64,000 bases of DNA from Desulfofarcimen acetoxidans DSM 771 (lineage in GTDB: Bacteria; Bacillota; Desulfotomaculia; Desulfotomaculales; Desulfofarciminaceae), in the NCBI RefSeq assembly GCF_000024205.1, contig NC_013216.1:3782001-3846000 (forward strand), given 5' to 3'. Shown one piece after another: positions 1 through 64,000 of this stretch. A model generated the notes under the pieces. That model ran no database searches, was not told the DNA's origin, and saw nothing but the letters and a program-made list of their open reading frames with translations. Within the stretch, counting starts at the first letter, position 1. Each line of letters begins with the position of its first letter. The translations under genes were made by a program, and so were the position numbers.

Positions 1-88
1 GTATAAATTTATATTGCATAAATAATGTCAGTACTGAATAATTTCCGATAAACACGAGTACCCATGGCTGCCTCGAAAGTCGCTAAAG
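1..88 (-). repeat. Dispersed ~85-bp repeat, copy C
   Basis: Read on the minus strand this stretch carries GCGACTTTCGAG, then a spacer, ACTCGTG, GGAAATTATT and TTATTTATGCAA. The same order and spacing occur on the plus strand at 27606-27700 (copy A) and 37826-37915 (copy B), with roughly 70-75% identity by eye. It is non-coding in all three places. Function is unknown; a structured RNA or a solitary end of a transposable element are both possible. Confidence 0.65.
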
Positions 89-177
89 GGGATTTTCCTG
101 CTTCGTCAAAAGAAGAGGTTAACTTGCCACCTCTCCTCAATAACGAAGTCCCACCCGGCTCCGCCATAGATTATTTA

Positions 178-528
178 CTAGACCAAATGATCAGATTTCT
201 CACGGATGCCATCACGTATTTTTACGCTGATTTTTTGCATAAAATTATTAAACATAGCGTTAGCTTCAAAGGATTGCTTTACCACTTGGTTACTCAAAAC
301 TTCTTTTTCAATCTCGCCCATTTCTATAGCATCCGCCTCGGTAAGTTCACCTAACATCTTTTTTCTTTCTACGCCTCTTTTGGCATTGTTAAGCTTCTCT
401 ACCAGGCCCGCTGCGTCCTCATTTCTCATGATGGCCAGCTCACTTTGCTTCATATCCTTAAACTCTTCCGTCTCGGCAATGGCTTTCCCCAGCTCTACCG
501 CCATATCATAAATTTTTTCTAAAGACAC
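178..528 (-). CDS. YlbF family regulator
   Basis: This 117-residue, mostly helical, charged protein matches the YlbF/YmcA family (Com_YlbF), small regulators that in Bacillus form a complex affecting RNase Y activity, competence and sporulation. The start is taken as the GTG at 526-528 because a perfect AGGAGGTG lies 5 bases upstream; the longer frame to 552 has no site of its own. The N-terminus, with the KIYDMAVELGKAIAETEEF stretch, is the conserved helix of the family. The gene stands alone, downstream of and codirectional with cobT. Family membership is by recognition; the regulatory role here is inferred. Confidence 0.8.
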   Translation of the reverse strand: MSLEKIYDMAVELGKAIAETEEFKDMKQSELAIMRNEDAAGLVEKLNNAKRGVERKKMLGELTEADAIEMGEIEKEVLSNQVVKQSFEANAMFNNFMQKISVKIRDGIREKSDHLV

Positions 529-630
529 TTTAACACCTCCTGTTCCTAACACCCTTATTTTCTCCGAAAAAACTCAAATTCCTGCTTATATTAAGTTGAT
601 TGTTTTTATTATTTCCGGTTTTTTATTTAA

Positions 631-1695
631 TTACTTTAAAATTTTGCTCTCATCCACATCTGATACTTTTGCCTCTTCATAACTTGCCATCTCATGCAAT
701 ATTCTCAGTGAACCTTCTACAATATTCATAGCCAGGGCTGATCCGGTCCCCTCGCCCAACCTCATGTCCAAATGCAGCATGGGCTTCAGGCCGACCACCT
801 CCAGCATGTACCGGTGAGACTTTTCTCCCGACAAATGAGAACCCAGCATATACTCTTTGGACAAGGGGCATATGCGCGAAGCAACCAGAGCGGCGGCAGT
901 GCTGATATAACCGTCAACCAGTACCGGCACCCGCCTGGCTGCAGCGCCTAGGATCAAGCCGGCCAACCCGGCAATTTCCAGACCGCCTACCTTGGCCAGC
1001 ACGCTTACAGGATCAGCCGGATCAGGCTTATTGACCTTAATTGCAGCCTCTATTGCTTTTATCTTGTTATTTAAAACTTCGTCATTAATAAGAGTCCCGC
1101 GACCGGTGATTTCATCTACCGATAGATTGCCAAAGACAGCCAGGAGAGCCGTGCTCGGTGTGGTATTGGCAATTCCCATGTCGCCGGTAGCCAGCAGATC
1201 TGTTCCCTGATCTATTTCCTGCCACGCAGTTTCTATGCCAACCTCCAGAGCCTGTACCGCTTCTTCCACTGTCATAGCCGGCCCTCTGGCTATATTACCG
1301 GTACCCGCTTTGACCTTTTTCCGCAATACTCCCGGATAATCCACAGGCACTGCTACCCCCACATCCACCACAATAAGATTAGCTCCGGCATGACGGGCCA
1401 AAACACCAATACCTGCCACACCGTGTACAAAAGCAGGCAGCATTTGATAGGTTACCTCCTGCGGCGCAGCGCTGACACCTTCTTCAAACACACCGTGATC
1501 GCCAGCCATGACAACCACGGTCTTTTTCCTTATAAAAGGTTTGTGATTTCCGGTAATACCGGCCAAACGCACAGCCACTTCTTCCAAAACACCCAGGCTG
1601 CCCGGCGGCTTAATTAAACTGTCCAGCCGCTGCTGAGCTTTGTTCATAGCCTCCTGATCCAAGCTACCAATCATCGATATCGCTTTCTGCAACAT
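631..1695 (-). CDS. cobT: Nicotinate-nucleotide--dimethylbenzimidazole phosphoribosyltransferase
   Basis: CobT makes alpha-ribazole phosphate from nicotinate mononucleotide and the lower-ligand base, the nucleotide-loop step of cobalamin synthesis. Visible family features are the N-terminal QRLDSLIKPPGSLGVLE motif, VVMAGDHGVFEEGVSAAP, the glycine-rich ATGDMGIANTTPSTAL segment, and a C-terminal HLDMRLGEGTGSAL motif holding the conserved catalytic glutamate region. Length (354 residues from this start) is normal. The start at 1695 is chosen because the protein then begins MLQKAISMIGSLDQ and a GGGGGTTG site lies just upstream; an alternative start at 1734 lies within the terminator hairpin. It is a single gene, not in a cob operon, behind a cobalamin riboswitch. 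Confidence 0.95.
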   Translation of the reverse strand: MLQKAISMIGSLDQEAMNKAQQRLDSLIKPPGSLGVLEEVAVRLAGITGNHKPFIRKKTVVVMAGDHGVFEEGVSAAPQEVTYQMLPAFVHGVAGIGVLARHAGANLIVVDVGVAVPVDYPGVLRKKVKAGTGNIARGPAMTVEEAVQALEVGIETAWQEIDQGTDLLATGDMGIANTTPSTALLAVFGNLSVDEITGRGTLINDEVLNNKIKAIEAAIKVNKPDPADPVSVLAKVGGLEIAGLAGLILGAAARRVPVLVDGYISTAAALVASRICPLSKEYMLGSHLSGEKSHRYMLEVVGLKPMLHLDMRLGEGTGSALAMNIVEGSLRILHEMASYEEAKVSDVDESKILK

Positions 1696-1714
1696 GCAAT
1701 CAACCCCCGTTAAA

Positions 1715-1743
1715 AATAATAAGCCCACAGCCAATAAGGCCGT
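1715..1743 (-). terminator. Intrinsic terminator hairpin of the cobalamin riboswitch
   Basis: On the minus strand CCCACGGCC, a TTATT loop and GGCTGTGGG form a 9-bp stem (one G-T pair) followed by CTTATTATTTTT. It lies between the riboswitch and the cobT start, so it is the likely expression platform: B12 binding favours this hairpin and stops transcription. Confidence 0.7.
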
Positions 1744-1794
1744 GGGACTTTTCCATCATCCAACGAAGCAACCTGTAAAAGGTTTTTGGTTTTC

Positions 1795-1957
1795 AGGCAG
1801 GTCTCCTGACTCCGGTTCAATACATGCAGCAACCTTCCCGGTTTAACGGTGGTTATCCTATGCCGCTATGCTCCCCGGTTACAGTGGCGGGACCGTTCAG
1901 GATTTACACCTGATTCCCTATTCTCCCCGATTTCATGGGGCACCTGAAACCAACTTA
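1795..1957 (-). promoter_or_regulatory. Cobalamin riboswitch upstream of cobT
   Basis: The minus strand reads, in order, TTTCAGGTGCC near the 5' end, GGGAATCAGGTGTAAATCC, the B12-box-like GTCCCGCCACTGTAA, and AGTCAGGAGACCTGCC at the 3' end. These are the conserved elements of the adenosylcobalamin riboswitch core. It sits in the 5' leader of cobT and is followed by a terminator hairpin, so it should repress cobT when cobalamin is plentiful. Confidence 0.95.
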
Positions 1958-2042
1958 TTTAATTATCTGAAATGAAATCTTCTACATGAAACCTCATTTT
2001 CCTGCTCCAACTTTAAAATATTATGAACAAACCCCAATTATA

Positions 2043-4808
2043 TTAATGGGTTACCCAGTAATCAAGAACCCTGCTCACTGCCACAGCTACCTCAGCTCTG
2101 GTAGCGCTGTCCAGAGGGCGAAACTTGTCCTTATCACCTTTCAAGATTCCCGCCGCTGCCACCCGGTCAACCTGATCCAGTGCCCAGGCAGGAACGGAAG
2201 ATATATCGGTAAATGCAGACTTCTGCTGCTTATCTGTCTTGGGCAAATTAAGCACACGATCAATTATGACAGCCATTTCCGAACGTGTTATGCCTTTGGA
2301 TGGTTTAAAGGTGTTATCGGGATAGCCGCTGACCGCCTTTCTGCTCACAGCGGCAGATACTGGATCTACGGCCCATTCGGGTATCTCGTCCTTAAAAGAA
2401 ACCTGGTTTTCCGTTTTAGACCAGAGCAAAGCCCGGTATAATAAGGCCACAAACTCAGCCCGCGTAATCATGTTTTTAGGCCGGAAACTGCCGTCCGGGT
2501 AACCGTTGACAATCTCACGGGAGGCCATTTGAGTCACTATATTCTCAGCCCAGTGATTTTTCATATCGCTGAAAACCGGTATTGGTTGCTCATCCACCAC
2601 TACGGCAACCTGTCCCAGACCTTTTATCCTGGCATTAATTGTTTGCAGGTTATCCTGCCCCACTGTCCATGCAGGCTGGAGCTGCCATTCATCGCTGCCC
2701 TCGCCTTTAAACAGGACCTTTACTACAGGTGTCAGGTCAGAAGCAAGCTGGCTGTCATCATTGGAATCTGTTTCTCCCGGCGTTTGAGTCAGTATATCAG
2801 AAGGATCTAACAGTATGTCAGAAGGATCTAATAATTCAGTTGAATCATCCGAGTCAAGCGGCTCTCCCGATGTTTCCGGCGACAAACTAAGCAGATCACT
2901 TTTATTATAATTATATTTGAGCTTCCAGGGTTCCCCCCATGATATCGGCTGGGAACCGGCCACATCCAATGCTTTTAACACATCATAACCGGGTATTGCA
3001 ACATCGTCCAGCGGTATAACTTCAATATTTAGCGGGGACTCCACTACCTGAGCCGGAAACTGTAATACTGTATTCTCATCCAAAACTACTTCCGCACCGC
3101 TGCTATTTGAAACCACCGCAGTATTTGCGCCCGTAGAACGCACAATTACCTGAACGGTTTTTACCATTCCCTGGAAGGAAATAGTTATACTGCCGGTTCC
3201 CGGGGTTTGGGCTGTGAACAAATTGTTTGCCAGGGAACCCATATCGCCCTGCAGCTGAAGTTGATAATCAGTCGCGTATAACTCATAGTCCTGACCGCTC
3301 TTTGTTTTAGCAATCGTCTTAAATGTTACCGATTCGCCCGGTTCAACAATCACTGAAGCAGGGGAAACAACTAATTCCGACAGGCTTTCCGCGCCTATAA
3401 CATGCGCCGTTTTCTCTCCTGCGACACCGTTGACAGAAGCAATAATTTTATAGTCGCCGCCTGAGAGCGGGTGAAAGATATTCGACTGGAAGGCGTTTTG
3501 CGGATCAGATTTCCAGCTAACAGACGACTGGTCTACCTGGTAAGGGTTATAGTTCACATCATAACCTTTCACCGCATATTGCACTGATGTGCCGCCCAGA
3601 ACATAATCCGGACCGGTAACAACTAAACCACCCAGGTTCCCTTTCGGTGCGGTAGAAAATACTCCTACAGCATCCGGAAGCAAACGCTGCTGAGTTAGCT
3701 GGGGATGATTGATTAGAGATGCCTCGCCGTCTCCGGCATGCCTGGCGGACAGTGTGGTCGATCCGCCACCGTCCAGGTTTACTGCCCTGTTCACACCAAG
3801 CGCCAGGAGAAATTCAGCCATACCTGTTTGGGTAGTACCCACACTGCCATTGCCATTTTCAGCAGCGGCCAGATAAAGCGTTTTATTATCAGGCATTATA
3901 CCTACAGCGGTACGGGCATAATTACCCGTAATTTCCTGAGTAAAAGGGGCTAGCTGGCCGTCCTGCACCAGCAAAGTATTGCCGCCTAAGGCAGCTCTCA
4001 GGTTGCCTGTTTGGGGAGTAACCAGATAACTCGTCTGCACTCTGGAGGATACTGGCAAATTCTCCAGCAAAAATTGAGCCGCCGCCCCATGACCCTCCAG
4101 AACATAACCGTTCGCAGGAATAGGTACACCGGGCTTGTTCTGGTTAACCGAGACAACTAAATCATTTTGAACTACAACTTCTACTATTCCGCTTTGTCCG
4201 GAAACATCCGACCTGGTCTCAGTACCCCAGAAGGAGTTATATAGATTAAGGTGGTTAATATCGGCAGACTGGCCGTCCTGCAGCAGGTAATCAGGCTTAT
4301 TAATACCAAACAGCGGAAATGAATTTCCGTTTTCGGATACAACTGTCCCGGAAAACCCAAATATGCCGATAATAGCCTGGTTATTATTAGTCACAGCAAA
4401 ACCAGGCATGTCCTCACGCATGGCAGGGCTGGAAACCAGATTTCCGTTGCTGAATTCCAAGCCAATCGGCCGGTGATTCTTCATTTGAAAAAAACCGCCA
4501 TTAATACCGGCTACAGCCCCCGTCCTTGATGTCATGCCTGTTAAACTCTGAGCCTTATTAAGAGTTCCGTCGGCACCGATCATTGTATCAATTTTCACAT
4601 AGGGGTTGGACAAATCAACTTTAATAGCATAAATCCTGGTTTTATTATACATATAAGTTTGCAGTACCACCCCGGGACTGATTATCTCAGTGTTTACCGG
4701 GTTTATATCCGCATAGGCAGGCGTAAACCCGGCATTCCAGACTAACCCCAAAGCCAATAATACCGTACTGAAACCTTTACATAAAAAACCCCAAGCTCCC
4801 CTGAACAA
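2043..4808 (-). CDS. S-layer-anchored phosphodiester glycosidase (NAGPA domain + three SLH domains)
   Basis: A 921-residue exported protein. Residues 1-34 are a signal peptide ending PAYA. Residues ~75-385 are the NAGPA/exopolysaccharide phosphodiester glycosidase domain, with AGINGGFFQ, ARTAVGIMPDNK and the AVNLDGGGSTTL signature. The middle is beta-sandwich-like, followed by an acidic Ser/Asp/Pro linker (~700-740) holding a short tandem duplication of LLDPSDI. The last ~180 residues are three SLH repeats, each with a TRAE/TRSE core, for binding pyruvylated wall polymer. The start is TTG at 4808 behind GGAGGTAG. It probably removes or remodels glycosyl-phosphodiester substituents at the cell surface; the substrate is unknown. 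It is followed by cobT on the same strand but separated from it by the riboswitch. Confidence 0.9.
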   Translation of the reverse strand: MFRGAWGFLCKGFSTVLLALGLVWNAGFTPAYADINPVNTEIISPGVVLQTYMYNKTRIYAIKVDLSNPYVKIDTMIGADGTLNKAQSLTGMTSRTGAVAGINGGFFQMKNHRPIGLEFSNGNLVSSPAMREDMPGFAVTNNNQAIIGIFGFSGTVVSENGNSFPLFGINKPDYLLQDGQSADINHLNLYNSFWGTETRSDVSGQSGIVEVVVQNDLVVSVNQNKPGVPIPANGYVLEGHGAAAQFLLENLPVSSRVQTSYLVTPQTGNLRAALGGNTLLVQDGQLAPFTQEITGNYARTAVGIMPDNKTLYLAAAENGNGSVGTTQTGMAEFLLALGVNRAVNLDGGGSTTLSARHAGDGEASLINHPQLTQQRLLPDAVGVFSTAPKGNLGGLVVTGPDYVLGGTSVQYAVKGYDVNYNPYQVDQSSVSWKSDPQNAFQSNIFHPLSGGDYKIIASVNGVAGEKTAHVIGAESLSELVVSPASVIVEPGESVTFKTIAKTKSGQDYELYATDYQLQLQGDMGSLANNLFTAQTPGTGSITISFQGMVKTVQVIVRSTGANTAVVSNSSGAEVVLDENTVLQFPAQVVESPLNIEVIPLDDVAIPGYDVLKALDVAGSQPISWGEPWKLKYNYNKSDLLSLSPETSGEPLDSDDSTELLDPSDILLDPSDILTQTPGETDSNDDSQLASDLTPVVKVLFKGEGSDEWQLQPAWTVGQDNLQTINARIKGLGQVAVVVDEQPIPVFSDMKNHWAENIVTQMASREIVNGYPDGSFRPKNMITRAEFVALLYRALLWSKTENQVSFKDEIPEWAVDPVSAAVSRKAVSGYPDNTFKPSKGITRSEMAVIIDRVLNLPKTDKQQKSAFTDISSVPAWALDQVDRVAAAGILKGDKDKFRPLDSATRAEVAVAVSRVLDYWVTH

Positions 4809-5132
4809 CTTTTACTACCTCCTCATCTCTTTTCTGAAACAAATCACCTGACCTGGCAGGATTCATTTCACCTAATCCTATCACCCGTTTATTTTACAGT
4901 CAACCAGATCAAATATTTTAATACATTTACTGCAATAATACGAAATAACCTCAAAGTTTATCGAACATTATAATTATTATATCATATTCTACCTTTTATA
5001 AACGCTGGTAATTTACTACTGGTATTCATGGACTATATAATTATTTACCAAAGGCAACTTTCATGTTAATATAAATAAAAGTATCTATCCTCTAAAATTA
5101 TTTGGTTTAATAAATTAAAGGGGGTCTGCCGT
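4809..5132. other. AT-rich intergenic region
   Basis: No gene is seen between the divergent SLH gene and the small ORF at 5133. The stretch is strongly AT-rich and must hold the promoters for both directions, but no clear -35/-10 pair stands out. Confidence 0.5.
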
Positions 5133-5282
5133 ATGTATGATAACATTTTTGATTTTTCGCTTTTCTATTACTCTATTATTGTCTTATTTGCTCTTGGGGC
5201 CTTATCCGTAGCATGTAAAAGTCAAATTGTCAAGGTTATTGACATCTTAGACGAAAAATCCAACGGGCGCGTTGCCCATTAA
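5133..5282 (+). CDS. Small membrane protein, 49 residues
   Basis: An ATG preceded by AAAGGGGG (spacing ~9) opens a 49-codon frame ending TAA. The product is acidic at the start, has one hydrophobic helix (about residues 8-28, YYSIIVLFALGALSVAC) and a charged tail ending NGRVAH. I do not recognise a family. It lies immediately upstream of the SAM riboswitch but has its own ribosome binding site, so it is probably an independent small gene. Confidence 0.55.
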   Translation: MYDNIFDFSLFYYSIIVLFALGALSVACKSQIVKVIDILDEKSNGRVAH

Positions 5283-5367
5283 AAATTGCAACATTTTTGC
5301 TGTTATTTATTTTTATTGACTAATTGGGTAACACCTGCTAAACTAAACTTAATTTTAAACAAAGTGC

Positions 5368-5475
5368 TCTTATCCGGAGTGGTGGAGGGACTGGCCCGAT
5401 GAAACCCGGCAACCTTCTGAGAACTAATCAGAAAGGTGCTAATTCCTGCAGAGGATTTTCTTCTGACAGATAAGA
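5368..5475 (+). promoter_or_regulatory. SAM-I (S-box) riboswitch
   Basis: The conserved S-box blocks are present in order: CTTATC, GAGTGGTGGAGGGACTGGCCC, GATGAAACCCGGCAACC, AAGGTGCTAATTCC, GCAGAGG and the closing AGATAAG. It precedes the three-gene homocysteine cluster and is followed by a terminator, so the cluster should be shut off by S-adenosylmethionine. Confidence 0.97.
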
Positions 5476-5495
5476 GGGAACACATGGAAAATGTG

Positions 5496-5525
5496 GCCTC
5501 TTCTGTATGGAAGAGGCTTTACTTT
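5496..5525 (+). terminator. SAM riboswitch terminator
   Basis: GCCTCTTC, loop TGTATG, GAAGAGGC, then TTTACTTTAT. It lies between the S-box and the TTG start of the first gene and is the expected OFF structure. Confidence 0.85.
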
Positions 5526-5561
5526 ATGTTTCGGATAGAGTACATCAGGGAGGGTAAAAAC

Positions 5562-6755
5562 TTGAGCATCAAAAGAACTTACACTGAGATCAACAGCAAA
5601 ATAAAGTCAGGCCAGGCAGTTGTCGTAACAGCCGAAGAACTGATAGGCATGGTTAAGGACAAGGGTATTGCCGCAACCGCCGAACAGGTTGATGTCGTTA
5701 CTACCGGAACTTTCGGGCCCATGTGCTCTTCCGGCGCTTTTATAAATCTCGGACACAGCAAGCCCCGCATGAAGATACAAAAAGCCTGGCTAAATAAAGT
5801 GCCTGCCTATGGCGGTATAGCCGCGGCCGATGTTTTTTTGGGAGCTACAGAGTTACCTGAGGATGACCCGTTAAACAACAGTTACCCGGGTGAATTCCGC
5901 TACGGCGGGGGCCATGTAATTGAAGACATGGTGGCAGGCAAAACCATCAAATATAAGGCTGTGGCTTACGGCACGGACTGCTACCCGCTAAAAGAAATTG
6001 AAACGGAAATAACCTTGCAGGAGATTAATGAAGCTATACTAATGAACCCCCGCAATGCTTATCAAAACTACAACTGTGCGGTAAACCTTTCCGACCGGAC
6101 TGTTTATACTTATATGGGCATGCTTAAACCGGGACTGGGCAACGCTCACTACTCCACGGCCGGACAGCTCAGCCCCCTTTTAAAAGATCCCGATTTCCGA
6201 ACTATCGGCATAGGTACCAGGATTTTTCTGGGCGGCGGGATAGGTTATGTTATATGGAACGGAACTCAGCACTTTCCGGAACACATTACTGATAAAGACG
6301 GCAAATACCTGGGTTCTGCCGGTGGCACCCTGTCAGTATTGGGCGACTTAAAACAAATGAGCCCTAAATGGCTGAAAGGCTCCAGTTTCCTTGGCTACGG
6401 TGCCAGCTTAACCGTAGGCATAGGCATACCGATACCGGTACTCGACGAAGATATCCTGCGCTTTGCCGCCGCTTCAGATGAGGAACTGTACGCACCGGTT
6501 GTTGATTATGGGGATGCCTATCCCAACCGCAAACCAGGCAATCTTGGCTATGTCAGCTATGCGGAGCTAAAATCCGGTAAAATATCCTTAAACGGCAAAG
6601 AAATACCGACAGCGTCTATGTCCAGCTATAAAAAAGCCAGAGAAATTGCTTCTATCCTAAAAGGATGGATCCTAAAGGGAGACTTTCTCCTTTCTCAACC
6701 TGCACAACTTCTGCCAAATACAACTTCTGGCATTGTGGGTAAGGCCTTAAAATAA
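5562..6755 (+). CDS. Homocysteine biosynthesis protein (HcyBio/DUF39 family)
   Basis: This 397-residue protein belongs to the COG1900/DUF39 family, shown in methanogens to take part in making homocysteine from aspartate semialdehyde and sulfide. Visible motifs are TGTFGPMCSSGAFINLGHSK, the GGIAAADVFLGAT loop, YGTDCYPLKEIE with a conserved cysteine, and FLGGGIGYVIWNGTQH. The start is the TTG at 5562, behind AGGGAGGG; a longer in-frame reading from 5436 would run through the riboswitch terminator and is rejected. It is the first gene of an operon with the NIL-ferredoxin and a UPF0280 gene, all downstream of the SAM riboswitch. Function is well supported by family plus regulation. Confidence 0.93.
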   Translation: MSIKRTYTEINSKIKSGQAVVVTAEELIGMVKDKGIAATAEQVDVVTTGTFGPMCSSGAFINLGHSKPRMKIQKAWLNKVPAYGGIAAADVFLGATELPEDDPLNNSYPGEFRYGGGHVIEDMVAGKTIKYKAVAYGTDCYPLKEIETEITLQEINEAILMNPRNAYQNYNCAVNLSDRTVYTYMGMLKPGLGNAHYSTAGQLSPLLKDPDFRTIGIGTRIFLGGGIGYVIWNGTQHFPEHITDKDGKYLGSAGGTLSVLGDLKQMSPKWLKGSSFLGYGASLTVGIGIPIPVLDEDILRFAAASDEELYAPVVDYGDAYPNRKPGNLGYVSYAELKSGKISLNGKEIPTASMSSYKKAREIASILKGWILKGDFLLSQPAQLLPNTTSGIVGKALK

Positions 6756-6779
6756 TTTTTTTTAAGAAGGAGTGGTTTT

Positions 6780-7181
6780 ATGTCTCCCCCTAAAATAGTA
6801 TTGCGCTTCACTGCATCAATATCCGACAAACCCATTATCTATCATTTGGTTAAGGATTATGACCTGGTGGTTAATATTGTTAAGGCCAATATCAATCCTC
6901 ATAAAGAGGGGATGTTAATTCTTGAGCTAAGCGGGGAAAAATATCAGGAAGGTCTGGAATACCTGCGCAGCCAGGGAGTAACAGTTCAACCGCTGACACA
7001 GGAAATAGTCAGAAATGAGGACCGCTGTTCCAGCTGCGGCGCCTGCACTGCCATTTGTCCCTCCGGCGCTCTTTATATTGAAAGGCCTGGTATGGAAGTT
7101 AAATTTGACAGTGATAAGTGTGTGGTCTGCCAGCTCTGCCTGAAAATATGCCCCTTACGGGCTATGGAGGTAAGATTTTGA
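6780..7181 (+). CDS. NIL-domain ferredoxin (homocysteine synthesis partner)
   Basis: 133 residues: an N-terminal NIL domain (about 1-75), as found at the C-terminus of methionine ABC ATPases, followed by a two-cluster ferredoxin domain with CSSCGACTAICPSG and CVVCQLCLKICP. The cysteine spacing is that of two [4Fe-4S] clusters. In Methanosarcina the homologous protein works with the DUF39 protein in sulfide-dependent homocysteine synthesis. The start ATG follows AAGAAGGAG. It is separated by only 24 bp from the upstream gene and abuts the next one directly. Confidence 0.93.
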   Translation: MSPPKIVLRFTASISDKPIIYHLVKDYDLVVNIVKANINPHKEGMLILELSGEKYQEGLEYLRSQGVTVQPLTQEIVRNEDRCSSCGACTAICPSGALYIERPGMEVKFDSDKCVVCQLCLKICPLRAMEVRF

Positions 7182-7925
7182 TTGGTCTACGAAGCAAGAA
7201 CCTACCGTAAAAACTATCGTCAATCGGATTTAGCTCATTTCCAGGTTATGATCAAGGAAACAGATTTGGACATTGGAGTTGAGAAAAAAAATTATAAACC
7301 TAAACTGGTGCAACTGGCGCAAGAAATTTCAGCTAAATACCGGCGCCAGTTAGAGGACTATATAAAAACACACCAGGAATTTTTAACATCCTTAGAACCG
7401 GTACAGCTAACACCATTTGCACCTGCCATAGCCGTTCAAATGGCTGCCGCCGCCAAAACCGCCGGTGTCGGGCCAATGGCTGCGGTGGCCGGTGCTGTGG
7501 CCGAATCGGTAGGAAAGGAATTAGCCCGCCATTCCGATGAGATAATTATAGAAAACGGCGGAGATATCTATTTACGCACCAATAAGATAAGGAGAATCGG
7601 TATATTTGCCGGGACATCCCCCTTTTCGGGTAAAATTGCTATGGAAATCCTTCCCGAACTAAGGGAGTATGGCATTTGCACCTCGTCGGGCACAGTTGGC
7701 CATTCTTTGAGTTTTGGTAAAGCCGATGCCGCCATCATTCTCTCTGCCGATGCAGCTTTAGCTGACGCAGTTGCTACCGCTACGGCAAATCTGATACAGG
7801 AGCCGGATGATTTACATAATGCACTGGAATTTGCCACTGCCATACCTGGTATTGTCGGAGTAGTTGCAATTAAGGCTGATAAACTGGCAGTCTGGGGAAA
7901 AATTATAAAAATTGTTTCCGCCTAA
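7182..7925 (+). CDS. UPF0280 family protein (COG2122)
   Basis: A 247-residue COG2122 protein. Family features include FAPAIAVQMAAAAKTAGVGPMAAVAGA, ENGGDIYL and the TSSGTVGHSLSFGKADAA segment; overall it resembles the ApbE flavin-transferase fold. The start is TTG directly after the TGA of the ferredoxin gene, with GGAGG 11 bases upstream inside that gene. Work in Methanosarcina links COG2122 to sulfide incorporation into homocysteine together with the other two proteins, and its place here as third gene of a SAM-riboswitch operon supports that. The exact reaction is not established by the sequence. Confidence 0.9.
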   Translation: MVYEARTYRKNYRQSDLAHFQVMIKETDLDIGVEKKNYKPKLVQLAQEISAKYRRQLEDYIKTHQEFLTSLEPVQLTPFAPAIAVQMAAAAKTAGVGPMAAVAGAVAESVGKELARHSDEIIIENGGDIYLRTNKIRRIGIFAGTSPFSGKIAMEILPELREYGICTSSGTVGHSLSFGKADAAIILSADAALADAVATATANLIQEPDDLHNALEFATAIPGIVGVVAIKADKLAVWGKIIKIVSA

Positions 7926-8036
7926 GATTTTGCATGCTTTTATTCTCTTGCAGCACGGTTATGCAATTACGTGCTTTCATTATTTTACTCAAGGAACATA
8001 ACAAAAACAGTTTAAAATATATACGCTTAAGCAACA

Positions 8037-8072
8037 AGAAAAACCGGATCACAACACCCGGTTTTTCTCTTC
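8037..8072. terminator. Bidirectional terminator
   Basis: AGAAAAACCGG and CCGGTTTTTCT are perfect complements around a 10-nt loop. It separates the plus-strand homocysteine operon from the converging minus-strand MAYG peptide genes and can serve both. Confidence 0.8.
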
Positions 8073-8096
8073 TTCCCCAGTTATACATATCAAATT

Positions 8097-8210
8097 TTAA
8101 TAATTGGGTATTCCTAACATTAAGAGAATCAATATCAGGAAGAGAATAAAAGTCCAACTGCCAAATACTGATGCTCCGGCAGGAGTAGTGCCACCTACAC
8201 CATATGCCAT
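8097..8210 (-). CDS. MAYG-type small membrane peptide 1 (YjcZ-like)
   Basis: A 37-residue peptide: MAYGVGGTTPAGASVFGSW, then a hydrophobic helix rich in Leu and Ile, ending GIPNY. The ATG follows a GGGGGG stretch 7 bases upstream. Together with the next five genes it forms a tandem family. The N-terminal MAYG-Gly-rich head plus single C-terminal helix resembles the YjcZ/YhfH-like small sporulation proteins of bacilli; the assignment is by shape, not by strong identity. Confidence 0.75.
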   Translation of the reverse strand: MAYGVGGTTPAGASVFGSWTFILFLILILLMLGIPNY

Positions 8211-8259
8211 TTAATTCCCCCCATTCCGGACTAATATTTGAAACAACTTTTAATAAAGC

Positions 8260-8373
8260 TTAAAACATGGGTACAGATAACATTAAGAGAATCAATATCA
8301 GGAAGAGAACAAAGGTCCAGCTGCCATATACTGATGCTCCGGCCGGAGTGGTACCACCAATACCATATGCCAT
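8260..8373 (-). CDS. MAYG-type small membrane peptide 2 (YjcZ-like)
   Basis: 37 residues, MAYGIGGTTPAGASVYGSW then a hydrophobic helix and VPMF. It is the nearest paralogue of peptide 1: the coding parts align without gaps and differ mainly at the last five residues. The ribosome site GGGGGG precedes the ATG. The close identity shows a recent duplication. Confidence 0.75.
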   Translation of the reverse strand: MAYGIGGTTPAGASVYGSWTFVLFLILILLMLSVPMF

Positions 8374-8429
8374 TTAATTTCCCCCCTTTCCTAAATTAAT
8401 TAGCTGATATCCGTATTTATTGATAAATT

Positions 8430-8546
8430 CTAAAAATTGGGTATTGCTAACATTAAAAGAATCAATATCAGAAAGAGAATAAAAGTCCAACTACCGAAAA
8501 TTGACGTTGTAGCCGGAGTTGTTCCCGCACCTGCACCATATGCCAT
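8430..8546 (-). CDS. MAYG-type small membrane peptide 3 (YjcZ-like)
   Basis: 38 residues, MAYGAGAGTTPATTSIFGSW, a hydrophobic helix with the LILILLML core, ending IPNF. The ribosome site is GGGGG. It has one residue more in the Gly-rich head than copies 1 and 2 and is otherwise collinear with them. Confidence 0.75.
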   Translation of the reverse strand: MAYGAGAGTTPATTSIFGSWTFILFLILILLMLAIPNF

Positions 8547-8591
8547 TAAATTTCCCCCTTATAGCTGTTAATTTTTACTTCTCTGTTAAAA

Positions 8592-8717
8592 TCAAAAACT
8601 AGGTATAGCTAATATTAAGAGAATTAAAATTAAGAAGAGAACAAAAGTCCAACTACCATAAAATGTTGCTGCAGCAGGTGGTGCTGTACCTACACCTGCA
8701 CCTGTACCGTATGCCAT
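8592..8717 (-). CDS. MAYG-type small membrane peptide 4 (YjcZ-like)
   Basis: 41 residues, MAYGTGAGVGTAPPAAATFY, GSW, a hydrophobic helix and IPSF. A strong GGAGG lies upstream of the ATG. The head is longer and more Ala/Pro-rich than in copies 1-3, but the GSWTF junction into the membrane helix is kept. Confidence 0.75.
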   Translation of the reverse strand: MAYGTGAGVGTAPPAAATFYGSWTFVLFLILILLILAIPSF

Positions 8718-8743
8718 AATATTTCCTCCCTCATATATATTTG

Positions 8744-8851
8744 TTACTTCTCTTCGGTACCATAAGCACCAAAAGGCATGCCAAAGAGTAACAAGATTAA
8801 TAATATCCAGATTATCGGACTCATACCAGCGCCACCAACACCATATGCCAT
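8744..8851 (-). CDS. MAYG-type small membrane peptide 5, divergent
   Basis: 35 residues, MAYGVGGAGMSPIIWILLIL and a short charged tail AYGTEEK. The ATG follows GAGGAGG. It lacks the GSWTF junction of copies 1-4 and its helix starts earlier, so it is a second subtype. The 26 bp between it and copy 4 suggest they are cotranscribed. Confidence 0.75.
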   Translation of the reverse strand: MAYGVGGAGMSPIIWILLILLLFGMPFGAYGTEEK

Positions 8852-9003
8852 TAAGTTTCCTCCTCTACCACTAAGCGTTTCCTTCTTCACTAACCATATT
8901 ATTGCATAGTACTACAATTTGTTACGCTTAATTAAAATTATCTGGTTACTGCCATATAACCTATCATGAATAATATGGGGTGTGAAATGTCTGTATTTAA
9001 ACT

Positions 9004-9038
9004 AAAAACCCAGTCATTAATTAATGACCGGGTTTTTG
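9004..9038. terminator. Terminator downstream of peptide 6
   Basis: AAAAACCC and GGGTTTTT flank an inner GTCATTA/TAATGAC stem, giving a long hairpin with T runs on both strands. It follows the stop of the sixth MAYG gene on the minus strand, so that gene is transcribed separately from copies 1-5. Confidence 0.8.
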
Positions 9039-9043
9039 GGTTG

Positions 9044-9169
9044 CTATTTCTTGTCTGCAACACTATACCCGCAACCAATCATAGGCATAAACAACATGAG
9101 CAGCAGCAATAAAAAAATCAAACCAAAACCACCGCTTCCGCTTCCACATCCACCTGCGCCGTATGCCAT
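9044..9169 (-). CDS. MAYG-type small membrane peptide 6, cysteine-containing
   Basis: 41 residues, MAYGAGGCGSGSGGFGLIFL, a Leu/Met-rich helix, then IGCGYSVADKK. It has two cysteines, one on each side of the helix, which no other copy has. GAGGG precedes the ATG and a terminator follows the stop. Confidence 0.75.
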   Translation of the reverse strand: MAYGAGGCGSGSGGFGLIFLLLLLMLFMPMIGCGYSVADKK

Positions 9170-9318
9170 TTTATTCCCTCCTCATTAAACTAAGTTTTTG
9201 ACTTCTTCACTAACTATGTTATTAAATTAAACAATATTTTGTTACACTCAAAAAAGAAACATTTTTCGCATTAGGACCATAAGGTAATATTAATAATGAA
9301 GCTGGAGGGATAGTCCTA

Positions 9319-10404
9319 ATGTCAATTCAGGTTATTGAAGTAAGCACCGGCAGTGAATTATATAAATTCATTGATTTGTCACGTCAAATATATAAAAATG
9401 ATCGCTGGGGTGTTCTGCCTCCTATGGACAGCAACCTGCCTAATTTTTTTCAAAGCCCTTATTTTCGACAACATAATAAACTGTACCTTGCTCTGAATAA
9501 TAACCGGCCGGTAGCCAGAGCTGCGGCTATAACCAATCAAGACTATATGAAAAATATAGGTTTTATAGGTTATTTTGAAGCCTTTGAGGAACCGGAAGCT
9601 ACAGCCAGCTTATTCAATGCCGCTACTAGCTGGTTAAAAGAATGCCAGGTAAATACCGTTATCGGTCCGGTCACCCGTAATACTAATCAAATTATAGGCG
9701 TGTTAACCGAGGGCTTTTCTGAAGAACCATATTTTATGACACCTTATAACTCGCCCTATTACAGCTCTCTTTTTGACAGTATGGGGTTTATCAAAGCAGA
9801 AGACTTTTTTGCTTACCGCTGGAACAGGGACATAGCATTTCCGCCCAAAATACATAGGGTGGCGTTAAAAGCCAGCAGGTCAAGTGGCTTAAACGTTCGT
9901 TCCATTAGATTTAATCGTATTAACCAGGAAGCTCTGGCAGTTAAAAACATCCTCAACCAGGCTATGTCCAACAACTGGGGTTACAAACCTTTAAGCGATT
10001 TGGATGCCCAGCAACTACTATATGAATACAAGGGTTTTTGTGATCCGGATTTAATGACAGTTATTGAAATCGGCCGCCAGCCAGCGGCAATCTGCCTGAC
10101 AGTACCCAATATCAACCCCTTGTTGAACCGGTTCACCAGAGGCCTGCCGCTTCCGCTGCCTTACGGTCTAAAACAACAGCTGAACACCTTTCGTTTAGCT
10201 ATCCTTGGCGTTGTACCGGATTTCCGGTACCGGGGCTTAGAAGCAATAATGATATCCCGCACGATTAATACAGCTTTAGCTAAAGGTTATACCAGCGGTG
10301 AGTTTTCCTTAATACACGAGAGAAATACCATGATGAATAAAATAATCTCAGGAACAGGCTGTCCTAAAGTAAAAAGTTTCAGGCTTTATCAAAAAGAAAT
10401 CTGA
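9319..10404 (+). CDS. GNAT-like acyltransferase-fold protein
   Basis: 361 residues. The N-terminal half (LSRQIYKNDRWGVLPP, then VARAAAITNQDYMKNIGFIGYFEAF) and the C-terminal half (RLAILGVVPDFRYRGLEAIMISRTI, EFSLIHERN) each look like a GNAT acetyl-CoA fold; VVPDFRYRGLEA is the region expected to bind the CoA pyrophosphate. Proteins of this type are usually annotated as hypothetical N-acetyltransferases. The substrate is unknown. The ATG follows GGAGGGATAG. A terminator follows at 10407, so it is a single-gene unit, divergent from the MAYG array. Confidence 0.7.
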   Translation: MSIQVIEVSTGSELYKFIDLSRQIYKNDRWGVLPPMDSNLPNFFQSPYFRQHNKLYLALNNNRPVARAAAITNQDYMKNIGFIGYFEAFEEPEATASLFNAATSWLKECQVNTVIGPVTRNTNQIIGVLTEGFSEEPYFMTPYNSPYYSSLFDSMGFIKAEDFFAYRWNRDIAFPPKIHRVALKASRSSGLNVRSIRFNRINQEALAVKNILNQAMSNNWGYKPLSDLDAQQLLYEYKGFCDPDLMTVIEIGRQPAAICLTVPNINPLLNRFTRGLPLPLPYGLKQQLNTFRLAILGVVPDFRYRGLEAIMISRTINTALAKGYTSGEFSLIHERNTMMNKIISGTGCPKVKSFRLYQKEI

Positions 10405-10406
10405 TA

Positions 10407-10438
10407 TTTAAAAGGCGGGCAATTGCCCGCCTTTTAAA
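10407..10438. terminator. Palindromic terminator
   Basis: TTTAAAAGGCGGGC, loop AATT, GCCCGCCTTTTAAA: a perfect 14-bp stem. It ends the GNAT-like gene. Confidence 0.85.
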
Positions 10439-10552
10439 CTTAATAACCCGCCAAGCCGAAGAATGAGTGAAAAATCACACTTGTCAAAACCGGTACATAT
10501 AATAACCCGATTAATCTATCGTACATATTCGGACAGGTGAGGGGGATTAAAT

Positions 10553-11794
10553 TTGTATCAAAGGGTTGTAGTAACCGGGATGGGCCTGATAACCCCCATT
10601 GGAAGTGATATTCCCACATTTTGGGATTCCTTAATTCAAGGAAAATCAGGCATCAGAACAATTGACCGCTTTAATGTTTCCCGGTTTTCAACAAAAGTTG
10701 CGGGCATGGTGGATTCTTTTAAACCGGAAGATTTCATTGACAAAAAAGATGTGAAACGCATGGACAGATTCGCACAATTTGCTGCTGCAGCAGCACAAAT
10801 GGCTGCTCAGGATGCAGATTTTAAAGTGACAGAGGAAAACGCCGAACGAGTCGGAGTATATATTGGATCTGGAATCGGTGGTTTTTCCACTATAGTTGAG
10901 CAGCATAAAATCTTTCTTGAGAAAGGCCCTGCGCGAATCAGCCCGTTTTTCATTCCAATGATAATCGGTAATATAGCTTCAGGTCATGTTTCGATAATTA
11001 TGGGAGCCAAAGGACCGAACAGTTCACCCTTATCCGCCTGTGCAACAGGCACCAATGCCCTGGGAGATGCCTTTAAAATTATCCAGCGCGGTCAGGCTGA
11101 TGTAATGATTGCAGGTGGCGCAGAAGCTGCCATTATTCCGGTCATACTGGCAGGGTTCAGTGCTTCTCGCGCACTGTCACAGCAAAACGAACAGCCGGAA
11201 AAAGCCAGCCGCCCATTTGATCTTAATCGAGATGGGTTTGTAATGAGCGAGGGTGCCGGAATACTGATACTCGAGTCACTTGAACACGCGCTGGCCCGTG
11301 GTGCCAGAATATATGCCGAAATAACCGGTTATGGCATGAGTGGAGACGGGTATCATATCACTCAACCGGCACCTGAAGGAAGAGGTGCAGCACAGGCTAT
11401 GAGTGAAGCTATTCGCGATGCCGGAATTAAACCATCAGAGGTGAATTATATCAATGCACATGGAACATCAACATTGCTTAATGATAAATTTGAAACTAAT
11501 GCAATTAAAATTGTCTTTGGCGATCATGCCTACAAGCTGGCCATCAGTTCAATTAAAGCATTAACAGGTCACCTGCTTGGAGCCGCCGGAGCGGTTGAGG
11601 CTATTGCAGCAATATTGACTATAAAGAACGGCCTGATTCCCCCTACATTTAATTATGAAACTCCCGACCCGGAATGTGATTTAGATTATGTCCCTAATAT
11701 CCCCCGTAAAGCCAAAGTTAAAGTCACCCTGTCCAATTCACTTGGGTTCGGTGGTCATAATGCTTCTATTATTTTCAGAGAATACAACAGCTAA
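10553..11794 (+). CDS. fabF: Beta-ketoacyl-ACP synthase II
   Basis: 413 residues, a full-length KAS II of the thiolase fold. The catalytic triad is visible: cysteine in [12 protein letters not shown], histidine in [10 protein letters not shown], histidine in [17 protein letters not shown]. It elongates acyl-ACP in fatty acid synthesis by condensing malonyl-ACP. The start is TTG (after GAGGGGG), giving [17 protein letters not shown]. It is isolated here, with no acpP, fabD or fabG neighbours, so it may be a secondary KAS II rather than the main one of a fab operon; that is inference. Confidence 0.92.
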
Positions 11795-11847
11795 GGAATG
11801 TAAAAAATACAGGCTCGTTAATTTAGAAAAAGCTGTTATATTATCCT

Positions 11848-12039
11848 TTACAGTGGAATGCCGCTCTCAGCTAATTTATTAAGGGTTTCAGTGTCTAAAT
11901 ATTGTTTCCAATTCGGATATTTCTTTTGCAGCACTGTTAATCTATCTATGTTTTTATAATATAGCTCAATCAGCTTGTCAGGATTATTGATATTAGCTTT
12001 GAGCATACCTATCAACTTCAATTCATCCTTAGATAACAT
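11848..12039 (-). CDS. Small hypothetical protein, 63 residues
   Basis: A helical, Lys/Leu-rich protein beginning MLSKDELKLIGMLKANI and ending in LNKLAESGIPL. The ATG is preceded by GAGAGGGTGAGA, a believable ribosome site. I do not recognise a family. It converges with fabF on the plus strand, with a 53-bp gap. Confidence 0.55.
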   Translation of the reverse strand: MLSKDELKLIGMLKANINNPDKLIELYYKNIDRLTVLQKKYPNWKQYLDTETLNKLAESGIPL

Positions 12040-12246
12040 AATTTATCTCACCCTCTCAGTTGTATTTACCATTTTATTCATAGCTTTTATAAATAGCTAC
12101 ATTTTGAGACCGCTCAAAAAAAATAGTTTACGTTTCATTGCATTAACGGTGATACCACAAAATACCATATTTGTCTATATATTAATTCATACCGAGATAT
12201 CAACTACACAACAACACAAACTTTATCACTTTAACATATTAATATC

Positions 12247-12276
12247 TTGACATTATAAAATACAAAAGTTTATACT
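12247..12276 (+). promoter_or_regulatory. SigA-type promoter of hisG
   Basis: TTGACA at 12247-12252 and TATACT at 12271-12276 with an 18-bp spacer, ~45 bp before the hisG start. No riboswitch or T-box structure is evident in the short leader. Confidence 0.7.
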
Positions 12277-12323
12277 GAAAAGTAGCGCTAAATAATCATA
12301 TCATTACTAAGGAGGAGTTACCG

Positions 12324-13193
12324 GTGAAATTACGTCTTGGACTGCCTAAAGGCAGCCTGCAGGAAGCTACTTTTCAACTGTTTAAAAAAGCCGGTTACAA
12401 CGTCTCAGTCGGCAGGCGTTCCTATTTTCCCACTATAGATGACCCGGAAATTGAAGTATTGCTGATGAGAGCACAAGAAATCCCCCGCTATGTGCATGAA
12501 GGAGTCCTTGACGCGGGTTTAAGCGGTTATGACTGGATAACCGAGAATGAAGCGGATGTAGTGGAAGTAGCTGATTTGGTCTACTCAAAACAGACCAACA
12601 ACCCTATCAGACTGGTATTGGCTGTGGCTAATGACAGCGACATTAAGGAAGTAGAGGATTTGCAAGGCAAGCGCGTAGCTACCGAGCTAGTTAATGTGAC
12701 AAAAAAATTTTTAAAAGCTCATGGCGTAGAAGCAGCGGTAGAATTCTCTTATGGAGCAACAGAAGTCAAAGTACCGCATCTGGTTGATGCCATTGCAGAC
12801 TTAACTGAAACAGGAAGTTCTCTAAGAGCGCATAACCTGCGTATCATTGCAACTATTCTCCAATCCAATACCAAACTGCATGCCAACAAAGCAGCTTGGG
12901 AAGATGACTGGAAGAGAGAAAAACTGCAAAACATGTCGGTACTGCTTTTGGGTGCGCTTAGAGCGGATGCTAAGGTCGGGCTAAAAATGAATGTGCCGGA
13001 AGATAAATTGCCAGATATTCTGGCTGTTTTGCCGGCTATGAAAAAACCTACTGTATCCAAACTGGTTGAGAGCGACTGGCTGGCGGTAGAAGTTGTGCTG
13101 GATGAAAAACAGGTGCGCGATTTGATACCGGCAATCAAGCGGGCAGGAGCCCAGGATATTATTGAATACGCTTTAAACAAGGTTATACCTTAA
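12324..13193 (+). CDS. hisG: ATP phosphoribosyltransferase, long form
   Basis: 289 residues, the first enzyme of histidine synthesis (ATP + PRPP). The N-terminal [22 protein letters not shown] and [10 protein letters not shown] motifs, the [12 protein letters not shown] phosphate loop region and [17 protein letters not shown] are all present. The C-terminal ~75 residues form the ACT-like regulatory domain of the long HisG form, which allows histidine feedback inhibition and needs no HisZ. The start follows AAGGAGGAG. It is not next to other his genes and has its own promoter and terminator, so it is an orphan locus. Confidence 0.95.
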
Positions 13194-13209
13194 ATCGGAT
13201 TAAAATATT

Positions 13210-13245
13210 AGCCCGACCTTCTATTTAGGAGATCGGGCTTTTTTT
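13210..13245 (+). terminator. Terminator of hisG
   Basis: AGCCCGA ... TCGGGCT followed by a run of seven T, 17 bp after the hisG stop. Confidence 0.85.
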
Positions 13246-13443
13246 ACCCCTAAGATATTTAAAAAAACTCATCCCAACAAATAAAAACACATATATGCCA
13301 GCTCCAAAACAGTCTTCTCATTAACCCTCTTTCACCTGTATTATCCCAGTTACAGTAGAGCATCAATAATTTATAACTTTTTTTCATATAATATATAACA
13401 GGATATTAAGTATTTTTGTAGAATACTATATCTACATAAACTT

Positions 13444-13540
13444 GGGGAGAAAGGCACCGGTGTGTCTCGCAGACTGCAAATCTGCTGACCTGCCCGCGAT
13501 CCGGGCGGGGGTCCGGTTCAACTCCGACTTCTCCCCTCCA
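13444..13540 (+). tRNA. tRNA-Sec-shaped tRNA with cysteine anticodon GCA
   Basis: The 97-nt gene folds as a bacterial tRNA-Sec: 8-bp acceptor stem GGGGAGAA/TTCTCCCC; 6-bp D stem AGGCAC/GTGTCT with a 4-nt CGGT loop; anticodon stem GCAGA/TCTGC with loop CTGCAAA; 8-bp variable-arm stem CCTGCCCG/CGGGCGGG with a 5-nt loop; T stem of 5 bp with C13513 bulged out, T loop TTCAACT; encoded CCA. The anticodon (13476-13478) is GCA, reading UGC/UGU, and the discriminator is U73. Canonical tRNA-Sec has anticodon UCA and G73; U73 plus GCA are the known CysRS identity elements. Mukai and colleagues described minor Cys and Sec tRNAs of this type. Whether it carries Cys or Sec cannot be told from sequence. It stands alone between two terminators. 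Confidence 0.9.
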
Positions 13541-13543
13541 CAA

Positions 13544-13575
13544 AAAAAATAACCCCGGCGGGGTTATTTTTTATG
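13544..13575. terminator. Bidirectional terminator between the odd tRNA and asnS
   Basis: AAAATAACCCC, loop GGC (part of the stem), GGGGTTATTTT with T runs on both strands. It starts four bases after the tRNA CCA end and overlaps the 3' end of the converging asnS gene. Confidence 0.85.
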
Positions 13576-14863
13576 GCCTTATCCGGTAGAGCATGCGGGG
13601 AAATGGCACCGCTTCCCTTATATGCTCTATTCCACAAATCCAGGCTACGGTTCTCTCCAGCCCCAGTCCAAAACCGGCGTGAGGCACGGAACCATAACGG
13701 CGCAGGTCTAAATACCACTGAAATTCTTCCTCCGGCAGGTTGTGCTGCATAATCTTTTGCCGCAAGAGTACCAAATCCTCAATACGCTGCCCGCCTCCTA
13801 TAATCTCTCCATAACCCTCGGGAGCCAGGAGATCGGCACCTAAAACAACCTTTGAGTCCTCCGGGTCGGGTTTCATATAGAAAGCCTTAATTTCTGCCGG
13901 GAATCTATGCACAAATAAAGGTGAGGCAAAACGTTCAGACAACAGGGTTTCCTGTGGAGCGCCAAAATCGTCACCCCAGTTAAAATCCTCGCCGCTGTCC
14001 CGTAAAATTTTGACTGCTTCGGTATAACTGATACGTGGAAACGGCAGGCTTACTGCTTCTAACTTCCCTATATCTCTTTTTAATGTTTTCAATTCCAAGC
14101 TTTTTCTTTGTAAAACTCTTTGGATAATATAATATACCAGTTCCTCCTGAATTTTTAAGTTAGCCTCATGATCACAGTAGGCCATCTCGGCCTCTGCCAT
14201 CCAAAACTCCAGTAGGTGCCTGCGCGTTTTAGACTTTTCAGCCCGAAAAACCGGCCCGAAATTATATACCCTGCCCAGAGCCATGGCGGTAGCCTCACTG
14301 TAAAGCTGGCCTGTTTGAGCCAGGTAGGCTTTTTCTCCATGATAATCTATTTCAAAAAGGTTAGTCGTCCCTTCGGCTGCCAGAGCGGTAATTATAGGCG
14401 AATCAGCTAATATAAAGTCCCTTTCATAAAAGAAATCCCTGATAGCCTGCTCGATTTCCGAACGAATACGCAGTATGGAAGCCTGGCGAGGTCCCCGTAT
14501 CCACAAGTGCCTGCGATCTGCCAGAAAGTCTACCCCGTGCTCCTTAAGCGTGATTGGGTAATCCTGCGATCCACCAACTATCTCTATTCCGGTAACCGTC
14601 AATTCATAACCACTGGGTGACCTTGGCTCTTCCCTAACCAGACCTGTTGCCCTGATAGAGGACTCTTGAGTTACGCTTGAAGCCAGCTCAAACAATTCCG
14701 GGTCAGTCTCATCCCTGACCAGGGTTGCCTGCACCTGGCCACTACCATCCCGAATAATTATAAATCTAATTTTCCCGGAGGACCTTTTATTGAATAACCA
14801 GCCCTCAATTTGCACCTCCTGATTAACATATCGTCCCAGGTGTTTTATCAAAACTGTTGTCAA
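13571..14863 (-). CDS. asnS: Asparaginyl-tRNA synthetase
   Basis: A class II synthetase: N-terminal OB-fold anticodon-binding domain (GWLFNKRSSGKIRFIIIRDGSG), then the catalytic core with motif 2 (GPVFRAEKSKTRRHLLEFWMAE) and motif 3 (GFGLGLERTVAWICG). DFGAPQETLLS and the insert length point to AsnRS rather than AspRS. The preferred start is the TTG at 14863, five bases behind GAGGTGG, giving MTTVLIKHLGRYV; an in-frame GTG at 14872 overlaps that site. It charges tRNA-Asn. It is a single gene, with no T-box seen in the short leader. Confidence 0.9.
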   Translation of the reverse strand: MTTVLIKHLGRYVNQEVQIEGWLFNKRSSGKIRFIIIRDGSGQVQATLVRDETDPELFELASSVTQESSIRATGLVREEPRSPSGYELTVTGIEIVGGSQDYPITLKEHGVDFLADRRHLWIRGPRQASILRIRSEIEQAIRDFFYERDFILADSPIITALAAEGTTNLFEIDYHGEKAYLAQTGQLYSEATAMALGRVYNFGPVFRAEKSKTRRHLLEFWMAEAEMAYCDHEANLKIQEELVYYIIQRVLQRKSLELKTLKRDIGKLEAVSLPFPRISYTEAVKILRDSGEDFNWGDDFGAPQETLLSERFASPLFVHRFPAEIKAFYMKPDPEDSKVVLGADLLAPEGYGEIIGGGQRIEDLVLLRQKIMQHNLPEEEFQWYLDLRRYGSVPHAGFGLGLERTVAWICGIEHIREAVPFPRMLYRIRP

Positions 14864-15145
14864 TACAACCACCTCAGCTTTAACTTAGTATCTTAAAAGC
14901 TATACTGAAAAAAAACAACAAAATTTTTAAGCCTATTATATGATATCCCACTTACTTCTGCTCAAACCTTTATTAGAATTTTTAAAACAATTTTTGATAA
15001 ACGCTTATGACACGTCTTTATGTTAAATAAAATTAGTTGACTGTTCCTTGAACAACCGCAATAAACCACTGCTAACAGCTTTCACCGGGAGTATTTTTGA
15101 TATCTGGCGGCAAAATAGTGTCAAATAATTAAGGAGGTTTATAAC

Positions 15146-15358
15146 TTGAAAATGAAAAGAAATAGAAAAGATATGGCAAAAATGGCAAATTCCAATCTCA
15201 GGGTACAGAGTATATCGGTTAAAGGAAATAACGGTGAATTCTCCGAAGAGCTTTTACCTGCCGGTACAAACATGACTAAAAATGAAATGAAAAGCAGTCC
15301 CAAAAGAATCGGCAATGCTAACAAATCTGTTAAGGCAAAGCGCAAGGATTCTTTTTAG
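15146..15358 (+). CDS. Small basic protein, 70 residues
   Basis: A TTG start behind a perfect AAGGAGGT opens a 70-residue Lys/Arg/Asn-rich frame beginning MKMKRNRKDMAKMANSN and ending KAKRKDSF. There is no hydrophobic stretch. The composition resembles small acid-soluble or nucleic-acid-binding spore proteins, but no family motif is seen. Unknown function. Confidence 0.6.
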   Translation: MKMKRNRKDMAKMANSNLRVQSISVKGNNGEFSEELLPAGTNMTKNEMKSSPKRIGNANKSVKAKRKDSF

Positions 15359-15458
15359 GGATTAACTTCAAGTGTAACGTTAAGTTTTACCACTAACAGC
15401 CGGCTTTAATTGTAAAATAAGTACTGCTTGTACTACTTTCCGCAGAAGTGCATTATAC

Positions 15459-15502
15459 AACAAACCCGTACCACTTGCTGCTGATGTACGGGTTTGTTTC
15501 TT
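15459..15502. terminator. Terminator between converging genes
   Basis: AACAAACCCGTAC and GTACGGGTTTGTT form a 13-bp stem with a 14-nt loop. It lies between the small basic protein gene (plus) and the BON gene (minus). Confidence 0.75.
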
Positions 15503-15618
15503 CTGCCGGTTGTCTGTTCTACGTATTTGATAAATAAACGTTTTCTCCCTGGCCATTTGCTTACACACAATAAAATCTTCCCAACCATCGGCCTTGACCA
15601 TTATTAACCTTAAGCGGA

Positions 15619-16155
15619 CTACTCCACAATGAAATCTTCTTTGTTAGAATCTTCCCTGTCATTATTCACCTGGCTATGGAATATTTCTTTAAGAGTTAAA
15701 TCGTGGTCTTTCCTCTTCAACTGGCTTACTACATTGGTTACCCCACGAGCCCTGGAGGCTGCTTTGACTGCAGCGTCTTTTTCCTCTTCACTGTCAACCC
15801 GTCCCTGCAGAAATACTGTACCATTAACGCTTTTAACCCCTACATGAAGCATGTTCACTTGCGGGTCGGAACCTAATTCCTCAGCCACTTCAAATGCAAC
15901 GTCCTCATCATCTATAGCCCCGTCAGTGCTGACAGTTACACCGTTATTGATTCTTTGTATTCCTTGCAGGCCGGCCAAGTGCCTGTTCAAGTACTCCTTT
16001 TCAGACAGTGTATCCACGATACCAATTACCGAAACTTCTCCTTTATTAACATTAGCCTTTAGTTCATATCTTCGCAAATTCAAGTCATTTTCCAGGAAAC
16101 CACGTACTTTTTGCTGCAATTCCCGATCCGGTATTTTCCTGGTCATTTTATGCAA
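15619..16155 (-). CDS. BON domain protein (two domains)
   Basis: 178 residues with two BON domains (about 10-80 and 85-145), each with the GxVxLxGxV-type core, seen as VSVIGIVDTLSEKEYLN and VFLQGRVDSEEEKDAAV. BON domains are associated with phospholipid or ligand binding. There is no signal peptide, so it is likely cytoplasmic or membrane-associated. The C-terminus is acidic. An alternative start is the Met at residue 4. Context gives no further clue. Confidence 0.8.
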   Translation of the reverse strand: MHKMTRKIPDRELQQKVRGFLENDLNLRRYELKANVNKGEVSVIGIVDTLSEKEYLNRHLAGLQGIQRINNGVTVSTDGAIDDEDVAFEVAEELGSDPQVNMLHVGVKSVNGTVFLQGRVDSEEEKDAAVKAASRARGVTNVVSQLKRKDHDLTLKEIFHSQVNNDREDSNKEDFIVE

Positions 16156-16501
16156 ACCCCTTCCGGCTTAAATTTATAAACCGGAATTAGTATTCCCTCA
16201 TGAAAAATTATTATAATTGATTTGTTGCACAAGGGTTTTGTTTCGACACAGATTACATAATTCTACATCAATAAAAGGAGCGGTCACCCGGTAGGGCGAC
16301 AAGTATATAAGTATTTATCTTATTGTACAATTAAGTCATAAAAAGAAAAACAAACCATTGCGTCTGCAATATTAGCTGTCATATCGCGTTTTGCCAAAAG
16401 CATCGTCACAAAGCAATTACGGGTGACGCAGCATACCCGTCAATTCATCTTGCAGCAAGGTTTTGATATCTGCAATCAATGCTGACTGTATCATCCAAAC
16501 A
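16156..16501. other. Intergenic region with IS-end remnant
   Basis: 346 bp without a convincing gene between the BON gene and the GH15 gene. It holds the IS-end repeat at 16272-16310 and short open frames on the minus strand (the longest begins MIQSALIADIKTLL and stops after 25 residues) that may be gene debris. Confidence 0.5.
16272..16310 (+). repeat. IS200/IS605-like left-end remnant, copy 1
   Basis: AAAGGAGCGGTCACCCGGTA followed by GGGCGACAAGTATATA. The same block occurs at 47787-47822 (plus) next to a decayed tnpB and at 21051-21090 (minus). Here the adjacent hairpin is missing, so only a fragment is left. Confidence 0.7.
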
Positions 16502-18514
16502 TTAAGTTGCATGCGGTTCTGGAATTGTGTTGTTAGTATTGATTTTACATATGTCTTCTATTTCCATTGACTTATATTTGCTGATGTACTCCAGCACGGT
16601 TTGTACAAAAGTAGAGTGTGACCAGACCAGTGGTGCTACGGAAAGAGGCTCGCCTGTCTCAGGATTAAGCTGTTCCGGCATAATCCCGGTTTCCATAGCA
16701 AAAGCTGCGGCCCAGTGAAGAATCGGCAGCGCAGGTTTCATATCCTTTAAGGTGTTTGCTTTGGCTATGTGCCACTGAGCCAGCCAGAGAGTGCAAATAT
16801 ACCAGGGGTTGCCCGGTATTCCTTCATCAGTGGTTTTTCTGTGATACCTGTCATATGTATACCTGGCCATGCCGCCCACCCAGGTTTTATTGCACAGGCC
16901 TTCTTCCAGAGCCACCATGGTAGTTTGCATATAAGGGTCATCCGGAGGCAAAACACCTAAAAATGAAAGTCCCATTACACTGCTTTCCATGGTAGTATCC
17001 CTGCGGTAGTAACCTCCCTCTTGATCCCAGATCAGACCCCTGATAAATCTTTTTAGTACGGGATCAAATAAATGAGTTTTAATAGATTTTTTAATTTTAT
17101 TGGCACAGGCAAGATATTTTTCTGCCGGTTCGGCAGCATAAAATATATTGGAAAATTTTGACGCAGCAACTAATCCGGCATAAACAGCCGCGGCAGTAAA
17201 AGTGAATATACCGTGCCTTTCCTCCCATAAATCGTAGCTGGGCTTAGGTAATTCCAACTGGTTATCCATATAATTGTTCATAAAATCGGCTGCCGGTATA
17301 ATCAGTTTCCTGTATATATCGCTGATGAATTCAAGATCACCTGTAAATTCATAGTACTGCCAAAGAGCATAAATAACCAGAGCTGTCTCATCTTCTTGTA
17401 TAGGCAATCTCTCCGGATTATTCCAGGGGTGCCAACTGGAGCCTACTGTTCCATCCGGATTATATTTATGATGCAGGTACCCTTCTTCGGTTATTACATT
17501 GGCACAAAATTGGAAAAACTTCCTAGTTATATGAGGGTAGCCCGCTTTAATTAAGGCACAGGCAACCAGCGCCCCGTCCCTGGGCCAGAGATAGCAGTAA
17601 TGGTCTTTGTTGGTCAGGACGATATCACTGTCAGCAGCGGCTAAAATGGCACCGTCTTTATCAAGATGAGTGCGTATAACCAGGAGACTGCGGTTGTATA
17701 AATCACTCAAATATTCCGGCAGATCCAGGAAGTCCTGCGGGACATTGCTCAGCCAGTGGTTCCAGTAGCTTTCCACACGTTTTATCAGAGCCTTGGGTGT
17801 TTGCTGCAAAACAAATTCATTTAACCTTTTTACCTCATTATAACTGGGCCCGACAGCAATCCAGTAGTAGATGCTGGCTTCTTCTTTGGCCCCCAGATAG
17901 ATTTTAAAACCAATAGTACTGTCTACAGATCCCATAGCAATAGGATTGCTGCTTAACACCCCGTCTTCTGCGTCACGCCATGTGCCTTCCGCACCAAAAG
18001 CCCGTTTCACACCTATGGTGTACATATTAAAGGAAGATGGTCCGAAAAAACCGTTAATCAAAATATAGCAGTTTTTCTTATAATGAATAACAGTTTTCAA
18101 CCGGGCATCATATAATGCAGTATCTCCCACCTCATTTTCATTAATAGAAAAGTCGTGCGTGACAAAGACGCGCACTTCCCGTCCCCTGTCAGTCAGGTTT
18201 TGCACTATCAGGCGCTTTAAGTAAATATTTTCCCGGTAGTGTACCGCATTTGTATTTACAATGGATAAGCCCATTTCCTCGTTTTTAGCAGTTGATTCCA
18301 TAACCAGAGTGTTTTTTCGATAATTGGCCAACTTGTGCCATGATGGAGCATCCAGCCAGGAGAACATGCCCTCAACCCAGAAGCCCAAGCGGTTGGATCT
18401 GCCCATAATATGATTATGCTGACCGACATGCGGGTAAAAGAAATCTCTCAAGCTGAATTCTTGGTCATAGGCGATTAGCATTTTTCCGTTGCCAAGCACC
18501 AGCGGTCTGGTCAT
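16502..18514 (-). CDS. Glycoside hydrolase family 15 protein (glucoamylase-like)
   Basis: 670 residues with no signal peptide. Residues ~1-260 form the beta-sandwich domain of bacterial glucoamylases; the rest is the (alpha/alpha)6 barrel. Diagnostic sites are HYCYLWPRDGALVA, the catalytic-acid region PIQEDETALVIYALWQY, and the catalytic-base region GIMPEQLNPETGEPLS. It probably cleaves glucose from alpha-1,4-glucans such as glycogen or maltodextrin, though some GH15 enzymes act on trehalose or dextran. The next-but-few gene at 19314 is a small starch-binding-type protein on the same strand, which fits storage-polysaccharide turnover, possibly around sporulation. Confidence 0.9.
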   Translation of the reverse strand: MTRPLVLGNGKMLIAYDQEFSLRDFFYPHVGQHNHIMGRSNRLGFWVEGMFSWLDAPSWHKLANYRKNTLVMESTAKNEEMGLSIVNTNAVHYRENIYLKRLIVQNLTDRGREVRVFVTHDFSINENEVGDTALYDARLKTVIHYKKNCYILINGFFGPSSFNMYTIGVKRAFGAEGTWRDAEDGVLSSNPIAMGSVDSTIGFKIYLGAKEEASIYYWIAVGPSYNEVKRLNEFVLQQTPKALIKRVESYWNHWLSNVPQDFLDLPEYLSDLYNRSLLVIRTHLDKDGAILAAADSDIVLTNKDHYCYLWPRDGALVACALIKAGYPHITRKFFQFCANVITEEGYLHHKYNPDGTVGSSWHPWNNPERLPIQEDETALVIYALWQYYEFTGDLEFISDIYRKLIIPAADFMNNYMDNQLELPKPSYDLWEERHGIFTFTAAAVYAGLVAASKFSNIFYAAEPAEKYLACANKIKKSIKTHLFDPVLKRFIRGLIWDQEGGYYRRDTTMESSVMGLSFLGVLPPDDPYMQTTMVALEEGLCNKTWVGGMARYTYDRYHRKTTDEGIPGNPWYICTLWLAQWHIAKANTLKDMKPALPILHWAAAFAMETGIMPEQLNPETGEPLSVAPLVWSHSTFVQTVLEYISKYKSMEIEDICKINTNNTIPEPHAT

Positions 18515-18708
18515 AAAATCCCCCCGTTAGTTTTAAAATATGGCTGAGCATAATATAAAGAGAACTATATTTAATCCCTAAGTTTATCATAATATGGCCA
18601 TTGAGGAAACGTCAATATTTACCACATGGATGGCGGGCAACTTTTATTCTTGAAGCAAGGCTGATTAAGATGATATACTGGTACAAAGCAGCAAGGGGGA
18701 TGGTGAAA

Positions 18709-18864
18709 ATGCTCAGCGGCAAGATTAAATTAATTTTTTTGATATTGGGGCCGCTTTTTATTTTGGCGGCTTTATCCGGTAAATTGCCTCCAACTGTATC
18801 TTTTGTCTTAATGTCTTTTGGTATTGCGCAAATATTTATGCTTTTATTTAAGGGCGGCGGTTGA
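18709..18864 (+). CDS. Small two-helix membrane protein
   Basis: 51 residues from the ATG at 18709, behind AAGGGGG; starts at 18700 or 18703 in the same frame are also possible. There are two hydrophobic helices (LIFLILGPLFILAALSG and VSFVLMSFGIAQIFMLLF) and an end KGGG. The longer frame from 18601 has no ribosome site. Unknown function; a weak resemblance to small sporulation membrane proteins only. Confidence 0.6.
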   Translation: MLSGKIKLIFLILGPLFILAALSGKLPPTVSFVLMSFGIAQIFMLLFKGGG

Positions 18865-18956
18865 TGCGGCTAATATAGGGTTAGTTTAACCCAATACGCT
18901 TGCAGGTAGGGCAATTAATTTCCTGCAGTCGTTTTCAGCAGGGAGTTGATATTATT

Positions 18957-19238
18957 ATGCACGTAGGAGCTATGACTGTTGAATTATTTATTGGGGAGTC
19001 ATCTTCTTTAAAAGAAAAAAGGCGGTTGTTAAAAAGTGTTATAGATAAAATAAAAGCACGCTTCAATGTATCTATAGCTGAAGTCGACCATCAAGAACTC
19101 TGGCAGCGTTCCACTGTCGGGGTATCCTGTGTGAGCAATGAAAGGGCTCAGATAGATAAGGTTTTTTCTTCGGTGCTCAACTTTATTGATCAACAGAACA
19201 TGGTGGAAATTATCGACTATCATTATGAATTGTATTAA
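18957..19238 (+). CDS. DUF503 family protein (YlxP-like)
   Basis: 93 residues. MHVGAMTVELFIGESSSLKEKRRLLKS is the DUF503 signature region, and the ferredoxin-like alpha/beta layout ends with VEIIDYHYELY. In many Firmicutes the homologue ylxP lies in the nusA-infB-rbfA operon; here it stands apart. The ATG at 18957 is chosen because family members begin at this point; GGGAG lies upstream. Molecular function is not settled. Confidence 0.85.
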   Translation: MHVGAMTVELFIGESSSLKEKRRLLKSVIDKIKARFNVSIAEVDHQELWQRSTVGVSCVSNERAQIDKVFSSVLNFIDQQNMVEIIDYHYELY

Positions 19239-19241
19239 GAC

Positions 19242-19283
19242 AAAAAAGTCAAGGGGCTGGTCTTGCTCTCCTTGACTTTTTTT
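19242..19283. terminator. Bidirectional terminator
   Basis: AAAAAAGTCAAGG and CCTTGACTTTTTT pair perfectly around a 15-nt loop, between the DUF503 gene and the converging CBM gene. Confidence 0.85.
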
Positions 19284-19313
19284 CTGCTTAAATTAATTTC
19301 CGGCAGCAATTGT

Positions 19314-19643
19314 TTAAAAGCCTGATGATAACCGGTAGAGCCAGTTATGGCCGTCGTTATTGTCCCAGTTCTGCGCGTTGTCCTTGAAACAAAAGACAAC
19401 CTGATTATCCTGCATGACAATGGTTTTTTGCCAGCCCTGTGGGGTTTTTTCCATCCTAAATTCACCTGTACCGTGCCAGCTATCTCCAAAGCCGTGGTGT
19501 AAATAAACTTCTTGTGCGCCCGAATTTTGAAGCAACCCGTTGTAAGTTATAGTTACCTCTCTACCATCCTGGGACAAAGGAGTTACTTGAACACCCCGGT
19601 AGGAATCGGTCCAACCGCCAAATGAAGCTTGTAAACTCATCAA
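19314..19643 (-). CDS. Stand-alone carbohydrate-binding protein, CBM25/53-like
   Basis: 109 residues making up a single starch-binding-type module: ITYNGLLQNSGAQEVYLHHG, a central SWHGTGEFRMEK, WQKTIVM, VVFCFKDNAQNWDNNDGHNW. The conserved tryptophans and WDNN motif match the CBM25/CBM53 type. There is no signal peptide or catalytic domain, so it is a free intracellular glucan-binding module. Start at TTG 19643, 7 bases behind GGAGGTG, with ATG one codon later. Its location near the GH15 gene suggests action on glycogen. Confidence 0.85.
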   Translation of the reverse strand: MMSLQASFGGWTDSYRGVQVTPLSQDGREVTITYNGLLQNSGAQEVYLHHGFGDSWHGTGEFRMEKTPQGWQKTIVMQDNQVVFCFKDNAQNWDNNDGHNWLYRLSSGF

Positions 19644-19852
19644 GTATTAACACCTCCAAAGATTAATCTTTTGACACTTATATTTTGCTACCTTTGATAT
19701 GTTAATATAACTTTTAACAGTGGCCATTTTAAAGAAGAAATGGCAGTATTTTAATTTATAGACATAGTCTATAATTATTTTTTATGCAGGTAGGGATTTA
19801 AATGTTTTTGGAGAAATAGTTTAAAACCTTATTTTATTAGGAGGAATTGTAG

Positions 19853-20299
19853 ATGAGTGAGAATATAGCAACTGAAGCAAGAAATAAGGCGGGAAATTAT
19901 TTTAAATCAGGCTTCAACTGTGCAGAGGCGGTTTTTTTAACTTTTCGTGAATATTTGGCGCCGGAAATCAGCCCTGAGACTGTAAAATTTGTTACCGGAT
20001 TTGGCGGAGGTTTGGGTCATGCCGGTTGTCTTTGCGGATCTTTAAATGCCTCCGTTATGGCCTTAAACATGATAAAAGGGCGTACTACACCCGAGGAGAA
20101 GAGAGAGCCTGCTTATGATCTGGCTCGCCGCTTTCATGATCGTTTTGAAGAAAAGTTTGGTTACACCTGCTGTCGTGCTTTAAACCCCCACCCTTTTGAT
20201 ACTAAGGAGCATTTAAGGAACTGTATCAAGATTACAGGAGGGACTGCCCAGCTTTTGATGGAGTTCCTTCAGGAAAATGGTTTATACAATAAAGAATGA
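19853..20299 (+). CDS. C_GCAxxG_C_C family protein
   Basis: 148 residues with the family's conserved cysteines: FNCAEAVF, GGGLGHAGCLCGSLNASVMAL, YTCCRALN and a final NCIKITGGTAQLL. Some proteins of this family are linked to redox or metal binding, often near oxidoreductases. The ATG follows AGGAGG. It is followed after 22 bp by the DUF6941 gene, so the two are probably cotranscribed. No catalytic function can be assigned. Confidence 0.88.
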   Translation: MSENIATEARNKAGNYFKSGFNCAEAVFLTFREYLAPEISPETVKFVTGFGGGLGHAGCLCGSLNASVMALNMIKGRTTPEEKREPAYDLARRFHDRFEEKFGYTCCRALNPHPFDTKEHLRNCIKITGGTAQLLMEFLQENGLYNKE

Positions 20300-20321
20300 T
20301 ATTTTAATTTGAGGTGGTCAG

Positions 20322-20714
20322 ATGGTGAATGTTCCTCTGCCGCAGATAGTTTGTTTTACCTTCTGCGATGAAGTGCAGGTAGTTAACGGTAAATACTGTA
20401 TCTTAGGTGTGTTCTATCGAATCTTTCCGCCGCTGTTTCCGTATACATATAACTTAAATATAGTTATGGGCTGGTATGGTGAACAGGGAATGCATCATTT
20501 TGACATTATTCTTAACGACCCTCACGGGCAGCCTATATTAATGCTGCCCGCCTATCGTTTTGAACTGACTTTGGACAGGCCATATGTTAATGTGGTGCTG
20601 CAGGCTCAAATACCCCTCCATGTACCCGGCAACTACCATTTTATTGTATATTTAAATGATGAGCTTTACGGTGAATACCCTTTGCAAGTGGTGGTTACTA
20701 GCTCGATTAATTAA
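20322..20714 (+). CDS. DUF6941 family protein
   Basis: 130 residues, mainly beta: QIVCFTFCDEVQVVNGKYCILGVF, then FDIILNDPHGQPIL and a final PGNYHFIVYLNDELYGEYPLQVVV, typical of the DUF6941 beta-sandwich proteins of anaerobic Firmicutes. The ATG follows GAGGTGG. The function is unknown. Confidence 0.8.
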   Translation: MVNVPLPQIVCFTFCDEVQVVNGKYCILGVFYRIFPPLFPYTYNLNIVMGWYGEQGMHHFDIILNDPHGQPILMLPAYRFELTLDRPYVNVVLQAQIPLHVPGNYHFIVYLNDELYGEYPLQVVVTSSIN

Positions 20715-21125
20715 CTCTCACGAGTGAACTCCCCTCGAAACGGGCACGGAAGCTTCTACCCGTAAGGTTTATCATTTCATTGAAAACTGCTCTGGCAAAG
20801 CAAGGTCTTACACTCTCCCATGAGCCACAGGGCTGCGTTACCGCAGCCCTGTGGCTCATGGGCATCTGCTGCTCATCGTAAATACATTTAAGCAGCTTTT
20901 TTTTCGGCGCTAGTAGCTTTAGCCGTGCATATTCTGACCCTTCAGGCAAATTACGCTCTCTGGTGAATTTACCGTTTTACCGTTAACCGATTTATTCGGA
21001 ATCCTGGAAACACCAACTATGTCCAGGGTTATACAGTATAGGAAGTGTTTGTGCATATACTTGTCACCTTAACGGGCAACAGCTCCTTTCATCCCACGGG
21101 ACAAGCCCGTGGGTTTTCAGGAACG
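20715..21125 (-). mobile_element. Internally deleted IS200/IS605-like element
   Basis: On the minus strand, 21113-21093 is a hairpin (CCCACGGG/CCCGTGGG), followed by the AAAGGAGCTGTTGCCCGTTA and GGTGACAAGTATAT end block shared with 47755-47835. At the far side (20765-20715) lies GTTTCGAGGGGAGTTCACTC and GTGAGAGTTAATTA, of the kind found at TnpB-gene 3' ends and guide-RNA scaffolds. No transposase is left between, only ~400 bp including a perfect hairpin at 20817-20862 and a frame of 80 codons without family match. I read it as a non-autonomous derivative. Confidence 0.55.
20817..20862. repeat. Perfect 21-bp inverted repeat, 4-nt loop
   Basis: The arm 20817-20837 (CCCATGAGCCACAGGGCTGC plus one G) is exactly complementary to 20842-20862; the loop is TTAC. 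There is no T run next to it on the plus strand until 20898, so it is not a typical terminator. It lies within the deleted IS-like element. Confidence 0.95.
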
Positions 21126-21253
21126 GTTTTTTATAAAAATGAAATTTACTAAAATTTTTATTTTTTAGCCTATTACACTCATTTTTATACTTCCAAAATC
21201 CTTTTTCCATATCACAACCATAAATCGTCATGGTTTTGGTTTGAAAAACGATT

Positions 21254-22444
21254 TTAACGGCTGACTTTGAGCCGCTTAACAGCTCTTTCCAAACCCTCCA
21301 CTGTTAACTCAAACATAGAAAAATAACGGCGTATAAGGGCTATTGTCTCCGCCCCGTCAGTGCTGTGCCAATTTTTTTCCGGTTTCGGATTCAACCAGGC
21401 TGCATACCTAAAACGGTTAGAAAACCTTTTCAACCAGGCCAGGCCTGGCTCATTTTTACTGACTCCCCAATCAATGGCCCCACCCGTCATAATCAGTTCA
21501 CCCGGAGACATGCTGGCGTCGCCAACTATAATTATACGATAGTCGGAAGCAAGCTTTTTCAGTATCTCGCGGGTAGACACAGAATCACGGGGCACACACA
21601 TAGAGTTAGCATAAATTCTTTCGTAAATACAATTGTGAAAATAATAGAACTGCAAATCCTTAAAATGGCTGGATTTATTTACGGCGGTAAAAAGCCGTTT
21701 GACAATATGCACATAGGGAGTCATAGATCCGCCTGAATCCATAAAAAGCGCCACCTTCAGTTCATTCCTGCGCGGCCTGCGCCAATCCAGTTTCAGGAAA
21801 CCACCGTTTTGGCAGGTAGCATCTATAGTCCCATCCAAATCCAGTTCGTCCAGTGGACCGTCTTCTCTGGTAGTAAGCTGCCTCAGCTTGCGCAGCGCCA
21901 CCTCAAAATGCCTGGTCTCCAAGGTCTCATCTGTGCGCAGTTCCTTGTACTTTCTTTGGCCGGCAACCTTTACCGCGCTGTTGTTTACAGACTGCCCGTC
22001 AATTCTCAGCCCGACAGGATTAATGCCGGAGTGACCCAGACGAGAGTGTCCCCCGGGACCAATCCAGTGCGAGCCACCCTCGTGTTTCTCCTCCTGGCGG
22101 TTCAGCCGGTCTTCCAGCAGCAGGCGCAATTCTTCCAGGTTCCAGGCTTTGAAAGGAGAACTCTCCTCCGTTTCCAAAGGCGGCAATTCACTCTCTAACC
22201 AGGCCAAGACCTTTTCCAAAAAATCTTCCGGAGTATTAATTTGACCAAAACAGCGTTGAAAGGCCAAATCATAGCGGTCATAATGGGCCTCGCTTTTTAC
22301 CAGGCAGGCCCGCCCCAGATAATAAAAACCAGTCAGCCCGGAAAAGGCTAAACCCATTTTTAAACCTTCGTGCAGTGTCATCCATTCGGTAGGAGTGACC
22401 GGCACCCCCTCCTGCCTGAGGGTATAAAAAAAATCATTAAACAT
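21254..22444 (-). CDS. VWA-domain protein, CoxE-like
   Basis: 396 residues. The C-terminal half has the MIDAS-type VWA motif VALFMDSGGSMTPYVHIVKRL, and IIIVGDASMSPGEL. The N-terminus (MFNDFFYTLRQEGVPVTPTEW) and the Arg/Gly-rich middle match the CoxE/YehL-partner group of von Willebrand A proteins that work with MoxR ATPases as metal-dependent assembly chaperones. It lies 3 bp after the MoxR-type ATPase gene, so they form one operon. The client protein is not evident from the neighbourhood. Confidence 0.88.
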   Translation of the reverse strand: MFNDFFYTLRQEGVPVTPTEWMTLHEGLKMGLAFSGLTGFYYLGRACLVKSEAHYDRYDLAFQRCFGQINTPEDFLEKVLAWLESELPPLETEESSPFKAWNLEELRLLLEDRLNRQEEKHEGGSHWIGPGGHSRLGHSGINPVGLRIDGQSVNNSAVKVAGQRKYKELRTDETLETRHFEVALRKLRQLTTREDGPLDELDLDGTIDATCQNGGFLKLDWRRPRRNELKVALFMDSGGSMTPYVHIVKRLFTAVNKSSHFKDLQFYYFHNCIYERIYANSMCVPRDSVSTREILKKLASDYRIIIVGDASMSPGELIMTGGAIDWGVSKNEPGLAWLKRFSNRFRYAAWLNPKPEKNWHSTDGAETIALIRRYFSMFELTVEGLERAVKRLKVSR

Positions 22445-22447
22445 AGG

Positions 22448-23257
22448 CTAACCCCGCCCGATTGCCGGTTCTCCGGCCGGTTTAATGCCGTAATCTCTTA
22501 ATCTCCTCAAAACAACATCTAAATCTTGATTATGCTTTAACACAGCACCCAGAAAAGGCAGTTCCCGGCATATCTTCTCCGGTTCGATGCCGCCTATGCT
22601 AAGTGCCTGCACCCAGTCTAACAGCTCGCTGGTGCTGGGCTTTTTATGCAAACCGCTGATTTTTCGCAACCAGTAAAAAGCTTTCAAAACCTCTTGCAAA
22701 AGAAAATCTTCCAAATCGGGATAATGCACCCGAGCGATTCCGGCCATCATTTCCGGTTCGGGAAAAGAGATGTAATGAAAAATACAGCGTCGCAAAAAAG
22801 CATCGGGCAGTTCCTTTTCCGCATTGCTGGTAATAATCACAATCGGCCGCTGCCTGGCTGTCACCGTCTCCTTTGTTTCAGCTATATAAAAATTCATCAT
22901 ATCCAGTTCCCAAAGTAAATCGTTAGGAAAATCCAAATCCGCTTTATCAATTTCATCAATTAAGAGCACCACTTGCTCCTCTGAGGCAAAAGCTTCTCCC
23001 AGCTGTCCTAATTTTATATACTTCTTAATATCCGAAACATTCCCGTCACCAAACTGGCTGTCATATAATCTCTGCACAGTGTCATAAATATAAAGGCCGT
23101 CTTTGGCTTTAGTAGTTGACTTGATATTCCAGATAAGCAAATTAAGACCCAGAGCTCTGGCAATACTCATGGATAAAAGTGTCTTGCCGGTACCCGGCTC
23201 GCCCTTGATTAAAAGCGGTCTGCCCAGAGTCAGTGCGATATTCACACTGCTGCGCAA
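22448..23257 (-). CDS. MoxR family AAA+ ATPase
   Basis: Walker A (LLIKGEPGTGKTLLSMSI), Walker B (VVLLIDEIDKADLDF), sensor IITSNAEKELPDAFLRRC, and the ISGLHKKPSTSELLDWVQAL lid are all present, as in MoxR ATPases paired with CoxE-like VWA proteins. The reported start is a TTG in the middle of a conserved region. The same open frame continues upstream for about 28 codons with family-like sequence (TAKTFLKYNGTEDYIVSEE) to an in-frame TAA near 23353, but has no ATG, GTG or TTG; a GAGGGGG site lies at about 23335-23341. The true start is therefore unclear (unusual codon or a mutated GTG). Confidence 0.88.
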   Translation of the reverse strand: MRSSVNIALTLGRPLLIKGEPGTGKTLLSMSIARALGLNLLIWNIKSTTKAKDGLYIYDTVQRLYDSQFGDGNVSDIKKYIKLGQLGEAFASEEQVVLLIDEIDKADLDFPNDLLWELDMMNFYIAETKETVTARQRPIVIITSNAEKELPDAFLRRCIFHYISFPEPEMMAGIARVHYPDLEDFLLQEVLKAFYWLRKISGLHKKPSTSELLDWVQALSIGGIEPEKICRELPFLGAVLKHNQDLDVVLRRLRDYGIKPAGEPAIGRG

Positions 23258-23483
23258 TTCTTCGGAAACAATGTAGTCCTCTGTGCCGTTGTACTTTAAA
23301 AAGGTCTTTGCTGTGATGTTATCCGTATTAAACGCCCCCTCAAGACAATATTAATTCTCCTCAATTTCACCTTGTAATTAAAAGCTTATTTTATATAATA
23401 CCTCATGTCAATAAATTATCAGTCAATAGACCAATATACATCTTTAATACAAATCTATCATAAGCATACTTTCCAAGAATACA

Positions 23484-23530
23484 AAAAAGAGGAGGGAGTT
23501 CTATCCACTCACCTGCCTCCTTTTTATAAG
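23484..23530. terminator. Probable terminator
   Basis: AAAAAAGAGGAGG and CCTCCTTTTT lie on either side of a ~20-nt loop, downstream of the converging... coat genes' end side and upstream of moxR. It is a weaker hairpin than the others in the window; both strands have A/T runs. Confidence 0.45.
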
Positions 23531-23618
23531 GGATTAAATAAATACCCTTATGACTAGCAAAAGCTATATTCAGTAATTTTGCGATGTAAAGCTTTTAAGA
23601 AAACGAACTATTAGTTTA

Positions 23619-23936
23619 TTAATACCTTACCTGAGGAAAAGGCTGCTGCTGGTAGACATTTGACTGCACCTGCTGCATGCCCTGCTGCTGCATGGGGCGA
23701 TATGTATAATCCTGAACGCCGTAACCGATATGAGCCGGTTCCACCTGGTAATAGCCTTTCTCCTGCATTAAATCAAAAATACGCTTTTGCATATCCAACT
23801 GTTCATTGTTTATTTGAATCAAAGTATTGCGTATTCTATCGTTGGCTGATTCCAAAATAGTGGTATGATAACCGTTTGACAGGGCTTTAACATCCTTCAA
23901 AAGATCGGTCATAATATCTTTTTCTGTTAAGAACAA
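23619..23936 (-). CDS. Spore coat protein, CotF family
   Basis: 105 residues. The first 65 are the helical coat F domain, with LTEKDIMTDLLKDVKALSNG, ESANDRIRNTLIQINNEQL and IFDLMQEKGYYQVEPA. The tail is rich in Gln, Pro and Tyr (YRPMQQQGMQQVQ), as in coat proteins that become cross-linked. It follows the other CotF-like gene by 28 bp on the same strand. Expected to be made in the mother cell and laid in the spore coat; this marks the organism as a spore former. Confidence 0.88.
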   Translation of the reverse strand: MFLTEKDIMTDLLKDVKALSNGYHTTILESANDRIRNTLIQINNEQLDMQKRIFDLMQEKGYYQVEPAHIGYGVQDYTYRPMQQQGMQQVQSNVYQQQPFPQVRY

Positions 23937-23964
23937 TGTTCCTGTACCCCCTTATAATCGAATA

Positions 23965-24186
23965 TTATTGCATTGATTGTACAGGTATGCCTGATTCCTG
24001 CAGCATGCCTTTAATAGCATTAGAATGCTTTTGACTTTGATCCGCTGCCATCTGCAAAACACTCTGTAAGTTCTGATCCTGAGTCTGACTCATAAACAAA
24101 CGCAATTTTTTACCGCACAGTTCCTCAGCTTTTAGCTGGTCGTTCAGATAAAGCTTTTCTCTTTCCGTAATCTTTCCGCTGATCAT
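23965..24186 (-). CDS. Small CotF-like spore coat protein
   Basis: 73 residues from the ATG at 24186, which has GGGGGTGAT six bases upstream; a start at 24204 precedes that site. It is two long helices (KITEREKLYLNDQLKAEELC, LQSVLQMAADQSQKHSNAIKG) and a Gln-ending tail. Size and pattern match the small ferritin-like coat F relatives often paired with a second CotF gene. Probable partner of the gene downstream. Confidence 0.75.
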   Translation of the reverse strand: MISGKITEREKLYLNDQLKAEELCGKKLRLFMSQTQDQNLQSVLQMAADQSQKHSNAIKGMLQESGIPVQSMQ

Positions 24187-24255
24187 CTTATCACCCCCAA
24201 TCATTTACATCTATTCTCTTACATGGGGGCTTTATTTATTCTGCCAATTTTTTCA

Positions 24256-25500
24256 TTATTTAAGCCCGGCAGCAATCCTTTCCGCCCAGACCCTTTCTAT
24301 TTCCACCTCTACACGGACACCGTCATTGCCGTGCTCTTCAGACAGCACCAAGCCTTGCTCATGCACCTGAGACAATAAGTAACCTTTAGCGTAAGGAATG
24401 AGGAAAGTGGTCCTGACTCTGCGATAAGCCAGGTTCTTCGCTATAGTCTCCAGCAGTCCGGGCAAGCCTTCCCCGGTTAAAGCAGAAATAGCCGTGACAG
24501 GTGTTCCGGCAATATTTATCCACAGGTTTAAATCCGGTTTAGGCAAACCATCTGCTTTGTTTAAAACCAGAATTGAGGGCTTATTCTCCACCTCCAGAGA
24601 GCTAAGGACTGACTGAACCGCTTTATACTGCTCAAAACAATTTGGATGAGTGCTGTCCACCACATGCAAAAGCAGATCAGCCTCAATCACTTCTTCCAAC
24701 GTAGCACGAAAAGCCGCGACCAAATGGTGCGGCAGATTTTGGATAAAACCGACAGTGTCAGTTACAAGTATTTCATCGTTATTAGGGAGAATAACCTGCC
24801 TGGTAGTAGGATCCAGTGTGGCAAAAAGCTTATCCTCTACCAGCACATCCGAACCGGTCAGCTTGTTTAGCAGTGTTGATTTGCCCGCGTTGGTGTAGCC
24901 CACCAGAGAAACCACGGGAACCTGTTTTCTGCCCTTGCGCAAAAGAGCCCGGTGTTTCTTTACTTCTTCTAATTCCGCCTGAATATCCACAATCCGTTCG
25001 CGCAAGCGCCTTCTGTCTGTTTCCAGCTTAGTCTCACCCGGGCCTCTGGTGCCAATCCCACCGCCCAGTCTGGAAAGAAACTTGCCCTGACCGGTAAGGC
25101 GCGGCAACAAGTATTTCAGCTGTGCCAGTTCTACCTGCAGCTTACCCTCTTTAGTGCTGGCTCGCTGGGCAAAGATATCCAGAATCAGCTGCGTTCTGTC
25201 CAGAACCCTGACTTCCATCAAGTCAATTAGGTTGCGAATCTGGGAAGGTGAAAGCTCGTGATCGAAAATTACCAGCTGCGCCTCCAACTCTCTGCATCTT
25301 TGCGATGTTTCTTCCGCCTTCCCCTTACCGATAAAATATTTGGAATCCGGCCTGTTTCTTCTCTGGATAAAGGAATCCACTGCTTCCGCTCCGGCAGTAT
25401 CAGCCAGGGCAGCCAGCTCATTCATTGATTCCTCAACCTGCTCCGAACTCATACCGGGCAGTTCGATTCCCACAAGGATAACTTTTTCTAAGTTCTCCAT
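24256..25500 (-). CDS. hflX: GTPase HflX
   Basis: 414 residues. The N-terminal HflX domain (DSFIQRRNRPDSKYFIGKGK, VIFDHELSPSQIRNL) and glycine-rich RLGGGIGTRGPGETKLE linker precede the G domain: G1 GYTNAGKST, G3 DTVGFI, G4 NKAD. HflX is a ribosome-splitting GTPase that rescues stalled 70S ribosomes. It ends close to the hydrophilic C-terminal domain typical of the family. Directly downstream (13 bp gap) of ychF, so probably cotranscribed. Confidence 0.95.
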   Translation of the reverse strand: MENLEKVILVGIELPGMSSEQVEESMNELAALADTAGAEAVDSFIQRRNRPDSKYFIGKGKAEETSQRCRELEAQLVIFDHELSPSQIRNLIDLMEVRVLDRTQLILDIFAQRASTKEGKLQVELAQLKYLLPRLTGQGKFLSRLGGGIGTRGPGETKLETDRRRLRERIVDIQAELEEVKKHRALLRKGRKQVPVVSLVGYTNAGKSTLLNKLTGSDVLVEDKLFATLDPTTRQVILPNNDEILVTDTVGFIQNLPHHLVAAFRATLEEVIEADLLLHVVDSTHPNCFEQYKAVQSVLSSLEVENKPSILVLNKADGLPKPDLNLWINIAGTPVTAISALTGEGLPGLLETIAKNLAYRRVRTTFLIPYAKGYLLSQVHEQGLVLSEEHGNDGVRVEVEIERVWAERIAAGLK

Positions 25501-25513
25501 ACACTACCCCCAG

Positions 25514-26608
25514 TTATACATTAAACCTGAAATTAATAATATCCCCGTCTTGAACAATATATTCTTTACCCTCCAGCCTGTGAAGGCCGCTTTCTTTTAT
25601 TTTGGCCATAGAGCCTAATCTCTCTAAATCATCGAACTTCACAACCTCAGCCCGGATAAAGCCCCTCTCAATATCAGAGTGAATTTTGCCGGCCGCTTTC
25701 TTGGCATTAGTACCTTTCTCTATGGTCCAGGCCTTCACTTCATCCTCTCCGCTAGTAAAAAACGGCATTAGATTCAGATGATCGTAGGCTGCTTTAGCCA
25801 GCAAATCAATACCCGACTCTGTAATTCCCAGATCCTCCAGAAAAATTTCCTTATCTTCCTCCGGCAGTTGGCTGATTTCCATTTCAATTTTCCCACAGAC
25901 CTCTATTAAGGGAATATTTTTTTCTGCCGCCAGTTGACTAAGTGCCTCCTTCTGTGGATAGGACTTAGCCTTAAACTGGCTTTCATCTATATTGATTACC
26001 AGTATAACAGGCTTCTCTGTTAAAAAGCTGTAGTTTTTCAACATATCCTTTTCCTCTTCACTTAAACCAAGGTTGTGAATGGGAGTTTCATTTTCCAATC
26101 CCGCCATTATTTTCTGCAGTACTTCCAACTCCGCGGCATCTTCTTTTTTGATTTTTTTGCTGCCTTTAATACGCTCAATTCTCTTTTCCACTACATCCAT
26201 ATCGGCCAGCAAAAGCTCCATGTCTATAGTCTCGACATCCCTCAAAGGGTCTATCGTCTCATCGGCGTGGGCAATGTCCTTGTTTTCAAAAGCCCGAACC
26301 ACCTGCACCAGAATTTCTACATTGCGTATAGCATTCAAAAACTGGTTGCCCACTCCCTTGCCCTGGCTGGCACCCCTTACCAAACCGGGAACATCGGAAA
26401 TTTGTATCTCCGCAAAAGTAGTTTTCTTTGGTTTATACATTTCCGAAAGATAACGTATTCTCCGGTCTGGAATTTTAGCCATACCGGTGCTGGTTTCGGT
26501 TTTACCGGAGAAAAACTCTGAAATTTCCATAGAAGAACCGGTCAAAAGATTAAATAAAGTGGTTTTTCCGACCAGCGGTAAACCAATCAGTGCTGTTGTT
26601 AAAGCCAA
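25514..26608 (-). CDS. ychF: Redox-regulated ATPase YchF
   Basis: 364 residues. The P-loop LPLVGKTTLFNLLTG, the switch DVPGLVRGASQGKGVGNQFL, and the C-terminal TGS-type domain ending VKFDDLERLGSMAKIKESGL ... VQDGDIINFRFNV mark the Obg-related YchF/OLA1 family. Family members hydrolyse ATP rather than GTP and bind ribosomes. The recognition motif is NIDES here, where typical GTPases have NKxD, in keeping with ATP specificity. It precedes hflX. Confidence 0.93.
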   Translation of the reverse strand: MALTTALIGLPLVGKTTLFNLLTGSSMEISEFFSGKTETSTGMAKIPDRRIRYLSEMYKPKKTTFAEIQISDVPGLVRGASQGKGVGNQFLNAIRNVEILVQVVRAFENKDIAHADETIDPLRDVETIDMELLLADMDVVEKRIERIKGSKKIKKEDAAELEVLQKIMAGLENETPIHNLGLSEEEKDMLKNYSFLTEKPVILVINIDESQFKAKSYPQKEALSQLAAEKNIPLIEVCGKIEMEISQLPEEDKEIFLEDLGITESGIDLLAKAAYDHLNLMPFFTSGEDEVKAWTIEKGTNAKKAAGKIHSDIERGFIRAEVVKFDDLERLGSMAKIKESGLHRLEGKEYIVQDGDIINFRFNV

Positions 26609-26702
26609 TTTTAGTCACCCCTATTGCATTTTAGCAAATTAAGCTGCAATAAACAACTGATACGGCTATTATAGCCAAACCTGCTTATAATGTCTCAAAC
26701 GA

Positions 26703-27560
26703 TTATTTTTGTGCCATTGGCTGTGAATTTACTTCCAGTCTATACAAATCCGTTCTCCTGTGACGGAGAAGCGGCAGCTGGCGTCGTACTCTGTCTACCA
26801 GTTCCAAATCAATACTTGCATAAATTATTTCCTCTCCGGTACCTGCTTCCGCCAGGATCTCTCCCCAGGGATCCACTATCAGGGAATGACCGTAGGCATG
26901 ATAGGCAGCTTCCAAATTTCTGGCAGGAGAAGCTGCTATAACAAAAGTCTGGTTATCTACAGCCCTGGTTTTCAATGTTATTTCCCAGTGTGCGGGACCA
27001 GTCGTTGTATTAAATGCAGCCGGGATGAGAATCATTTTGGCGCCCTTTAATACCATGGCTCGCATTAATTCAGGAAAACGCATATCATAACAGATGGCCA
27101 GGCCTATATCGCACCACTTTGTTCCGGCCACTGTAATTTGATCGCCCCTCCCCAGTGTATCTGATTCCCTAAAGGAAATCCCGCCTTCAATGTCTATATC
27201 GAAAAGATGAACCTTCCTGTGGCGGACAATTAACTGACCCTGCGGGTCAAAAAAGAAACTGGTATTAAAAATCTGCCGGCCCGACTCTGTTTCAGCAGAT
27301 TCCGGCACGGAGCCGCCAACCAGATATATTTTATTCTCCTTAGCTGTTTGGGCAAGAAATTTTACAGTCTCCCCGTCCGGATAGCTCTCAGCAAAGTCAG
27401 GGAAAGAAGTGTTTTCATAAGGGCAGTTGAACATTTCCGGCATTATTATCAATTCGGCGCCCTGGGACACCGCTTCTTCTATCATACTTTTAGCCTTACT
27501 GATATTATCACTTTTCGAGTGACTTACCAACATCTGGCAAACTGCTGTTTTAAATGACAT
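26703..27560 (-). CDS. Carbon-nitrogen hydrolase (nitrilase superfamily)
   Basis: 286 residues. The Glu-Lys-Cys triad is visible: ELIIMPEMFN (Glu), HRKVHLFDID (Lys) and GLAICYDMRFPELMRA (Cys). The sequence most resembles the omega-amidase/Nit2 and deaminated-glutathione amidase branch. Likely reaction: hydrolysis of a C-N amide such as alpha-ketoglutaramate; substrate not proved. The ATG at 27560 is used since GGGAGGG lies ~8 bases upstream; the frame from 27578 starts at that site. It is upstream of and codirectional with ychF-hflX. Confidence 0.9.
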   Translation of the reverse strand: MSFKTAVCQMLVSHSKSDNISKAKSMIEEAVSQGAELIIMPEMFNCPYENTSFPDFAESYPDGETVKFLAQTAKENKIYLVGGSVPESAETESGRQIFNTSFFFDPQGQLIVRHRKVHLFDIDIEGGISFRESDTLGRGDQITVAGTKWCDIGLAICYDMRFPELMRAMVLKGAKMILIPAAFNTTTGPAHWEITLKTRAVDNQTFVIAASPARNLEAAYHAYGHSLIVDPWGEILAEAGTGEEIIYASIDLELVDRVRRQLPLLRHRRTDLYRLEVNSQPMAQK

Positions 27561-27605
27561 CACGATCAACCCTCCCACATAATTTTAAGTTACAAGAAAG
27601 TGGTC

Positions 27606-27700
27606 TTAAGCGACTTTCGAGCCAGCCACAGGCACTCGTGCCTGCCGGTAATTATGCAACACCAATCTTATTTATGCAAAACAAATATGCCCTTTCGTTA
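27606..27700 (+). repeat. Dispersed ~85-bp repeat, copy A
   Basis: AAGCGACTTTCGAGCC, then CAGGCACTCGTGCCTG (a 6-bp stem with CTCG loop), CCGGTAATTATGCA and TTATTTATGCAAAACAAAT. It matches copy B (37826-37915) and copy C (1-88, minus). It lies upstream of the divergent nitrilase gene and downstream of nothing on its own strand, so it is not the leader of a visible gene. Confidence 0.7.
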
Positions 27701-27749
27701 AACAATGACTTGTTCATGGCTATATCACAAGCATGCCGGGCGCACGTAT

Positions 27750-27786
27750 AAAAACCTCTGCCATTAAAAAGGCAGAGGTTTTATTT
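27750..27786. terminator. Bidirectional terminator
   Basis: AAAACCTCTGCC, short loop, GGCAGAGGTTTT. It closes the NifU-like gene on the minus strand (stop at 27790). Confidence 0.85.
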
Positions 27787-27789
27787 AGC

Positions 27790-28011
27790 TTAAACTTGAA
27801 CTACTCCTTTGACTTCCGGAACTTCCTGCTTGAGCACCCGCTCAATCCCTTGTTTAAGGGTAATTGTTGCACCGGGTCAGCCACTGCAGGCGCCTTTTAA
27901 CTTAACCTGTACTACTCCATCAGGAGTGATATCAACTAATTCAACGTCCCCGCCGTCTCTTTGCAGGTACGGGCGAACCTTTCCTAAAACTTCTTCAACC
28001 TTTTCACGCAA
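27790..28011 (-). CDS. NifU-domain Fe-S scaffold protein with in-frame UGA (candidate selenoprotein)
   Basis: A 73-codon frame from TTG 28011 (GGGGG 9 bases upstream) to TAA, interrupted only by TGA at 27877-27879, codon 45. The product begins [20 protein letters not shown] and reads GGDVELVDI and [21 protein letters not shown]. In NifU C-terminal-domain proteins this is the conserved CxxC that binds a [4Fe-4S] cluster; the UGA stands exactly in place of the second cysteine, and family similarity continues unbroken on both sides. After the UGA, TTGAGC/GCTCAA forms a 6-bp stem with GGGT loop starting 38 nt downstream, a possible bacterial SECIS. Alternatives: a Cys-to-stop mutation or sequence error. 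Confidence 0.8.
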
Positions 28012-28208
28012 GGGTTAAAACCCCCTTTCTTATCTTCAACATCATATTACAGTATGAACAAATCCACATGCATTTTATGTGCGGGGAATTTGTGCTTACT
28101 TTATATATTGTAACTGTCTTTGTTAATATTAGCAAGAATAAATACTTTCAGAATTCGTTGTCTTATATATTTTATTTGCTTAACCTAAATTGACATCACT
28201 TTTAGTTT

Positions 28209-29390
28209 TTACGGTTCCTGTTCATTTATTCGCACCATCAAGCTTTTACTCTCTTGAACCGCGTTAATACCATCAGCTTTGTTTTCTGCCTGATCCAAAC
28301 TTTTAATCTGAGTAACCAACTGCTCATAATTTTGAGGCGGGACCGTTATAGTGATGCTGTTATTTTCGACACTGGCAGTTGCCTTTTGACTCTTACTGAG
28401 AATCAGAATTTGCGCCGTCGCATCAATAGTGTTTGGCACCTTTAACTGCACTGAAATACTTTTCGGTTCGTACGAAGGCGCTTGTTTTGCTGCTGTCGGC
28501 GAATCTACACCGCTGGAAGCGGCGCTATCTTCTGCTTTTAAGCTGTTAATAGAAAAGCTTTCCCCATTACGCTGAAACATCACAGAAGGAGCACCGGTTA
28601 AATCCTGTCTCGGGCCGGCAGTCGATTCATTGCCGGCAATAGAAGAGGGCAGTTCCTCTGTCCTGCTGCGGTCTCGCATAACAGTACCATTTTCTTGACT
28701 GCTGTCAGTCTTCTGCTTCGTTTGGTTCTGCTCAATTTCCTTTAAAGGAGTGTCTACGGGAGATGTTTTATCGGGCAGTTGCTCTTCTGTAACTTTAGCG
28801 GCAGTTTTCTTACTCTCTTCGAGCGAGCTGCTGAAATCAGCAGAACCTGATTCAGTATTTGCACTACCGGTGTTTTCTTTTGAATTCCGGTTCTCAATCG
28901 TACCACCATTCATACTTATTTGAGGAGAATGATCATTTTGGTAACTATTATTCCCGCTATACCATAATGAAGTAATACCAATAGCCAATACCAGCAAGGC
29001 CGCACAAGCCGTAAGTCTTGACCAGGGACCGGCAGTTAAATTTCGCCATAGAGATAACAAACTGCCCTTTCTTTTCTGAATATTATTTTTCAACCCAGTT
29101 TCATCGGTTAACCTGGCAATTTGCGTTTCGTTATTTTGTTCTGCACTTGTATGGCTAACCGGGGAAGGAGAATTTATTTTCAATTTGGACCACAATTCTG
29201 AATGAAATTCGGGCTCAGGCATTACTTCAGGCAGCGAGTGCAAAAGGGAAGTAACGCCTAACAGCAGCTTCCATTCTTCATGACAGGCAGGGCAGGAACT
29301 AAGGTGCTGTTTGATTTGAGCTGTTTCGGAATTATCCAGTTCCCCGTCAATAAAGGATGACAGTGATTGGAGTACTTTTTGACATTCCAT
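28209..29390 (-). CDS. Anti-sigma factor with zinc-finger domain
   Basis: 393 residues. The N-terminal 45 residues are a zf-HC2 anti-sigma domain with HLSSCPACHEEW. A single membrane helix lies near residues 128-148 (LTACAALLVLAIGITSLWYS). The extracellular part is low-complexity and Ser/Thr/Glu/Lys-rich, followed by a folded C-terminal domain (SISVQLKVPNTIDATAQILIL...). It follows the sigma factor gene by 6 bp and should hold it at the membrane until an envelope signal arrives. Confidence 0.9.
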   Translation of the reverse strand: MECQKVLQSLSSFIDGELDNSETAQIKQHLSSCPACHEEWKLLLGVTSLLHSLPEVMPEPEFHSELWSKLKINSPSPVSHTSAEQNNETQIARLTDETGLKNNIQKRKGSLLSLWRNLTAGPWSRLTACAALLVLAIGITSLWYSGNNSYQNDHSPQISMNGGTIENRNSKENTGSANTESGSADFSSSLEESKKTAAKVTEEQLPDKTSPVDTPLKEIEQNQTKQKTDSSQENGTVMRDRSRTEELPSSIAGNESTAGPRQDLTGAPSVMFQRNGESFSINSLKAEDSAASSGVDSPTAAKQAPSYEPKSISVQLKVPNTIDATAQILILSKSQKATASVENNSITITVPPQNYEQLVTQIKSLDQAENKADGINAVQESKSLMVRINEQEP

Positions 29391-29396
29391 ACTGCA

Positions 29397-29999
29397 TTAC
29401 TCCCTTTCCTTTTTATGACGTTTTACCGAACCTGAAAGTTCCGGATGAGCCATTACTTTTTCCTTAAGCGCCAGGCGGGCACGGGAAAGCCTTGATTTAA
29501 CCGTACCCATCGTACAGTCCAAAACACGAGCGATCTCATCATAACTGAGCTGCTGTATTTCACGCAATATGATTATCAACCTGTGTTCTTCAGATAAACT
29601 ATCCAGGCAGAATTGCAGGCACTCCTTTAGATCACGCTGCTCCAGTAAATCTTCCGGCAAAGGATCATTATTGTACATAGCCTGCGACTCTACCCCACAA
29701 CTAATTTCATCCCAGAAAATCTCTTGCTTTCTTTTCCGTTTGCGCAATTCATCACGACAAGCATTTGCACAAATACGGTAAAGCCAGGTTAAAAAGGCCG
29801 AATCCCCCCGGAAGGTAGGCAGTGACTTATACAGGCGAATAAAAGTCTCCTGGGCCAGATCACTGGCGTCAGCACTATTGCCCATAAAACGATAGGCCAT
29901 GTTGTATATTTTAACCTCATAGCGGCGAACCAGCAAGTCAAAAGCCTCTAAATCGCCTTGCTTGCTCCTTTCCACTAATGCATTATCAGATAAAGTCAA
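29397..29999 (-). CDS. ECF RNA polymerase sigma factor (SigW-like)
   Basis: Sigma region 2 (GDLEAFDLLVRRYEVKIYNMAYRFMGNSADASDLAQETFIRLY) and region 4 (LSEEHRLIIILREIQQLSYDEIARVLDCTMGTVKSRLSRAR) are complete. The chosen start is TTG at 29999, behind CGGAGAG, giving a typical ECF N-terminus (MTLSDNALVERSKQGD); the frame is open to 30053 and a longer product is possible. It is cotranscribed with its anti-sigma gene and probably autoregulated. The regulon cannot be read from this window. Confidence 0.9.
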   Translation of the reverse strand: MTLSDNALVERSKQGDLEAFDLLVRRYEVKIYNMAYRFMGNSADASDLAQETFIRLYKSLPTFRGDSAFLTWLYRICANACRDELRKRKRKQEIFWDEISCGVESQAMYNNDPLPEDLLEQRDLKECLQFCLDSLSEEHRLIIILREIQQLSYDEIARVLDCTMGTVKSRLSRARLALKEKVMAHPELSGSVKRHKKERE

Positions 30000-30053
30000 A
30001 TCGTTCACTCTCCGTTGGAGTTCGTTAAAACAATAAGGCCGTAAAATTTCCAA

Positions 30054-30420
30054 CCATTAGGTCAAAAATCCTACGCGCCTAATTCTGATGGCAAAATTAT
30101 TGTTTGCAATTGCCATCAGGCACTTCCAGCATTCCGGTCAATGTGCAGTAAAATAATTATAACATACAGTCAGCCATTTCAACTAGCAGGTTAAATTACA
30201 AATAAAGAGAAAAAATAGCCTCCGTTTTTTTGGAGGCTCACTGTTTGATACAGAAATTCAATTCACAATCCGCATAGTGCAGACATTAATAGATATAGTT
30301 CCAGTTGAAAAACTCTTTCTTTTTTTCTTTAATTTAATTTAATATTATTTAATTATCTCTATACAATAAATGTACACTTTAGTAGAATTAATACAGAACA
30401 CTTTAAACGGAGGAATAATT
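30054..30420. other. Intergenic region between sigma operon and PilZ gene
   Basis: No gene is seen. It contains a minus-strand terminator-like hairpin at 30217-30238 (AGCCTCC/GGAGGCT, then ATTTTTT) with no obvious minus-strand gene before it, and AT-rich sequence with the promoters for both flanking genes. Confidence 0.5.
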
Positions 30421-31035
30421 ATGGTACCCAGCAATGAGATAATTATTGTTAACCGTAAAATTTGGCTGCATGATTCACAGAAATATAATTTTGAAGCAAC
30501 TATAACTAAACTGGAAGAGAAAATGTTCTGGATTAATCTGCCTCTGGCAAACAAACAACCTTTAAGTTTGCGGAAAAAGCAGCCTATTAAAATGAAAGTG
30601 ACCCTGGAAACAGCTTGCTACACTGGTGAAACTCTAGTAGAAGCAATTGGTAAAAATATTCATCAAACATATGGCTTGCTATTGCCAACAAATTTGATTG
30701 TCTCAGAAGAAAGATACTATAAACGAGCACCTTTTTGTCATGACGTTATATTCAAAACGAATTTACTGATGGTTCCTACAAAAACAATTGATTTTTCGCC
30801 GGGAGGCATGCAAGTCTATATAACACCGGAGTTGAACAAGATATTACAGTCAAAGGATAAAATTTTTGCATGTTTGCATATTAACGGCTACAACATACAA
30901 TATGAAGTACGCTTAGTCTGGAAGAAGCTTTTTTACAATCTGCCTGTTGCAGGCTTTGAATTTATTCATGCTGACCAACTGCGCAGGTTTATTATCAATT
31001 CTTCTTTTAAAACCAATTATAACACAACAAAATAA
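30421..31035 (+). CDS. PilZ domain protein (YcgR-like)
   Basis: 204 residues from the ATG behind CGGAGG. An N-terminal beta domain (residues ~1-95, YcgR-N-like) precedes a PilZ-type domain with RYYKRAPFCHDVIF and TIDFSPGGMQVYI. The usual RxxxR...DxSxGG c-di-GMP motif appears as KRAPF and DFSPGG, so the first arginine site is partly altered; binding is plausible, not certain. Such proteins act as c-di-GMP-controlled flagellar brakes. It is a monocistronic gene. Confidence 0.8.
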   Translation: MVPSNEIIIVNRKIWLHDSQKYNFEATITKLEEKMFWINLPLANKQPLSLRKKQPIKMKVTLETACYTGETLVEAIGKNIHQTYGLLLPTNLIVSEERYYKRAPFCHDVIFKTNLLMVPTKTIDFSPGGMQVYITPELNKILQSKDKIFACLHINGYNIQYEVRLVWKKLFYNLPVAGFEFIHADQLRRFIINSSFKTNYNTTK

Positions 31036-31268
31036 TACTGCACTTAGCCACACATCAATATAACCACAGGTCCTGCTCAATGTTCATTTCCTGTTCATTA
31101 ATATTCACCGCATGTTCACATCGGCATTTTATGATAATATCTATCGTACATATCATCTTGCTACATATAATATTTTAAAAGTGCAATAGAAAAATGCCAA
31201 ATTTCGTAGTAAAATAATACTATTGTTTTATGGATCCTATAGTTAATGATGAAAGGAAACCGGAATAA

Positions 31269-32069
31269 ATGATTGATATTTTAAAAGCAATTATACTTGG
31301 AATAGTAGAAGGCATTACCGAATTTCTACCAGTATCTTCCACGGGACATTTAATCTTAGTTAATGAGTTTGTTGGATTTACAGGAAATTTTGCACATATG
31401 TTTGATATTGTAATACAATTAGGGGCTATACTCTCAGTTGTACTCTATTTCAAACAGAAACTTTTCCCTATTGGAAAAGCAAATATAATTGAGAAAAGAA
31501 AAGCACTTGAGATTTGGAAAAAAACTATTATAGGTGTTTTGCCAGCATTATTTATTGGTGCAGCCCTGGGTGAATATATTGAAGAGGAGCTTTTTAATCC
31601 AATCACAGTATCTATCACATTACTAATTGGCGGTTTTATTTTAGTTTTTATTGAAAGGAGAACAAAGCAAAGTAGTATAAATGATATTTATGCTTTAGAT
31701 TACAAAACTGCTCTTTTAATAGGCTTTATCCAGTGTCTTGCAATGATTCCCGGCACATCCAGGTCTGCCGTTACAATAATCGGTGCAATGTTGTTAGGAT
31801 CCTCCCGTCTTGTAGCAGCTGAATACTCATTCTTTTTAGCAATTCCTACAATGTTTGCAGCCACATCCTATTCCCTTCTTAAAATTGGTTTTGCGTTAAC
31901 TCCATCTCAATTTTACGTATTGATAGTTGGATTTATTGTTTCTTTTGCAGTAGCATTAACAGTAATTGCCGGCTTTATGAATTATATTTCAAAGAAAGAC
32001 TTCAAGCCTTTTGGTTATTATAGAATAATTTTAGGTATATTGGTTTTAATATATTTTAAAGGAATCTAA
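31269..32069 (+). CDS. uppP: Undecaprenyl-diphosphatase
   Basis: 266 residues, a polytopic membrane enzyme (BacA/UppP) that dephosphorylates undecaprenyl pyrophosphate to recycle the lipid carrier of wall synthesis; it also gives bacitracin tolerance. Signature motifs are GIVEGITEFLPVSSTGHLIL and the PGTSRSAVTIIGAMLLG segment. Length and eight-helix profile are normal. The ATG follows GAAAGGAAACCGG. Its base composition is more AT-rich than the neighbours. It could be under the nearby ECF sigma factor, but no promoter evidence was seen. Confidence 0.95.
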   Translation: MIDILKAIILGIVEGITEFLPVSSTGHLILVNEFVGFTGNFAHMFDIVIQLGAILSVVLYFKQKLFPIGKANIIEKRKALEIWKKTIIGVLPALFIGAALGEYIEEELFNPITVSITLLIGGFILVFIERRTKQSSINDIYALDYKTALLIGFIQCLAMIPGTSRSAVTIIGAMLLGSSRLVAAEYSFFLAIPTMFAATSYSLLKIGFALTPSQFYVLIVGFIVSFAVALTVIAGFMNYISKKDFKPFGYYRIILGILVLIYFKGI

Positions 32070-32238
32070 CCATTTAGCATTGCAGCAATTAATTCCCCCT
32101 CAACAAGCTAAACATGACCAGAATCCAATTTTCTGGTCATGCAAATAGAAGGCAACAACCTAGGCGCGATTTCATTGCTCTGTTCTTGTAGTGCAGGGAT
32201 ACCACTGTTTTTCATTTTCCCTTTCATGGCACAGTAAA

Positions 32239-32544
32239 TTATTCCTTGGTGGGATCAGGAAGTTTCTCAAAAAACTCGCCCAAGGTGTTCCAATAACCCT
32301 GTTTATCATTACAGCTTCCAATGGTCCAAAATAAACCATTAATAGGCACATCCGGACTAAAGGTATACTGCTCTGTTTGCTTGTCGACTGAGGAAGTTTC
32401 CTGCACCTGCTCTTCTTGATACGTTTGCAAATACTGCTTTGATAAACCACTAATTTCTGTTGTCGCAAATGCTGTGTTAGTAATAAAAACAAATAAAGCT
32501 AACACTAAAGCCCCGGTTACATTCTTTATGAGCAATCTAATCAT
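32239..32544 (-). CDS. Small exported hypothetical protein
   Basis: 101 residues. Residues 1-28 are a signal peptide (KNVTGALVLALFVFITNTAFA). The mature part is Gln/Glu-rich then hydrophobic-aromatic (INGLFWTIGSCNDKQGYWNTLGEFFEKL) with a single cysteine. GAAGGAG lies just before the ATG. No family is recognised. Likely surface or exported. Confidence 0.6.
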   Translation of the reverse strand: MIRLLIKNVTGALVLALFVFITNTAFATTEISGLSKQYLQTYQEEQVQETSSVDKQTEQYTFSPDVPINGLFWTIGSCNDKQGYWNTLGEFFEKLPDPTKE

Positions 32545-32786
32545 TCTCCTTCTATAATTTTTTATAAAATTCTCAAATAGAGTTTCCGGTCACCTCCTGG
32601 TTTTATTAACTTAGTGAGTGTTGAAAATTTGATTCGACGTAAATGGAATTATAATAAAGATTAGAGACAGTACACCCTAATAATATATACGATGCATCCG
32701 TCACCGTATGGGGGTATAACAGCAAAAATTTATGTGGTCAAAAAGTCGTAGAGCTAATGATTATGCTGCTCTTTCGCTGTCTATAC

Positions 32787-32823
32787 AAAATAAAAAGAAC
32801 CGCAATCGCTTGCAGTTCCTCAC
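32787..32823 (-). terminator. Terminator of the tRNA-Gly/tRNA-Arg operon
   Basis: On the minus strand GAACTGCAA, loop GCGA, TTGCGGTTC, then TTTTTATTTT. It follows the 3' end of tRNA-Arg. Confidence 0.8.
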
Positions 32824-32828
32824 TTTTT

Positions 32829-32905
<77 letters not shown>

Positions 32906-32908
32906 ATA

Positions 32909-32982
32909 TGGAGCGGGTGAAGGGAATCGAACCCTCGTAATCGGCTTGGAAGGCCGACGCTCTACCATTGAGCTACACCCGC
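32909..32982 (-). tRNA. tRNA-Gly(TCC)
   Basis: Acceptor stem GCGGGTG/CACCCGC, anticodon loop CTTCCAA (anticodon TCC), T loop GGTTCGATTCC, discriminator U and encoded CCA. Three bases upstream of tRNA-Arg, so one transcript. Confidence 0.97.
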
Positions 32983-33059
32983 TTAACCATTCTGGAAGCT
33001 TTCCAGAACATTAATTATTATATCTCATTTTATTAGGAAAGTCAAAGACTTTCTGCAAA

Positions 33060-33548
33060 TTAATATGCTTTCTCTATATAATATATACGGTGATTAATTT
33101 TTTGCTCAGTTATCTCCAGCATCCCGTAACTGGGATAATCCTGGTTGCGGGGGCGCGATATACTGCCCGGATTAAACATTAGAATATTCCCGTATAAAAG
33201 ACTCTCAGCCCGGTGGGTGTGGCCGTAAACTACCACATCAACGCCCAACTCTTCGGCACGCAAAAATAACTTATGAAATCCGTTTTTAATATTATACAGG
33301 TGTCCATGCACCAGATATATTTTTTTCCTTGCCGCCTCAAACATCTCTTCACGCGGGCCGCCGCACCACGTATCACAATTACCGAGAACACCCTTCACAG
33401 GAATATCATCTACCAGCTTTCTTAACTGGTCTATATCCCCGTAACAGTCACCGGCATGCAAAACCAAGTCCAGCCTGCCCATTCTGGACAATGCAATGGG
33501 AACATTACTCAAATCACCATGAGTATCACTAAAAACGCCTATCCTCAA
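33060..33548 (-). CDS. YfcE-type metallophosphoesterase
   Basis: 162 residues from the TTG at 33548 behind a G7 run. It has the calcineurin-like metal-binding motifs: FSDTHGD, HAGDCYGD, GNCD, HGHLYN and GHTHRAE. The MJ0936/YfcE family hydrolyses phosphodiesters, natural substrate unknown. It lies downstream of rph and rdgB, the usual arrangement in clostridia. Confidence 0.9.
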   Translation of the reverse strand: MRIGVFSDTHGDLSNVPIALSRMGRLDLVLHAGDCYGDIDQLRKLVDDIPVKGVLGNCDTWCGGPREEMFEAARKKIYLVHGHLYNIKNGFHKLFLRAEELGVDVVVYGHTHRAESLLYGNILMFNPGSISRPRNQDYPSYGMLEITEQKINHRIYYIEKAY

Positions 33549-33617
33549 AACGGAACCCCCCCGCACCCTTGCTGATTTTTGCCGCCGGTGCTTGGTTACT
33601 TTTATATTAACTAATAT

Positions 33618-34226
33618 TCAAATGTTTTGCAGCAGTTTGGATAATATAACTTTTGCCTCAGCTAAAGCCCTGCCCCTGTGACTGATTTTGTTTTTTAGGG
33701 CTAAGTCCAGCTCAGCAAAGGTCTTATCATATTCCGGCAGGTAAAAAAGAGGATCATAGCCAAAACCCTCTTCCCCGCGCAGATCGGTAATTATAAAGCC
33801 AGAACACACTCCCTCAGCCGTATAAACCGGACCGCCCGGTACAGCTATTGCTGCCACGCAGCGAAATCTGGCGCCGCGTTTTTCTCTTGGCACATCTGTC
33901 AGAAGTCTTAAAAGCTTCTCATTATTAGCTCTGTCATCCTTGGGTTCACCGGCAAACCTGGCTGAATAAACTCCAGGTTCACCGTTCAGGCAGTCTACCT
34001 CCAGCCCTGAGTCATCCGCCAGTACCAACAAGCCTGTATAAGCAGCAGTATCTTTAGCCTTTTTTATGGCATTGGCCTCAAAGGTATCACCGTCTTCCTC
34101 AATTTCAGGGAAATCAGGATATTGTTCTAAAGATAAAACCTCCACCTGGTAGTCCTTCAACAATTCTACTAATTCCCTTACCTTCCCGTTATTACGTGTT
34201 GCCAGAACCAAACGCACTCTAAACAC
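33618..34226 (-). CDS. rdgB: XTP/dITP diphosphatase
   Basis: 202 residues of the HAM1/RdgB family, which removes non-canonical purine nucleotides. Motifs: [72 protein letters not shown]. Start GTG at 34226, overlapping the rph stop by 8 bp; a GTG four codons later is also possible. Overlap shows translational coupling to rph. Confidence 0.95.
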
Positions 34227-34953
34227 CTACTTTTTTTGCTATACTGCCAAGGACTTCGGACTGAAAGGCAATCAAACTCTTTATCCCACCTGCAGCCAAA
34301 TCCAGCAAACTGTTTACTTCAGCGCGGGAAAAAGTAGCTTCCTCCCCTGTCCCCTGTATTTCCACGAAACGGTCGCCGCCGGTCATTACAATATTCATAT
34401 CCACCTCTGCCGCAGAATCTTCCTTATAACAAAGGTCTAAGACCATTTCATTATTAACCCGACCCACACTGGTAGCAGCAATAAACTCTTTAATCGGAAA
34501 CTTTTTAATTTGCCCGTTTACAGCAAGTTTGTACAATGCATCGGTCATAGCCACAAAAGCCCCGGTAATTGATGCAGTGCGCGTACCCCCGTCAGCCTGT
34601 AAAACGTCACAATCAACTAAGACAGTTCTCTCTCCCAGAGCTTCGAGATTAACTACAGAACGCAAAGCACGCCCGATTAAACGCTGAATTTCCATGGTTC
34701 TCCCGGATACCTTGCCTCTTTCACGGCCGGTTCTCAAATCAGTCGCTCGCGGCAGCATGGCATACTCAGCAGTAACCCAGCCCTTATTCGCACCTCTCAG
34801 GAAAGGAGGCACCTTATCTTCCACTGTCGCAGTACATAACACATGAGTATCCCCTACTTCAATCAATACCGAGCCCTCAGCATACTTATTAAAATTTCTG
34901 GTCATTCTAACCTGTCTCATTTCATCCGGCTTTCTTCCGTCAACCCTGGACAA
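34219..34953 (-). CDS. rph: Ribonuclease PH
   Basis: 244 residues, complete. RNase PH trims tRNA 3' ends by phosphorolysis. It has [35 protein letters not shown], the [17 protein letters not shown] catalytic segment and a final [13 protein letters not shown] helix. The ATG-like start follows AGGAGG near 34960. It heads the rph-rdgB-phosphodiesterase operon. Confidence 0.96.
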
Positions 34954-35029
34954 AGCAACAACCTCCTTAATTAGACAAAGCAGTTAGATAAAAACATATT
35001 TTCGTTAAACCAAATTTACTCTTACAGTA

Positions 35030-35791
35030 TCAAATTTTATATGTACGCCCTTCCCTGGCCAGTTCAACCTTACTGCCAAAACTCTCTTGTGCTTGTGTCA
35101 ACAAGTCTGCCTGCTCGTATTCCGGCCAAAAGTGGGTTATCATTAATTTTTTTGCACCGGCTAATCTCCCTAATTCACCTGCTTGCCTTGCTGTCATGTG
35201 GCTTCCGGACAAAATCGAAGTATCACTGTCGAACCCGCTGGCTTCACTGAGCAGCAAATCAGCCCCTCTAAAAAAATCAACCAGTTCACTGGAATAGGCG
35301 GTATCACCTGTATAAACAAATTGCGTTAAACCCTCAATACGCACAGCATAACAAGGCTTCTTATGCACAGTCGGCATAAAACGCAATTTTAAACCGCCCA
35401 GCTGCCAATTGCCGGTACCGCTATACGAATCCGGGGACAGGCTGTCTATTGCTTTAACTGCAAAAGCATCACCATAACCGGAAATCTCCGTAAAGTTTGC
35501 CGCCGGTTCCGAAGGCATAAGCAAAGTGAGCGGTCCCTGTCTGGATTTATCTCTGATGGCTCCTGCCACAGCATGTCGCAAAGCATAAACATCGCTATAA
35601 TGATCCGGGTGAAAATGAGTTATCACTAAAGCTGTCAGAGAGCGAAAATCCAACACCTGCATCAACCTGCTCAGACTTCCGTGCCCAATATCTAACATTA
35701 TATTTATGTCCCCGTCTTGCAATAAATAACCCGAACAGGCCCCACCGGCGCGGGGGTAAGGTGCCCAGCATCCCAATACGGTTAATTGCAT
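35030..35791 (-). CDS. MBL-fold metallohydrolase (RNase Z-like)
   Basis: 253 residues with the metallo-beta-lactamase signature THFHPDHYSD, the later metal ligands FVYTGDTAYS and ITHFWPEYE, and an SGSHMTARQAGELGRLA segment. It belongs to the RNase Z/ElaC-like branch with a short exosite, often of unknown substrate. Begins MQLTVLGCWAPYPRAGGACSG. A single gene with its own AAGGGG ribosome site. Confidence 0.88.
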   Translation of the reverse strand: MQLTVLGCWAPYPRAGGACSGYLLQDGDINIMLDIGHGSLSRLMQVLDFRSLTALVITHFHPDHYSDVYALRHAVAGAIRDKSRQGPLTLLMPSEPAANFTEISGYGDAFAVKAIDSLSPDSYSGTGNWQLGGLKLRFMPTVHKKPCYAVRIEGLTQFVYTGDTAYSSELVDFFRGADLLLSEASGFDSDTSILSGSHMTARQAGELGRLAGAKKLMITHFWPEYEQADLLTQAQESFGSKVELAREGRTYKI

Positions 35792-35893
35792 ATTAACCCC
35801 CCTTTTGAAATACCTTTTCTACTGTTTAATTTCTCAAAGATTGTAATTCATGCATGGTAAACCTGCATGTGTATTCTTCTGCAGCAGTTAAAT

Positions 35894-36721
35894 CTAAACA
35901 TTCCGGCAACCAAAAATACAGCAGCCAATCGCTCCGTTAAATTCAGGATAATCGGGAACCAGTACTTTGACACCCAACTCCTCCTTCAGTATTTCTCTTA
36001 TGGCCAGGTTATAAGCCACCCCACCGGTAAACACCAGCGCTTGGCTCAAAAGTTTGCTTAACATAGGCTTCAGACGCTTAAAAATACTGTAATTTACCCC
36101 GGCTGCCAAACTGCTGATGGAGTACCCTTCCACTATCTTGCCAATCAACTCAGTTTCCCCAAAAATAGCACAGGTAGCCGTCAATTCCACCGGATCCAGT
36201 CTATGACGGCTAAGTTCCTTTAAATCAATCTCCAGCACGGCAGCCATATTTTCCAGGTAGCGGCCGGTACTGGCAGCGCACTTGTCGTTAGTTTGAAAAT
36301 CTGCCATACGACCGCCTTTTACCAGCACAACTTTGCTGTCCTGCCCACCTAAATCCAGTAGAGTAAAATCCTTAAGACCTGTCTGAAAATTAGCTCCCAA
36401 CACATGAGCCTTTATTTCAACTATATTTTCTGCTCCCTTAAGCTTCACTGTCTGGCGGCCATAACCTGTAGCCACAACCTTTGCCGGTGCATTTATTCCA
36501 TAAGCCGGCCCGCTTAAATCACCGGCAAACTTTTCGTTTATCGCCCTCACTTCCCGGTCAAGACCCAGATTTGTAAAATCTACTGTCAATTGGCCATCCT
36601 TCATTCTACCAAATTTCTTATAGAAACCAATGGTATCGAATTTATAAAAGGAAAAGCTCTCATCCTCTCTCATAACGGCGATTTTCACGTTTCTACTGCC
36701 CAGATCAATTCCCCACAGCAA
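35894..36721 (-). CDS. Acyl-CoA dehydratase activase (BadF/HgdC-type ATPase)
   Basis: 275 residues of the ASKHA ATPase fold: GIDLGSRNVKIAVM phosphate loop 1, TLLDLGGQDSKVV phosphate loop 2, NDKCAASTGRYLENMA with the cysteine that ligates the bridging [4Fe-4S] cluster, CAIFGETELIG with the second candidate cysteine, and VFTGGVAYN. Activases of this class donate an electron to 2-hydroxyacyl-CoA dehydratases or benzoyl-CoA-type reductases at the cost of ATP. It follows the dehydratase-subunit gene by 6 bp. Confidence 0.92.
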   Translation of the reverse strand: MLWGIDLGSRNVKIAVMREDESFSFYKFDTIGFYKKFGRMKDGQLTVDFTNLGLDREVRAINEKFAGDLSGPAYGINAPAKVVATGYGRQTVKLKGAENIVEIKAHVLGANFQTGLKDFTLLDLGGQDSKVVLVKGGRMADFQTNDKCAASTGRYLENMAAVLEIDLKELSRHRLDPVELTATCAIFGETELIGKIVEGYSISSLAAGVNYSIFKRLKPMLSKLLSQALVFTGGVAYNLAIREILKEELGVKVLVPDYPEFNGAIGCCIFGCRNV

Positions 36722-36727
36722 TTTTTG

Positions 36728-37705
36728 TCACCTCAACATTTCCAAATAAGCATCCACTCTCATACGTGTCCGGGCATCAAGGCTGTTGGGCATATCCCCC
36801 TCCAGAGTTAACACGGGGAGACTCAGTCTTTCTCTGATAATCAAATCCTCAATCTGGCGAAAACAAAAACTCTGGGCATAATGAATAATCCCATCTATAT
36901 TTCGCCTTTCTATCTCCCTCTCTATGTCTGCAAGTCGATAGAATATGCCATAGGGATAGGTATACTTCCTGTACTGCTCAACAAAATCACCCACACTATC
37001 GGGCATGGTAAACTGTCTCTGTGTTTCATTATATACCACCCTGGCCCCACGCTCTTCAAGATAGGCATAAAGATCATCACAAATAGGCGGCACACCTATA
37101 TAGCCAAGACGTATTTTTTCCTGTTTGGGAGCAGTTTCATTAGACCCTTTTAAAAAGTCTTCTACCCGTTTATTAAACTCTTCCGGGTTGCCGTTAAAAT
37201 CACTGCAGCAAACCTGGTAAAAATGATTGTCCCAGCCGCTAACCAGATTGCTCCTCCAAGTCATTTCATCTAATTTCCTGACCTTTTCACGCACCTTATT
37301 TAATTTTTGTCTGGCCTCATATACCTGCTGCCAGTTAACCCCAAAGGCCTCCATCAGCTTTTCTATCTGCAGTTTCAACATATCATAATCCCTGTCATAG
37401 GGATAAGCAAAAGGTATTACATTGATTCCCGTTAATTGCAGGGTTTCCATCAAAGCATGGGTATTGCTGCAATCGCCCTGAGTCACTGCAATTAAGGTTT
37501 TAATTTGCTCATCTTTGCGAACAGTACTATAAATGCCTTTAATCCAGGCACAGATATTGCGCGGATAACCGGCCATTTCGGCTTCTTCCACCAGAAGCCG
37601 GGGATTGCTAGAAGCAATAAAACTGTTATTTAAATCCACCGGCTGCCAACCCGCCGCATATACTACTTCAACCGGTATCGTAGTTGTAATTCCTACCTTG
37701 GGCAA
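36728..37705 (-). CDS. 2-hydroxyacyl-CoA dehydratase-like subunit (HgdB family)
   Basis: About 325 residues from the TTG at 37705, behind AGGGGG. The N-terminal KVGITTTIPVEVVYAAGWQPVDLN and VTQGDCSNTHALMETL, central GYIGVPPICDDLYAYLEERG and C-terminal IDGIIHYAQSFCFRQIEDL match the HgdB/FldC-like subunits, with cysteines placed to hold a [4Fe-4S] cluster. Only one such subunit is present where true dehydratases have two, so this belongs to the single-subunit group of unknown substrate, paired with the downstream activase. Confidence 0.88.
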   Translation of the reverse strand: MPKVGITTTIPVEVVYAAGWQPVDLNNSFIASSNPRLLVEEAEMAGYPRNICAWIKGIYSTVRKDEQIKTLIAVTQGDCSNTHALMETLQLTGINVIPFAYPYDRDYDMLKLQIEKLMEAFGVNWQQVYEARQKLNKVREKVRKLDEMTWRSNLVSGWDNHFYQVCCSDFNGNPEEFNKRVEDFLKGSNETAPKQEKIRLGYIGVPPICDDLYAYLEERGARVVYNETQRQFTMPDSVGDFVEQYRKYTYPYGIFYRLADIEREIERRNIDGIIHYAQSFCFRQIEDLIIRERLSLPVLTLEGDMPNSLDARTRMRVDAYLEMLR

Positions 37706-37825
37706 TAGAAAACCCCCTAACAAATGGTCGAATATACCAATCTTTTTGACCTATATAATTTTACAACGATTAATTAATACAGTCTACCCCCATTTCGACA
37801 TCTATAACATTATTCCGATTGTCCC

Positions 37826-37915
37826 TCAAAAGCAACTTTCGAGCAGCAATGGCACTCGTGCACGCTGGAAATTATGCGGTACTAACCTTAACTTATCTAC
37901 AAATCCATTACAAGC
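37826..37915 (+). repeat. Dispersed ~85-bp repeat, copy B
   Basis: AAGCAACTTTCGAGC, then TGGCACTCGTGCACGCTGGA and AATTATGCGGTACTAACCTTA. It matches copies A and C. It lies upstream of the divergent HgdB-like gene in an otherwise empty interval. Confidence 0.65.
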
Positions 37916-37935
37916 ATAATTTGCTAGAGTAATAT

Positions 37936-37970
37936 CAAAGCAGGCCTGTTAACAGGCCTGCTTTGGAAAA
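37936..37970. terminator. Palindromic terminator of the amidase gene
   Basis: CAAAGCAGGCCTG, loop TTAA, CAGGCCTGCTTTG, a 13-bp perfect stem just after the amidase stop on the minus strand. Confidence 0.8.
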
Positions 37971-37977
37971 TAAATAC

Positions 37978-39408
37978 TTACTGAATATCACGATAATAAT
38001 TATTTATACCCTGAACAATTGCCTGAGCCGCCTTACTGCGAAAGTCGGCTGTTTTCAACAGGGACTCTTCCTCCGGGTTAGATATAAAAGCCAGTTCAGC
38101 TAAAGCAGAAGTCATATTGGAAGTTCTCAATACAGCAAAATTATTATATAGAACTCCCCTGTCCTTGCGCCCCAAACCTGCTATCAGAGCGGACTGAATA
38201 TATGTGCTCAAGACTTTTCCTTCCTCAGAACGATAGTGAGTACTGGTGCCTGAAGGAGTCTGTGCTTCACTGGAGTTTATATGCACACTGACAAATAAAT
38301 CAGCATTCAGGCTGTTAGCATAGTCAGTCCTCTCGTCAAGTCCTACATAGGTGTCATCTGTTCTGGTCAGCACAGCGTCATAGCCGGAGTTCTTCAGCAA
38401 GTCAACAACCTGACGTGAAACGTCCAAGGTTACATCTTTTTCATATAAGCCGGTACAACCGATAGCCCCACAATCCTTACCACCATGTCCGGGATCTATC
38501 GCAATTAGCTTCTTGCCGCTTTTAACCACAGTCCGCTGTCCTTTATCTAACTGAACAGTTAAGGTTTTTTGGTCACTTGACAAAGTAGTTTTATATCCTG
38601 ACTGTTTCATTAAATCAAGCACAACTCTGGACTTAACCGGTTCCTTGCTATATAAAGCAGTGCGAACTTGCTGAACAATATTTGAAGATACTTGCATAGT
38701 GGAAGGTATGTCCCCCGGTATTACTCCAGTTAAATCCAAAACTAATCTAGACGGGTTGTCAATAGTAAAGGCGCTTAACTGCATTTTACCTGTGGCATAG
38801 ACAGTAACAACTACTTCATCACTATTGTCACACACATCTATCTTAGTAAGTTCCCCCCCGTCCCAGACAAAAGGCTGTTCCCCGGTTTTGCTGCCTGAGT
38901 TGTTTGTATCACTGGAGTTGTTCGAGTTGCCGGTGCTGCCCGTGTTATTGGAGTTATCGGTGCTGCCGGAGTTACCAGCAGATGCAAGCTTACCCTCTCT
39001 TGGCCGGAGCCATTCAGGCAGAGTCACCTCTTTTTGTGCTGTTGCAGCTGTTTGAGCAGGTTTAACCTGATTATCGTTACTACCGGCCCCAGCGTAGAGC
39101 CAGTCTGCCGAATCGTCAGAATTCTGCTCACTAAGATTTAAAAAACTGCTTAAAACCCAACCGTCACCGTTAGACAGCTTAACCTTGTACCAATCACCGG
39201 ATTTTTCCAGAACAGTAACACTATCACCCTTATTTAACTCTCCAACAATATCGGAGGTTGTACCAGGTCCCTCCCTGACATTAATATTGTCACCGTTGAC
39301 TGAAGCTACGGAAGCTGCCAGCACACCGGAAGGCAACAGGAGCAGGGCCGCAAACAAAACCCAAAAACCAAACAGACCTTTCATTTTACCCTTCAACATC
39401 CCATACAT
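37978..39408 (-). CDS. N-acetylmuramoyl-L-alanine amidase (SH3b + AMIN + Amidase_3)
   Basis: 476 residues from the ATG at 39408 (GAGAGGG upstream). Order: signal peptide (LFGFWVLFAALLLLPSGVLA), bacterial SH3 domain (INVREGPGTTSDIVGELNKG), Ser/Asn-rich linker with repeats of SGSTDNSNN type (~145-190), AMIN domain (~195-300), and catalytic Amidase_3 domain. Zinc ligands are visible in DPGHGGKDCGA, GLYEKDVTLD and VSVHINSS, with the catalytic glutamate in ALAELAFISNPEEE. It cuts the lactyl-amide bond of peptidoglycan, outside the membrane; likely in cell separation or sporulation. Confidence 0.95.
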   Translation of the reverse strand: MYGMLKGKMKGLFGFWVLFAALLLLPSGVLAASVASVNGDNINVREGPGTTSDIVGELNKGDSVTVLEKSGDWYKVKLSNGDGWVLSSFLNLSEQNSDDSADWLYAGAGSNDNQVKPAQTAATAQKEVTLPEWLRPREGKLASAGNSGSTDNSNNTGSTGNSNNSSDTNNSGSKTGEQPFVWDGGELTKIDVCDNSDEVVVTVYATGKMQLSAFTIDNPSRLVLDLTGVIPGDIPSTMQVSSNIVQQVRTALYSKEPVKSRVVLDLMKQSGYKTTLSSDQKTLTVQLDKGQRTVVKSGKKLIAIDPGHGGKDCGAIGCTGLYEKDVTLDVSRQVVDLLKNSGYDAVLTRTDDTYVGLDERTDYANSLNADLFVSVHINSSEAQTPSGTSTHYRSEEGKVLSTYIQSALIAGLGRKDRGVLYNNFAVLRTSNMTSALAELAFISNPEEESLLKTADFRSKAAQAIVQGINNYYRDIQ

Positions 39409-39568
39409 TCTAAACCCTCTCAATATAATTTGATTATATATAAACATTCAACATTTTATTTGCAATTCCTTCTCTAATTGCCAAAGAAAATCCGATAAAA
39501 ATATGAACAATTACATATTTTTTATTATTATCACAGATAACTATAATGTCACTGGAGGAGGAATAGTA

Positions 39569-40498
39569 GTGGTAAAAGGAACTAGTATATGGATAATTAT
39601 TTTTTTCGTTTCGTACTTTACCTTTATCTCGAACGTAGAAGCAAATACAGTTTGCCCTTTTAATTGCGAACAGGAACGAGTCCTGTACTTATGCTCACCC
39701 AATATGAAAGGAAAAGATGTACAGGAATTGCAGGAGCAATTAATGGATTTAGGTTTATATGAGGATAAAATTGATGGCGTATTCGGTCCAAGCACAGCCC
39801 AAGCAGTGCAGGCTTTGCAAGAAAAACATGGGGTAAAAACAGACGGTATTGTTAACGTCACTATCTGGGCCATGCTGCTATCCGAGCATGGTGCAACGGT
39901 AACACAAAAAGAATCACCACCGCCACAGGGCAAGCCCAGTATCGTAGTCGATACAGTAAACCGCACATTGACAGTGTTTATTGACAACGAACCTTATCGT
40001 CAATATTATGTGGCTGTCGGCAAACCGGAAACACCCACACCGATAGGCAGTTGGACAGTTGTCCGCAAAGCCATGAACTGGGGGACAGGTTTTGGCACGA
40101 GATGGATTGGTTTGAACGTACCATGGGGTATTTTCGGCATTCACGGTACCAATAAACCCTACAGTATCGGCGGATATGAAAGCCACGGCTGTATCCGGAT
40201 GCATAATTCCAACGTGGAAGCAATTTATCCGTTAATATCCGTCGGAACCCCTGTTTATATTACCGGAAACCCCTTTGGTGTGCCTAATCATACTCACCGC
40301 ATACTCTCACTGGGTGAGAGAGGCTCAGATGTAGCGGAAGTACAGAGGATTTTAAAAAAGCGGGGTTACTATAAAGGCGATATCAACGGCTTATTCAACA
40401 AGGAAATAAAAGAGGCCATCGAAAAACTGCGAAAAGATAAGCGCCTTCTCCATGATGACCGGGTAGATTTAGAAATCTACCAAGCACTGGGGTTATAA
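39569..40498 (+). CDS. L,D-transpeptidase with peptidoglycan-binding domains
   Basis: About 309 residues from the GTG at 39569, placed 8 bases behind GGAGGAGG. Order: signal peptide/N-terminal helix (SIWIIIFFVSYFTFISNVEA), PG_binding_1 domain (LQEQLMDLGLYEDKIDGVFG), YkuD catalytic domain with HGTNKP and the SHGCIRM catalytic cysteine, and a second PG_binding_1 domain at the C-terminus (VQRILKKRGYYKGDINGLF). It makes 3-3 cross-links or anchors proteins in the wall. Divergent from the amidase gene. Confidence 0.93.
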   Translation: MVKGTSIWIIIFFVSYFTFISNVEANTVCPFNCEQERVLYLCSPNMKGKDVQELQEQLMDLGLYEDKIDGVFGPSTAQAVQALQEKHGVKTDGIVNVTIWAMLLSEHGATVTQKESPPPQGKPSIVVDTVNRTLTVFIDNEPYRQYYVAVGKPETPTPIGSWTVVRKAMNWGTGFGTRWIGLNVPWGIFGIHGTNKPYSIGGYESHGCIRMHNSNVEAIYPLISVGTPVYITGNPFGVPNHTHRILSLGERGSDVAEVQRILKKRGYYKGDINGLFNKEIKEAIEKLRKDKRLLHDDRVDLEIYQALGL

Positions 40499-40500
40499 CC

Positions 40501-41856
40501 TTAATTATTGTTATTAGTCTCTGTACGTACCGGTCTCCTTCTGGTTTGTTTTGGACGGGCATATTTTTTCTTTAATTTCGGTACTATAAAAAGCACATAG
40601 GCCAAACAGAAAATTAATCCCGCAAGCAAATAGACAGCAATAAGCAGGTTTGTGCTTAAAACTGCAACGGCCAGCACAGAAAAAATCAAAAAGCAAGCGG
40701 CGGGAACCAGCTTACCGCCCTTGACCCTGTAGCAACGTGATAACTCAGGCTCTTTGGAGCGTAAGCGAATAACAGCCAACCCGACCAGAGCATAAACAAT
40801 AGATTCCATGGCCGCAGCCATATTGATCAGCACCATATACCGTCCGGTCAGGACAACAGTCGCAGAGATTACAAAAGAAGCGACAAATAAAAAACATATG
40901 GCCGCCCAGGGCGTAAAGAAGCGCGCGCTAACTCTGGCAAAAACCTGCGGCAGAACATGCTCGCGGGCTGAGGCATACATAAACCGTGAAACACTGATTA
41001 ACCCGGCGTTGAAAGTGGTTATCGAAGCAACCAGGCTTAAAATCGTCATCCATACGAATCCCGGTTCTCCCAAAACGGCTTTGGCAAACAATATCTGAGG
41101 CACTGAGGAAGCCTGGAGAACTTGCTTATCAACGCTAACTGTCATTGACAGGGTAAAAAGCGCATAGGTAATGCTTAACAAGCCTATAGCCAAAAACATA
41201 CCCCTGGAGATTACCTTGTTGTCAATGACTTCTTCCGCCAGCGGTGTGATCCACTCAAAACCTACAAATAAAAAGACACCCACAGCTACCGCGTTAATAA
41301 TACCCGTAGGACTACCCGGGGATACCAGCGATTGCCATTCAATGCCAAACTTACTTATCCCGATTAACGACATAATCATCAAGGATAAGACAAGACCGTA
41401 TGTAAATACATCCTGAAAGGCACCAGCTATTTTAATGCCTCTGATATTCATGGCCGTGACCAGTAAAAGCATTAATGAAATCCAGAATAAAGAGGTAGTT
41501 CCGGGAAACACCTCTTTAAAGACACCGGCCAGCACATAACTCTCAGCACCTATGACTCCTAAAAGCACCGCCATATATAAAAGAGCTACGGTCAAGGCCA
41601 ATTTTTCGTTAAAAGCCCGGCCAAAATACAGCCTTATCCCGGCTGCAGAAGGAAGCGCCGCATTTAGTTCAGAAAAACAGGCGGCCGATAATAAACATAA
41701 AAGCCCGCCCGTAAGAATGGCCAGCCAGACACTGTCACCGGCCATAAAACCCGCTACCTGTACTGCAGCAACAAAAGAAGAGCTGGCAAAAGTCAACCCG
41801 GCACTGGCAGCCACCACAGTACGAAGCGACAGGACTCGCTTCAACCTCAAAATCAT
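40501..41856 (-). CDS. APC family amino acid permease
   Basis: 451 residues with about 12 membrane helices. The unwound-helix motif near the N-terminus (VVAASAGLTFASSSFVAAVQ) and EWITPLAEEVIDNKVISRGM (helix 6-7 region with the conserved glutamates) identify the APC superfamily. The substrate cannot be read; an amino acid or amine is likely. It overlaps the upstream SCP2-like gene by 4 bp (ATGA), so both are translated from one message. Confidence 0.88.
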   Translation of the reverse strand: MILRLKRVLSLRTVVAASAGLTFASSSFVAAVQVAGFMAGDSVWLAILTGGLLCLLSAACFSELNAALPSAAGIRLYFGRAFNEKLALTVALLYMAVLLGVIGAESYVLAGVFKEVFPGTTSLFWISLMLLLVTAMNIRGIKIAGAFQDVFTYGLVLSLMIMSLIGISKFGIEWQSLVSPGSPTGIINAVAVGVFLFVGFEWITPLAEEVIDNKVISRGMFLAIGLLSITYALFTLSMTVSVDKQVLQASSVPQILFAKAVLGEPGFVWMTILSLVASITTFNAGLISVSRFMYASAREHVLPQVFARVSARFFTPWAAICFLFVASFVISATVVLTGRYMVLINMAAAMESIVYALVGLAVIRLRSKEPELSRCYRVKGGKLVPAACFLIFSVLAVAVLSTNLLIAVYLLAGLIFCLAYVLFIVPKLKKKYARPKQTRRRPVRTETNNNN

Positions 41857-42206
41857 TCACCCCAAATCAGCAAAGAGATAAAATCTAAGCGCAATATATC
41901 CTCTTCCGATCCAAGAATTTTCAAGGTTCCGTTGATATAAGGCTCGGTAGGGGTTATATCTCCGTAAAACAAATCAGCTAAAACTTCGCTGTCCGCTTCT
42001 ACCGTTAAGTCAGGATTTTGCGCTGCCCCCTCTTTGATTTCAAGTACACCCTTTTCCAGAACCATGGTAAACTGCGACTGATTGTCCCTGACCAGGATAC
42101 TAATTACACGATTCCAATCCCGGTTCATTATTTTTAATCGCTCATTCTTCTGGTAGTTATCTAAAAAACACATGAGACTTTCTTTAATTTCCTGGTGCGT
42201 AGCCAT
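41853..42206 (-). CDS. SCP2 sterol-carrier-like domain protein
   Basis: 117 residues: RVISILVRDNQSQFTMVLEKGVLEIKEGAAQNPDLTVEADSEVLADLFYG is the SCP2/alkyl sulfatase-tail type fold, which binds hydrophobic ligands. It is a stand-alone domain. It overlaps the APC permease by 4 bp and lies 48 bp after the quinate-dehydrogenase-like gene. Its role is unknown. Confidence 0.82.
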   Translation of the reverse strand: MATHQEIKESLMCFLDNYQKNERLKIMNRDWNRVISILVRDNQSQFTMVLEKGVLEIKEGAAQNPDLTVEADSEVLADLFYGDITPTEPYINGTLKILGSEEDILRLDFISLLIWGE

Positions 42207-42254
42207 AAATTGTCCTCCAATTATTTAGAAACCATTGCTCTTAAGCCACAATCC

Positions 42255-43193
42255 TTAAGTAGCTTGCAAAACATACTCAGAGCTAAAATATTTTATGCGA
42301 GGTGAAAAATTTAATTGTTTTAAGATATCCAAATAATCCTGTGACCTTATCATTTCGACCGGTTTACCCATTAATGCCACCAGAACCGCTTCCATCACAT
42401 TGGTTCCAAAAGAACGTCCATGTAGTTCCGGAGTAGTTGTAATTAAACAGCCCGCTCCGGCATTTTCCAAACACAGGACATCTTCTTCTGTGGTTGTATT
42501 GGTTAATATAACCTGGCCGTGCAACTTTTCCGGCAAAAAGCGCTTTATTAGATGAAAATCACCGGCAATGACCTCAGCTTCATTATAAAATGAGGCAAAT
42601 TTAACTGCTCTTTCCCGGTCTACAGTCTCCTGCTTTTTCCCGGTTGGGTACAACATATGAAAGGGAAGCTTCACCATTTCAGGCAACAATTTAGCTGCTA
42701 ACTCCTCCAGTTCAGCAACAGTTCTTACTGCATAAGGAATACCTGCAATAAAAATCATATCACCGAAAGTAACCAGACAACCTATTTCCTCAAAAGCCTC
42801 CGCCATACCGAACCGGTCCAAGGCACTAACCATTAAAACCTTTGTACCTGGCTTAAAAAAGCCTCCTTTTTTGGCCAAGCTTAACACAACTTCCCGCTCC
42901 AGAGTATTTTTTAAGCCACTGCCGTCAACTACCGGTGTTTTATTCACAGCATCCATTAACTTTAAGCCGTCACGTACAGTATAGCATTTTTCACCGACTA
43001 CCAGGTAAACGTCTATGCCACCTAGGCCTATGGCATCCACCTGTCCGTCCAGTGACTTTAAAATATCTATTGCCCGTTCAAAATCACCGTCAGTACCAAT
43101 ACGGCTGATACGAAACTTATGACCCAACAGCTCAGTTTCAACTATATGATTTCGTTTGGCTGAACCCAAACTAACACTGACCACGTTTTTCAC
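42255..43193 (-). CDS. Quinate 5-dehydrogenase-like protein
   Basis: 312 residues. It begins MKNVVSVSLGSAKRNHIVETE and carries DAIGLGGIDVYLVVGEKCYTVRDGLKL and LVTFGDMIFIAGIPYAV. Proteins like this are called quinate 5-dehydrogenase in databases, but a clear Rossmann GxGxxG is not obvious, so the enzymatic name is weak. AAGGAGG precedes the start. It heads a three-gene unit with the SCP2 protein and the permease. Confidence 0.7.
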   Translation of the reverse strand: MKNVVSVSLGSAKRNHIVETELLGHKFRISRIGTDGDFERAIDILKSLDGQVDAIGLGGIDVYLVVGEKCYTVRDGLKLMDAVNKTPVVDGSGLKNTLEREVVLSLAKKGGFFKPGTKVLMVSALDRFGMAEAFEEIGCLVTFGDMIFIAGIPYAVRTVAELEELAAKLLPEMVKLPFHMLYPTGKKQETVDRERAVKFASFYNEAEVIAGDFHLIKRFLPEKLHGQVILTNTTTEEDVLCLENAGAGCLITTTPELHGRSFGTNVMEAVLVALMGKPVEMIRSQDYLDILKQLNFSPRIKYFSSEYVLQAT

Positions 43194-43299
43194 AAAAAAA
43201 CCTCCTTAAAAAGGCCAGCATATTTCATTTTTTACCATTGTAACCAAAATAAACTAAAATAACAAGACAGGGTTGTGCGAAACTCCATAGAAAACCTTA

Positions 43300-43677
43300 T
43301 TACTCAAAATAAGCTGCGGCTGTGGCTCGCGATTCAGAAACCGTTACCCTAACAAGCTTCACCGGCTTATCCGACAACTTTTTCTTTATTTCATGATAAA
43401 AATACCTGGCCAAATTTTCTGAGGTAGGATTATCAACCTCAAAGGGAACCTGTTCATTTAACAATTGGTGATCAAAGGGCTCAATTATATTCTTAATTAA
43501 CCCCTTTAACTCAGAAAAATCAATCAATATTCCTGTAGAATCCAGATTTTCTCCCTGCAGCACAACTTCTATGTACCAGGTATGACCATGCACATTTTTA
43601 CATTTGCCCGGGTACTCTCTGAGATAATGAGCCGAGTCGAAATGCTCCGTTACTTTAAGTTCAAACAGTATACTCAC
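43300..43677 (-). CDS. queD: 6-carboxytetrahydropterin synthase
   Basis: 125 residues. HFDSAHYLREYPGKCKNVHGHTW gives the three zinc histidines and catalytic cysteine of the QueD/PTPS family; PTSENLARYFYHEI and the final RVTVSESRATAAAYFE complete it. It converts dihydroneopterin triphosphate to 6-carboxy-tetrahydropterin in queuosine synthesis. It is the last gene of queC-queE-queD. Confidence 0.95.
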   Translation of the reverse strand: MSILFELKVTEHFDSAHYLREYPGKCKNVHGHTWYIEVVLQGENLDSTGILIDFSELKGLIKNIIEPFDHQLLNEQVPFEVDNPTSENLARYFYHEIKKKLSDKPVKLVRVTVSESRATAAAYFE

Positions 43678-43700
43678 CTCTAATTATTTGTCTGCTTTCT

Positions 43701-44336
43701 TCAAACACCTCTCGCCCCCGGCTCCCATATATACTTATGAATTTGCAGCTGCACTCTGACAAAAAAGAGCTTATCCTCTAAAACCCACTGCGCCAGAAAA
43801 CGCGGCTCTAAACCAAATACAGGTGAAAAGGTTACTATCACCTTTTGTGCAAGCTTATACTTCTCTATTATTCCCCGCGCAAAATCATAATCAGTACGGG
43901 AACCAATTATAAATTTAATCTCATCCTTACTGCGCAAGAACTCAATATTTGAAAAGTCATTATACAAATGCATGCCCGAGCCAGGTGTTTTGATATCCAT
44001 AGCAAAGTGGCAATAGTTGAAACTTAAATCCTCCAGTGATAATGAACCGTTTGTCTCAATAGTAACCGTATACCTATTGAGCAATGACAGCAAGAGCTTC
44101 AACTCAGCTTTTTGCTGCAGAGGTTCTCCACCTGTAATACAGACATAATGTGCTCCGTATTCATGCACTCTGTCCGCAACATCCTTCACAGACATCTCCT
44201 GTCCCTCTTCATAAGCATAAACAGTATCGCAGTAAAGACACCTGAGGTTGCATCCGGTCAAACGTATAAACACAGTCGGGTATCCAGCAGTTATACCTTC
44301 CCCTTGCAGTGAATAGAATATCTCATTGACTTTCAT
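43701..44336 (-). CDS. queE: 7-carboxy-7-deazaguanine synthase
   Basis: 211 residues, a radical SAM enzyme. FYSLQGEGITAGYPTVFIRL and GCNLRCLYCDT (CxxxCxxC-type cluster site for [4Fe-4S]/SAM), then CITGGEPL. It contracts carboxy-tetrahydropterin to CDG. Start 12 bp after the queC stop. Confidence 0.95.
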   Translation of the reverse strand: MKVNEIFYSLQGEGITAGYPTVFIRLTGCNLRCLYCDTVYAYEEGQEMSVKDVADRVHEYGAHYVCITGGEPLQQKAELKLLLSLLNRYTVTIETNGSLSLEDLSFNYCHFAMDIKTPGSGMHLYNDFSNIEFLRSKDEIKFIIGSRTDYDFARGIIEKYKLAQKVIVTFSPVFGLEPRFLAQWVLEDKLFFVRVQLQIHKYIWEPGARGV

Positions 44337-44347
44337 CGCAATATCCT

Positions 44348-45043
44348 CTAGTAACTCTCATACGAAATAGGATCGATAAAACCAGCTTCACTAAAACCCT
44401 TTAGCCTGAGCAAGCAGGAATCACAGCGGCCACAAGCCAGTTCTTCTCCACGATAGCAGCTGGTGGTCAGCTGCAGCGGAGCAGCCAAATCCATACCCAT
44501 TTTGACTATCTCAGCTTTAGTTTTATACAGCAAAGGTGTTATAATCTGAAGTTTCTGCTTATCCTCACTGGCTTGTTTGGTACCGGCATCAATAACAGTT
44601 TGGTATGCTTCTATAAATTCCGGCCTGCAGTCAGGATAACCCGAATAATCCAGTGCGTTCACACCGATAAATATAGCCTGCGCTTTCACTGCTTCAGCAT
44701 AAGCAACAGCCAGAGAAAGAAAAACTCCATTACGAAAAGGAACATAAGTAATCGGAATCCCAGAACCAATTTCCTTTTCTGTCCTGTTTAACGGCAGTTC
44801 TATAGCTTCTGAAGTCAGAGCACTGCCTCCTATTTCTCGAAAAAAAGCCAGATCAACTACCAGGTGTCTGTTCGACTGGAAATATGAAGCTATCTTTTTA
44901 GCCTGTCCGACTTCATAAGCATGCCTCTGCCCGTAATTAAAGGTGATAGGGTACAGGTTATACTCACGACTCCCGGCATAAGCCATACAAACTGTGCTAT
45001 CCATGCCTCCGGATAAAATAATAACGGCATTTTTCAATTTCAT
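44348..45043 (-). CDS. queC: 7-cyano-7-deazaguanine synthase
   Basis: 231 residues. PP-loop AVIILSGGMDSTVCMAYA binds ATP; the C-terminal zinc site is CGRCDSCLLR plus the cysteine in TTSCYRG. It turns CDG into preQ0. First gene of the que operon. Its leader contains a short CCGGA/TCCGG hairpin (about 45094-45115) but no recognisable preQ1 riboswitch. queF and tgt are not in the window. Confidence 0.95.
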   Translation of the reverse strand: MKLKNAVIILSGGMDSTVCMAYAGSREYNLYPITFNYGQRHAYEVGQAKKIASYFQSNRHLVVDLAFFREIGGSALTSEAIELPLNRTEKEIGSGIPITYVPFRNGVFLSLAVAYAEAVKAQAIFIGVNALDYSGYPDCRPEFIEAYQTVIDAGTKQASEDKQKLQIITPLLYKTKAEIVKMGMDLAAPLQLTTSCYRGEELACGRCDSCLLRLKGFSEAGFIDPISYESY

Positions 45044-45248
45044 CTCTCCTATCCCCTTAAGACACTATTTTACCACATTTATCATCCCGGATAAACCGCT
45101 TAGTCCGGTGTTTTAATGGGATGGCACAAAAGTATATTTTTAATTAGTTATTTAAGAAATAGACTCATTATAATAATCTGAAATTCACCAGAAAATTTAT
45201 TGTATTTCTCCTACTATCTTGTGGCTTCAAGCATTTATCTATAGGATC

Positions 45249-45283
45249 AAGTAAAACGGGAATCTATCCCGTTTTACTCTACT
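45249..45283. terminator. Terminator
   Basis: GTAAAACGGGA, loop, TCCCGTTTTAC, between the queC leader side and the end of the 45294 gene (minus strand). Confidence 0.75.
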
Positions 45284-45293
45284 ATGCCTGATA

Positions 45294-45701
45294 TTAGCTC
45301 GTATATACAGAACCTGGCTGGTATTGTATGGATGAACCATGACAACATGCTCCGGTAGTGTTGCCATAATTGTAATCTGAACTTCTTATTGATTGCAAAA
45401 CGCTTGATAATTCGTTAACACGGTGTTGCACTTTACTTAAAACATGGGAAGCCATCTCCATGCGTTCATTTATAGCCTGATTTAATTCTTGGGATGAGGC
45501 AGCTACCTGGCTGGCCATATTTCTGGCATGGTGAGCGGCATTAGCAGCACTTTGCATATTGCCGGAATTTAGCGAAAAGAGTATCTCATCACAAGCTGAT
45601 ATTAAAGCATTAGAAACTGACACCGCCTTATTAGACTCACCAAGTAATCTTTGACCGTGACGCGCTACATGTTGAAGAAATGGATTAGTTTGATGATTCA
45701 T
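45294..45701 (-). CDS. Hypothetical helical protein, 135 residues
   Basis: Predicted long helices (residues ~5-105, e.g. NAAHHARNMASQVAASSQELNQ's core is Ala/Asn/Ser-rich) with a Tyr/Ser/Gly-rich tail ACCHGSSIQYQPGSVYTS. The ATG follows AGGGGG. There is no signal peptide. The shape resembles small spore-associated or structural proteins but I recognise no family. Confidence 0.65.
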   Translation of the reverse strand: MNHQTNPFLQHVARHGQRLLGESNKAVSVSNALISACDEILFSLNSGNMQSAANAAHHARNMASQVAASSQELNQAINERMEMASHVLSKVQHRVNELSSVLQSIRSSDYNYGNTTGACCHGSSIQYQPGSVYTS

Positions 45702-45807
45702 TTTTTAGCCCCCTTAGATTGTAATATAGCTAGTATTTAAAAAAATGCCAGGAAATATACCAGGGTACCCGGTTAAAATCTAACCTGCCCATGATCATTT
45801 ATTCAAG

Positions 45808-46287
45808 CTATTTCATCTGCTCAGGGGCATGCTCTCTTTTTACTTTATTTCTGGTATATTTACCCATTATATGCCCTATACGCATAACCATGAAGATACA
45901 AACCATTACCAATACAACCAGATCATACATGCCAACTCCCAAAGCCATGCCTATAGCAGAAACGACCCATAGTTCAGCAGCAGTTGTTATCCCTCGCTTT
46001 ACACCGTTTTTACTGTTCCAAATCACTCCTGCTCCGATAAAGCCGATACCACTGACAATTTGCGCAGCGACACGGAAAGGATCGACCTCCGCTTTAATAC
46101 CTAGCCTCTCAGCTCCGTACACAGATAAAAGCATAATCAGTGTGGAACCCAAACTTACCAATGAAAAAGTGCGAATACCGGCAGGCTTATTATAAATCGT
46201 TCTTTCGGAACCCATTATTATCCCAGCTATCATAGAAAGAACAATTCTCAAATAAATTTCAAAAGGCAAATTTAATATATGTCTCAC
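45808..46287 (-). CDS. MgtC/SapB family membrane protein
   Basis: 159 residues. The N-terminal membrane part shows the family signature LSMIAGIIMGSERTIYNKPAG, RTFSLVSLGSTLIML and AAQIVSGIGFIGAGVIW, and ends after about five helices, lacking the C-terminal soluble domain of Salmonella MgtC. MgtC proteins modulate the F-type ATPase or magnesium homeostasis in other bacteria. No M-box was seen upstream. Confidence 0.9.
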   Translation of the reverse strand: MRHILNLPFEIYLRIVLSMIAGIIMGSERTIYNKPAGIRTFSLVSLGSTLIMLLSVYGAERLGIKAEVDPFRVAAQIVSGIGFIGAGVIWNSKNGVKRGITTAAELWVVSAIGMALGVGMYDLVVLVMVCIFMVMRIGHIMGKYTRNKVKREHAPEQMK

Positions 46288-46590
46288 TCCTGTACTTCTG
46301 ATTGCTTTTTACGCATACAACCTGAGCAAAATGCTACCCAAAATATCTAAATTAATTAATCAGAATCACATTGCGATATACATTATTTGTGATAATAATT
46401 ATAATTATGCTAAATACTAGAAATATTTATAGGATCTTAATAACTACAAGATTAAAAATAAAACTAATAATATTGAGATTTATTCTTCAAGGGTTTTTTC
46501 AATAGTTTTTTCGTTATATTATTGTAATAGTGTAGAAAAAAGTTTTATTAACCTCTGAAAAAAATAATACTAATACAGGAGGAGAGATTA
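46288..46590. other. AT-rich intergenic region
   Basis: About 300 bp between the divergent mgtC and M29 peptidase genes. Very AT-rich; it must carry both promoters. No structured element or small gene is evident. Confidence 0.5.
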
Positions 46591-47706
46591 TTGGTAGACC
46601 CAAGAATAATTACACTGGCAAGAAACCTTGTTAACTATTCCTGCGACCTACAGCCCGGAGAAAAAATCCTTATAGAAGCAATAGGACTTGAATTACCGTT
46701 TGTTAAAGAATTGATAAAAGAAGTTTGCCGAGTCGGAGGAGTACCCTTTGTTACCATAAAGGACAACTCTGTTAACAGATCCCTGTTAATAAATGCAAGT
46801 GAGGAACAATTAAAAATGATGGCTAAATACGAAGCAGCCAGAATGGAAGACATGGACGCTTATATAGGCATCCGGTCAGGCAACAACTCGGCAGAATTAT
46901 CTGATGTACCACAAGATAAGCTTGAGTTGTACAATAAATATTTTATTAATGAAGTTCATATGAAAATCAGAGTTCCCAAGACTAAATGGGTGGTATTAAG
47001 ATATCCCTCCCCTTCCATGTCACAGCTGGCCAATACCAGTATAGAAAACTTCGAGAATTTTTACTTTAATGTTTGTAACTTAGACTATGAAAAGATGTCG
47101 CAAGCAATGACTCCTCTGGTAGAATTAATGAACAAAACAGATAAAGTGAGGATTGTGGGCACAGGAACCGACTTGACCTTTTCTATAAAATCTCTCCCGG
47201 CAATTAAGTGCGCCGGGAAACGAAACATACCGGATGGGGAGGTTTTTTCCGCCCCGGTAAAAGACTCCGTAAACGGCTATATTACCTACAACACACCTGC
47301 TCAATACCAGGGTTTTACTTATGAAAACATCAGGCTTGAATTCAAGGATGGGAAAATTGTTCAAGCTACAGCTAATGATACGGAAAAAATAAATAAAGTC
47401 TTCGATACTGACAAAGGGGCAAGATATGTAGGTGAATTTGCTCTGGGTGTAAATCCTTATATCACAAAACCAATGAAAGATACCCTGTTTGATGAGAAAA
47501 TTGCAGGCTCTATTCATTTTACACCAGGAAGCGCTTATGATGAATGTTTTAACGGAAATAAATCAGCTATCCACTGGGATCTGGTATATATTCAAACGCT
47601 GGAATACGGTGGTGGGGAAATATATTTTGATGATGTTTTAATAAGAAAGGATGGAAGGTTTGTAATCCCTCAATTGGAGGGGTTAAACCCAGAGAATTTA
47701 AAGTAA
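46591..47706 (+). CDS. M29 family aminopeptidase
   Basis: 371 residues of the thermophilic-aminopeptidase (AmpS/T) family, dinuclear-metal exopeptidases. Family features: ALARNLVNYS-like start (RIITLARNLVNYSCDLQPGE), IPDGEVFSAPVKDSVNGYI with the conserved metal-binding glutamate, GEFALGVNP, and SAIHWDLVYI with the metal-binding His and Asp. Start is TTG, 6 bases behind AGGAGGAG. Cytoplasmic peptide recycling is the likely role. Confidence 0.92.
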   Translation: MVDPRIITLARNLVNYSCDLQPGEKILIEAIGLELPFVKELIKEVCRVGGVPFVTIKDNSVNRSLLINASEEQLKMMAKYEAARMEDMDAYIGIRSGNNSAELSDVPQDKLELYNKYFINEVHMKIRVPKTKWVVLRYPSPSMSQLANTSIENFENFYFNVCNLDYEKMSQAMTPLVELMNKTDKVRIVGTGTDLTFSIKSLPAIKCAGKRNIPDGEVFSAPVKDSVNGYITYNTPAQYQGFTYENIRLEFKDGKIVQATANDTEKINKVFDTDKGARYVGEFALGVNPYITKPMKDTLFDEKIAGSIHFTPGSAYDECFNGNKSAIHWDLVYIQTLEYGGGEIYFDDVLIRKDGRFVIPQLEGLNPENLK

Positions 47707-47754
47707 TTTTCTCATGCCTAATAATAAAACATTTAATTTATTGAAAATCGCTCC

Positions 47755-47835
47755 CAAAAACCCACGGACTCATTCCGTGGGATGAAAGGAGCGGTCGCCC
47801 GTTAAGGCGACAAGTATATACACAAACACTTCCTC
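47755..47835 (+). repeat. IS200/IS605-like left end with hairpin, copy 3
   Basis: CCCACGGA, CTCAT, TCCGTGGG hairpin, then GATGAAAGGAGCGGTCGCCC and GTTAAGGCGACAAGTATATA. The same order occurs on the minus strand at 21125-21040. It directly precedes the decayed tnpB on the same strand. Confidence 0.75.
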
Positions 47836-47839
47836 TCTG

Positions 47840-48411
47840 CTCCGCCAATAGAATACTTGCCGCTTTTCCCCGGCTTTAAAAAAAATGGCCGCCAAAATAT
47901 GGGCATAAGCTGCACTGTTCATCGCACAATCCATATAAAAAATCACTGCCGGTTCGATAAAGGTGACATGAAAGCATTCGCTAAAGGTAAATACGGTATT
48001 CATTCCAAGTCTGTGCAGGCTAAAGTGGAAACTTCCTTTGGGTGTTGTGAACATACCGGGAAACTGCGTGAACAAGGGTTTGCCGATTGGCAATATCTCC
48101 ACCGCGGGAAACGTTTTTTGCTGTGACATAGGAACCACTCGGTATTACTCATAAAAAACTGATTTTGACTCTCTCCAACGAAAGCGGAAGGGAACCGCTC
48201 ATACTTAACATACCCCAAAGGTTCTCCGTAACCATCATTAAACCGGTTCAGCCAGTATGACACCGGAATCAATATCGTGGCTGCATGCAACGGTAGAAAA
48301 ACCGGCCTTGGGAAAAATACAGGGCAGTGATGTTACAGCAGTCATTGACCCAGGCGAAGTACATGCCACAGCTATCACAGAAGGCAAGAAATCTACGGCA
48401 GTCTAATCTCC
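47840..48411 (+). pseudogene. Decayed tnpB (IS605-family OrfB), fragment
   Basis: In one plus-strand frame, KGKYGIHSKSVQAKVETSFG and KLREQGFADWQYLHRGKRFLL match the central part of TnpB; in a second, TLSNESGREPLIL; in a third, WLHATVEKPAL and VTAVIDPGEVHATAITEG, the RuvC-I motif with its catalytic aspartate, before a TAG. At least two frameshifts and loss of the whole C-terminal half (no zinc finger, RuvC-II or -III) show it is dead. It sits right behind the left-end hairpin at 47755. Confidence 0.75.
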
Positions 48412-48545
48412 TCATCACATACCGGACATTTAATGCTATCACTGTCCTCATCTAACTCAAACAATGTACTGCAATTCGGGCAAGCAACTCCATATATAAC
48501 ACAATCCCTGATGTGATCAAATATTGCCCCAATATTATCCGTCAA
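48393..48545 (-). CDS. Small zinc-ribbon-like protein, 50 residues
   Basis: TTG start six bases behind a perfect AGGAGGTG. The product begins MTDNIGAIFDHIRDCVIYG, then VACPNCSTLFELDED and IKCPVCDEEIRLP. The two CPxC knuckles make a zinc ribbon. Its last 19 bases overlap the decayed tnpB on the other strand. No specific family is recognised; the acidic body suggests a small protein- or RNA-binding adaptor. Confidence 0.6.
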   Translation of the reverse strand: MTDNIGAIFDHIRDCVIYGVACPNCSTLFELDEDSDSIKCPVCDEEIRLP

Positions 48546-48751
48546 AACCAACACCTCCTGACTTCATATTCGATCCAGGCAGGTTATTCCCTTCTTATGA
48601 AAATAACCTTTATTATCAATCAGTCTTTCTCTTACAATATCCACAGGTGATGCAAGAGTAAGTTATTCTACAACCAATAGAAATCAAAATTGATTCGGAT
48701 AACACGCCTGTTGATTTCCAGTAAAATAAATAGTGGGTATTATCCGACCGG

Positions 48752-49078
48752 TTATGGTTTGGATTGATTGCCATTATCTTTTTTGCCTACACTCATCTGA
48801 ATAGGTACTTGTTTACCATTGATATTTATTGTTTGCTCCTTTTTATTGGGATCAATCGCAATAGGCTTAGCCGTGGTTTCTGAGGGGGTTTTAGCCGCTG
48901 GCGATGATACATTATCCGCAGCCTGATTATTTTTATATGTGCCATAACCAACAGCGGAAGCCAAAATAACAGCAAAACCGGCTGCCCCAACAATAAATAT
49001 TTTTGCTTTTGGGGTTAGAGCTGTTTCTTGATTTTTTTTCATCTTGTTTGCATTACTTGTTTTATTTCTCTTACTCAT
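48752..49078 (-). CDS. Small membrane-anchored hypothetical protein
   Basis: 108 residues from the ATG at 49078, which has GAGGTGA upstream; the frame extends to 49333 without a site and is rejected there. A basic N-terminus (MSKRNKTSNANKMKKNQET), one hydrophobic helix (IFIVGAAGFAVILASAVGYG), a Ser/Thr/Pro/Ala linker and a tail with QTININGKQVPIQMSVGKK. Likely exposed outside the membrane. No family recognised. Confidence 0.6.
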   Translation of the reverse strand: MSKRNKTSNANKMKKNQETALTPKAKIFIVGAAGFAVILASAVGYGTYKNNQAADNVSSPAAKTPSETTAKPIAIDPNKKEQTININGKQVPIQMSVGKKDNGNQSKP

Positions 49079-49256
49079 ATAAATCACCTCAAAGATATAT
49101 TTTGACATATATTTTAAAAAACCTTTTGTGAAATGATAGAAAATTAAAATGTTCAAAGGATTGCAAATATTAGATATTGATACAAAAGAAAACCCCCGCA
49201 AAGCGGAGGTCAAATGAAGGATAGTGGTGATAGCAGTCAGCTTAATATTTATGATA

Positions 49257-49526
49257 CTATTCAGGTTTAGGTTTTCGATAGGGATTTTGTTTGCCGCTTT
49301 TCCAAAGTAGGCAACCAGGAAAAAATAACTCAATAAAATAAGCTACGTTTAGCGCATTTCCTTTAAGAATAGGCCGACAGTTTTCAAAGCCGCAATGCGA
49401 TAAAACAAACGCGCCTTGATTTACTACAACCTCACAATTTTTAAAACTGCAGAACCTATAAGTGTTTCCATCTAAATGAATACGTTGGTTCTCAAAAATA
49501 TGCTCAATATATTCCTTGGATTGCAT
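49257..49526 (-). CDS. Small cysteine-containing hypothetical protein
   Basis: 89 residues from the ATG at 49526 (GAGGTGGT upstream). RIHLDGNTYRFCSFKNCEVV and GAFVLSHCGFENCRPIL look like a short pentapeptide-like or right-handed beta-helix turn with regular FxNC spacing; the tail is hydrophobic then basic. Similar small proteins of unknown function occur in many genomes. Confidence 0.6.
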   Translation of the reverse strand: MQSKEYIEHIFENQRIHLDGNTYRFCSFKNCEVVVNQGAFVLSHCGFENCRPILKGNALNVAYFIELFFPGCLLWKSGKQNPYRKPKPE

Positions 49527-49631
49527 TATTACCACCTCTTTTTTGATAATTATTCTACATATGGTATAGTTTGCCCTTAATATCTATTATTAAAAACTGT
49601 TGTATGTAAACTGGTATACGTAAATAAATAA

Positions 49632-49666
49632 TTGACCGCCAGATTATTCCTAGCGGTCAATTTTTA
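49632..49666. terminator. Terminator hairpin
   Basis: TTGACCGC, loop, GCGGTCAA, then TTTTT on the plus strand, between the 49257 gene and the 49734 gene. Confidence 0.6.
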
Positions 49667-49733
49667 ATAAAAATGTCATTTGCCCTACAAATTGATTAAA
49701 CCAGAAATTTAGAATTATTAAAAATGTAGAGAG

Positions 49734-49985
49734 ATGAAAAAAATCGTTGTATCGGTAGATTTATCAAAAGAAAACCTATCAGATCCTAATCCTGCCAAGG
49801 CAATTGTAGATAGAGGTTGTGAACTTATATATTGTGTAAAATTCGGAAATAACAGCTTTGCGGAATATGTTAATGTATTAGCGGAAAACTATGTAACAGA
49901 TCGAAAAATCGTTATATACCCTTCTGCCACTTGTTCTAAATGCGAGACTTATCAAACCTATACCAAGACTAATCCGGAAGTGTGA
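49734..49985 (+). CDS. Small hypothetical protein, 83 residues
   Basis: Begins MKKIVVSVDLSKENLSDPNP, has NSFAEYVNVLAENYVTDRKI and near the end a CSKC pair in YPSATCSKCETYQ. GAGAG precedes the ATG. The alternating beta pattern of the first 40 residues and the CxxC are compatible with a small redox or metal protein. No family recognised. Confidence 0.5.
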   Translation: MKKIVVSVDLSKENLSDPNPAKAIVDRGCELIYCVKFGNNSFAEYVNVLAENYVTDRKIVIYPSATCSKCETYQTYTKTNPEV

Positions 49986-50167
49986 TAAGATAGTGATAAT
50001 TATGTAAGGAGGCGGCACTGCTGCCGGTCACCTTAATTTAGGCTGAAACATTTTTCTTCAAATTATTGTAGACTAAGAAAATCTACCCATAACAGAAGGA
50101 CTTCTGATAATCGCTGTTGAATATGAAGGTCTTAAGAATAAAATAAGGTATAAGGAGTTGATGTAAA

Positions 50168-51346
50168 ATTTTAAAGATTAAAGACAATATCTACTGGGTC
50201 GGTGTAAAGGATTGGGAGTTAAAAATGTTTCACGGTCAAGAATACACAACACACAGAGGCTCCACCTACAATTCATATTTAATAAAAGATAAAAAGATTG
50301 CCTTGGTGGATACGGTTTGGACTCCTTTTCACGAAAATTTTGTAAACGACCTGGAAGAAGAGATCGGGTTGAAAAATATTGATTTGATAGTTATTAATCA
50401 CTGTGAACAAGATCATGCAGGCAGTTTGGCTTACTTAATGGAAAAGATTCCTGAAACGCCTATCTACTGTACCAAAAATGGGGCCATGATGATCAAGAAG
50501 CATTTTCATAAAGACTGGAACTTCAATGTTGTAAAAACCGGGGACAGTATTGATCTAGGAGAATATAATCTGGTTTTTGTGGAGACACCAATGCTCCATT
50601 GGCCTGATTCGATGGCTACTTATGTGTCGGGTGCTAATGTGCTGTTATCTAATGATGCTTTTGGACAGCATTATTCATCATCGTACATGTTCAATGATCA
50701 GGTAGACCAGGGCGAGCTTTACCAAGAAGCCATAAAATATTACGCCAATATTTTAACTCCCTTCAGCAAACTGGTTAAAGCAAAAATCAAGGAATTGCTT
50801 AGCCTAAATCTGTCTATTGACATGATCGCACCCAGCCATGGGATGATCTGGAGGGATAACCCCCTGCAAATTGTTGAGAAATATGACCAGTGGGCCAGTG
50901 GTTATAATGAAGGCATGGTAGTCATCCTTTTTGATACAATGTGGGGAGCAACCAAAAAAATGGCTCTTGCCATATCCAAGGGACTAGGAAATAAAGGTAT
51001 AGGCACCAAGGTGCTTAATATTGGAACGTCGGACAAGAATGATTTAATCACCGAGGTTTTTAAAGCCAGGGGAGTAATTGTGGGAAGTTCTACTATTAAC
51101 AAGGGGATTCTTAGCGACACCGCGGCTATCCTGGAAGTTATTAAAGGTTTGCAATTTAAAAATAAAATTGGTGCAGCTTTCGGTTCTTACGGCTGGAGCG
51201 GTGAGTCCGTTAGTATTGTTGAAAACAGGTTGAAGGAAGCCGGTATAGACATAGTAGCAGAAGGGATTAAACTGCAGTACGATCCCACACCGGAGGATCT
51301 TAGAAAATGTCAATCTTTTGGAGAATCATTTGCTGATAAGGTTTAG
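50168..51346 (+). CDS. Flavodiiron protein (FprA, A-type flavoprotein)
   Basis: An N-terminal metallo-beta-lactamase-like domain with diiron ligands (INHCEQDHAGS, later PMLHWPDSM and a final APSHGMIWR) and a C-terminal flavodoxin domain (VVILFDTMWGATKKMALAI FMN loop). Flavodiiron proteins reduce O2 or NO to protect anaerobes. The conserved N-terminus (KIKDNIYWVGVKDWELKMFHG) extends upstream of the ATG at 50225, yet has no ATG, GTG or TTG in frame; the only candidate is ATT at 50168, behind AAGGAG. An ATG at 50161 would be in frame if the single T at 50164 were absent. A one-base error or an unusual start are both possible. Confidence 0.9.
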   Translation: MLKIKDNIYWVGVKDWELKMFHGQEYTTHRGSTYNSYLIKDKKIALVDTVWTPFHENFVNDLEEEIGLKNIDLIVINHCEQDHAGSLAYLMEKIPETPIYCTKNGAMMIKKHFHKDWNFNVVKTGDSIDLGEYNLVFVETPMLHWPDSMATYVSGANVLLSNDAFGQHYSSSYMFNDQVDQGELYQEAIKYYANILTPFSKLVKAKIKELLSLNLSIDMIAPSHGMIWRDNPLQIVEKYDQWASGYNEGMVVILFDTMWGATKKMALAISKGLGNKGIGTKVLNIGTSDKNDLITEVFKARGVIVGSSTINKGILSDTAAILEVIKGLQFKNKIGAAFGSYGWSGESVSIVENRLKEAGIDIVAEGIKLQYDPTPEDLRKCQSFGESFADKV

Positions 51347-51629
51347 GGTGAAAATCTATATCTTAACGTAATAAAATTCTTTCTTTATTAATATTTAATA
51401 CCAGTTATTATCATGTAAAAATATTACATAATATAAAGTATCCTTGTCTATTTTGTTTTGCAAAACGTACTGAGGATTTTTGCATTGGAACCTTTGAGGG
51501 GCTGGACGATTAGATGGTGGAACTGGACAGTAGAATCTACCAGATAAACACAATATAAACACGAGGACAGCAGGCTGTGAGCCGACAACTCACAGCCTGC
51601 TGTCATTAAGAACGACACCACCATAGCAG
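51347..51629. other. Intergenic region with a 16-bp hairpin
   Basis: No gene seen. It contains a perfect inverted repeat (51566-51604) listed separately. The remainder is AT-rich without a recognisable structure. Confidence 0.5.
51566..51604. repeat. Perfect 16-bp inverted repeat, 7-nt loop
   Basis: GACAGCAGGCTGTGAG (51566-51581), loop CCGACAA, CTCACAGCCTGCTGTC (51589-51604). No T run follows on either strand. It borders the gene remnant to its right and could be a transposon-related palindrome or a terminator. Confidence 0.9.
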
Positions 51630-51880
51630 TTAAAATATTTTATTGATTTGGGCTTTATTATTAACGATATACATGAGCATTTTACGATTGATTCTGGCTA
51701 GCTGCTTGTATTCCTCGCGGCTTTCAAAATAAGCGACACAAATCATCTGAATCGAGCAAATAACATAGAACGCCGCCTGTTTCTCTTAAGACGTCAATTT
51801 GCCTTCATTGTCATAGCCGCGTAGTATGAACCTTCTGCCTACTATGGTATGGACAGGCCCGTACAGAAAAGACAGTCTAC
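51630..51880 (-). pseudogene. Remnant of an unidentified gene
   Basis: One minus-strand frame runs for about 80 codons ending TAA at 51630: FLYGPVHTIVGRRFILRGYD, then after an in-frame TAA (51786-51788) KQAAFYVICSIQMICVAYFE and REEYKQLARINRKMLMYIVN. The amino-acid pattern on both sides of the stop is protein-like, but there is no start or ribosome site. I do not recognise the family; a transposase or phage-type fragment is possible. Confidence 0.4.
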
Positions 51881-51939
51881 AAGACCTACTAATGCTGAAA
51901 AGGCTTAGATTATCTCACTTGGGATGTTTCATAGAAATA

Positions 51940-51972
51940 AAAAAGCCCGGTTAATTGGCCGGTTTTTATAGT
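51940..51972. terminator. Terminator of the coiled-coil gene
   Basis: AAAAAAGCCCGG, loop, CCGGTTTTT; overlaps the end of the 51966 gene on the minus strand. Confidence 0.7.
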
Positions 51973-52280
51973 ATAAACATTTTTTCTAAAGTAGTAATCC
52001 TATCATCAAAATCACTAATGTCCTTCCATGATTCCTTTAATTCTTTTCTGATAAGGGTAACATCCTTATCTAGCTTCCGCTGCCCCTTCTCCAGGCTAAT
52101 TTGACCTTGTTTTAGATCAAGTTGGCCTTGATCCAGGTTATCCAGTCGATCATTTACTGTTTGTAATTCTTCTTTAACTACCTGCAATTCTCCTTTTACC
52201 GACTGTAAGTCCTCTTGTATGGGCTTTAATTCCTCATGGATAATAGAGCTAAGCATATTAGCTAATTCACTATTTGGCAT
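51966..52280 (-). CDS. Coiled-coil protein, 104 residues
   Basis: Nearly all of it is a heptad-rich coiled coil: EELKPIQEDLQSVKGELQVV, KEELQTVNDRLDNLDQGQLD, LKQGQISLEKGQRKLDKDVT. Repeats of QxxLxxVxxEL type are obvious. Similar short proteins of unknown function are common in clostridia, usually beside a helix-turn-helix-like small gene. Its start overlaps the end of the broken gene at 52270. Confidence 0.7.
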   Translation of the reverse strand: MPNSELANMLSSIIHEELKPIQEDLQSVKGELQVVKEELQTVNDRLDNLDQGQLDLKQGQISLEKGQRKLDKDVTLIRKELKESWKDISDFDDRITTLEKMFIL

Positions 52281-52546
52281 TAGCGATGGCCTCCTCTTTT
52301 AAATGCTTAACCACATCATAAATCCCACAATTTAATACTACAGCGGTAATTCTTCATGCAGTACCCTTATCAATTAAATTTTGCTGTTTTTTAGCATAAG
52401 GTTTATGAGCAACGCTGTTATGTTTCATATAATAATTTACTCTACTGATAATGTGCCGGATTTCATCTTTATTCTTAGTCAAAGCTGAAATTAACAAAAG
52501 CCTTGCCTGAGGGAGAGTCAGTATAGGAAATTTTTTTAAACTTCAT
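52270..52546 (-). pseudogene. Broken small gene upstream of the coiled-coil gene
   Basis: ATG at 52546 behind TTGGAGGT. After MKFKK the frame is lost at a run of seven A, and continues in another frame as FPILTLPQARLLLISALTKN, then DEIRHIISRVNYYMKHNSVA, HKPYAKKQQNLIDKGTA, a TGA, and RITAVVLNCGIYDVVKHLKE, ending TAG at 52270. The pieces join to one ~92-residue protein with a frameshift and a stop, so it is probably dead. Its normal partner is the coiled-coil gene that overlaps its end. Confidence 0.6.
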
Positions 52547-52581
52547 CCTGACCTCCAACAAAAATAACTGAACAAGAAATA

Positions 52582-54462
52582 CAAAAAACACACGCCCCCG
52601 TGTAGGGAGCGACCTATTTTAGCTATTATAGAGTCTTTGTTTGCAAAATTTCAATCCACGCCCCCGTGTAGGGAGCGACTTGCCGTGAGTGGTCCAGGCG
52701 ATGCACTGTTTTGGATTTCAATCCACGCCCCCGTGTAGGGAGCGACTACATACATGCATGTATGTGGTATATTATATATAATTTCAATCCACGCCCCCGT
52801 GTAGGGAGCGACAGAAAAATTATTTACAAATGGCACTCGAAAGGGTATTTCAATCCACGCCCCCGTGTAGGGAGCGACTTAATGTCTCCTAAGTGCTTCA
52901 TGTTCGGAAAGTATTTCAATCCACGCCCCCGTGTAGGGAGCGACCTGTGATTGATAGTGGCTTAATTGTTCTTTTGCCATTTCAATCCACGCCCCCGTGT
53001 AGGGAGCGACGCGCAATACTGGGGAGTCGCCCAGCGTCGTAAAAATTTCAATCCACGCCCCCGTGTAGGGAGCGACCCAATTCGGTTCTGTTGCTGACAT
53101 AGCCGCAATCATTTCAATCCACGCCCCCGTGTAGGGAGCGACCTACCGCATTCGTTCCAACGTTTATTGTAGAGCCTATTTCAATCCACGCCCCCGTGTA
53201 GGGAGCGACTTGTGCGGCTAGAAACAATAAGTCTCTAACCTTTATTTCAATCCACGCCCCCGTGTAGGGAGCGACTGTAGACATTATAAACTTCTCTATT
53301 CATACAGATATTTCAATCCACGCCCCCGTGTAGGGAGCGACGGAGGGGTTAAAGTGATTGTCTGCCAGCGTTTCTATTTCAATCCACGCCCCCGTGTAGG
53401 GAGCGACCTGAATATCGCTCACATTATCCTCCTCCCTACTAATTTCAATCCACGCCCCCGTGTAGGGAGCGACCAGCCTAATCTCCCTGGCAGTGGTTTG
53501 TTCAAAGATTTCAATCCACGCCCCCGTGTAGGGAGCGACCTTGACTAAGTCTTCGCTGTCCTCACCCAGATCTATTTCAATCCACGCCCCCGTGTAGGGA
53601 GCGACTCATTTTTGACTTCTATAAAATATCCACTGTCCAATTTCAATCCACGCCCCCGTGTAGGGAGCGACTTGGTTACTTTTCCTTCCCGGATGGCAGT
53701 CAAGGATTTCAATCCACGCCCCCGTGTAGGGAGCGACGGCATACAAATGCACCAGGCGGTTCTCCGTATCATTTCAATCCACGCCCCCGTGTAGGGAGCG
53801 ACCAAAGGAGATACAATGGCTAATTGACCAAAAGAATTTCAATCCACGCCCCCGTGTAGGGAGCGACTGATGCAAGCAAGTTAAGCGAAAAGGCAAGAAA
53901 AGATTTCAATCCACGCCCCCGTGTAGGGAGCGACAGAAATAAAAATAGCTTGGAAGGCTGACTCGAATATTTCAATCCACGCCCCCGTGTAGGGAGCGAC
54001 AGTTTCAATCTTTGCAAGCGTACGCTCCCTAAACATTTCAATCCACGCCCCCGTGTAGGGAGCGACACTCGAAAAGCTGATTTCTGGATGGCTCAAAAGC
54101 AATTTCAATCCACGCCCCCGTGTAGGGAGCGACTTCTTTTGATGAATTTCTTTTAGCCGGTGGTTTTATTTCAATCCACGCCCCCGTGTAGGGAGCGACT
54201 TCCTCCACCAATAATTCCTTCCAGTGCTTTTTATTTCAATCCACGCCCCCGTGTAGGGAGCGACTGCCCAGGCTGTTGTAAGTATCTACATATACGCAAT
54301 TTCAATCCACGCCCCCGTGTAGGGAGCGACTTCCGGCAATGGCTTTAATTCCTCAGTTAATTTTATTTCAATCCACGCCCCCGTGTAGGGAGCGACGTTC
54401 CAAAGGCGTTCGCAATGGATTGAGCTTCGGATTTCAATCCACGCCCCCGTGTAGGGAGCGAC
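52582..54462 (-). CRISPR. Type I-C CRISPR array, 29 repeats, 28 spacers... plus one flanking the degenerate end
   Basis: 28 identical 32-bp repeats (first at 52648-52679, last at 54431-54462) plus one degenerate repeat at 52582-52613; 28 spacers of 33-35 bp, mostly 34. On the minus strand the repeat starts GTCGCTCCCTACACGGGGGC and ends GTGGATTGAAAT, the I-C type, with a 5-bp palindromic core. The degenerate copy differs only over about the last ten bases in crRNA sense, as usual for the oldest repeat, so the array runs from the cas2 side (54462, newest) to 52582 (oldest) and is transcribed on the minus strand. No spacer was recognised as matching a named phage. Confidence 0.98.
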
Positions 54463-54630
54463 AGCAAATACTAATTATAACTATCTTTAAATAGATATAT
54501 TTCATTCATCTTCTTCCATTTTTCATTAAATATACTATTGCCCTCCCTGTATTTATACATGCTTCGACAAATTTCCTACCATTTCGCGGTGCGAATCCAC
54601 CAGGGATTTTATGTTCGCTTCACATTCGCA
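54463..54630 (-). promoter_or_regulatory. CRISPR leader
   Basis: The ~168 bp between cas2 and the first repeat are AT-rich and non-coding, as expected of a leader with the pre-crRNA promoter and the integration signals. An inverted repeat, GTGCGAAT at 54589-54596 and ATTCGCAC at 54624-54631, lies at the cas2 end and touches its stop codon. Confidence 0.8.
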
Positions 54631-54930
54631 CTAAATAATCAAGGTATCCTCAACATCAAAAGAAGCTTTCGCGCCTACATGCTCAATCTTATTCTTGTAA
54701 TTGTTTCCTAAAAAATAAAACCTCAGACTATCCTTCTCCGTATCAATAATCTTCTCCAGCTTATGCTGAACCTCACGAAACTTAGCCATATCCAGCACGC
54801 ATTCAAAGACTGAATTCTGAACACGCTGTCCGTAATTCACACATTGCTTGGCAACTTGACGCAGCCGCTTTCTCCCTGCCGCCGTTTGAGTATTTACGTC
54901 ATACGTGATAAGCACTAAAATACATCTCAC
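54631..54930 (-). CDS. cas2: CRISPR-associated endonuclease Cas2
   Basis: 99 residues: CILVLITYDVNTQTAAGRKRLRQVAK with the conserved catalytic-site aspartate in TYDV, and VQNSVFECVLD. Ferredoxin-like fold; structural partner of Cas1 in spacer integration. Begins right after the cas1 stop. Last gene before the leader and array. Confidence 0.97.
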   Translation of the reverse strand: MRCILVLITYDVNTQTAAGRKRLRQVAKQCVNYGQRVQNSVFECVLDMAKFREVQHKLEKIIDTEKDSLRFYFLGNNYKNKIEHVGAKASFDVEDTLII

Positions 54931-55962
54931 CTACTTCCACATAAACGCCGGGTATCCGTCCAAATCCCCCCGGATAAACCTAGCCAGCAGCATAGCCTGG
55001 GCATAGGGTACAAGTCCCCATTCCATTTTTTCCTGCAGAAACGGATGCCTTATCTCCTCCTGCTTCCTGCTTTGCCAAGCCTTAAGAACAGCTTTTCTCG
55101 TATCTTCATCCATAATGACCGCTCCGTTTTCCATCCGGGTAAAGCCGCCGCCATTAATTTCCCTCTTATTAATTAAAGAAATAACAAACCTGTCCGCATA
55201 CACGGCCCGCAACTCTTCCATTAGATCCAGAGCCAGGGATATTCTTCCTGGTCTATCCCGGTGCAGAAATCCCACATAGGGGTCCAACCCAACAGTTTCC
55301 AAAGCCGCCGCAGCATCATGGGCCAAAAGTGTATAGATAAAGGAGAGCAGGGCATTGACATTATCCAGAGGAGGACGTTTATTCCGGGCATGAAAATAAA
55401 AATCATCTTTTTGCTGAAGAATCAAATCATCCAATACTCGAAAGTACTGGGCCGCTGATTCCCCTTCAAATCCCCGCAGTTGTTCTAAATTCTGACTATT
55501 TTCAACCAGCTTCAAAGCCTTGGCCAGGGTTTGGCAGACTCCTTTCAATTTATCCACATCCAGCCTGGCCCTATGATCCCTGGTAGCCCGCTCCACCACC
55601 CAGCGGGTGTTATATATTTTTCCTAAGATAAAGGATTGGGCAATTTTATGGCTCTTCGCTGCATCATCTGATAACCTGTACTGAGTCTTTCGCAAGGTAA
55701 CATTGCCTTTAACTTCGCCAACCACTCTGCCCAGGAATTTTCCGCTGGGCTTCATAAAACTCAAAGCTATATTACGTTTGGCACAAGAACCCATCAAAGC
55801 CGGACTGGCACCGGTATAACCAAACGCAATAATACCCTCCAGATTATGCAGCGGAACTCTCAACACCTCAGCATCGTTCTTTAAAATCACAATATTTTCT
55901 CCATCAAGGGATAAATAAGTATTGGGCGAAGTCACATAGAGAGTATTCAGTAATTTTCTCAT
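54931..55962 (-). CDS. cas1: CRISPR-associated integrase Cas1
   Basis: 343 residues of the type I-C Cas1 group. EGESAAQYF contains the metal-binding glutamate, GLDPYVGFLHRDRPGRISLALDLMEELR holds the histidine and the acidic residues. N-terminal beta domain and C-terminal helical domain are complete. Overlaps cas4 by 4 bp (ATGA). Confidence 0.97.
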   Translation of the reverse strand: MRKLLNTLYVTSPNTYLSLDGENIVILKNDAEVLRVPLHNLEGIIAFGYTGASPALMGSCAKRNIALSFMKPSGKFLGRVVGEVKGNVTLRKTQYRLSDDAAKSHKIAQSFILGKIYNTRWVVERATRDHRARLDVDKLKGVCQTLAKALKLVENSQNLEQLRGFEGESAAQYFRVLDDLILQQKDDFYFHARNKRPPLDNVNALLSFIYTLLAHDAAAALETVGLDPYVGFLHRDRPGRISLALDLMEELRAVYADRFVISLINKREINGGGFTRMENGAVIMDEDTRKAVLKAWQSRKQEEIRHPFLQEKMEWGLVPYAQAMLLARFIRGDLDGYPAFMWK

Positions 55963-56636
55963 TCATCAACCTCAATTTCCGAAATAGTCTTCTTCATATA
56001 GGCCAAAGCCGATGGATTTTTACACAGCTTAGGCAGACAAAGTTCACTGAGGGAACAGGCTTTACAGCCCTTCGTCGGCTTTACTTTGGGCGTATACCTT
56101 CTGTCGTACAGTTCATGCATTTCTTGGCAAATAGCCTTTACCTGTTCCCGGATCTCCTCGTCAAGCAGCACTTTAAGCCTGCGTTTAGGTTCCCCATAAA
56201 ACAGAAACCCTTCGGGAATCGTACACAAGAGCATTTCTTCCAGACACATGGCCTGAGCGCATAACTGCAGCACATCCATATTGTCCTGCTTGGGCTTTCC
56301 CCGTTTATACTCCACAGGAACGGGTTTGTAGGTCCCATCTCGGCCATAGAGTGTGACCCCATCTCGAGACTTGTGAAATTCCACCACATCACAAGCTCCG
56401 GTAATCCCTAATTTCCGAGAAAAGATTGCCATGCTCCGTGATATGATTAAATCTCCCCGCTTTTCCTTAATGGTATTGTCGTGGGTTTTCTCATGCAGGA
56501 TTCCACCCTCAACGGTACGCAAATTTTCCTGCCACTGCTGTTCGATATGGATTAAGGCCCACTGGCGTTTGCAAAAGGAAAAGTGTTGTATTCCGGACAA
56601 CAGCAGGAAATCTTCTTCATTATATTCCATCATCAT
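55959..56636 (-). CDS. cas4: CRISPR-associated exonuclease Cas4
   Basis: 225 residues. LSGIQHFSFCKRQWALIHIE supplies the first cluster cysteine, VPVEYKRGKPK the RecB-type catalytic motif, and CKACSLSELCLPKLC the C-terminal cysteines of the [4Fe-4S] cluster. Cas4 trims prespacers and sets PAM and orientation. Overlaps cas7 by 4 bp. Confidence 0.96.
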   Translation of the reverse strand: MMMEYNEEDFLLLSGIQHFSFCKRQWALIHIEQQWQENLRTVEGGILHEKTHDNTIKEKRGDLIISRSMAIFSRKLGITGACDVVEFHKSRDGVTLYGRDGTYKPVPVEYKRGKPKQDNMDVLQLCAQAMCLEEMLLCTIPEGFLFYGEPKRRLKVLLDEEIREQVKAICQEMHELYDRRYTPKVKPTKGCKACSLSELCLPKLCKNPSALAYMKKTISEIEVDE

Positions 56637-57499
56637 ATCCCGTCGTAAATTTCCGGAGACAAGTCGTCTAAGATCTCAAGGGAGATTTCAAAATCTGCAA
56701 TATTTTTAGGGTTTTCCGCTTTTGGCTCAACCCTCAAGCTTCTGTGCACCTTGGCGGAAGAATACTGACCAGACTGAGAGTTATGTTTCCACCAATACAA
56801 CTTACAAACCTCCATACTACCATCTGGCCGGGCGGAGGAACAATCATTCTCGAAGAGAGTGATTAATGCCTTTCTAATCAGTTCACTGTCCTCCCCACTG
56901 AAGCCTGTTTTGGCCGCCAGCTGAGTATTGATGCTGCCACAGAACACATAGACACCGAACTCCACCCGGTGCTTCATCCCCATGGTATCCGGACTTTTTT
57001 TATCCGGGTCTTTCCCTGTCTCTCCATTAACACTTTTGGTAATTTGCATACTGGATATTTCAATGGGTAACACACTGACCGCCGAATGAATAGAAACAGG
57101 ACCTCTTATACCTACGGACACAGAACTGTCCTCGTCACCTTTCTTAAAGGCAAACACCTGCCCGAAACTCCGTACATCAATCCATTTTTCACAGGCTATG
57201 GCTGCATAGCGTTCTTTGTCCTTACCGGCTTTTTTAAGCTCGGCACAACCATCGGCCCGATCTTTTAGGCTTCTGAATCCATCCGTCCTCCTTTCGTCGG
57301 ACTGGACGAAGATATCTTGTCCCAAATCCTGCAAGCGGTTACGGATTTTTCGTTTGATACAAACATCCGAAATTTCTCCATAGCCCTCATAGTTTTCCCT
57401 GGGGCGGTTGCCATTAAGAGGATCTCCGTTAGGGTTAGCGTTTTTAACTGAAAGAATCACTGCAAAGTCCACTTTATTTATCAATCGGCTCATGTTCAT
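56633..57499 (-). CDS. cas7c: Cas7 (Csd2), type I-C backbone subunit
   Basis: 288 residues of the Csd2/Csh2 family: VDFAVILSVKNANPNGDPLNGNRPR at the N-terminus is the RAMP start of the family, followed by the SVGIRGPVSIHSAVSVLPI glycine-rich region. It forms the crRNA-coating backbone of Cascade. An internal start two codons on (MSRLINK) is equally possible. Overlaps the end of cas8c. Confidence 0.96.
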   Translation of the reverse strand: MNMSRLINKVDFAVILSVKNANPNGDPLNGNRPRENYEGYGEISDVCIKRKIRNRLQDLGQDIFVQSDERRTDGFRSLKDRADGCAELKKAGKDKERYAAIACEKWIDVRSFGQVFAFKKGDEDSSVSVGIRGPVSIHSAVSVLPIEISSMQITKSVNGETGKDPDKKSPDTMGMKHRVEFGVYVFCGSINTQLAAKTGFSGEDSELIRKALITLFENDCSSARPDGSMEVCKLYWWKHNSQSGQYSSAKVHRSLRVEPKAENPKNIADFEISLEILDDLSPEIYDGI

Positions 57500-59402
57500 T
57501 CTCCCTTTCCGTAACGTTTGCTAACTTCTTCTTTTGCTTTTCCTCTCTGCGCTGCTTTCTCTCTTCCATAAAGACTTCCCTTTGGCAGTAATATCCTAAA
57601 ATATAACTGTCCTGCAACTTGTCTCGGCTGGTAAATTCCTCGAAGGGCAACATGGCATTGACTTGCGTCAGCAACTCCGTTAAAAAAGCAGCTTTGGAGC
57701 CCAACCTGTCCAGATAGGGTCTGAGCTTATCGATAATAATACCCCAGGTCTTATAAGGGTGAATTTTAAATTGATGCATTAAGCGTTCAGCATTGGTCAC
57801 TCTTTTTTCTCCTGTGGTATAGAGGGCATACTCTTCAATTTGCTGGGCAATGGCTAACAGCCTGCCAAACAGATAACTCCTGTCCTTCTGGTTTTCATCA
57901 AGTGACATCTCCCATACCTCCTTCTTACCGGATTTATCATACCGATATTTTCTAATCAAGGCACACGTTATGGTTAAGGCTTTCTCCCACTCCCAGTTTT
58001 CCAGACCCAAGGGATTGGAAACAAGATTGACCGCTGAACTGACCAGGTCGTAAGGCAAGCGGGCACCGTCAATAATGCAGGGCAGCAATCTCTCTACCGT
58101 TGCTTTTTTTAATTTATCGCTGGCTTTATCTCCATAGGCCGCCCAAGTTATTTCTCTGGGGGAAGGAGCACCGATAAATGTGAGATACTTAAAATTTGGC
58201 TTTCCTTTTTCATTGAACCCATCCGGAACCTTTTTGTAAGAGTGTTTCCAAATGCAGCTGCTGTGCCAGGCTTTAATCCGGTTTAAAAAATCCCAACCGT
58301 CCAGTTCCCGGTAATAAGTTATGGCTAAACGTCCCACAGTAGCGGCATCCAACCCCATAATCACAATTTCAGCCTTAGTATCCAATTCACAGCCATAACC
58401 GACAATTGCTTTATTCAGCCTTTGAGCAAATTCCTTTTCCGTGGCAACCGACGGGGGTTCTTCCGGGAAGAAATCCTCAGTATCATTCAGAAATGGCGGC
58501 AGGAACTGGTTTTTCGTGCCCCAGGCTACTATCGCTTGATCACCGTTTTTATAGCCCTGCCTGTCAATCAACCAGCGCAAGGCATTATGGCCTTTTTGAG
58601 TGGTTTCATATCCCACCCGCACCGCCTGACTTTTATCATTAAAGCGTCCCCGAAAGGTAAAGCCCACGGTATCGTTGGCCGAAATCAGCTTGGACTTATC
58701 CCCTGTGTTCCGAACTTTAGCAGGATGTTTATCCGAGCAGGGAATGGTTTGTCCCCGGACATAACAGAGATCAATCTCCTTCTGCCTGCTCAGATAGTAA
58801 TTGATATAGCTCTCATAAACCTGAGGATCAAGCCAAACCGCTGATTCTTCCTCACCCTCCGTTTCCACCCGGAAGCGGATAAAGGCATCACTTTGTTCAC
58901 CGGCTCCCATTTTCACACCCTTTGCCAGTAACCCCTTATCATCACAAACCAGGATTTTTTGACTGATCAGATCCCCAATCAGGCTTTCCTTCTTTAAGTA
59001 GTTGAAAACGGCCCGAACCTTTGGGTGGCTGTAAACCGAGCCGCACCAGTCCTCAAGCTGTTCCATATATTTTGTAAAAAACTCCCGCCCATTTTTTTTC
59101 GTCACATAGTCGATATAATCCCCGGCAACATACTGAAGCTTATCGCAAAGGGGGTGAGGTGCTATCCCGCTGCTTCTTGTGGCAGAATCTTCCGTGACCG
59201 GAATAATTGTAACCGTCTCTTCTTTGTCCAATACCTTAGCACTGCGGAAATTGCCCTCCCCATTGAGAATAACTTCAATCTGAGCATTCTGGGTCGAATG
59301 ACCAATCGGAAGAAGAGGCATCACTTGCCCGTCGGGTCCCGCCATACCTACTTCCGCTTGGCAATTTTCATAGGTATCATAAAGCTTATGTATCCAGCCC
59401 AA
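57474..59402 (-). CDS. cas8c: Cas8c (Csd1), type I-C large subunit
   Basis: About 642 residues of the Csd1 family, the PAM-reading large subunit; in I-C systems an internally started small subunit (Cas11) is made from the 3' part of this gene. Family stretches include LGWIHKLYDTYENC, MGLDAATVGRLAITYYRELDG, AWHSSCIWKHSYKK and NPLGLENWEWEKALT. The start is put at TTG 59402, behind GAGGAGGG; a frame open to 59453 overlaps cas5 but lacks a site. The C-terminus is Lys/Arg/Glu-rich. Confidence 0.95.
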   Translation of the reverse strand: MGWIHKLYDTYENCQAEVGMAGPDGQVMPLLPIGHSTQNAQIEVILNGEGNFRSAKVLDKEETVTIIPVTEDSATRSSGIAPHPLCDKLQYVAGDYIDYVTKKNGREFFTKYMEQLEDWCGSVYSHPKVRAVFNYLKKESLIGDLISQKILVCDDKGLLAKGVKMGAGEQSDAFIRFRVETEGEEESAVWLDPQVYESYINYYLSRQKEIDLCYVRGQTIPCSDKHPAKVRNTGDKSKLISANDTVGFTFRGRFNDKSQAVRVGYETTQKGHNALRWLIDRQGYKNGDQAIVAWGTKNQFLPPFLNDTEDFFPEEPPSVATEKEFAQRLNKAIVGYGCELDTKAEIVIMGLDAATVGRLAITYYRELDGWDFLNRIKAWHSSCIWKHSYKKVPDGFNEKGKPNFKYLTFIGAPSPREITWAAYGDKASDKLKKATVERLLPCIIDGARLPYDLVSSAVNLVSNPLGLENWEWEKALTITCALIRKYRYDKSGKKEVWEMSLDENQKDRSYLFGRLLAIAQQIEEYALYTTGEKRVTNAERLMHQFKIHPYKTWGIIIDKLRPYLDRLGSKAAFLTELLTQVNAMLPFEEFTSRDKLQDSYILGYYCQREVFMEERKQRREEKQKKKLANVTERENEHEPIDK

Positions 59403-59415
59403 TACCCTTCCCTCC

Positions 59416-60117
59416 TCACAACTCCGCCAACTCACTGAAATTCGTTTCATCAAACTTCTTAGGCCGCATGGCTGAAAGCTCTCGTTTCACGGTACATTCT
59501 TCCGGTCTGATAAATTTTAGATAACCATCCTTCATCTCCGCTTTCCAAAGCCTGACCACCAGTTTGCCCTTCCCTGTTTCATCAGGGTAATCAAAGCCAT
59601 GAAACATCAACCCGAAGGAAAGGGTACCGTAATGGTCATAAGCCCCCTCCCCTTCCCCAAAACGGCAAGGCTCCACATAGCCTTGGCACTCTCGGGTGCC
59701 TAAGAAAATGTCCCGCCTGCCCCCGCATTTAATCATTCGGTTGGCGATAATATAATGCTTGTTCTCGTTTCTATCCTGCTCCAAGTTGGGGCGGTGAAGA
59801 TTCCACTCGAAATGAGCTCTCACCTGATATTCCACATTGGTCAGGTAGGTATAAATGGATAAGGTGTTCCCACCGCTGTAATTAACGGGGCGTATGCCCT
59901 GGGATTGAGTTTTTATCAGGTTCATGACCCGCACTTCATCAATAATCCAGATTAAAGTAGGCTTCCAGTAGACGCTTTCCAATATCCCTTTCAAGGCTTG
60001 GTAGGTGGGCACTTGATAAGAAATTTTCTCTCCGCCCACCCGGTTGATAGGATCACTGAAAAGAGCGTAACGTCCGTTAACTTTGAATTCAACCCGGTTC
60101 TCCCGCTCCATTGCCAT
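59416..60117 (-). CDS. cas5c: Cas5c (Cas5d), crRNA-processing subunit
   Basis: About 233 residues from ATG 60117, behind [50 protein letters not shown] is the Cas5d RAMP N-terminus. There is no cas6 in the cluster; in type I-C, Cas5 itself cleaves pre-crRNA, and this gene fills that place. C-terminal region is typical, ending [13 protein letters not shown]. Confidence 0.96.
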
Positions 60118-60131
60118 CAAGCTTCTCCTCC

Positions 60132-62537
60132 TTAGACACCGCAAAAATCCAGGGGTTTCCTATCAAGATTCACCCCCATTTGCTCATCATAAAATCCCTC
60201 ACGCAGAGCAAGAATGGTTTTATCCTTTAACCAAACCAGTCCTTTCATTTGTTCCAGTTTTCTGCGGTCTGTTTCATATAAATTCACGCTGTAATGCTGG
60301 GCTTTTTTCAGATATCGTTTCAATTCGCCCAAACTGCATTCACCATTGATCAGGGTTATGAGGTCCCGGCCCTCTTCATACGGGGCCAGAATACCTGTTG
60401 TATTTTCGTCGATAGCTTGAAATTCCTGGCCCGCCGTCTTAAAGGCCTGTTTCAGCATCAGGTCCGCCGGACGGCCATTGCGGCTATGAAAGGCCTCCGC
60501 TGCCTCCTTATTCCCGGCCAAAACTTCGTATAATGATTTGCCTCTATTGTCCCCTTTCAGGTTATAATTCATCTGCGTTCTACGCTCGTAGAAATAATAC
60601 TTGTAATACCTGGCCATGGCCTGGGGAGAGAGCAAATCCCGATCAAAGCTCTCCGGGTTGTCCTCGAAATCCCGCAGGACTCTCTCCGTACACTCCTGTC
60701 CTTTCTTAATATCTACAAGTTTGCTGACATCTTCCCTCTCAAGATTGACGATATAGACGTCACCCCGTTCCTTTTCCCCATGCCGGTTGCAGCGTCCCGC
60801 CGCCTGAGCAATACTGTCCAAACCGGCTAAAGACCGGACCAAGCACTCAAAGGAAATATTGACACCGGCTTCAATGAGCTGAGTGCTGACGCAGATCACC
60901 TTCCCGCACCCCAACTGTTCTTTCATGGCCTGTAAAGCCTTCAGCCTGTGGGCCGGGCACATATTAGTACTCAAATGAAACACTTGACACTGTTTCTCTT
61001 CGGGCAGCCCCTGATTTGCCGCTTTTAATTCGTTGAAAACTTCCCTGGCCGAATTCTTGGTATTTAAAACCACCAATAAGCTGTTGAATTGATCCATTCT
61101 GTCCAGAATGAAATCCTTGAGAGCCGCAGCACTATACCCTCCGGTTACCAGCTTCGGAATCACATCCACCCGTTTAAACTGTCTGAACTTCTCATAGACA
61201 TCGGAAATGATGTTCGGATTTTCACTTAACTTTAGAGGGATTTCAGTCGTTTCCAGAAGAGGCTGGGTAGCGGTGCATAGAATTATCGTTGCTTGGCAGA
61301 CACCGGCCAGAAAACTAAGAGCACTGTTAAACATACTTATGCATTTAATAGGGATGGCCTGGATTTCGTCAAAGATAATCACAGAATTGGCGAGGTGATG
61401 CAATCGGCGAACGTCTTGAGTTCCGCCATTAAATAAGGTATTAAGAAACTGTACCATGGTGGTTAGAATAATCGGGCTGTCCCAGCGTTCCGTCAGCAGC
61501 TTGTAGTTGACCACTTCTTCCTCATCATCAGCGACAATCAGATTGGAATGATGCTCTAAAATCATTTCTTCATGGCCTAATATATTTTTAATTTCTCTGG
61601 CATTCTGGTCAATAATGGTAGTATATGGAATGATATAGAAAATTCTGTCCTTATCACACTCTTGGGCATGATTCAAGGCATAGCGCAGGCTGGAAAGGGT
61701 CTTCCCGCTGCCGGTGGGTACCGCCAGTTGATAGACGCCAGAACCGTTTCGCGCAAAATTTCTGCAGGCTAAAGAGATTTCCGCTCTAAGCCCATTGATT
61801 TTGCTCTCTTGAGGATAACTGCTTAGTTTCGCTTCCAGAATACCGGCAAGCTCAGCCCATAAAGCGTATTTATTGACCTTCTCCTTTCTGGCTTTGTTTT
61901 CCATGAAGAGATAGGTATCGTAGCGGTCCGCATCAATAAGACAACTGAACAAATACTTTTCGAGAACTCCGTAAGCAAACCAGCATTGGCCTGCTGAGCT
62001 GTTTAATTGATTAATGTGAGTAATCACAGCTTTAATCTCTTCTGCCGCTTTCGCAAAAAGGTCCTTAAGTTGGTTTGTTTCCAAACATTCTGACCTAAAG
62101 TAATTCAGGGCCTCGTCATAAAGAATGTCTTCATCTGGTTTCATTCTCTCCGTGTATTTATCCCTGCCTCTAAGGTCCAAGCAATCAATCAGGCCCCCGT
62201 GATGAGAGCAGACCGCAAGGGAAATAAGTTGAGCCGTAAATTTTTGCAGTCTATCCGCTGTGTTATAGAAGCTGTCGTAGATCAACTTGGCTCCCGCTGT
62301 GGAATGGTTGACCTGTCCCTTAAGAGACTTGTCCTGGGGATTTTGAGCGCAATAGCGTATGTAAGCGTCAAATTTCCGGGTCCCTTTCCCCATATCGTGA
62401 AGCATCCCCATCAGTTCACCAGTCGCTGCCAGGGAAATTTTTGAACTGAATTCCTTGGCTAATTCAGCCACGCTGTACAGGTGTTCTTTGACACTTTGTT
62501 CTTTGGCGATTGACGGGTTGATGTGGGCACAACGCAT
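60132..62537 (-). CDS. cas3: CRISPR-associated helicase/nuclease Cas3
   Basis: 801 residues. N-terminal HD nuclease ([19 protein letters not shown], metal ligands His/Asp, and [13 protein letters not shown]), then SF2 helicase: motif [15 protein letters not shown], motif [12 protein letters not shown], motif [13 protein letters not shown] and motif [16 protein letters not shown] and helicase are fused in the usual order. It degrades targets flagged by Cascade. Start ATG behind AAAGGAG; first gene of the cas operon. Confidence 0.97.
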
Positions 62538-63190
62538 TGGCTTTTACTCCTTTGCAATAAGACTCGCTGGACTAGGATAAAAGAAAAATCTTGTAATCTT
62601 TAATTGATTTATATTATAACTTAAATTTATTCAACGATTTATATATTTTTAAAAAATTTTAACATAAAATGCTTACAACCCCTTTTGCTGCTTTATCCAC
62701 GTTGAACTCATTAAGCTGTTATGCAAAGAACTATGGCTACTCTTATACCCCTGCTATGCTTCAACTATAAATGACATTGTTAGTGTAGGAATTTGGAATT
62801 AATGTTCACGACTTTTTTTACTGCAATCGGTTATCAATAAATGGAGTAGGTGTCATAAATCGTACATACATACAATTCCGCAAAAACCTTGTTATTTCCG
62901 CGCAAATGTATTTTTCTGCGTAAAAGTGCACCCCCCTAACTAACAAAAAGTTCCCTTAAAACAAAAGTCTAAGGGAACATAAAAAATACCATAAAAATAA
63001 CCCCAAAACGTTAAAAGCCTTTGATATCAACCTATTTACGCTCTATCAACACGACTGTCTCAACGTGTGTTTTGATAGAATGGTGATACCGCAGCGCAGA
63101 ATTATTATATTCATACCCAGGGGGGCTTTTAGGGGGTCGGAGGGTCGATGATTATACCAAATACGCAAATTGATTTCGTGGGCTTTATGT
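62538..63190. other. Intergenic region upstream of cas3 with repeat debris
   Basis: No intact gene. A TATAAT at 62613-62618 on the minus strand is a possible -10 for the cas operon, with no clear -35. At 62950-62978 GTTCCCTTA and TAAGGGAAC form a hairpin; at 63039-63075 another imperfect inverted repeat (CTATCAACACG...CGTGTGTTTTGATAG). These look like IS-end debris next to the broken transposase. Confidence 0.5.
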
Positions 63191-63194
63191 GTTT

Positions 63195-63703
63195 TGCAAA
63201 TAACGGCGTTTCGGTGAGGTGCTTGCTCGGTTGTGGTGTCGGTCTGGAGTATTCGTTATACGATAGAGGGGTGTGCCGGACGTTTGGGTAACTTTGGTGA
63301 TACCAATCTCACTCATCGACTGGTTTCACTGGTTGCAAGCCTTACTGAGCATCCAGAAAAATCTTTGCCTGAAGCACTTGGTCAGTGGAGCGATGTCAAG
63401 GCTGCCTATCGTTAAGTAACTGTTGAAGCCATATATGATGCACACAGAAAGGCCACTATAGAAAAAATCAAGAATCAACCGGTGGTTTTGGCCATCCAAG
63501 ATACCACCATTTTCAACTATACCTTACATCGAGAAACAAAAGGGTTGGGACCTATCGGTCAAGCGGGTCTTTCCGGCTTCTTTCTACATTCTTGTCTTGC
63601 TGCATCCGCTGAAGGAGTTCCATTAGGAATCTTGGCCCATCGCTTATGGGTACGTTCACTAGAACCCAAACCTGCTAGTGTCAGCACATTTTCCTTGGAA
63701 TAA
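63195..63703 (+). pseudogene. Broken IS4-type transposase (5' part)
   Basis: CAGRLGNFGDTNLTHRLVSL, HPEKSLPEALGQWSDVKAAYR, TAA at 63414-63416, then VLAIQDTTIFNYTLHRETKG, LGPIGQAGLSGFFLHSCLAA and SAEGVPLGILAHRLWVR. This is the DNA-binding N-terminus and the first catalytic aspartate region (QDTT) of IS4/Tn5-type transposases. An in-frame stop and the abrupt end after ~150 residues, with no second or third catalytic motif, make it a pseudogene. Confidence 0.8.
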
Positions 63704-63761
63704 GTAATAACTGTTATGAAAAATATAGTATTATATAATCAAAATGTTGGGGGAGACAGCT

Positions 63762-64000
63762 TTGAATATAAGACTTGCTACTGAAAACGATCTACCCATT
63801 ATCGTAGATATTTATAATTCCACCGTCCCTTCTAGAATGGTTACGGCTGACACTACCCCGGTAACAATTGAAAGTAGGTTAGCTTGGTTTCATGAACATA
63901 ACCCAGATAATCGTCCTATCTGGGTTGTAGAGGAAGGAGGTAATGCCTTGGGTTGGTTAAGTTTCTCTTTTTTTTATAACAGACCAGCCTATAATTCTAC
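63762..64000 (+). CDS. GNAT N-acetyltransferase, partial (runs off the window)
   Basis: TTG start behind TTGGGGGAG. MNIRLATENDLPIIVDIYNS, WFHEHNPDNRPIWVVEEGG and LGWLSFSFFYNRPAYNS match the phosphinothricin-acetyltransferase-like branch of GNAT enzymes. The catalytic and CoA motifs lie beyond the end, so substrate is open. Confidence 0.8.
   Translation, partial: MNIRLATENDLPIIVDIYNSTVPSRMVTADTTPVTIESRLAWFHEHNPDNRPIWVVEEGGNALGWLSFSFFYNRPAYNS

Follow-up and report, generated by a model that had tools for sequence, protein, structure and literature searches.

A cysteine tRNA gene built like a selenocysteine tRNA in Desulfofarcimen acetoxidans, most likely another tRNA-ReC

Which amino acid does a tRNA carry, and to which codon, when its body is that of a selenocysteine tRNA and its anticodon and discriminator base are those of a cysteine tRNA? 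This question was raised by a gene at 13444–13540 on the forward strand of the window, that is, the whole 64,000-nucleotide stretch of Desulfofarcimen acetoxidans DSM 771 analyzed here (NC_013216.1, positions 3,782,001 to 3,846,000). The initial annotation of the locus had proposed a hybrid identity, with U73 pointing to charging by CysRS and the shape to recognition by SelA and SelB, by which cysteine might enter at SelB-dependent sites or selenocysteine (Sec) at UGC/UGU codons. A tRNA of Desulfotomaculum nigrificans, to which the window tRNA is compared below, was reportedly named tRNA-ReC in a paper of 2018.

Identification and fold of the tRNA gene

ARAGORN predicted a tRNA-Cys(gca) with exactly the span 13444–13540, and this span was a full-length match to the Rfam tRNA-Sec model at 49.8 bits, exceeding the gathering score of 47. 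When the genome was scanned with the same model, the window tRNA ranked second, behind the true selC. The score by itself was not decisive, because an ordinary tRNA-Ser(UGA) reached 48.3 bits with this model. The window tRNA was absent from the 67 genome tRNAs listed by the Rfam general tRNA model. Elsewhere in the genome, four tRNA-Ile(UAU)-like genes had low tRNA scores (contig C1, positions 173763, 1961882, 3078362, and 3659127; L047, L046, L050, and L048, respectively); they had similar flanks with a common downstream GCCACGCCTCTT-like stretch, and are possibly tied to a mobile element.

The RNA reads GGGGAGAA A GGCAC CGGU GUGUC UC GCAGA CUGCAAA UCUGC UGA in its first half and CCUGCCCG CGAUC CGGGCGGG G GU[C]CGG UUCAACU CCGAC UUCUCCCC U CCA in its second half. 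The acceptor stem consists of 8 bp between the 5′ strand GGGGAGAA (13444–13451) and the 3′ strand UUCUCCCC (13529–13536), followed by the discriminator U73 (13537) and an encoded CCA (13538–13540). Between the two strands, alignment with homologues placed a D arm of 5 bp with a 4-nt loop (13453–13466), an anticodon arm of 5 bp with a 7-nt loop (13469–13485) that carries the anticodon GCA (13476–13478), a long variable arm of 8 bp with a 5-nt loop (13489–13509), and a T arm of 5 bp (13511–13528) with the loop UUCAACU and the stem GU[C]CGG/CCGAC, in which the bracketed C (13513 or 13514) is bulged. Single-strand folding of the tRNA gave −45.2 kcal/mol with a z of −2.5.

Homologues were collected by BLAST of 200 related genomes and then with a covariance model trained on 26 of the homologues. 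The tRNA family was present in 79 of the 200 genomes, a count that omits weaker matches that are canonical tRNA-Sec. In the alignment of the 26 homologues, 98.5% of the cells were paired and 12 pairs were changed on both sides, compared with a mean of 4.2 in shuffles, none of 500 being as high. Compensatory changes were found at three of the eight acceptor pairs, and pair 8 switched between A-U and G-C in five of the sequences. This covariation is stronger evidence for the tRNA fold than the tRNA-Sec model score. An ordinary class II tRNA was ruled out by the eight acceptor pairs with their compensatory changes, together with the absence of the gene from the list of the general tRNA model. The locus is a real gene, a cysteine tRNA built like a selenocysteine tRNA.

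Most of the architecture claimed in the initial annotation was confirmed: the 8-bp acceptor stem and long variable arm by the tRNA-Sec model match and the paired homologue alignment, the GCA anticodon and U73 of tRNA-Cys by the sequence and ARAGORN, and the bulged C by the T-stem sequence. The 6-bp D stem with a 4-nt loop held only in part. A sixth pair, A9-U25 (13452–13467), can form in the window tRNA, but it was paired in only three of the 26 relatives, the other 23 having A.C, C.C, or U.C at 9-25; the D stem conserved among the homologues comprises 5 bp closing a 4-nt loop, or 4 bp closing a 5-nt loop. The T-stem bulge was common in the family but variable: the bulged base was C, U, or A, and in a few members the bulge was missing. 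Among the 73 family members read, 62 had GCA/U73/CCA, two had ACA/U73/CCA, and nine had UCA with A73 or G73.

Selenocysteine system and proposed decoding

The genome contained a canonical tRNA-Sec (UCA, G73), one SelA gene directly before selB, one SelB above the curated cut-off, and two SelD genes. Each SelD gene had one in-frame TGA at the active-site motif SG-U-A-[AC]-K, and one of the two formate dehydrogenase alpha genes had a TGA at CART-U-HAP (FdhA). The Sec genes and the UGA-containing SelD and FdhA indicated that the cell makes selenoproteins and that its own SelD genes need UGA to be read. Besides one CysRS, the genome encoded two different canonical tRNA-Cys(GCA) sequences; neither a second CysRS nor a second SelB dedicated to the window tRNA was found in it.

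The full SelA/SelB/SelD set and the tRNA-Sec-like body would both suit a Sec carrier, on which SerRS and SelA act and from which SelB delivers Sec at UGC/UGU, as with the tRNA-Sec(GCA) of Aeromonas. We regard such a carrier as very unlikely, in view of the canonical tRNA-Sec in the genome, the in-frame UGA used by SelD and FdhA, and a discriminator that is U73, not G73. Recognition by SelA, as first proposed, is unsupported, since the sixth D-stem pair that SelA uses is not conserved and U73 and GCA favor CysRS; Sec at UGC/UGU is in turn less likely, because serine charging and SelA would be required.

A relative of the window tRNA, from D. nigrificans, has been tested (Vargas-Rodriguez et al. 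2018, RNA Biol 15:471), and in the part of PMC11415595 that summarizes this test, SelB rather than EF-Tu delivers the tRNA, which inserts cysteine at Sec UGA codons. The same summary, in which the relative avoids EF-Tu, argues against a minor tRNA-Cys that works with EF-Tu at UGC/UGU and whose Sec-like shape serves no special purpose and is simply tolerated. GCA and U73 do match tRNA-Cys, and the two homologues with ACA would read the Cys codon UGU; however, canonical tRNA-Cys genes are already in the genome, the 8-bp acceptor stem is maintained by compensatory changes, and the family is linked to yedE and the SAO operon, as described below, which together make a minor tRNA-Cys improbable.

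By analogy with the D. nigrificans relative, we consider it highly probable that the product of the window gene is a tRNA-ReC, which would be charged by CysRS, delivered by SelB, and used to insert cysteine at Sec UGA codons. Of the hybrid identity first proposed, charging by CysRS, handling by SelB, and cysteine at SelB-dependent sites agree with the published result for that relative and with the gene set. The sole CysRS of the genome would recognize U73 and GCA and charge the tRNA with cysteine. The 8-bp acceptor stem and the bulged 13-bp acceptor-T branch would exclude EF-Tu and hand the tRNA to the sole SelB, which, in times of scarce Sec-tRNA, may place cysteine at a SECIS-marked UGA through a G34-A3 mispair. 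Translation of both SelD genes depends on the reading of an in-frame UGA, and therefore, without Sec, there would be no enzyme that makes Sec; a cysteine form of SelD could, we suggest, break this circle. The GCA anticodon would be safe off target, because without SelB it would give only cysteine at Cys codons. Against the tRNA-ReC reading, the pairing of GCA with UGA would be non-cognate, and the window tRNA does not adjoin selenium genes. To our knowledge, a natural role for this kind of tRNA has only been proposed, as a safeguard. Given the cysteine that the tested relative inserts at UGA codons for Sec, the window tRNA probably serves to safeguard the synthesis of selenoproteins. If the tRNA-ReC reading is true, programmed, SelB-tethered GCA-UGA mispairing would be a rare way of giving a codon two meanings, Sec or Cys, according to nutrient supply.

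Genomic context and linkage to selenium genes

In the window, the tRNA gene stands alone, far from yedE, with hisG upstream and asnS downstream on the opposite strand, and none of its conserved protein neighbors is selenium-linked. A weak sigma-70-type promoter candidate (ATAACA-18-TAGAAT, 9 of 12 matches) was located at 13395–13424 on the forward strand, in a scan whose number of sites was within chance. Downstream, a terminator-like hairpin of 13 bp with the loop GGC and flanking A and T runs (13544–13572, forward strand; −16 kcal/mol, z −2.8) was not flagged by the consensus scan; it is possibly common to the tRNA and the opposing asnS.

Among the 79 tRNA-bearing genomes, SelB was present in all except a 57% complete assembly, a co-occurrence that says little inside the order because nearly every genome there has SelB; a comparison of SelB loss with tRNA loss across the 200 relatives was likewise uninformative inside the order. 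A match to the yedE profile TIGR04112 (YedE family putative selenium transporter) was present in 61 of the 79. yedE lay at most 255 nt from the tRNA in 23 genomes of seven families, and within 20 kb in another ten; in the 24 close pairs, it was downstream on the same strand in 23 and divergent in one. We estimated from genome size that yedE would lie within 500 nt of the tRNA by chance in well under one genome, and the 23 linked genomes are not 23 independent events, because one ancestral arrangement may be inherited. A role proposed for YedE is the transport of selenium compounds, either inward or outward (PMC5322559). In the literature consulted, including PMC11415595 and PMC7609411, neither the yedE linkage nor the SAO linkage of the tRNA is mentioned.

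Several tRNA loci of relatives had further features. In L229, L230, L234, and L235, the tRNA was directly preceded by a LysR-type regulator of the same orientation, and in three of these the regulator and the tRNA stand before yedE; a LysR subfamily has been proposed as a regulator of selenium genes (PMC5322559). Genome G086 had three tRNA copies, two of them each adjoining its own yedE, and the anticodon ACA, which would read UGU, occurred in two yedE-linked copies (L157:44–139 and L160:42–138). In two genomes, molybdenum/tungsten cofactor riboswitches were found about 1 kb from the tRNA (L082:2671–2790 and L083:2399–2518).

In most linked genomes the tRNA lay 41–92 nt upstream of the yedE match, and this position, with the altered yedE-linked copies (ACA in G054 and G086, a T-loop change in G099), would fit an RNA that is not mainly a translational tRNA, such as a cis element or an RNA regulator of selenium genes including yedE. 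That the window tRNA is alone, far from yedE, and has its own downstream hairpin, and that the anticodon, U73, and CCA are conserved, leaves little room for such an element, to which we assign a very low probability.

In family f8, whose members are placed in Pelotomaculum by named records, the tRNA was flanked by saoC and saoX within the SAO (Sec-assisted organometal) operon, the genes of which were identified as the NCBIfam equivalogs SaoT, SaoE, SaoC, SaoX, SaoB, SaoP, SaoA, and SaoD. One f8 genome (G008) kept GCA/U73, and nine others had UCA with A73 (once G73) besides canonical tRNA-Sec; the body of these UCA tRNAs (L204–L212, e.g., L204:9601–9696) was the same as that of the GCA tRNA, and the SAO context was seen in most, not all, of the nine loci. 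The UCA anticodon with A73 or G73 indicated that the Cys identity is lost there. These UCA tRNAs match tRNA-ReU, the name that the 2018 paper is said to have given to a UCA form in Pelotomaculum. Reading of UGA in SAO genes by the UCA tRNA was considered and rejected, as the sites of SaoT, SaoC, and SaoB that are Sec elsewhere were Cys codons in the six loci read.

Tentatively, tRNA-ReC might form a selenium-status module with YedE, and with the SAO operon in the Pelotomaculum family, that mainly preserves the function of Sec-encoded SelD once Sec-tRNA is exhausted. Co-transcription of tRNA-ReC with YedE would then mean that the Cys substitute and the selenium-handling proteins are made together. 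The yedE and SAO links and the UGA-containing SelD predict that the tRNA is expressed with selenium genes and that cysteine is found at the SelD UGA under selenium limitation.

Comparison with known tRNAs

Canonical tRNA-Cys has a 7/5 branch and a short variable loop, and neither feature was found in the window tRNA. Canonical bacterial tRNA-Sec (selC) has the 8-bp acceptor stem, 13-bp branch, and long variable arm in common with it; however, selC has UCA, G73, and no bulge, whereas the window tRNA has GCA, U73, and a bulged C. The D stem of selC has 6 bp, of which the sixth is possible in the window tRNA but not conserved, and the linker between the acceptor and D stems has two bases in bacterial tRNA-Sec and one in the window tRNA. 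The Pelotomaculum UCA derivative (tRNA-ReU) has the same body and bulged T arm, and differs in its UCA anticodon and A73 (once G73) from the GCA and U73 of the window tRNA.

The selC* tRNA-Cys (Mukai et al. 2017), in the part of PMC7609411 that describes it, has a 4-bp T stem with an A51a bulge (8/4), and its hosts include Firmicutes. As described there, it shares the 8-bp acceptor stem, long variable arm, U73, GCA, and a T-stem bulge with the window tRNA, whose 5-bp T stem carries a bulged C (8/5) and no unpaired A51a. The selC* tRNA-Cys genes of Desulfobacterales lie beside second SelB and CysRS genes, whereas the window genome is without either. Judged from its sequence, the window tRNA is of a kind already described and differs in T-stem detail from the reviewed 8/4 form. 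With the tRNA-ReC of D. nigrificans, compared by the summarized description and not base by base, it has in common the tRNA-Sec-like body, GCA, the Cys identity, the clostridial sulfate-reducer lineage, and a canonical tRNA-Sec and one SelB alongside, and no difference of kind was seen. Because of these shared traits and lineage, we filed the window gene as, most likely, another tRNA-ReC.
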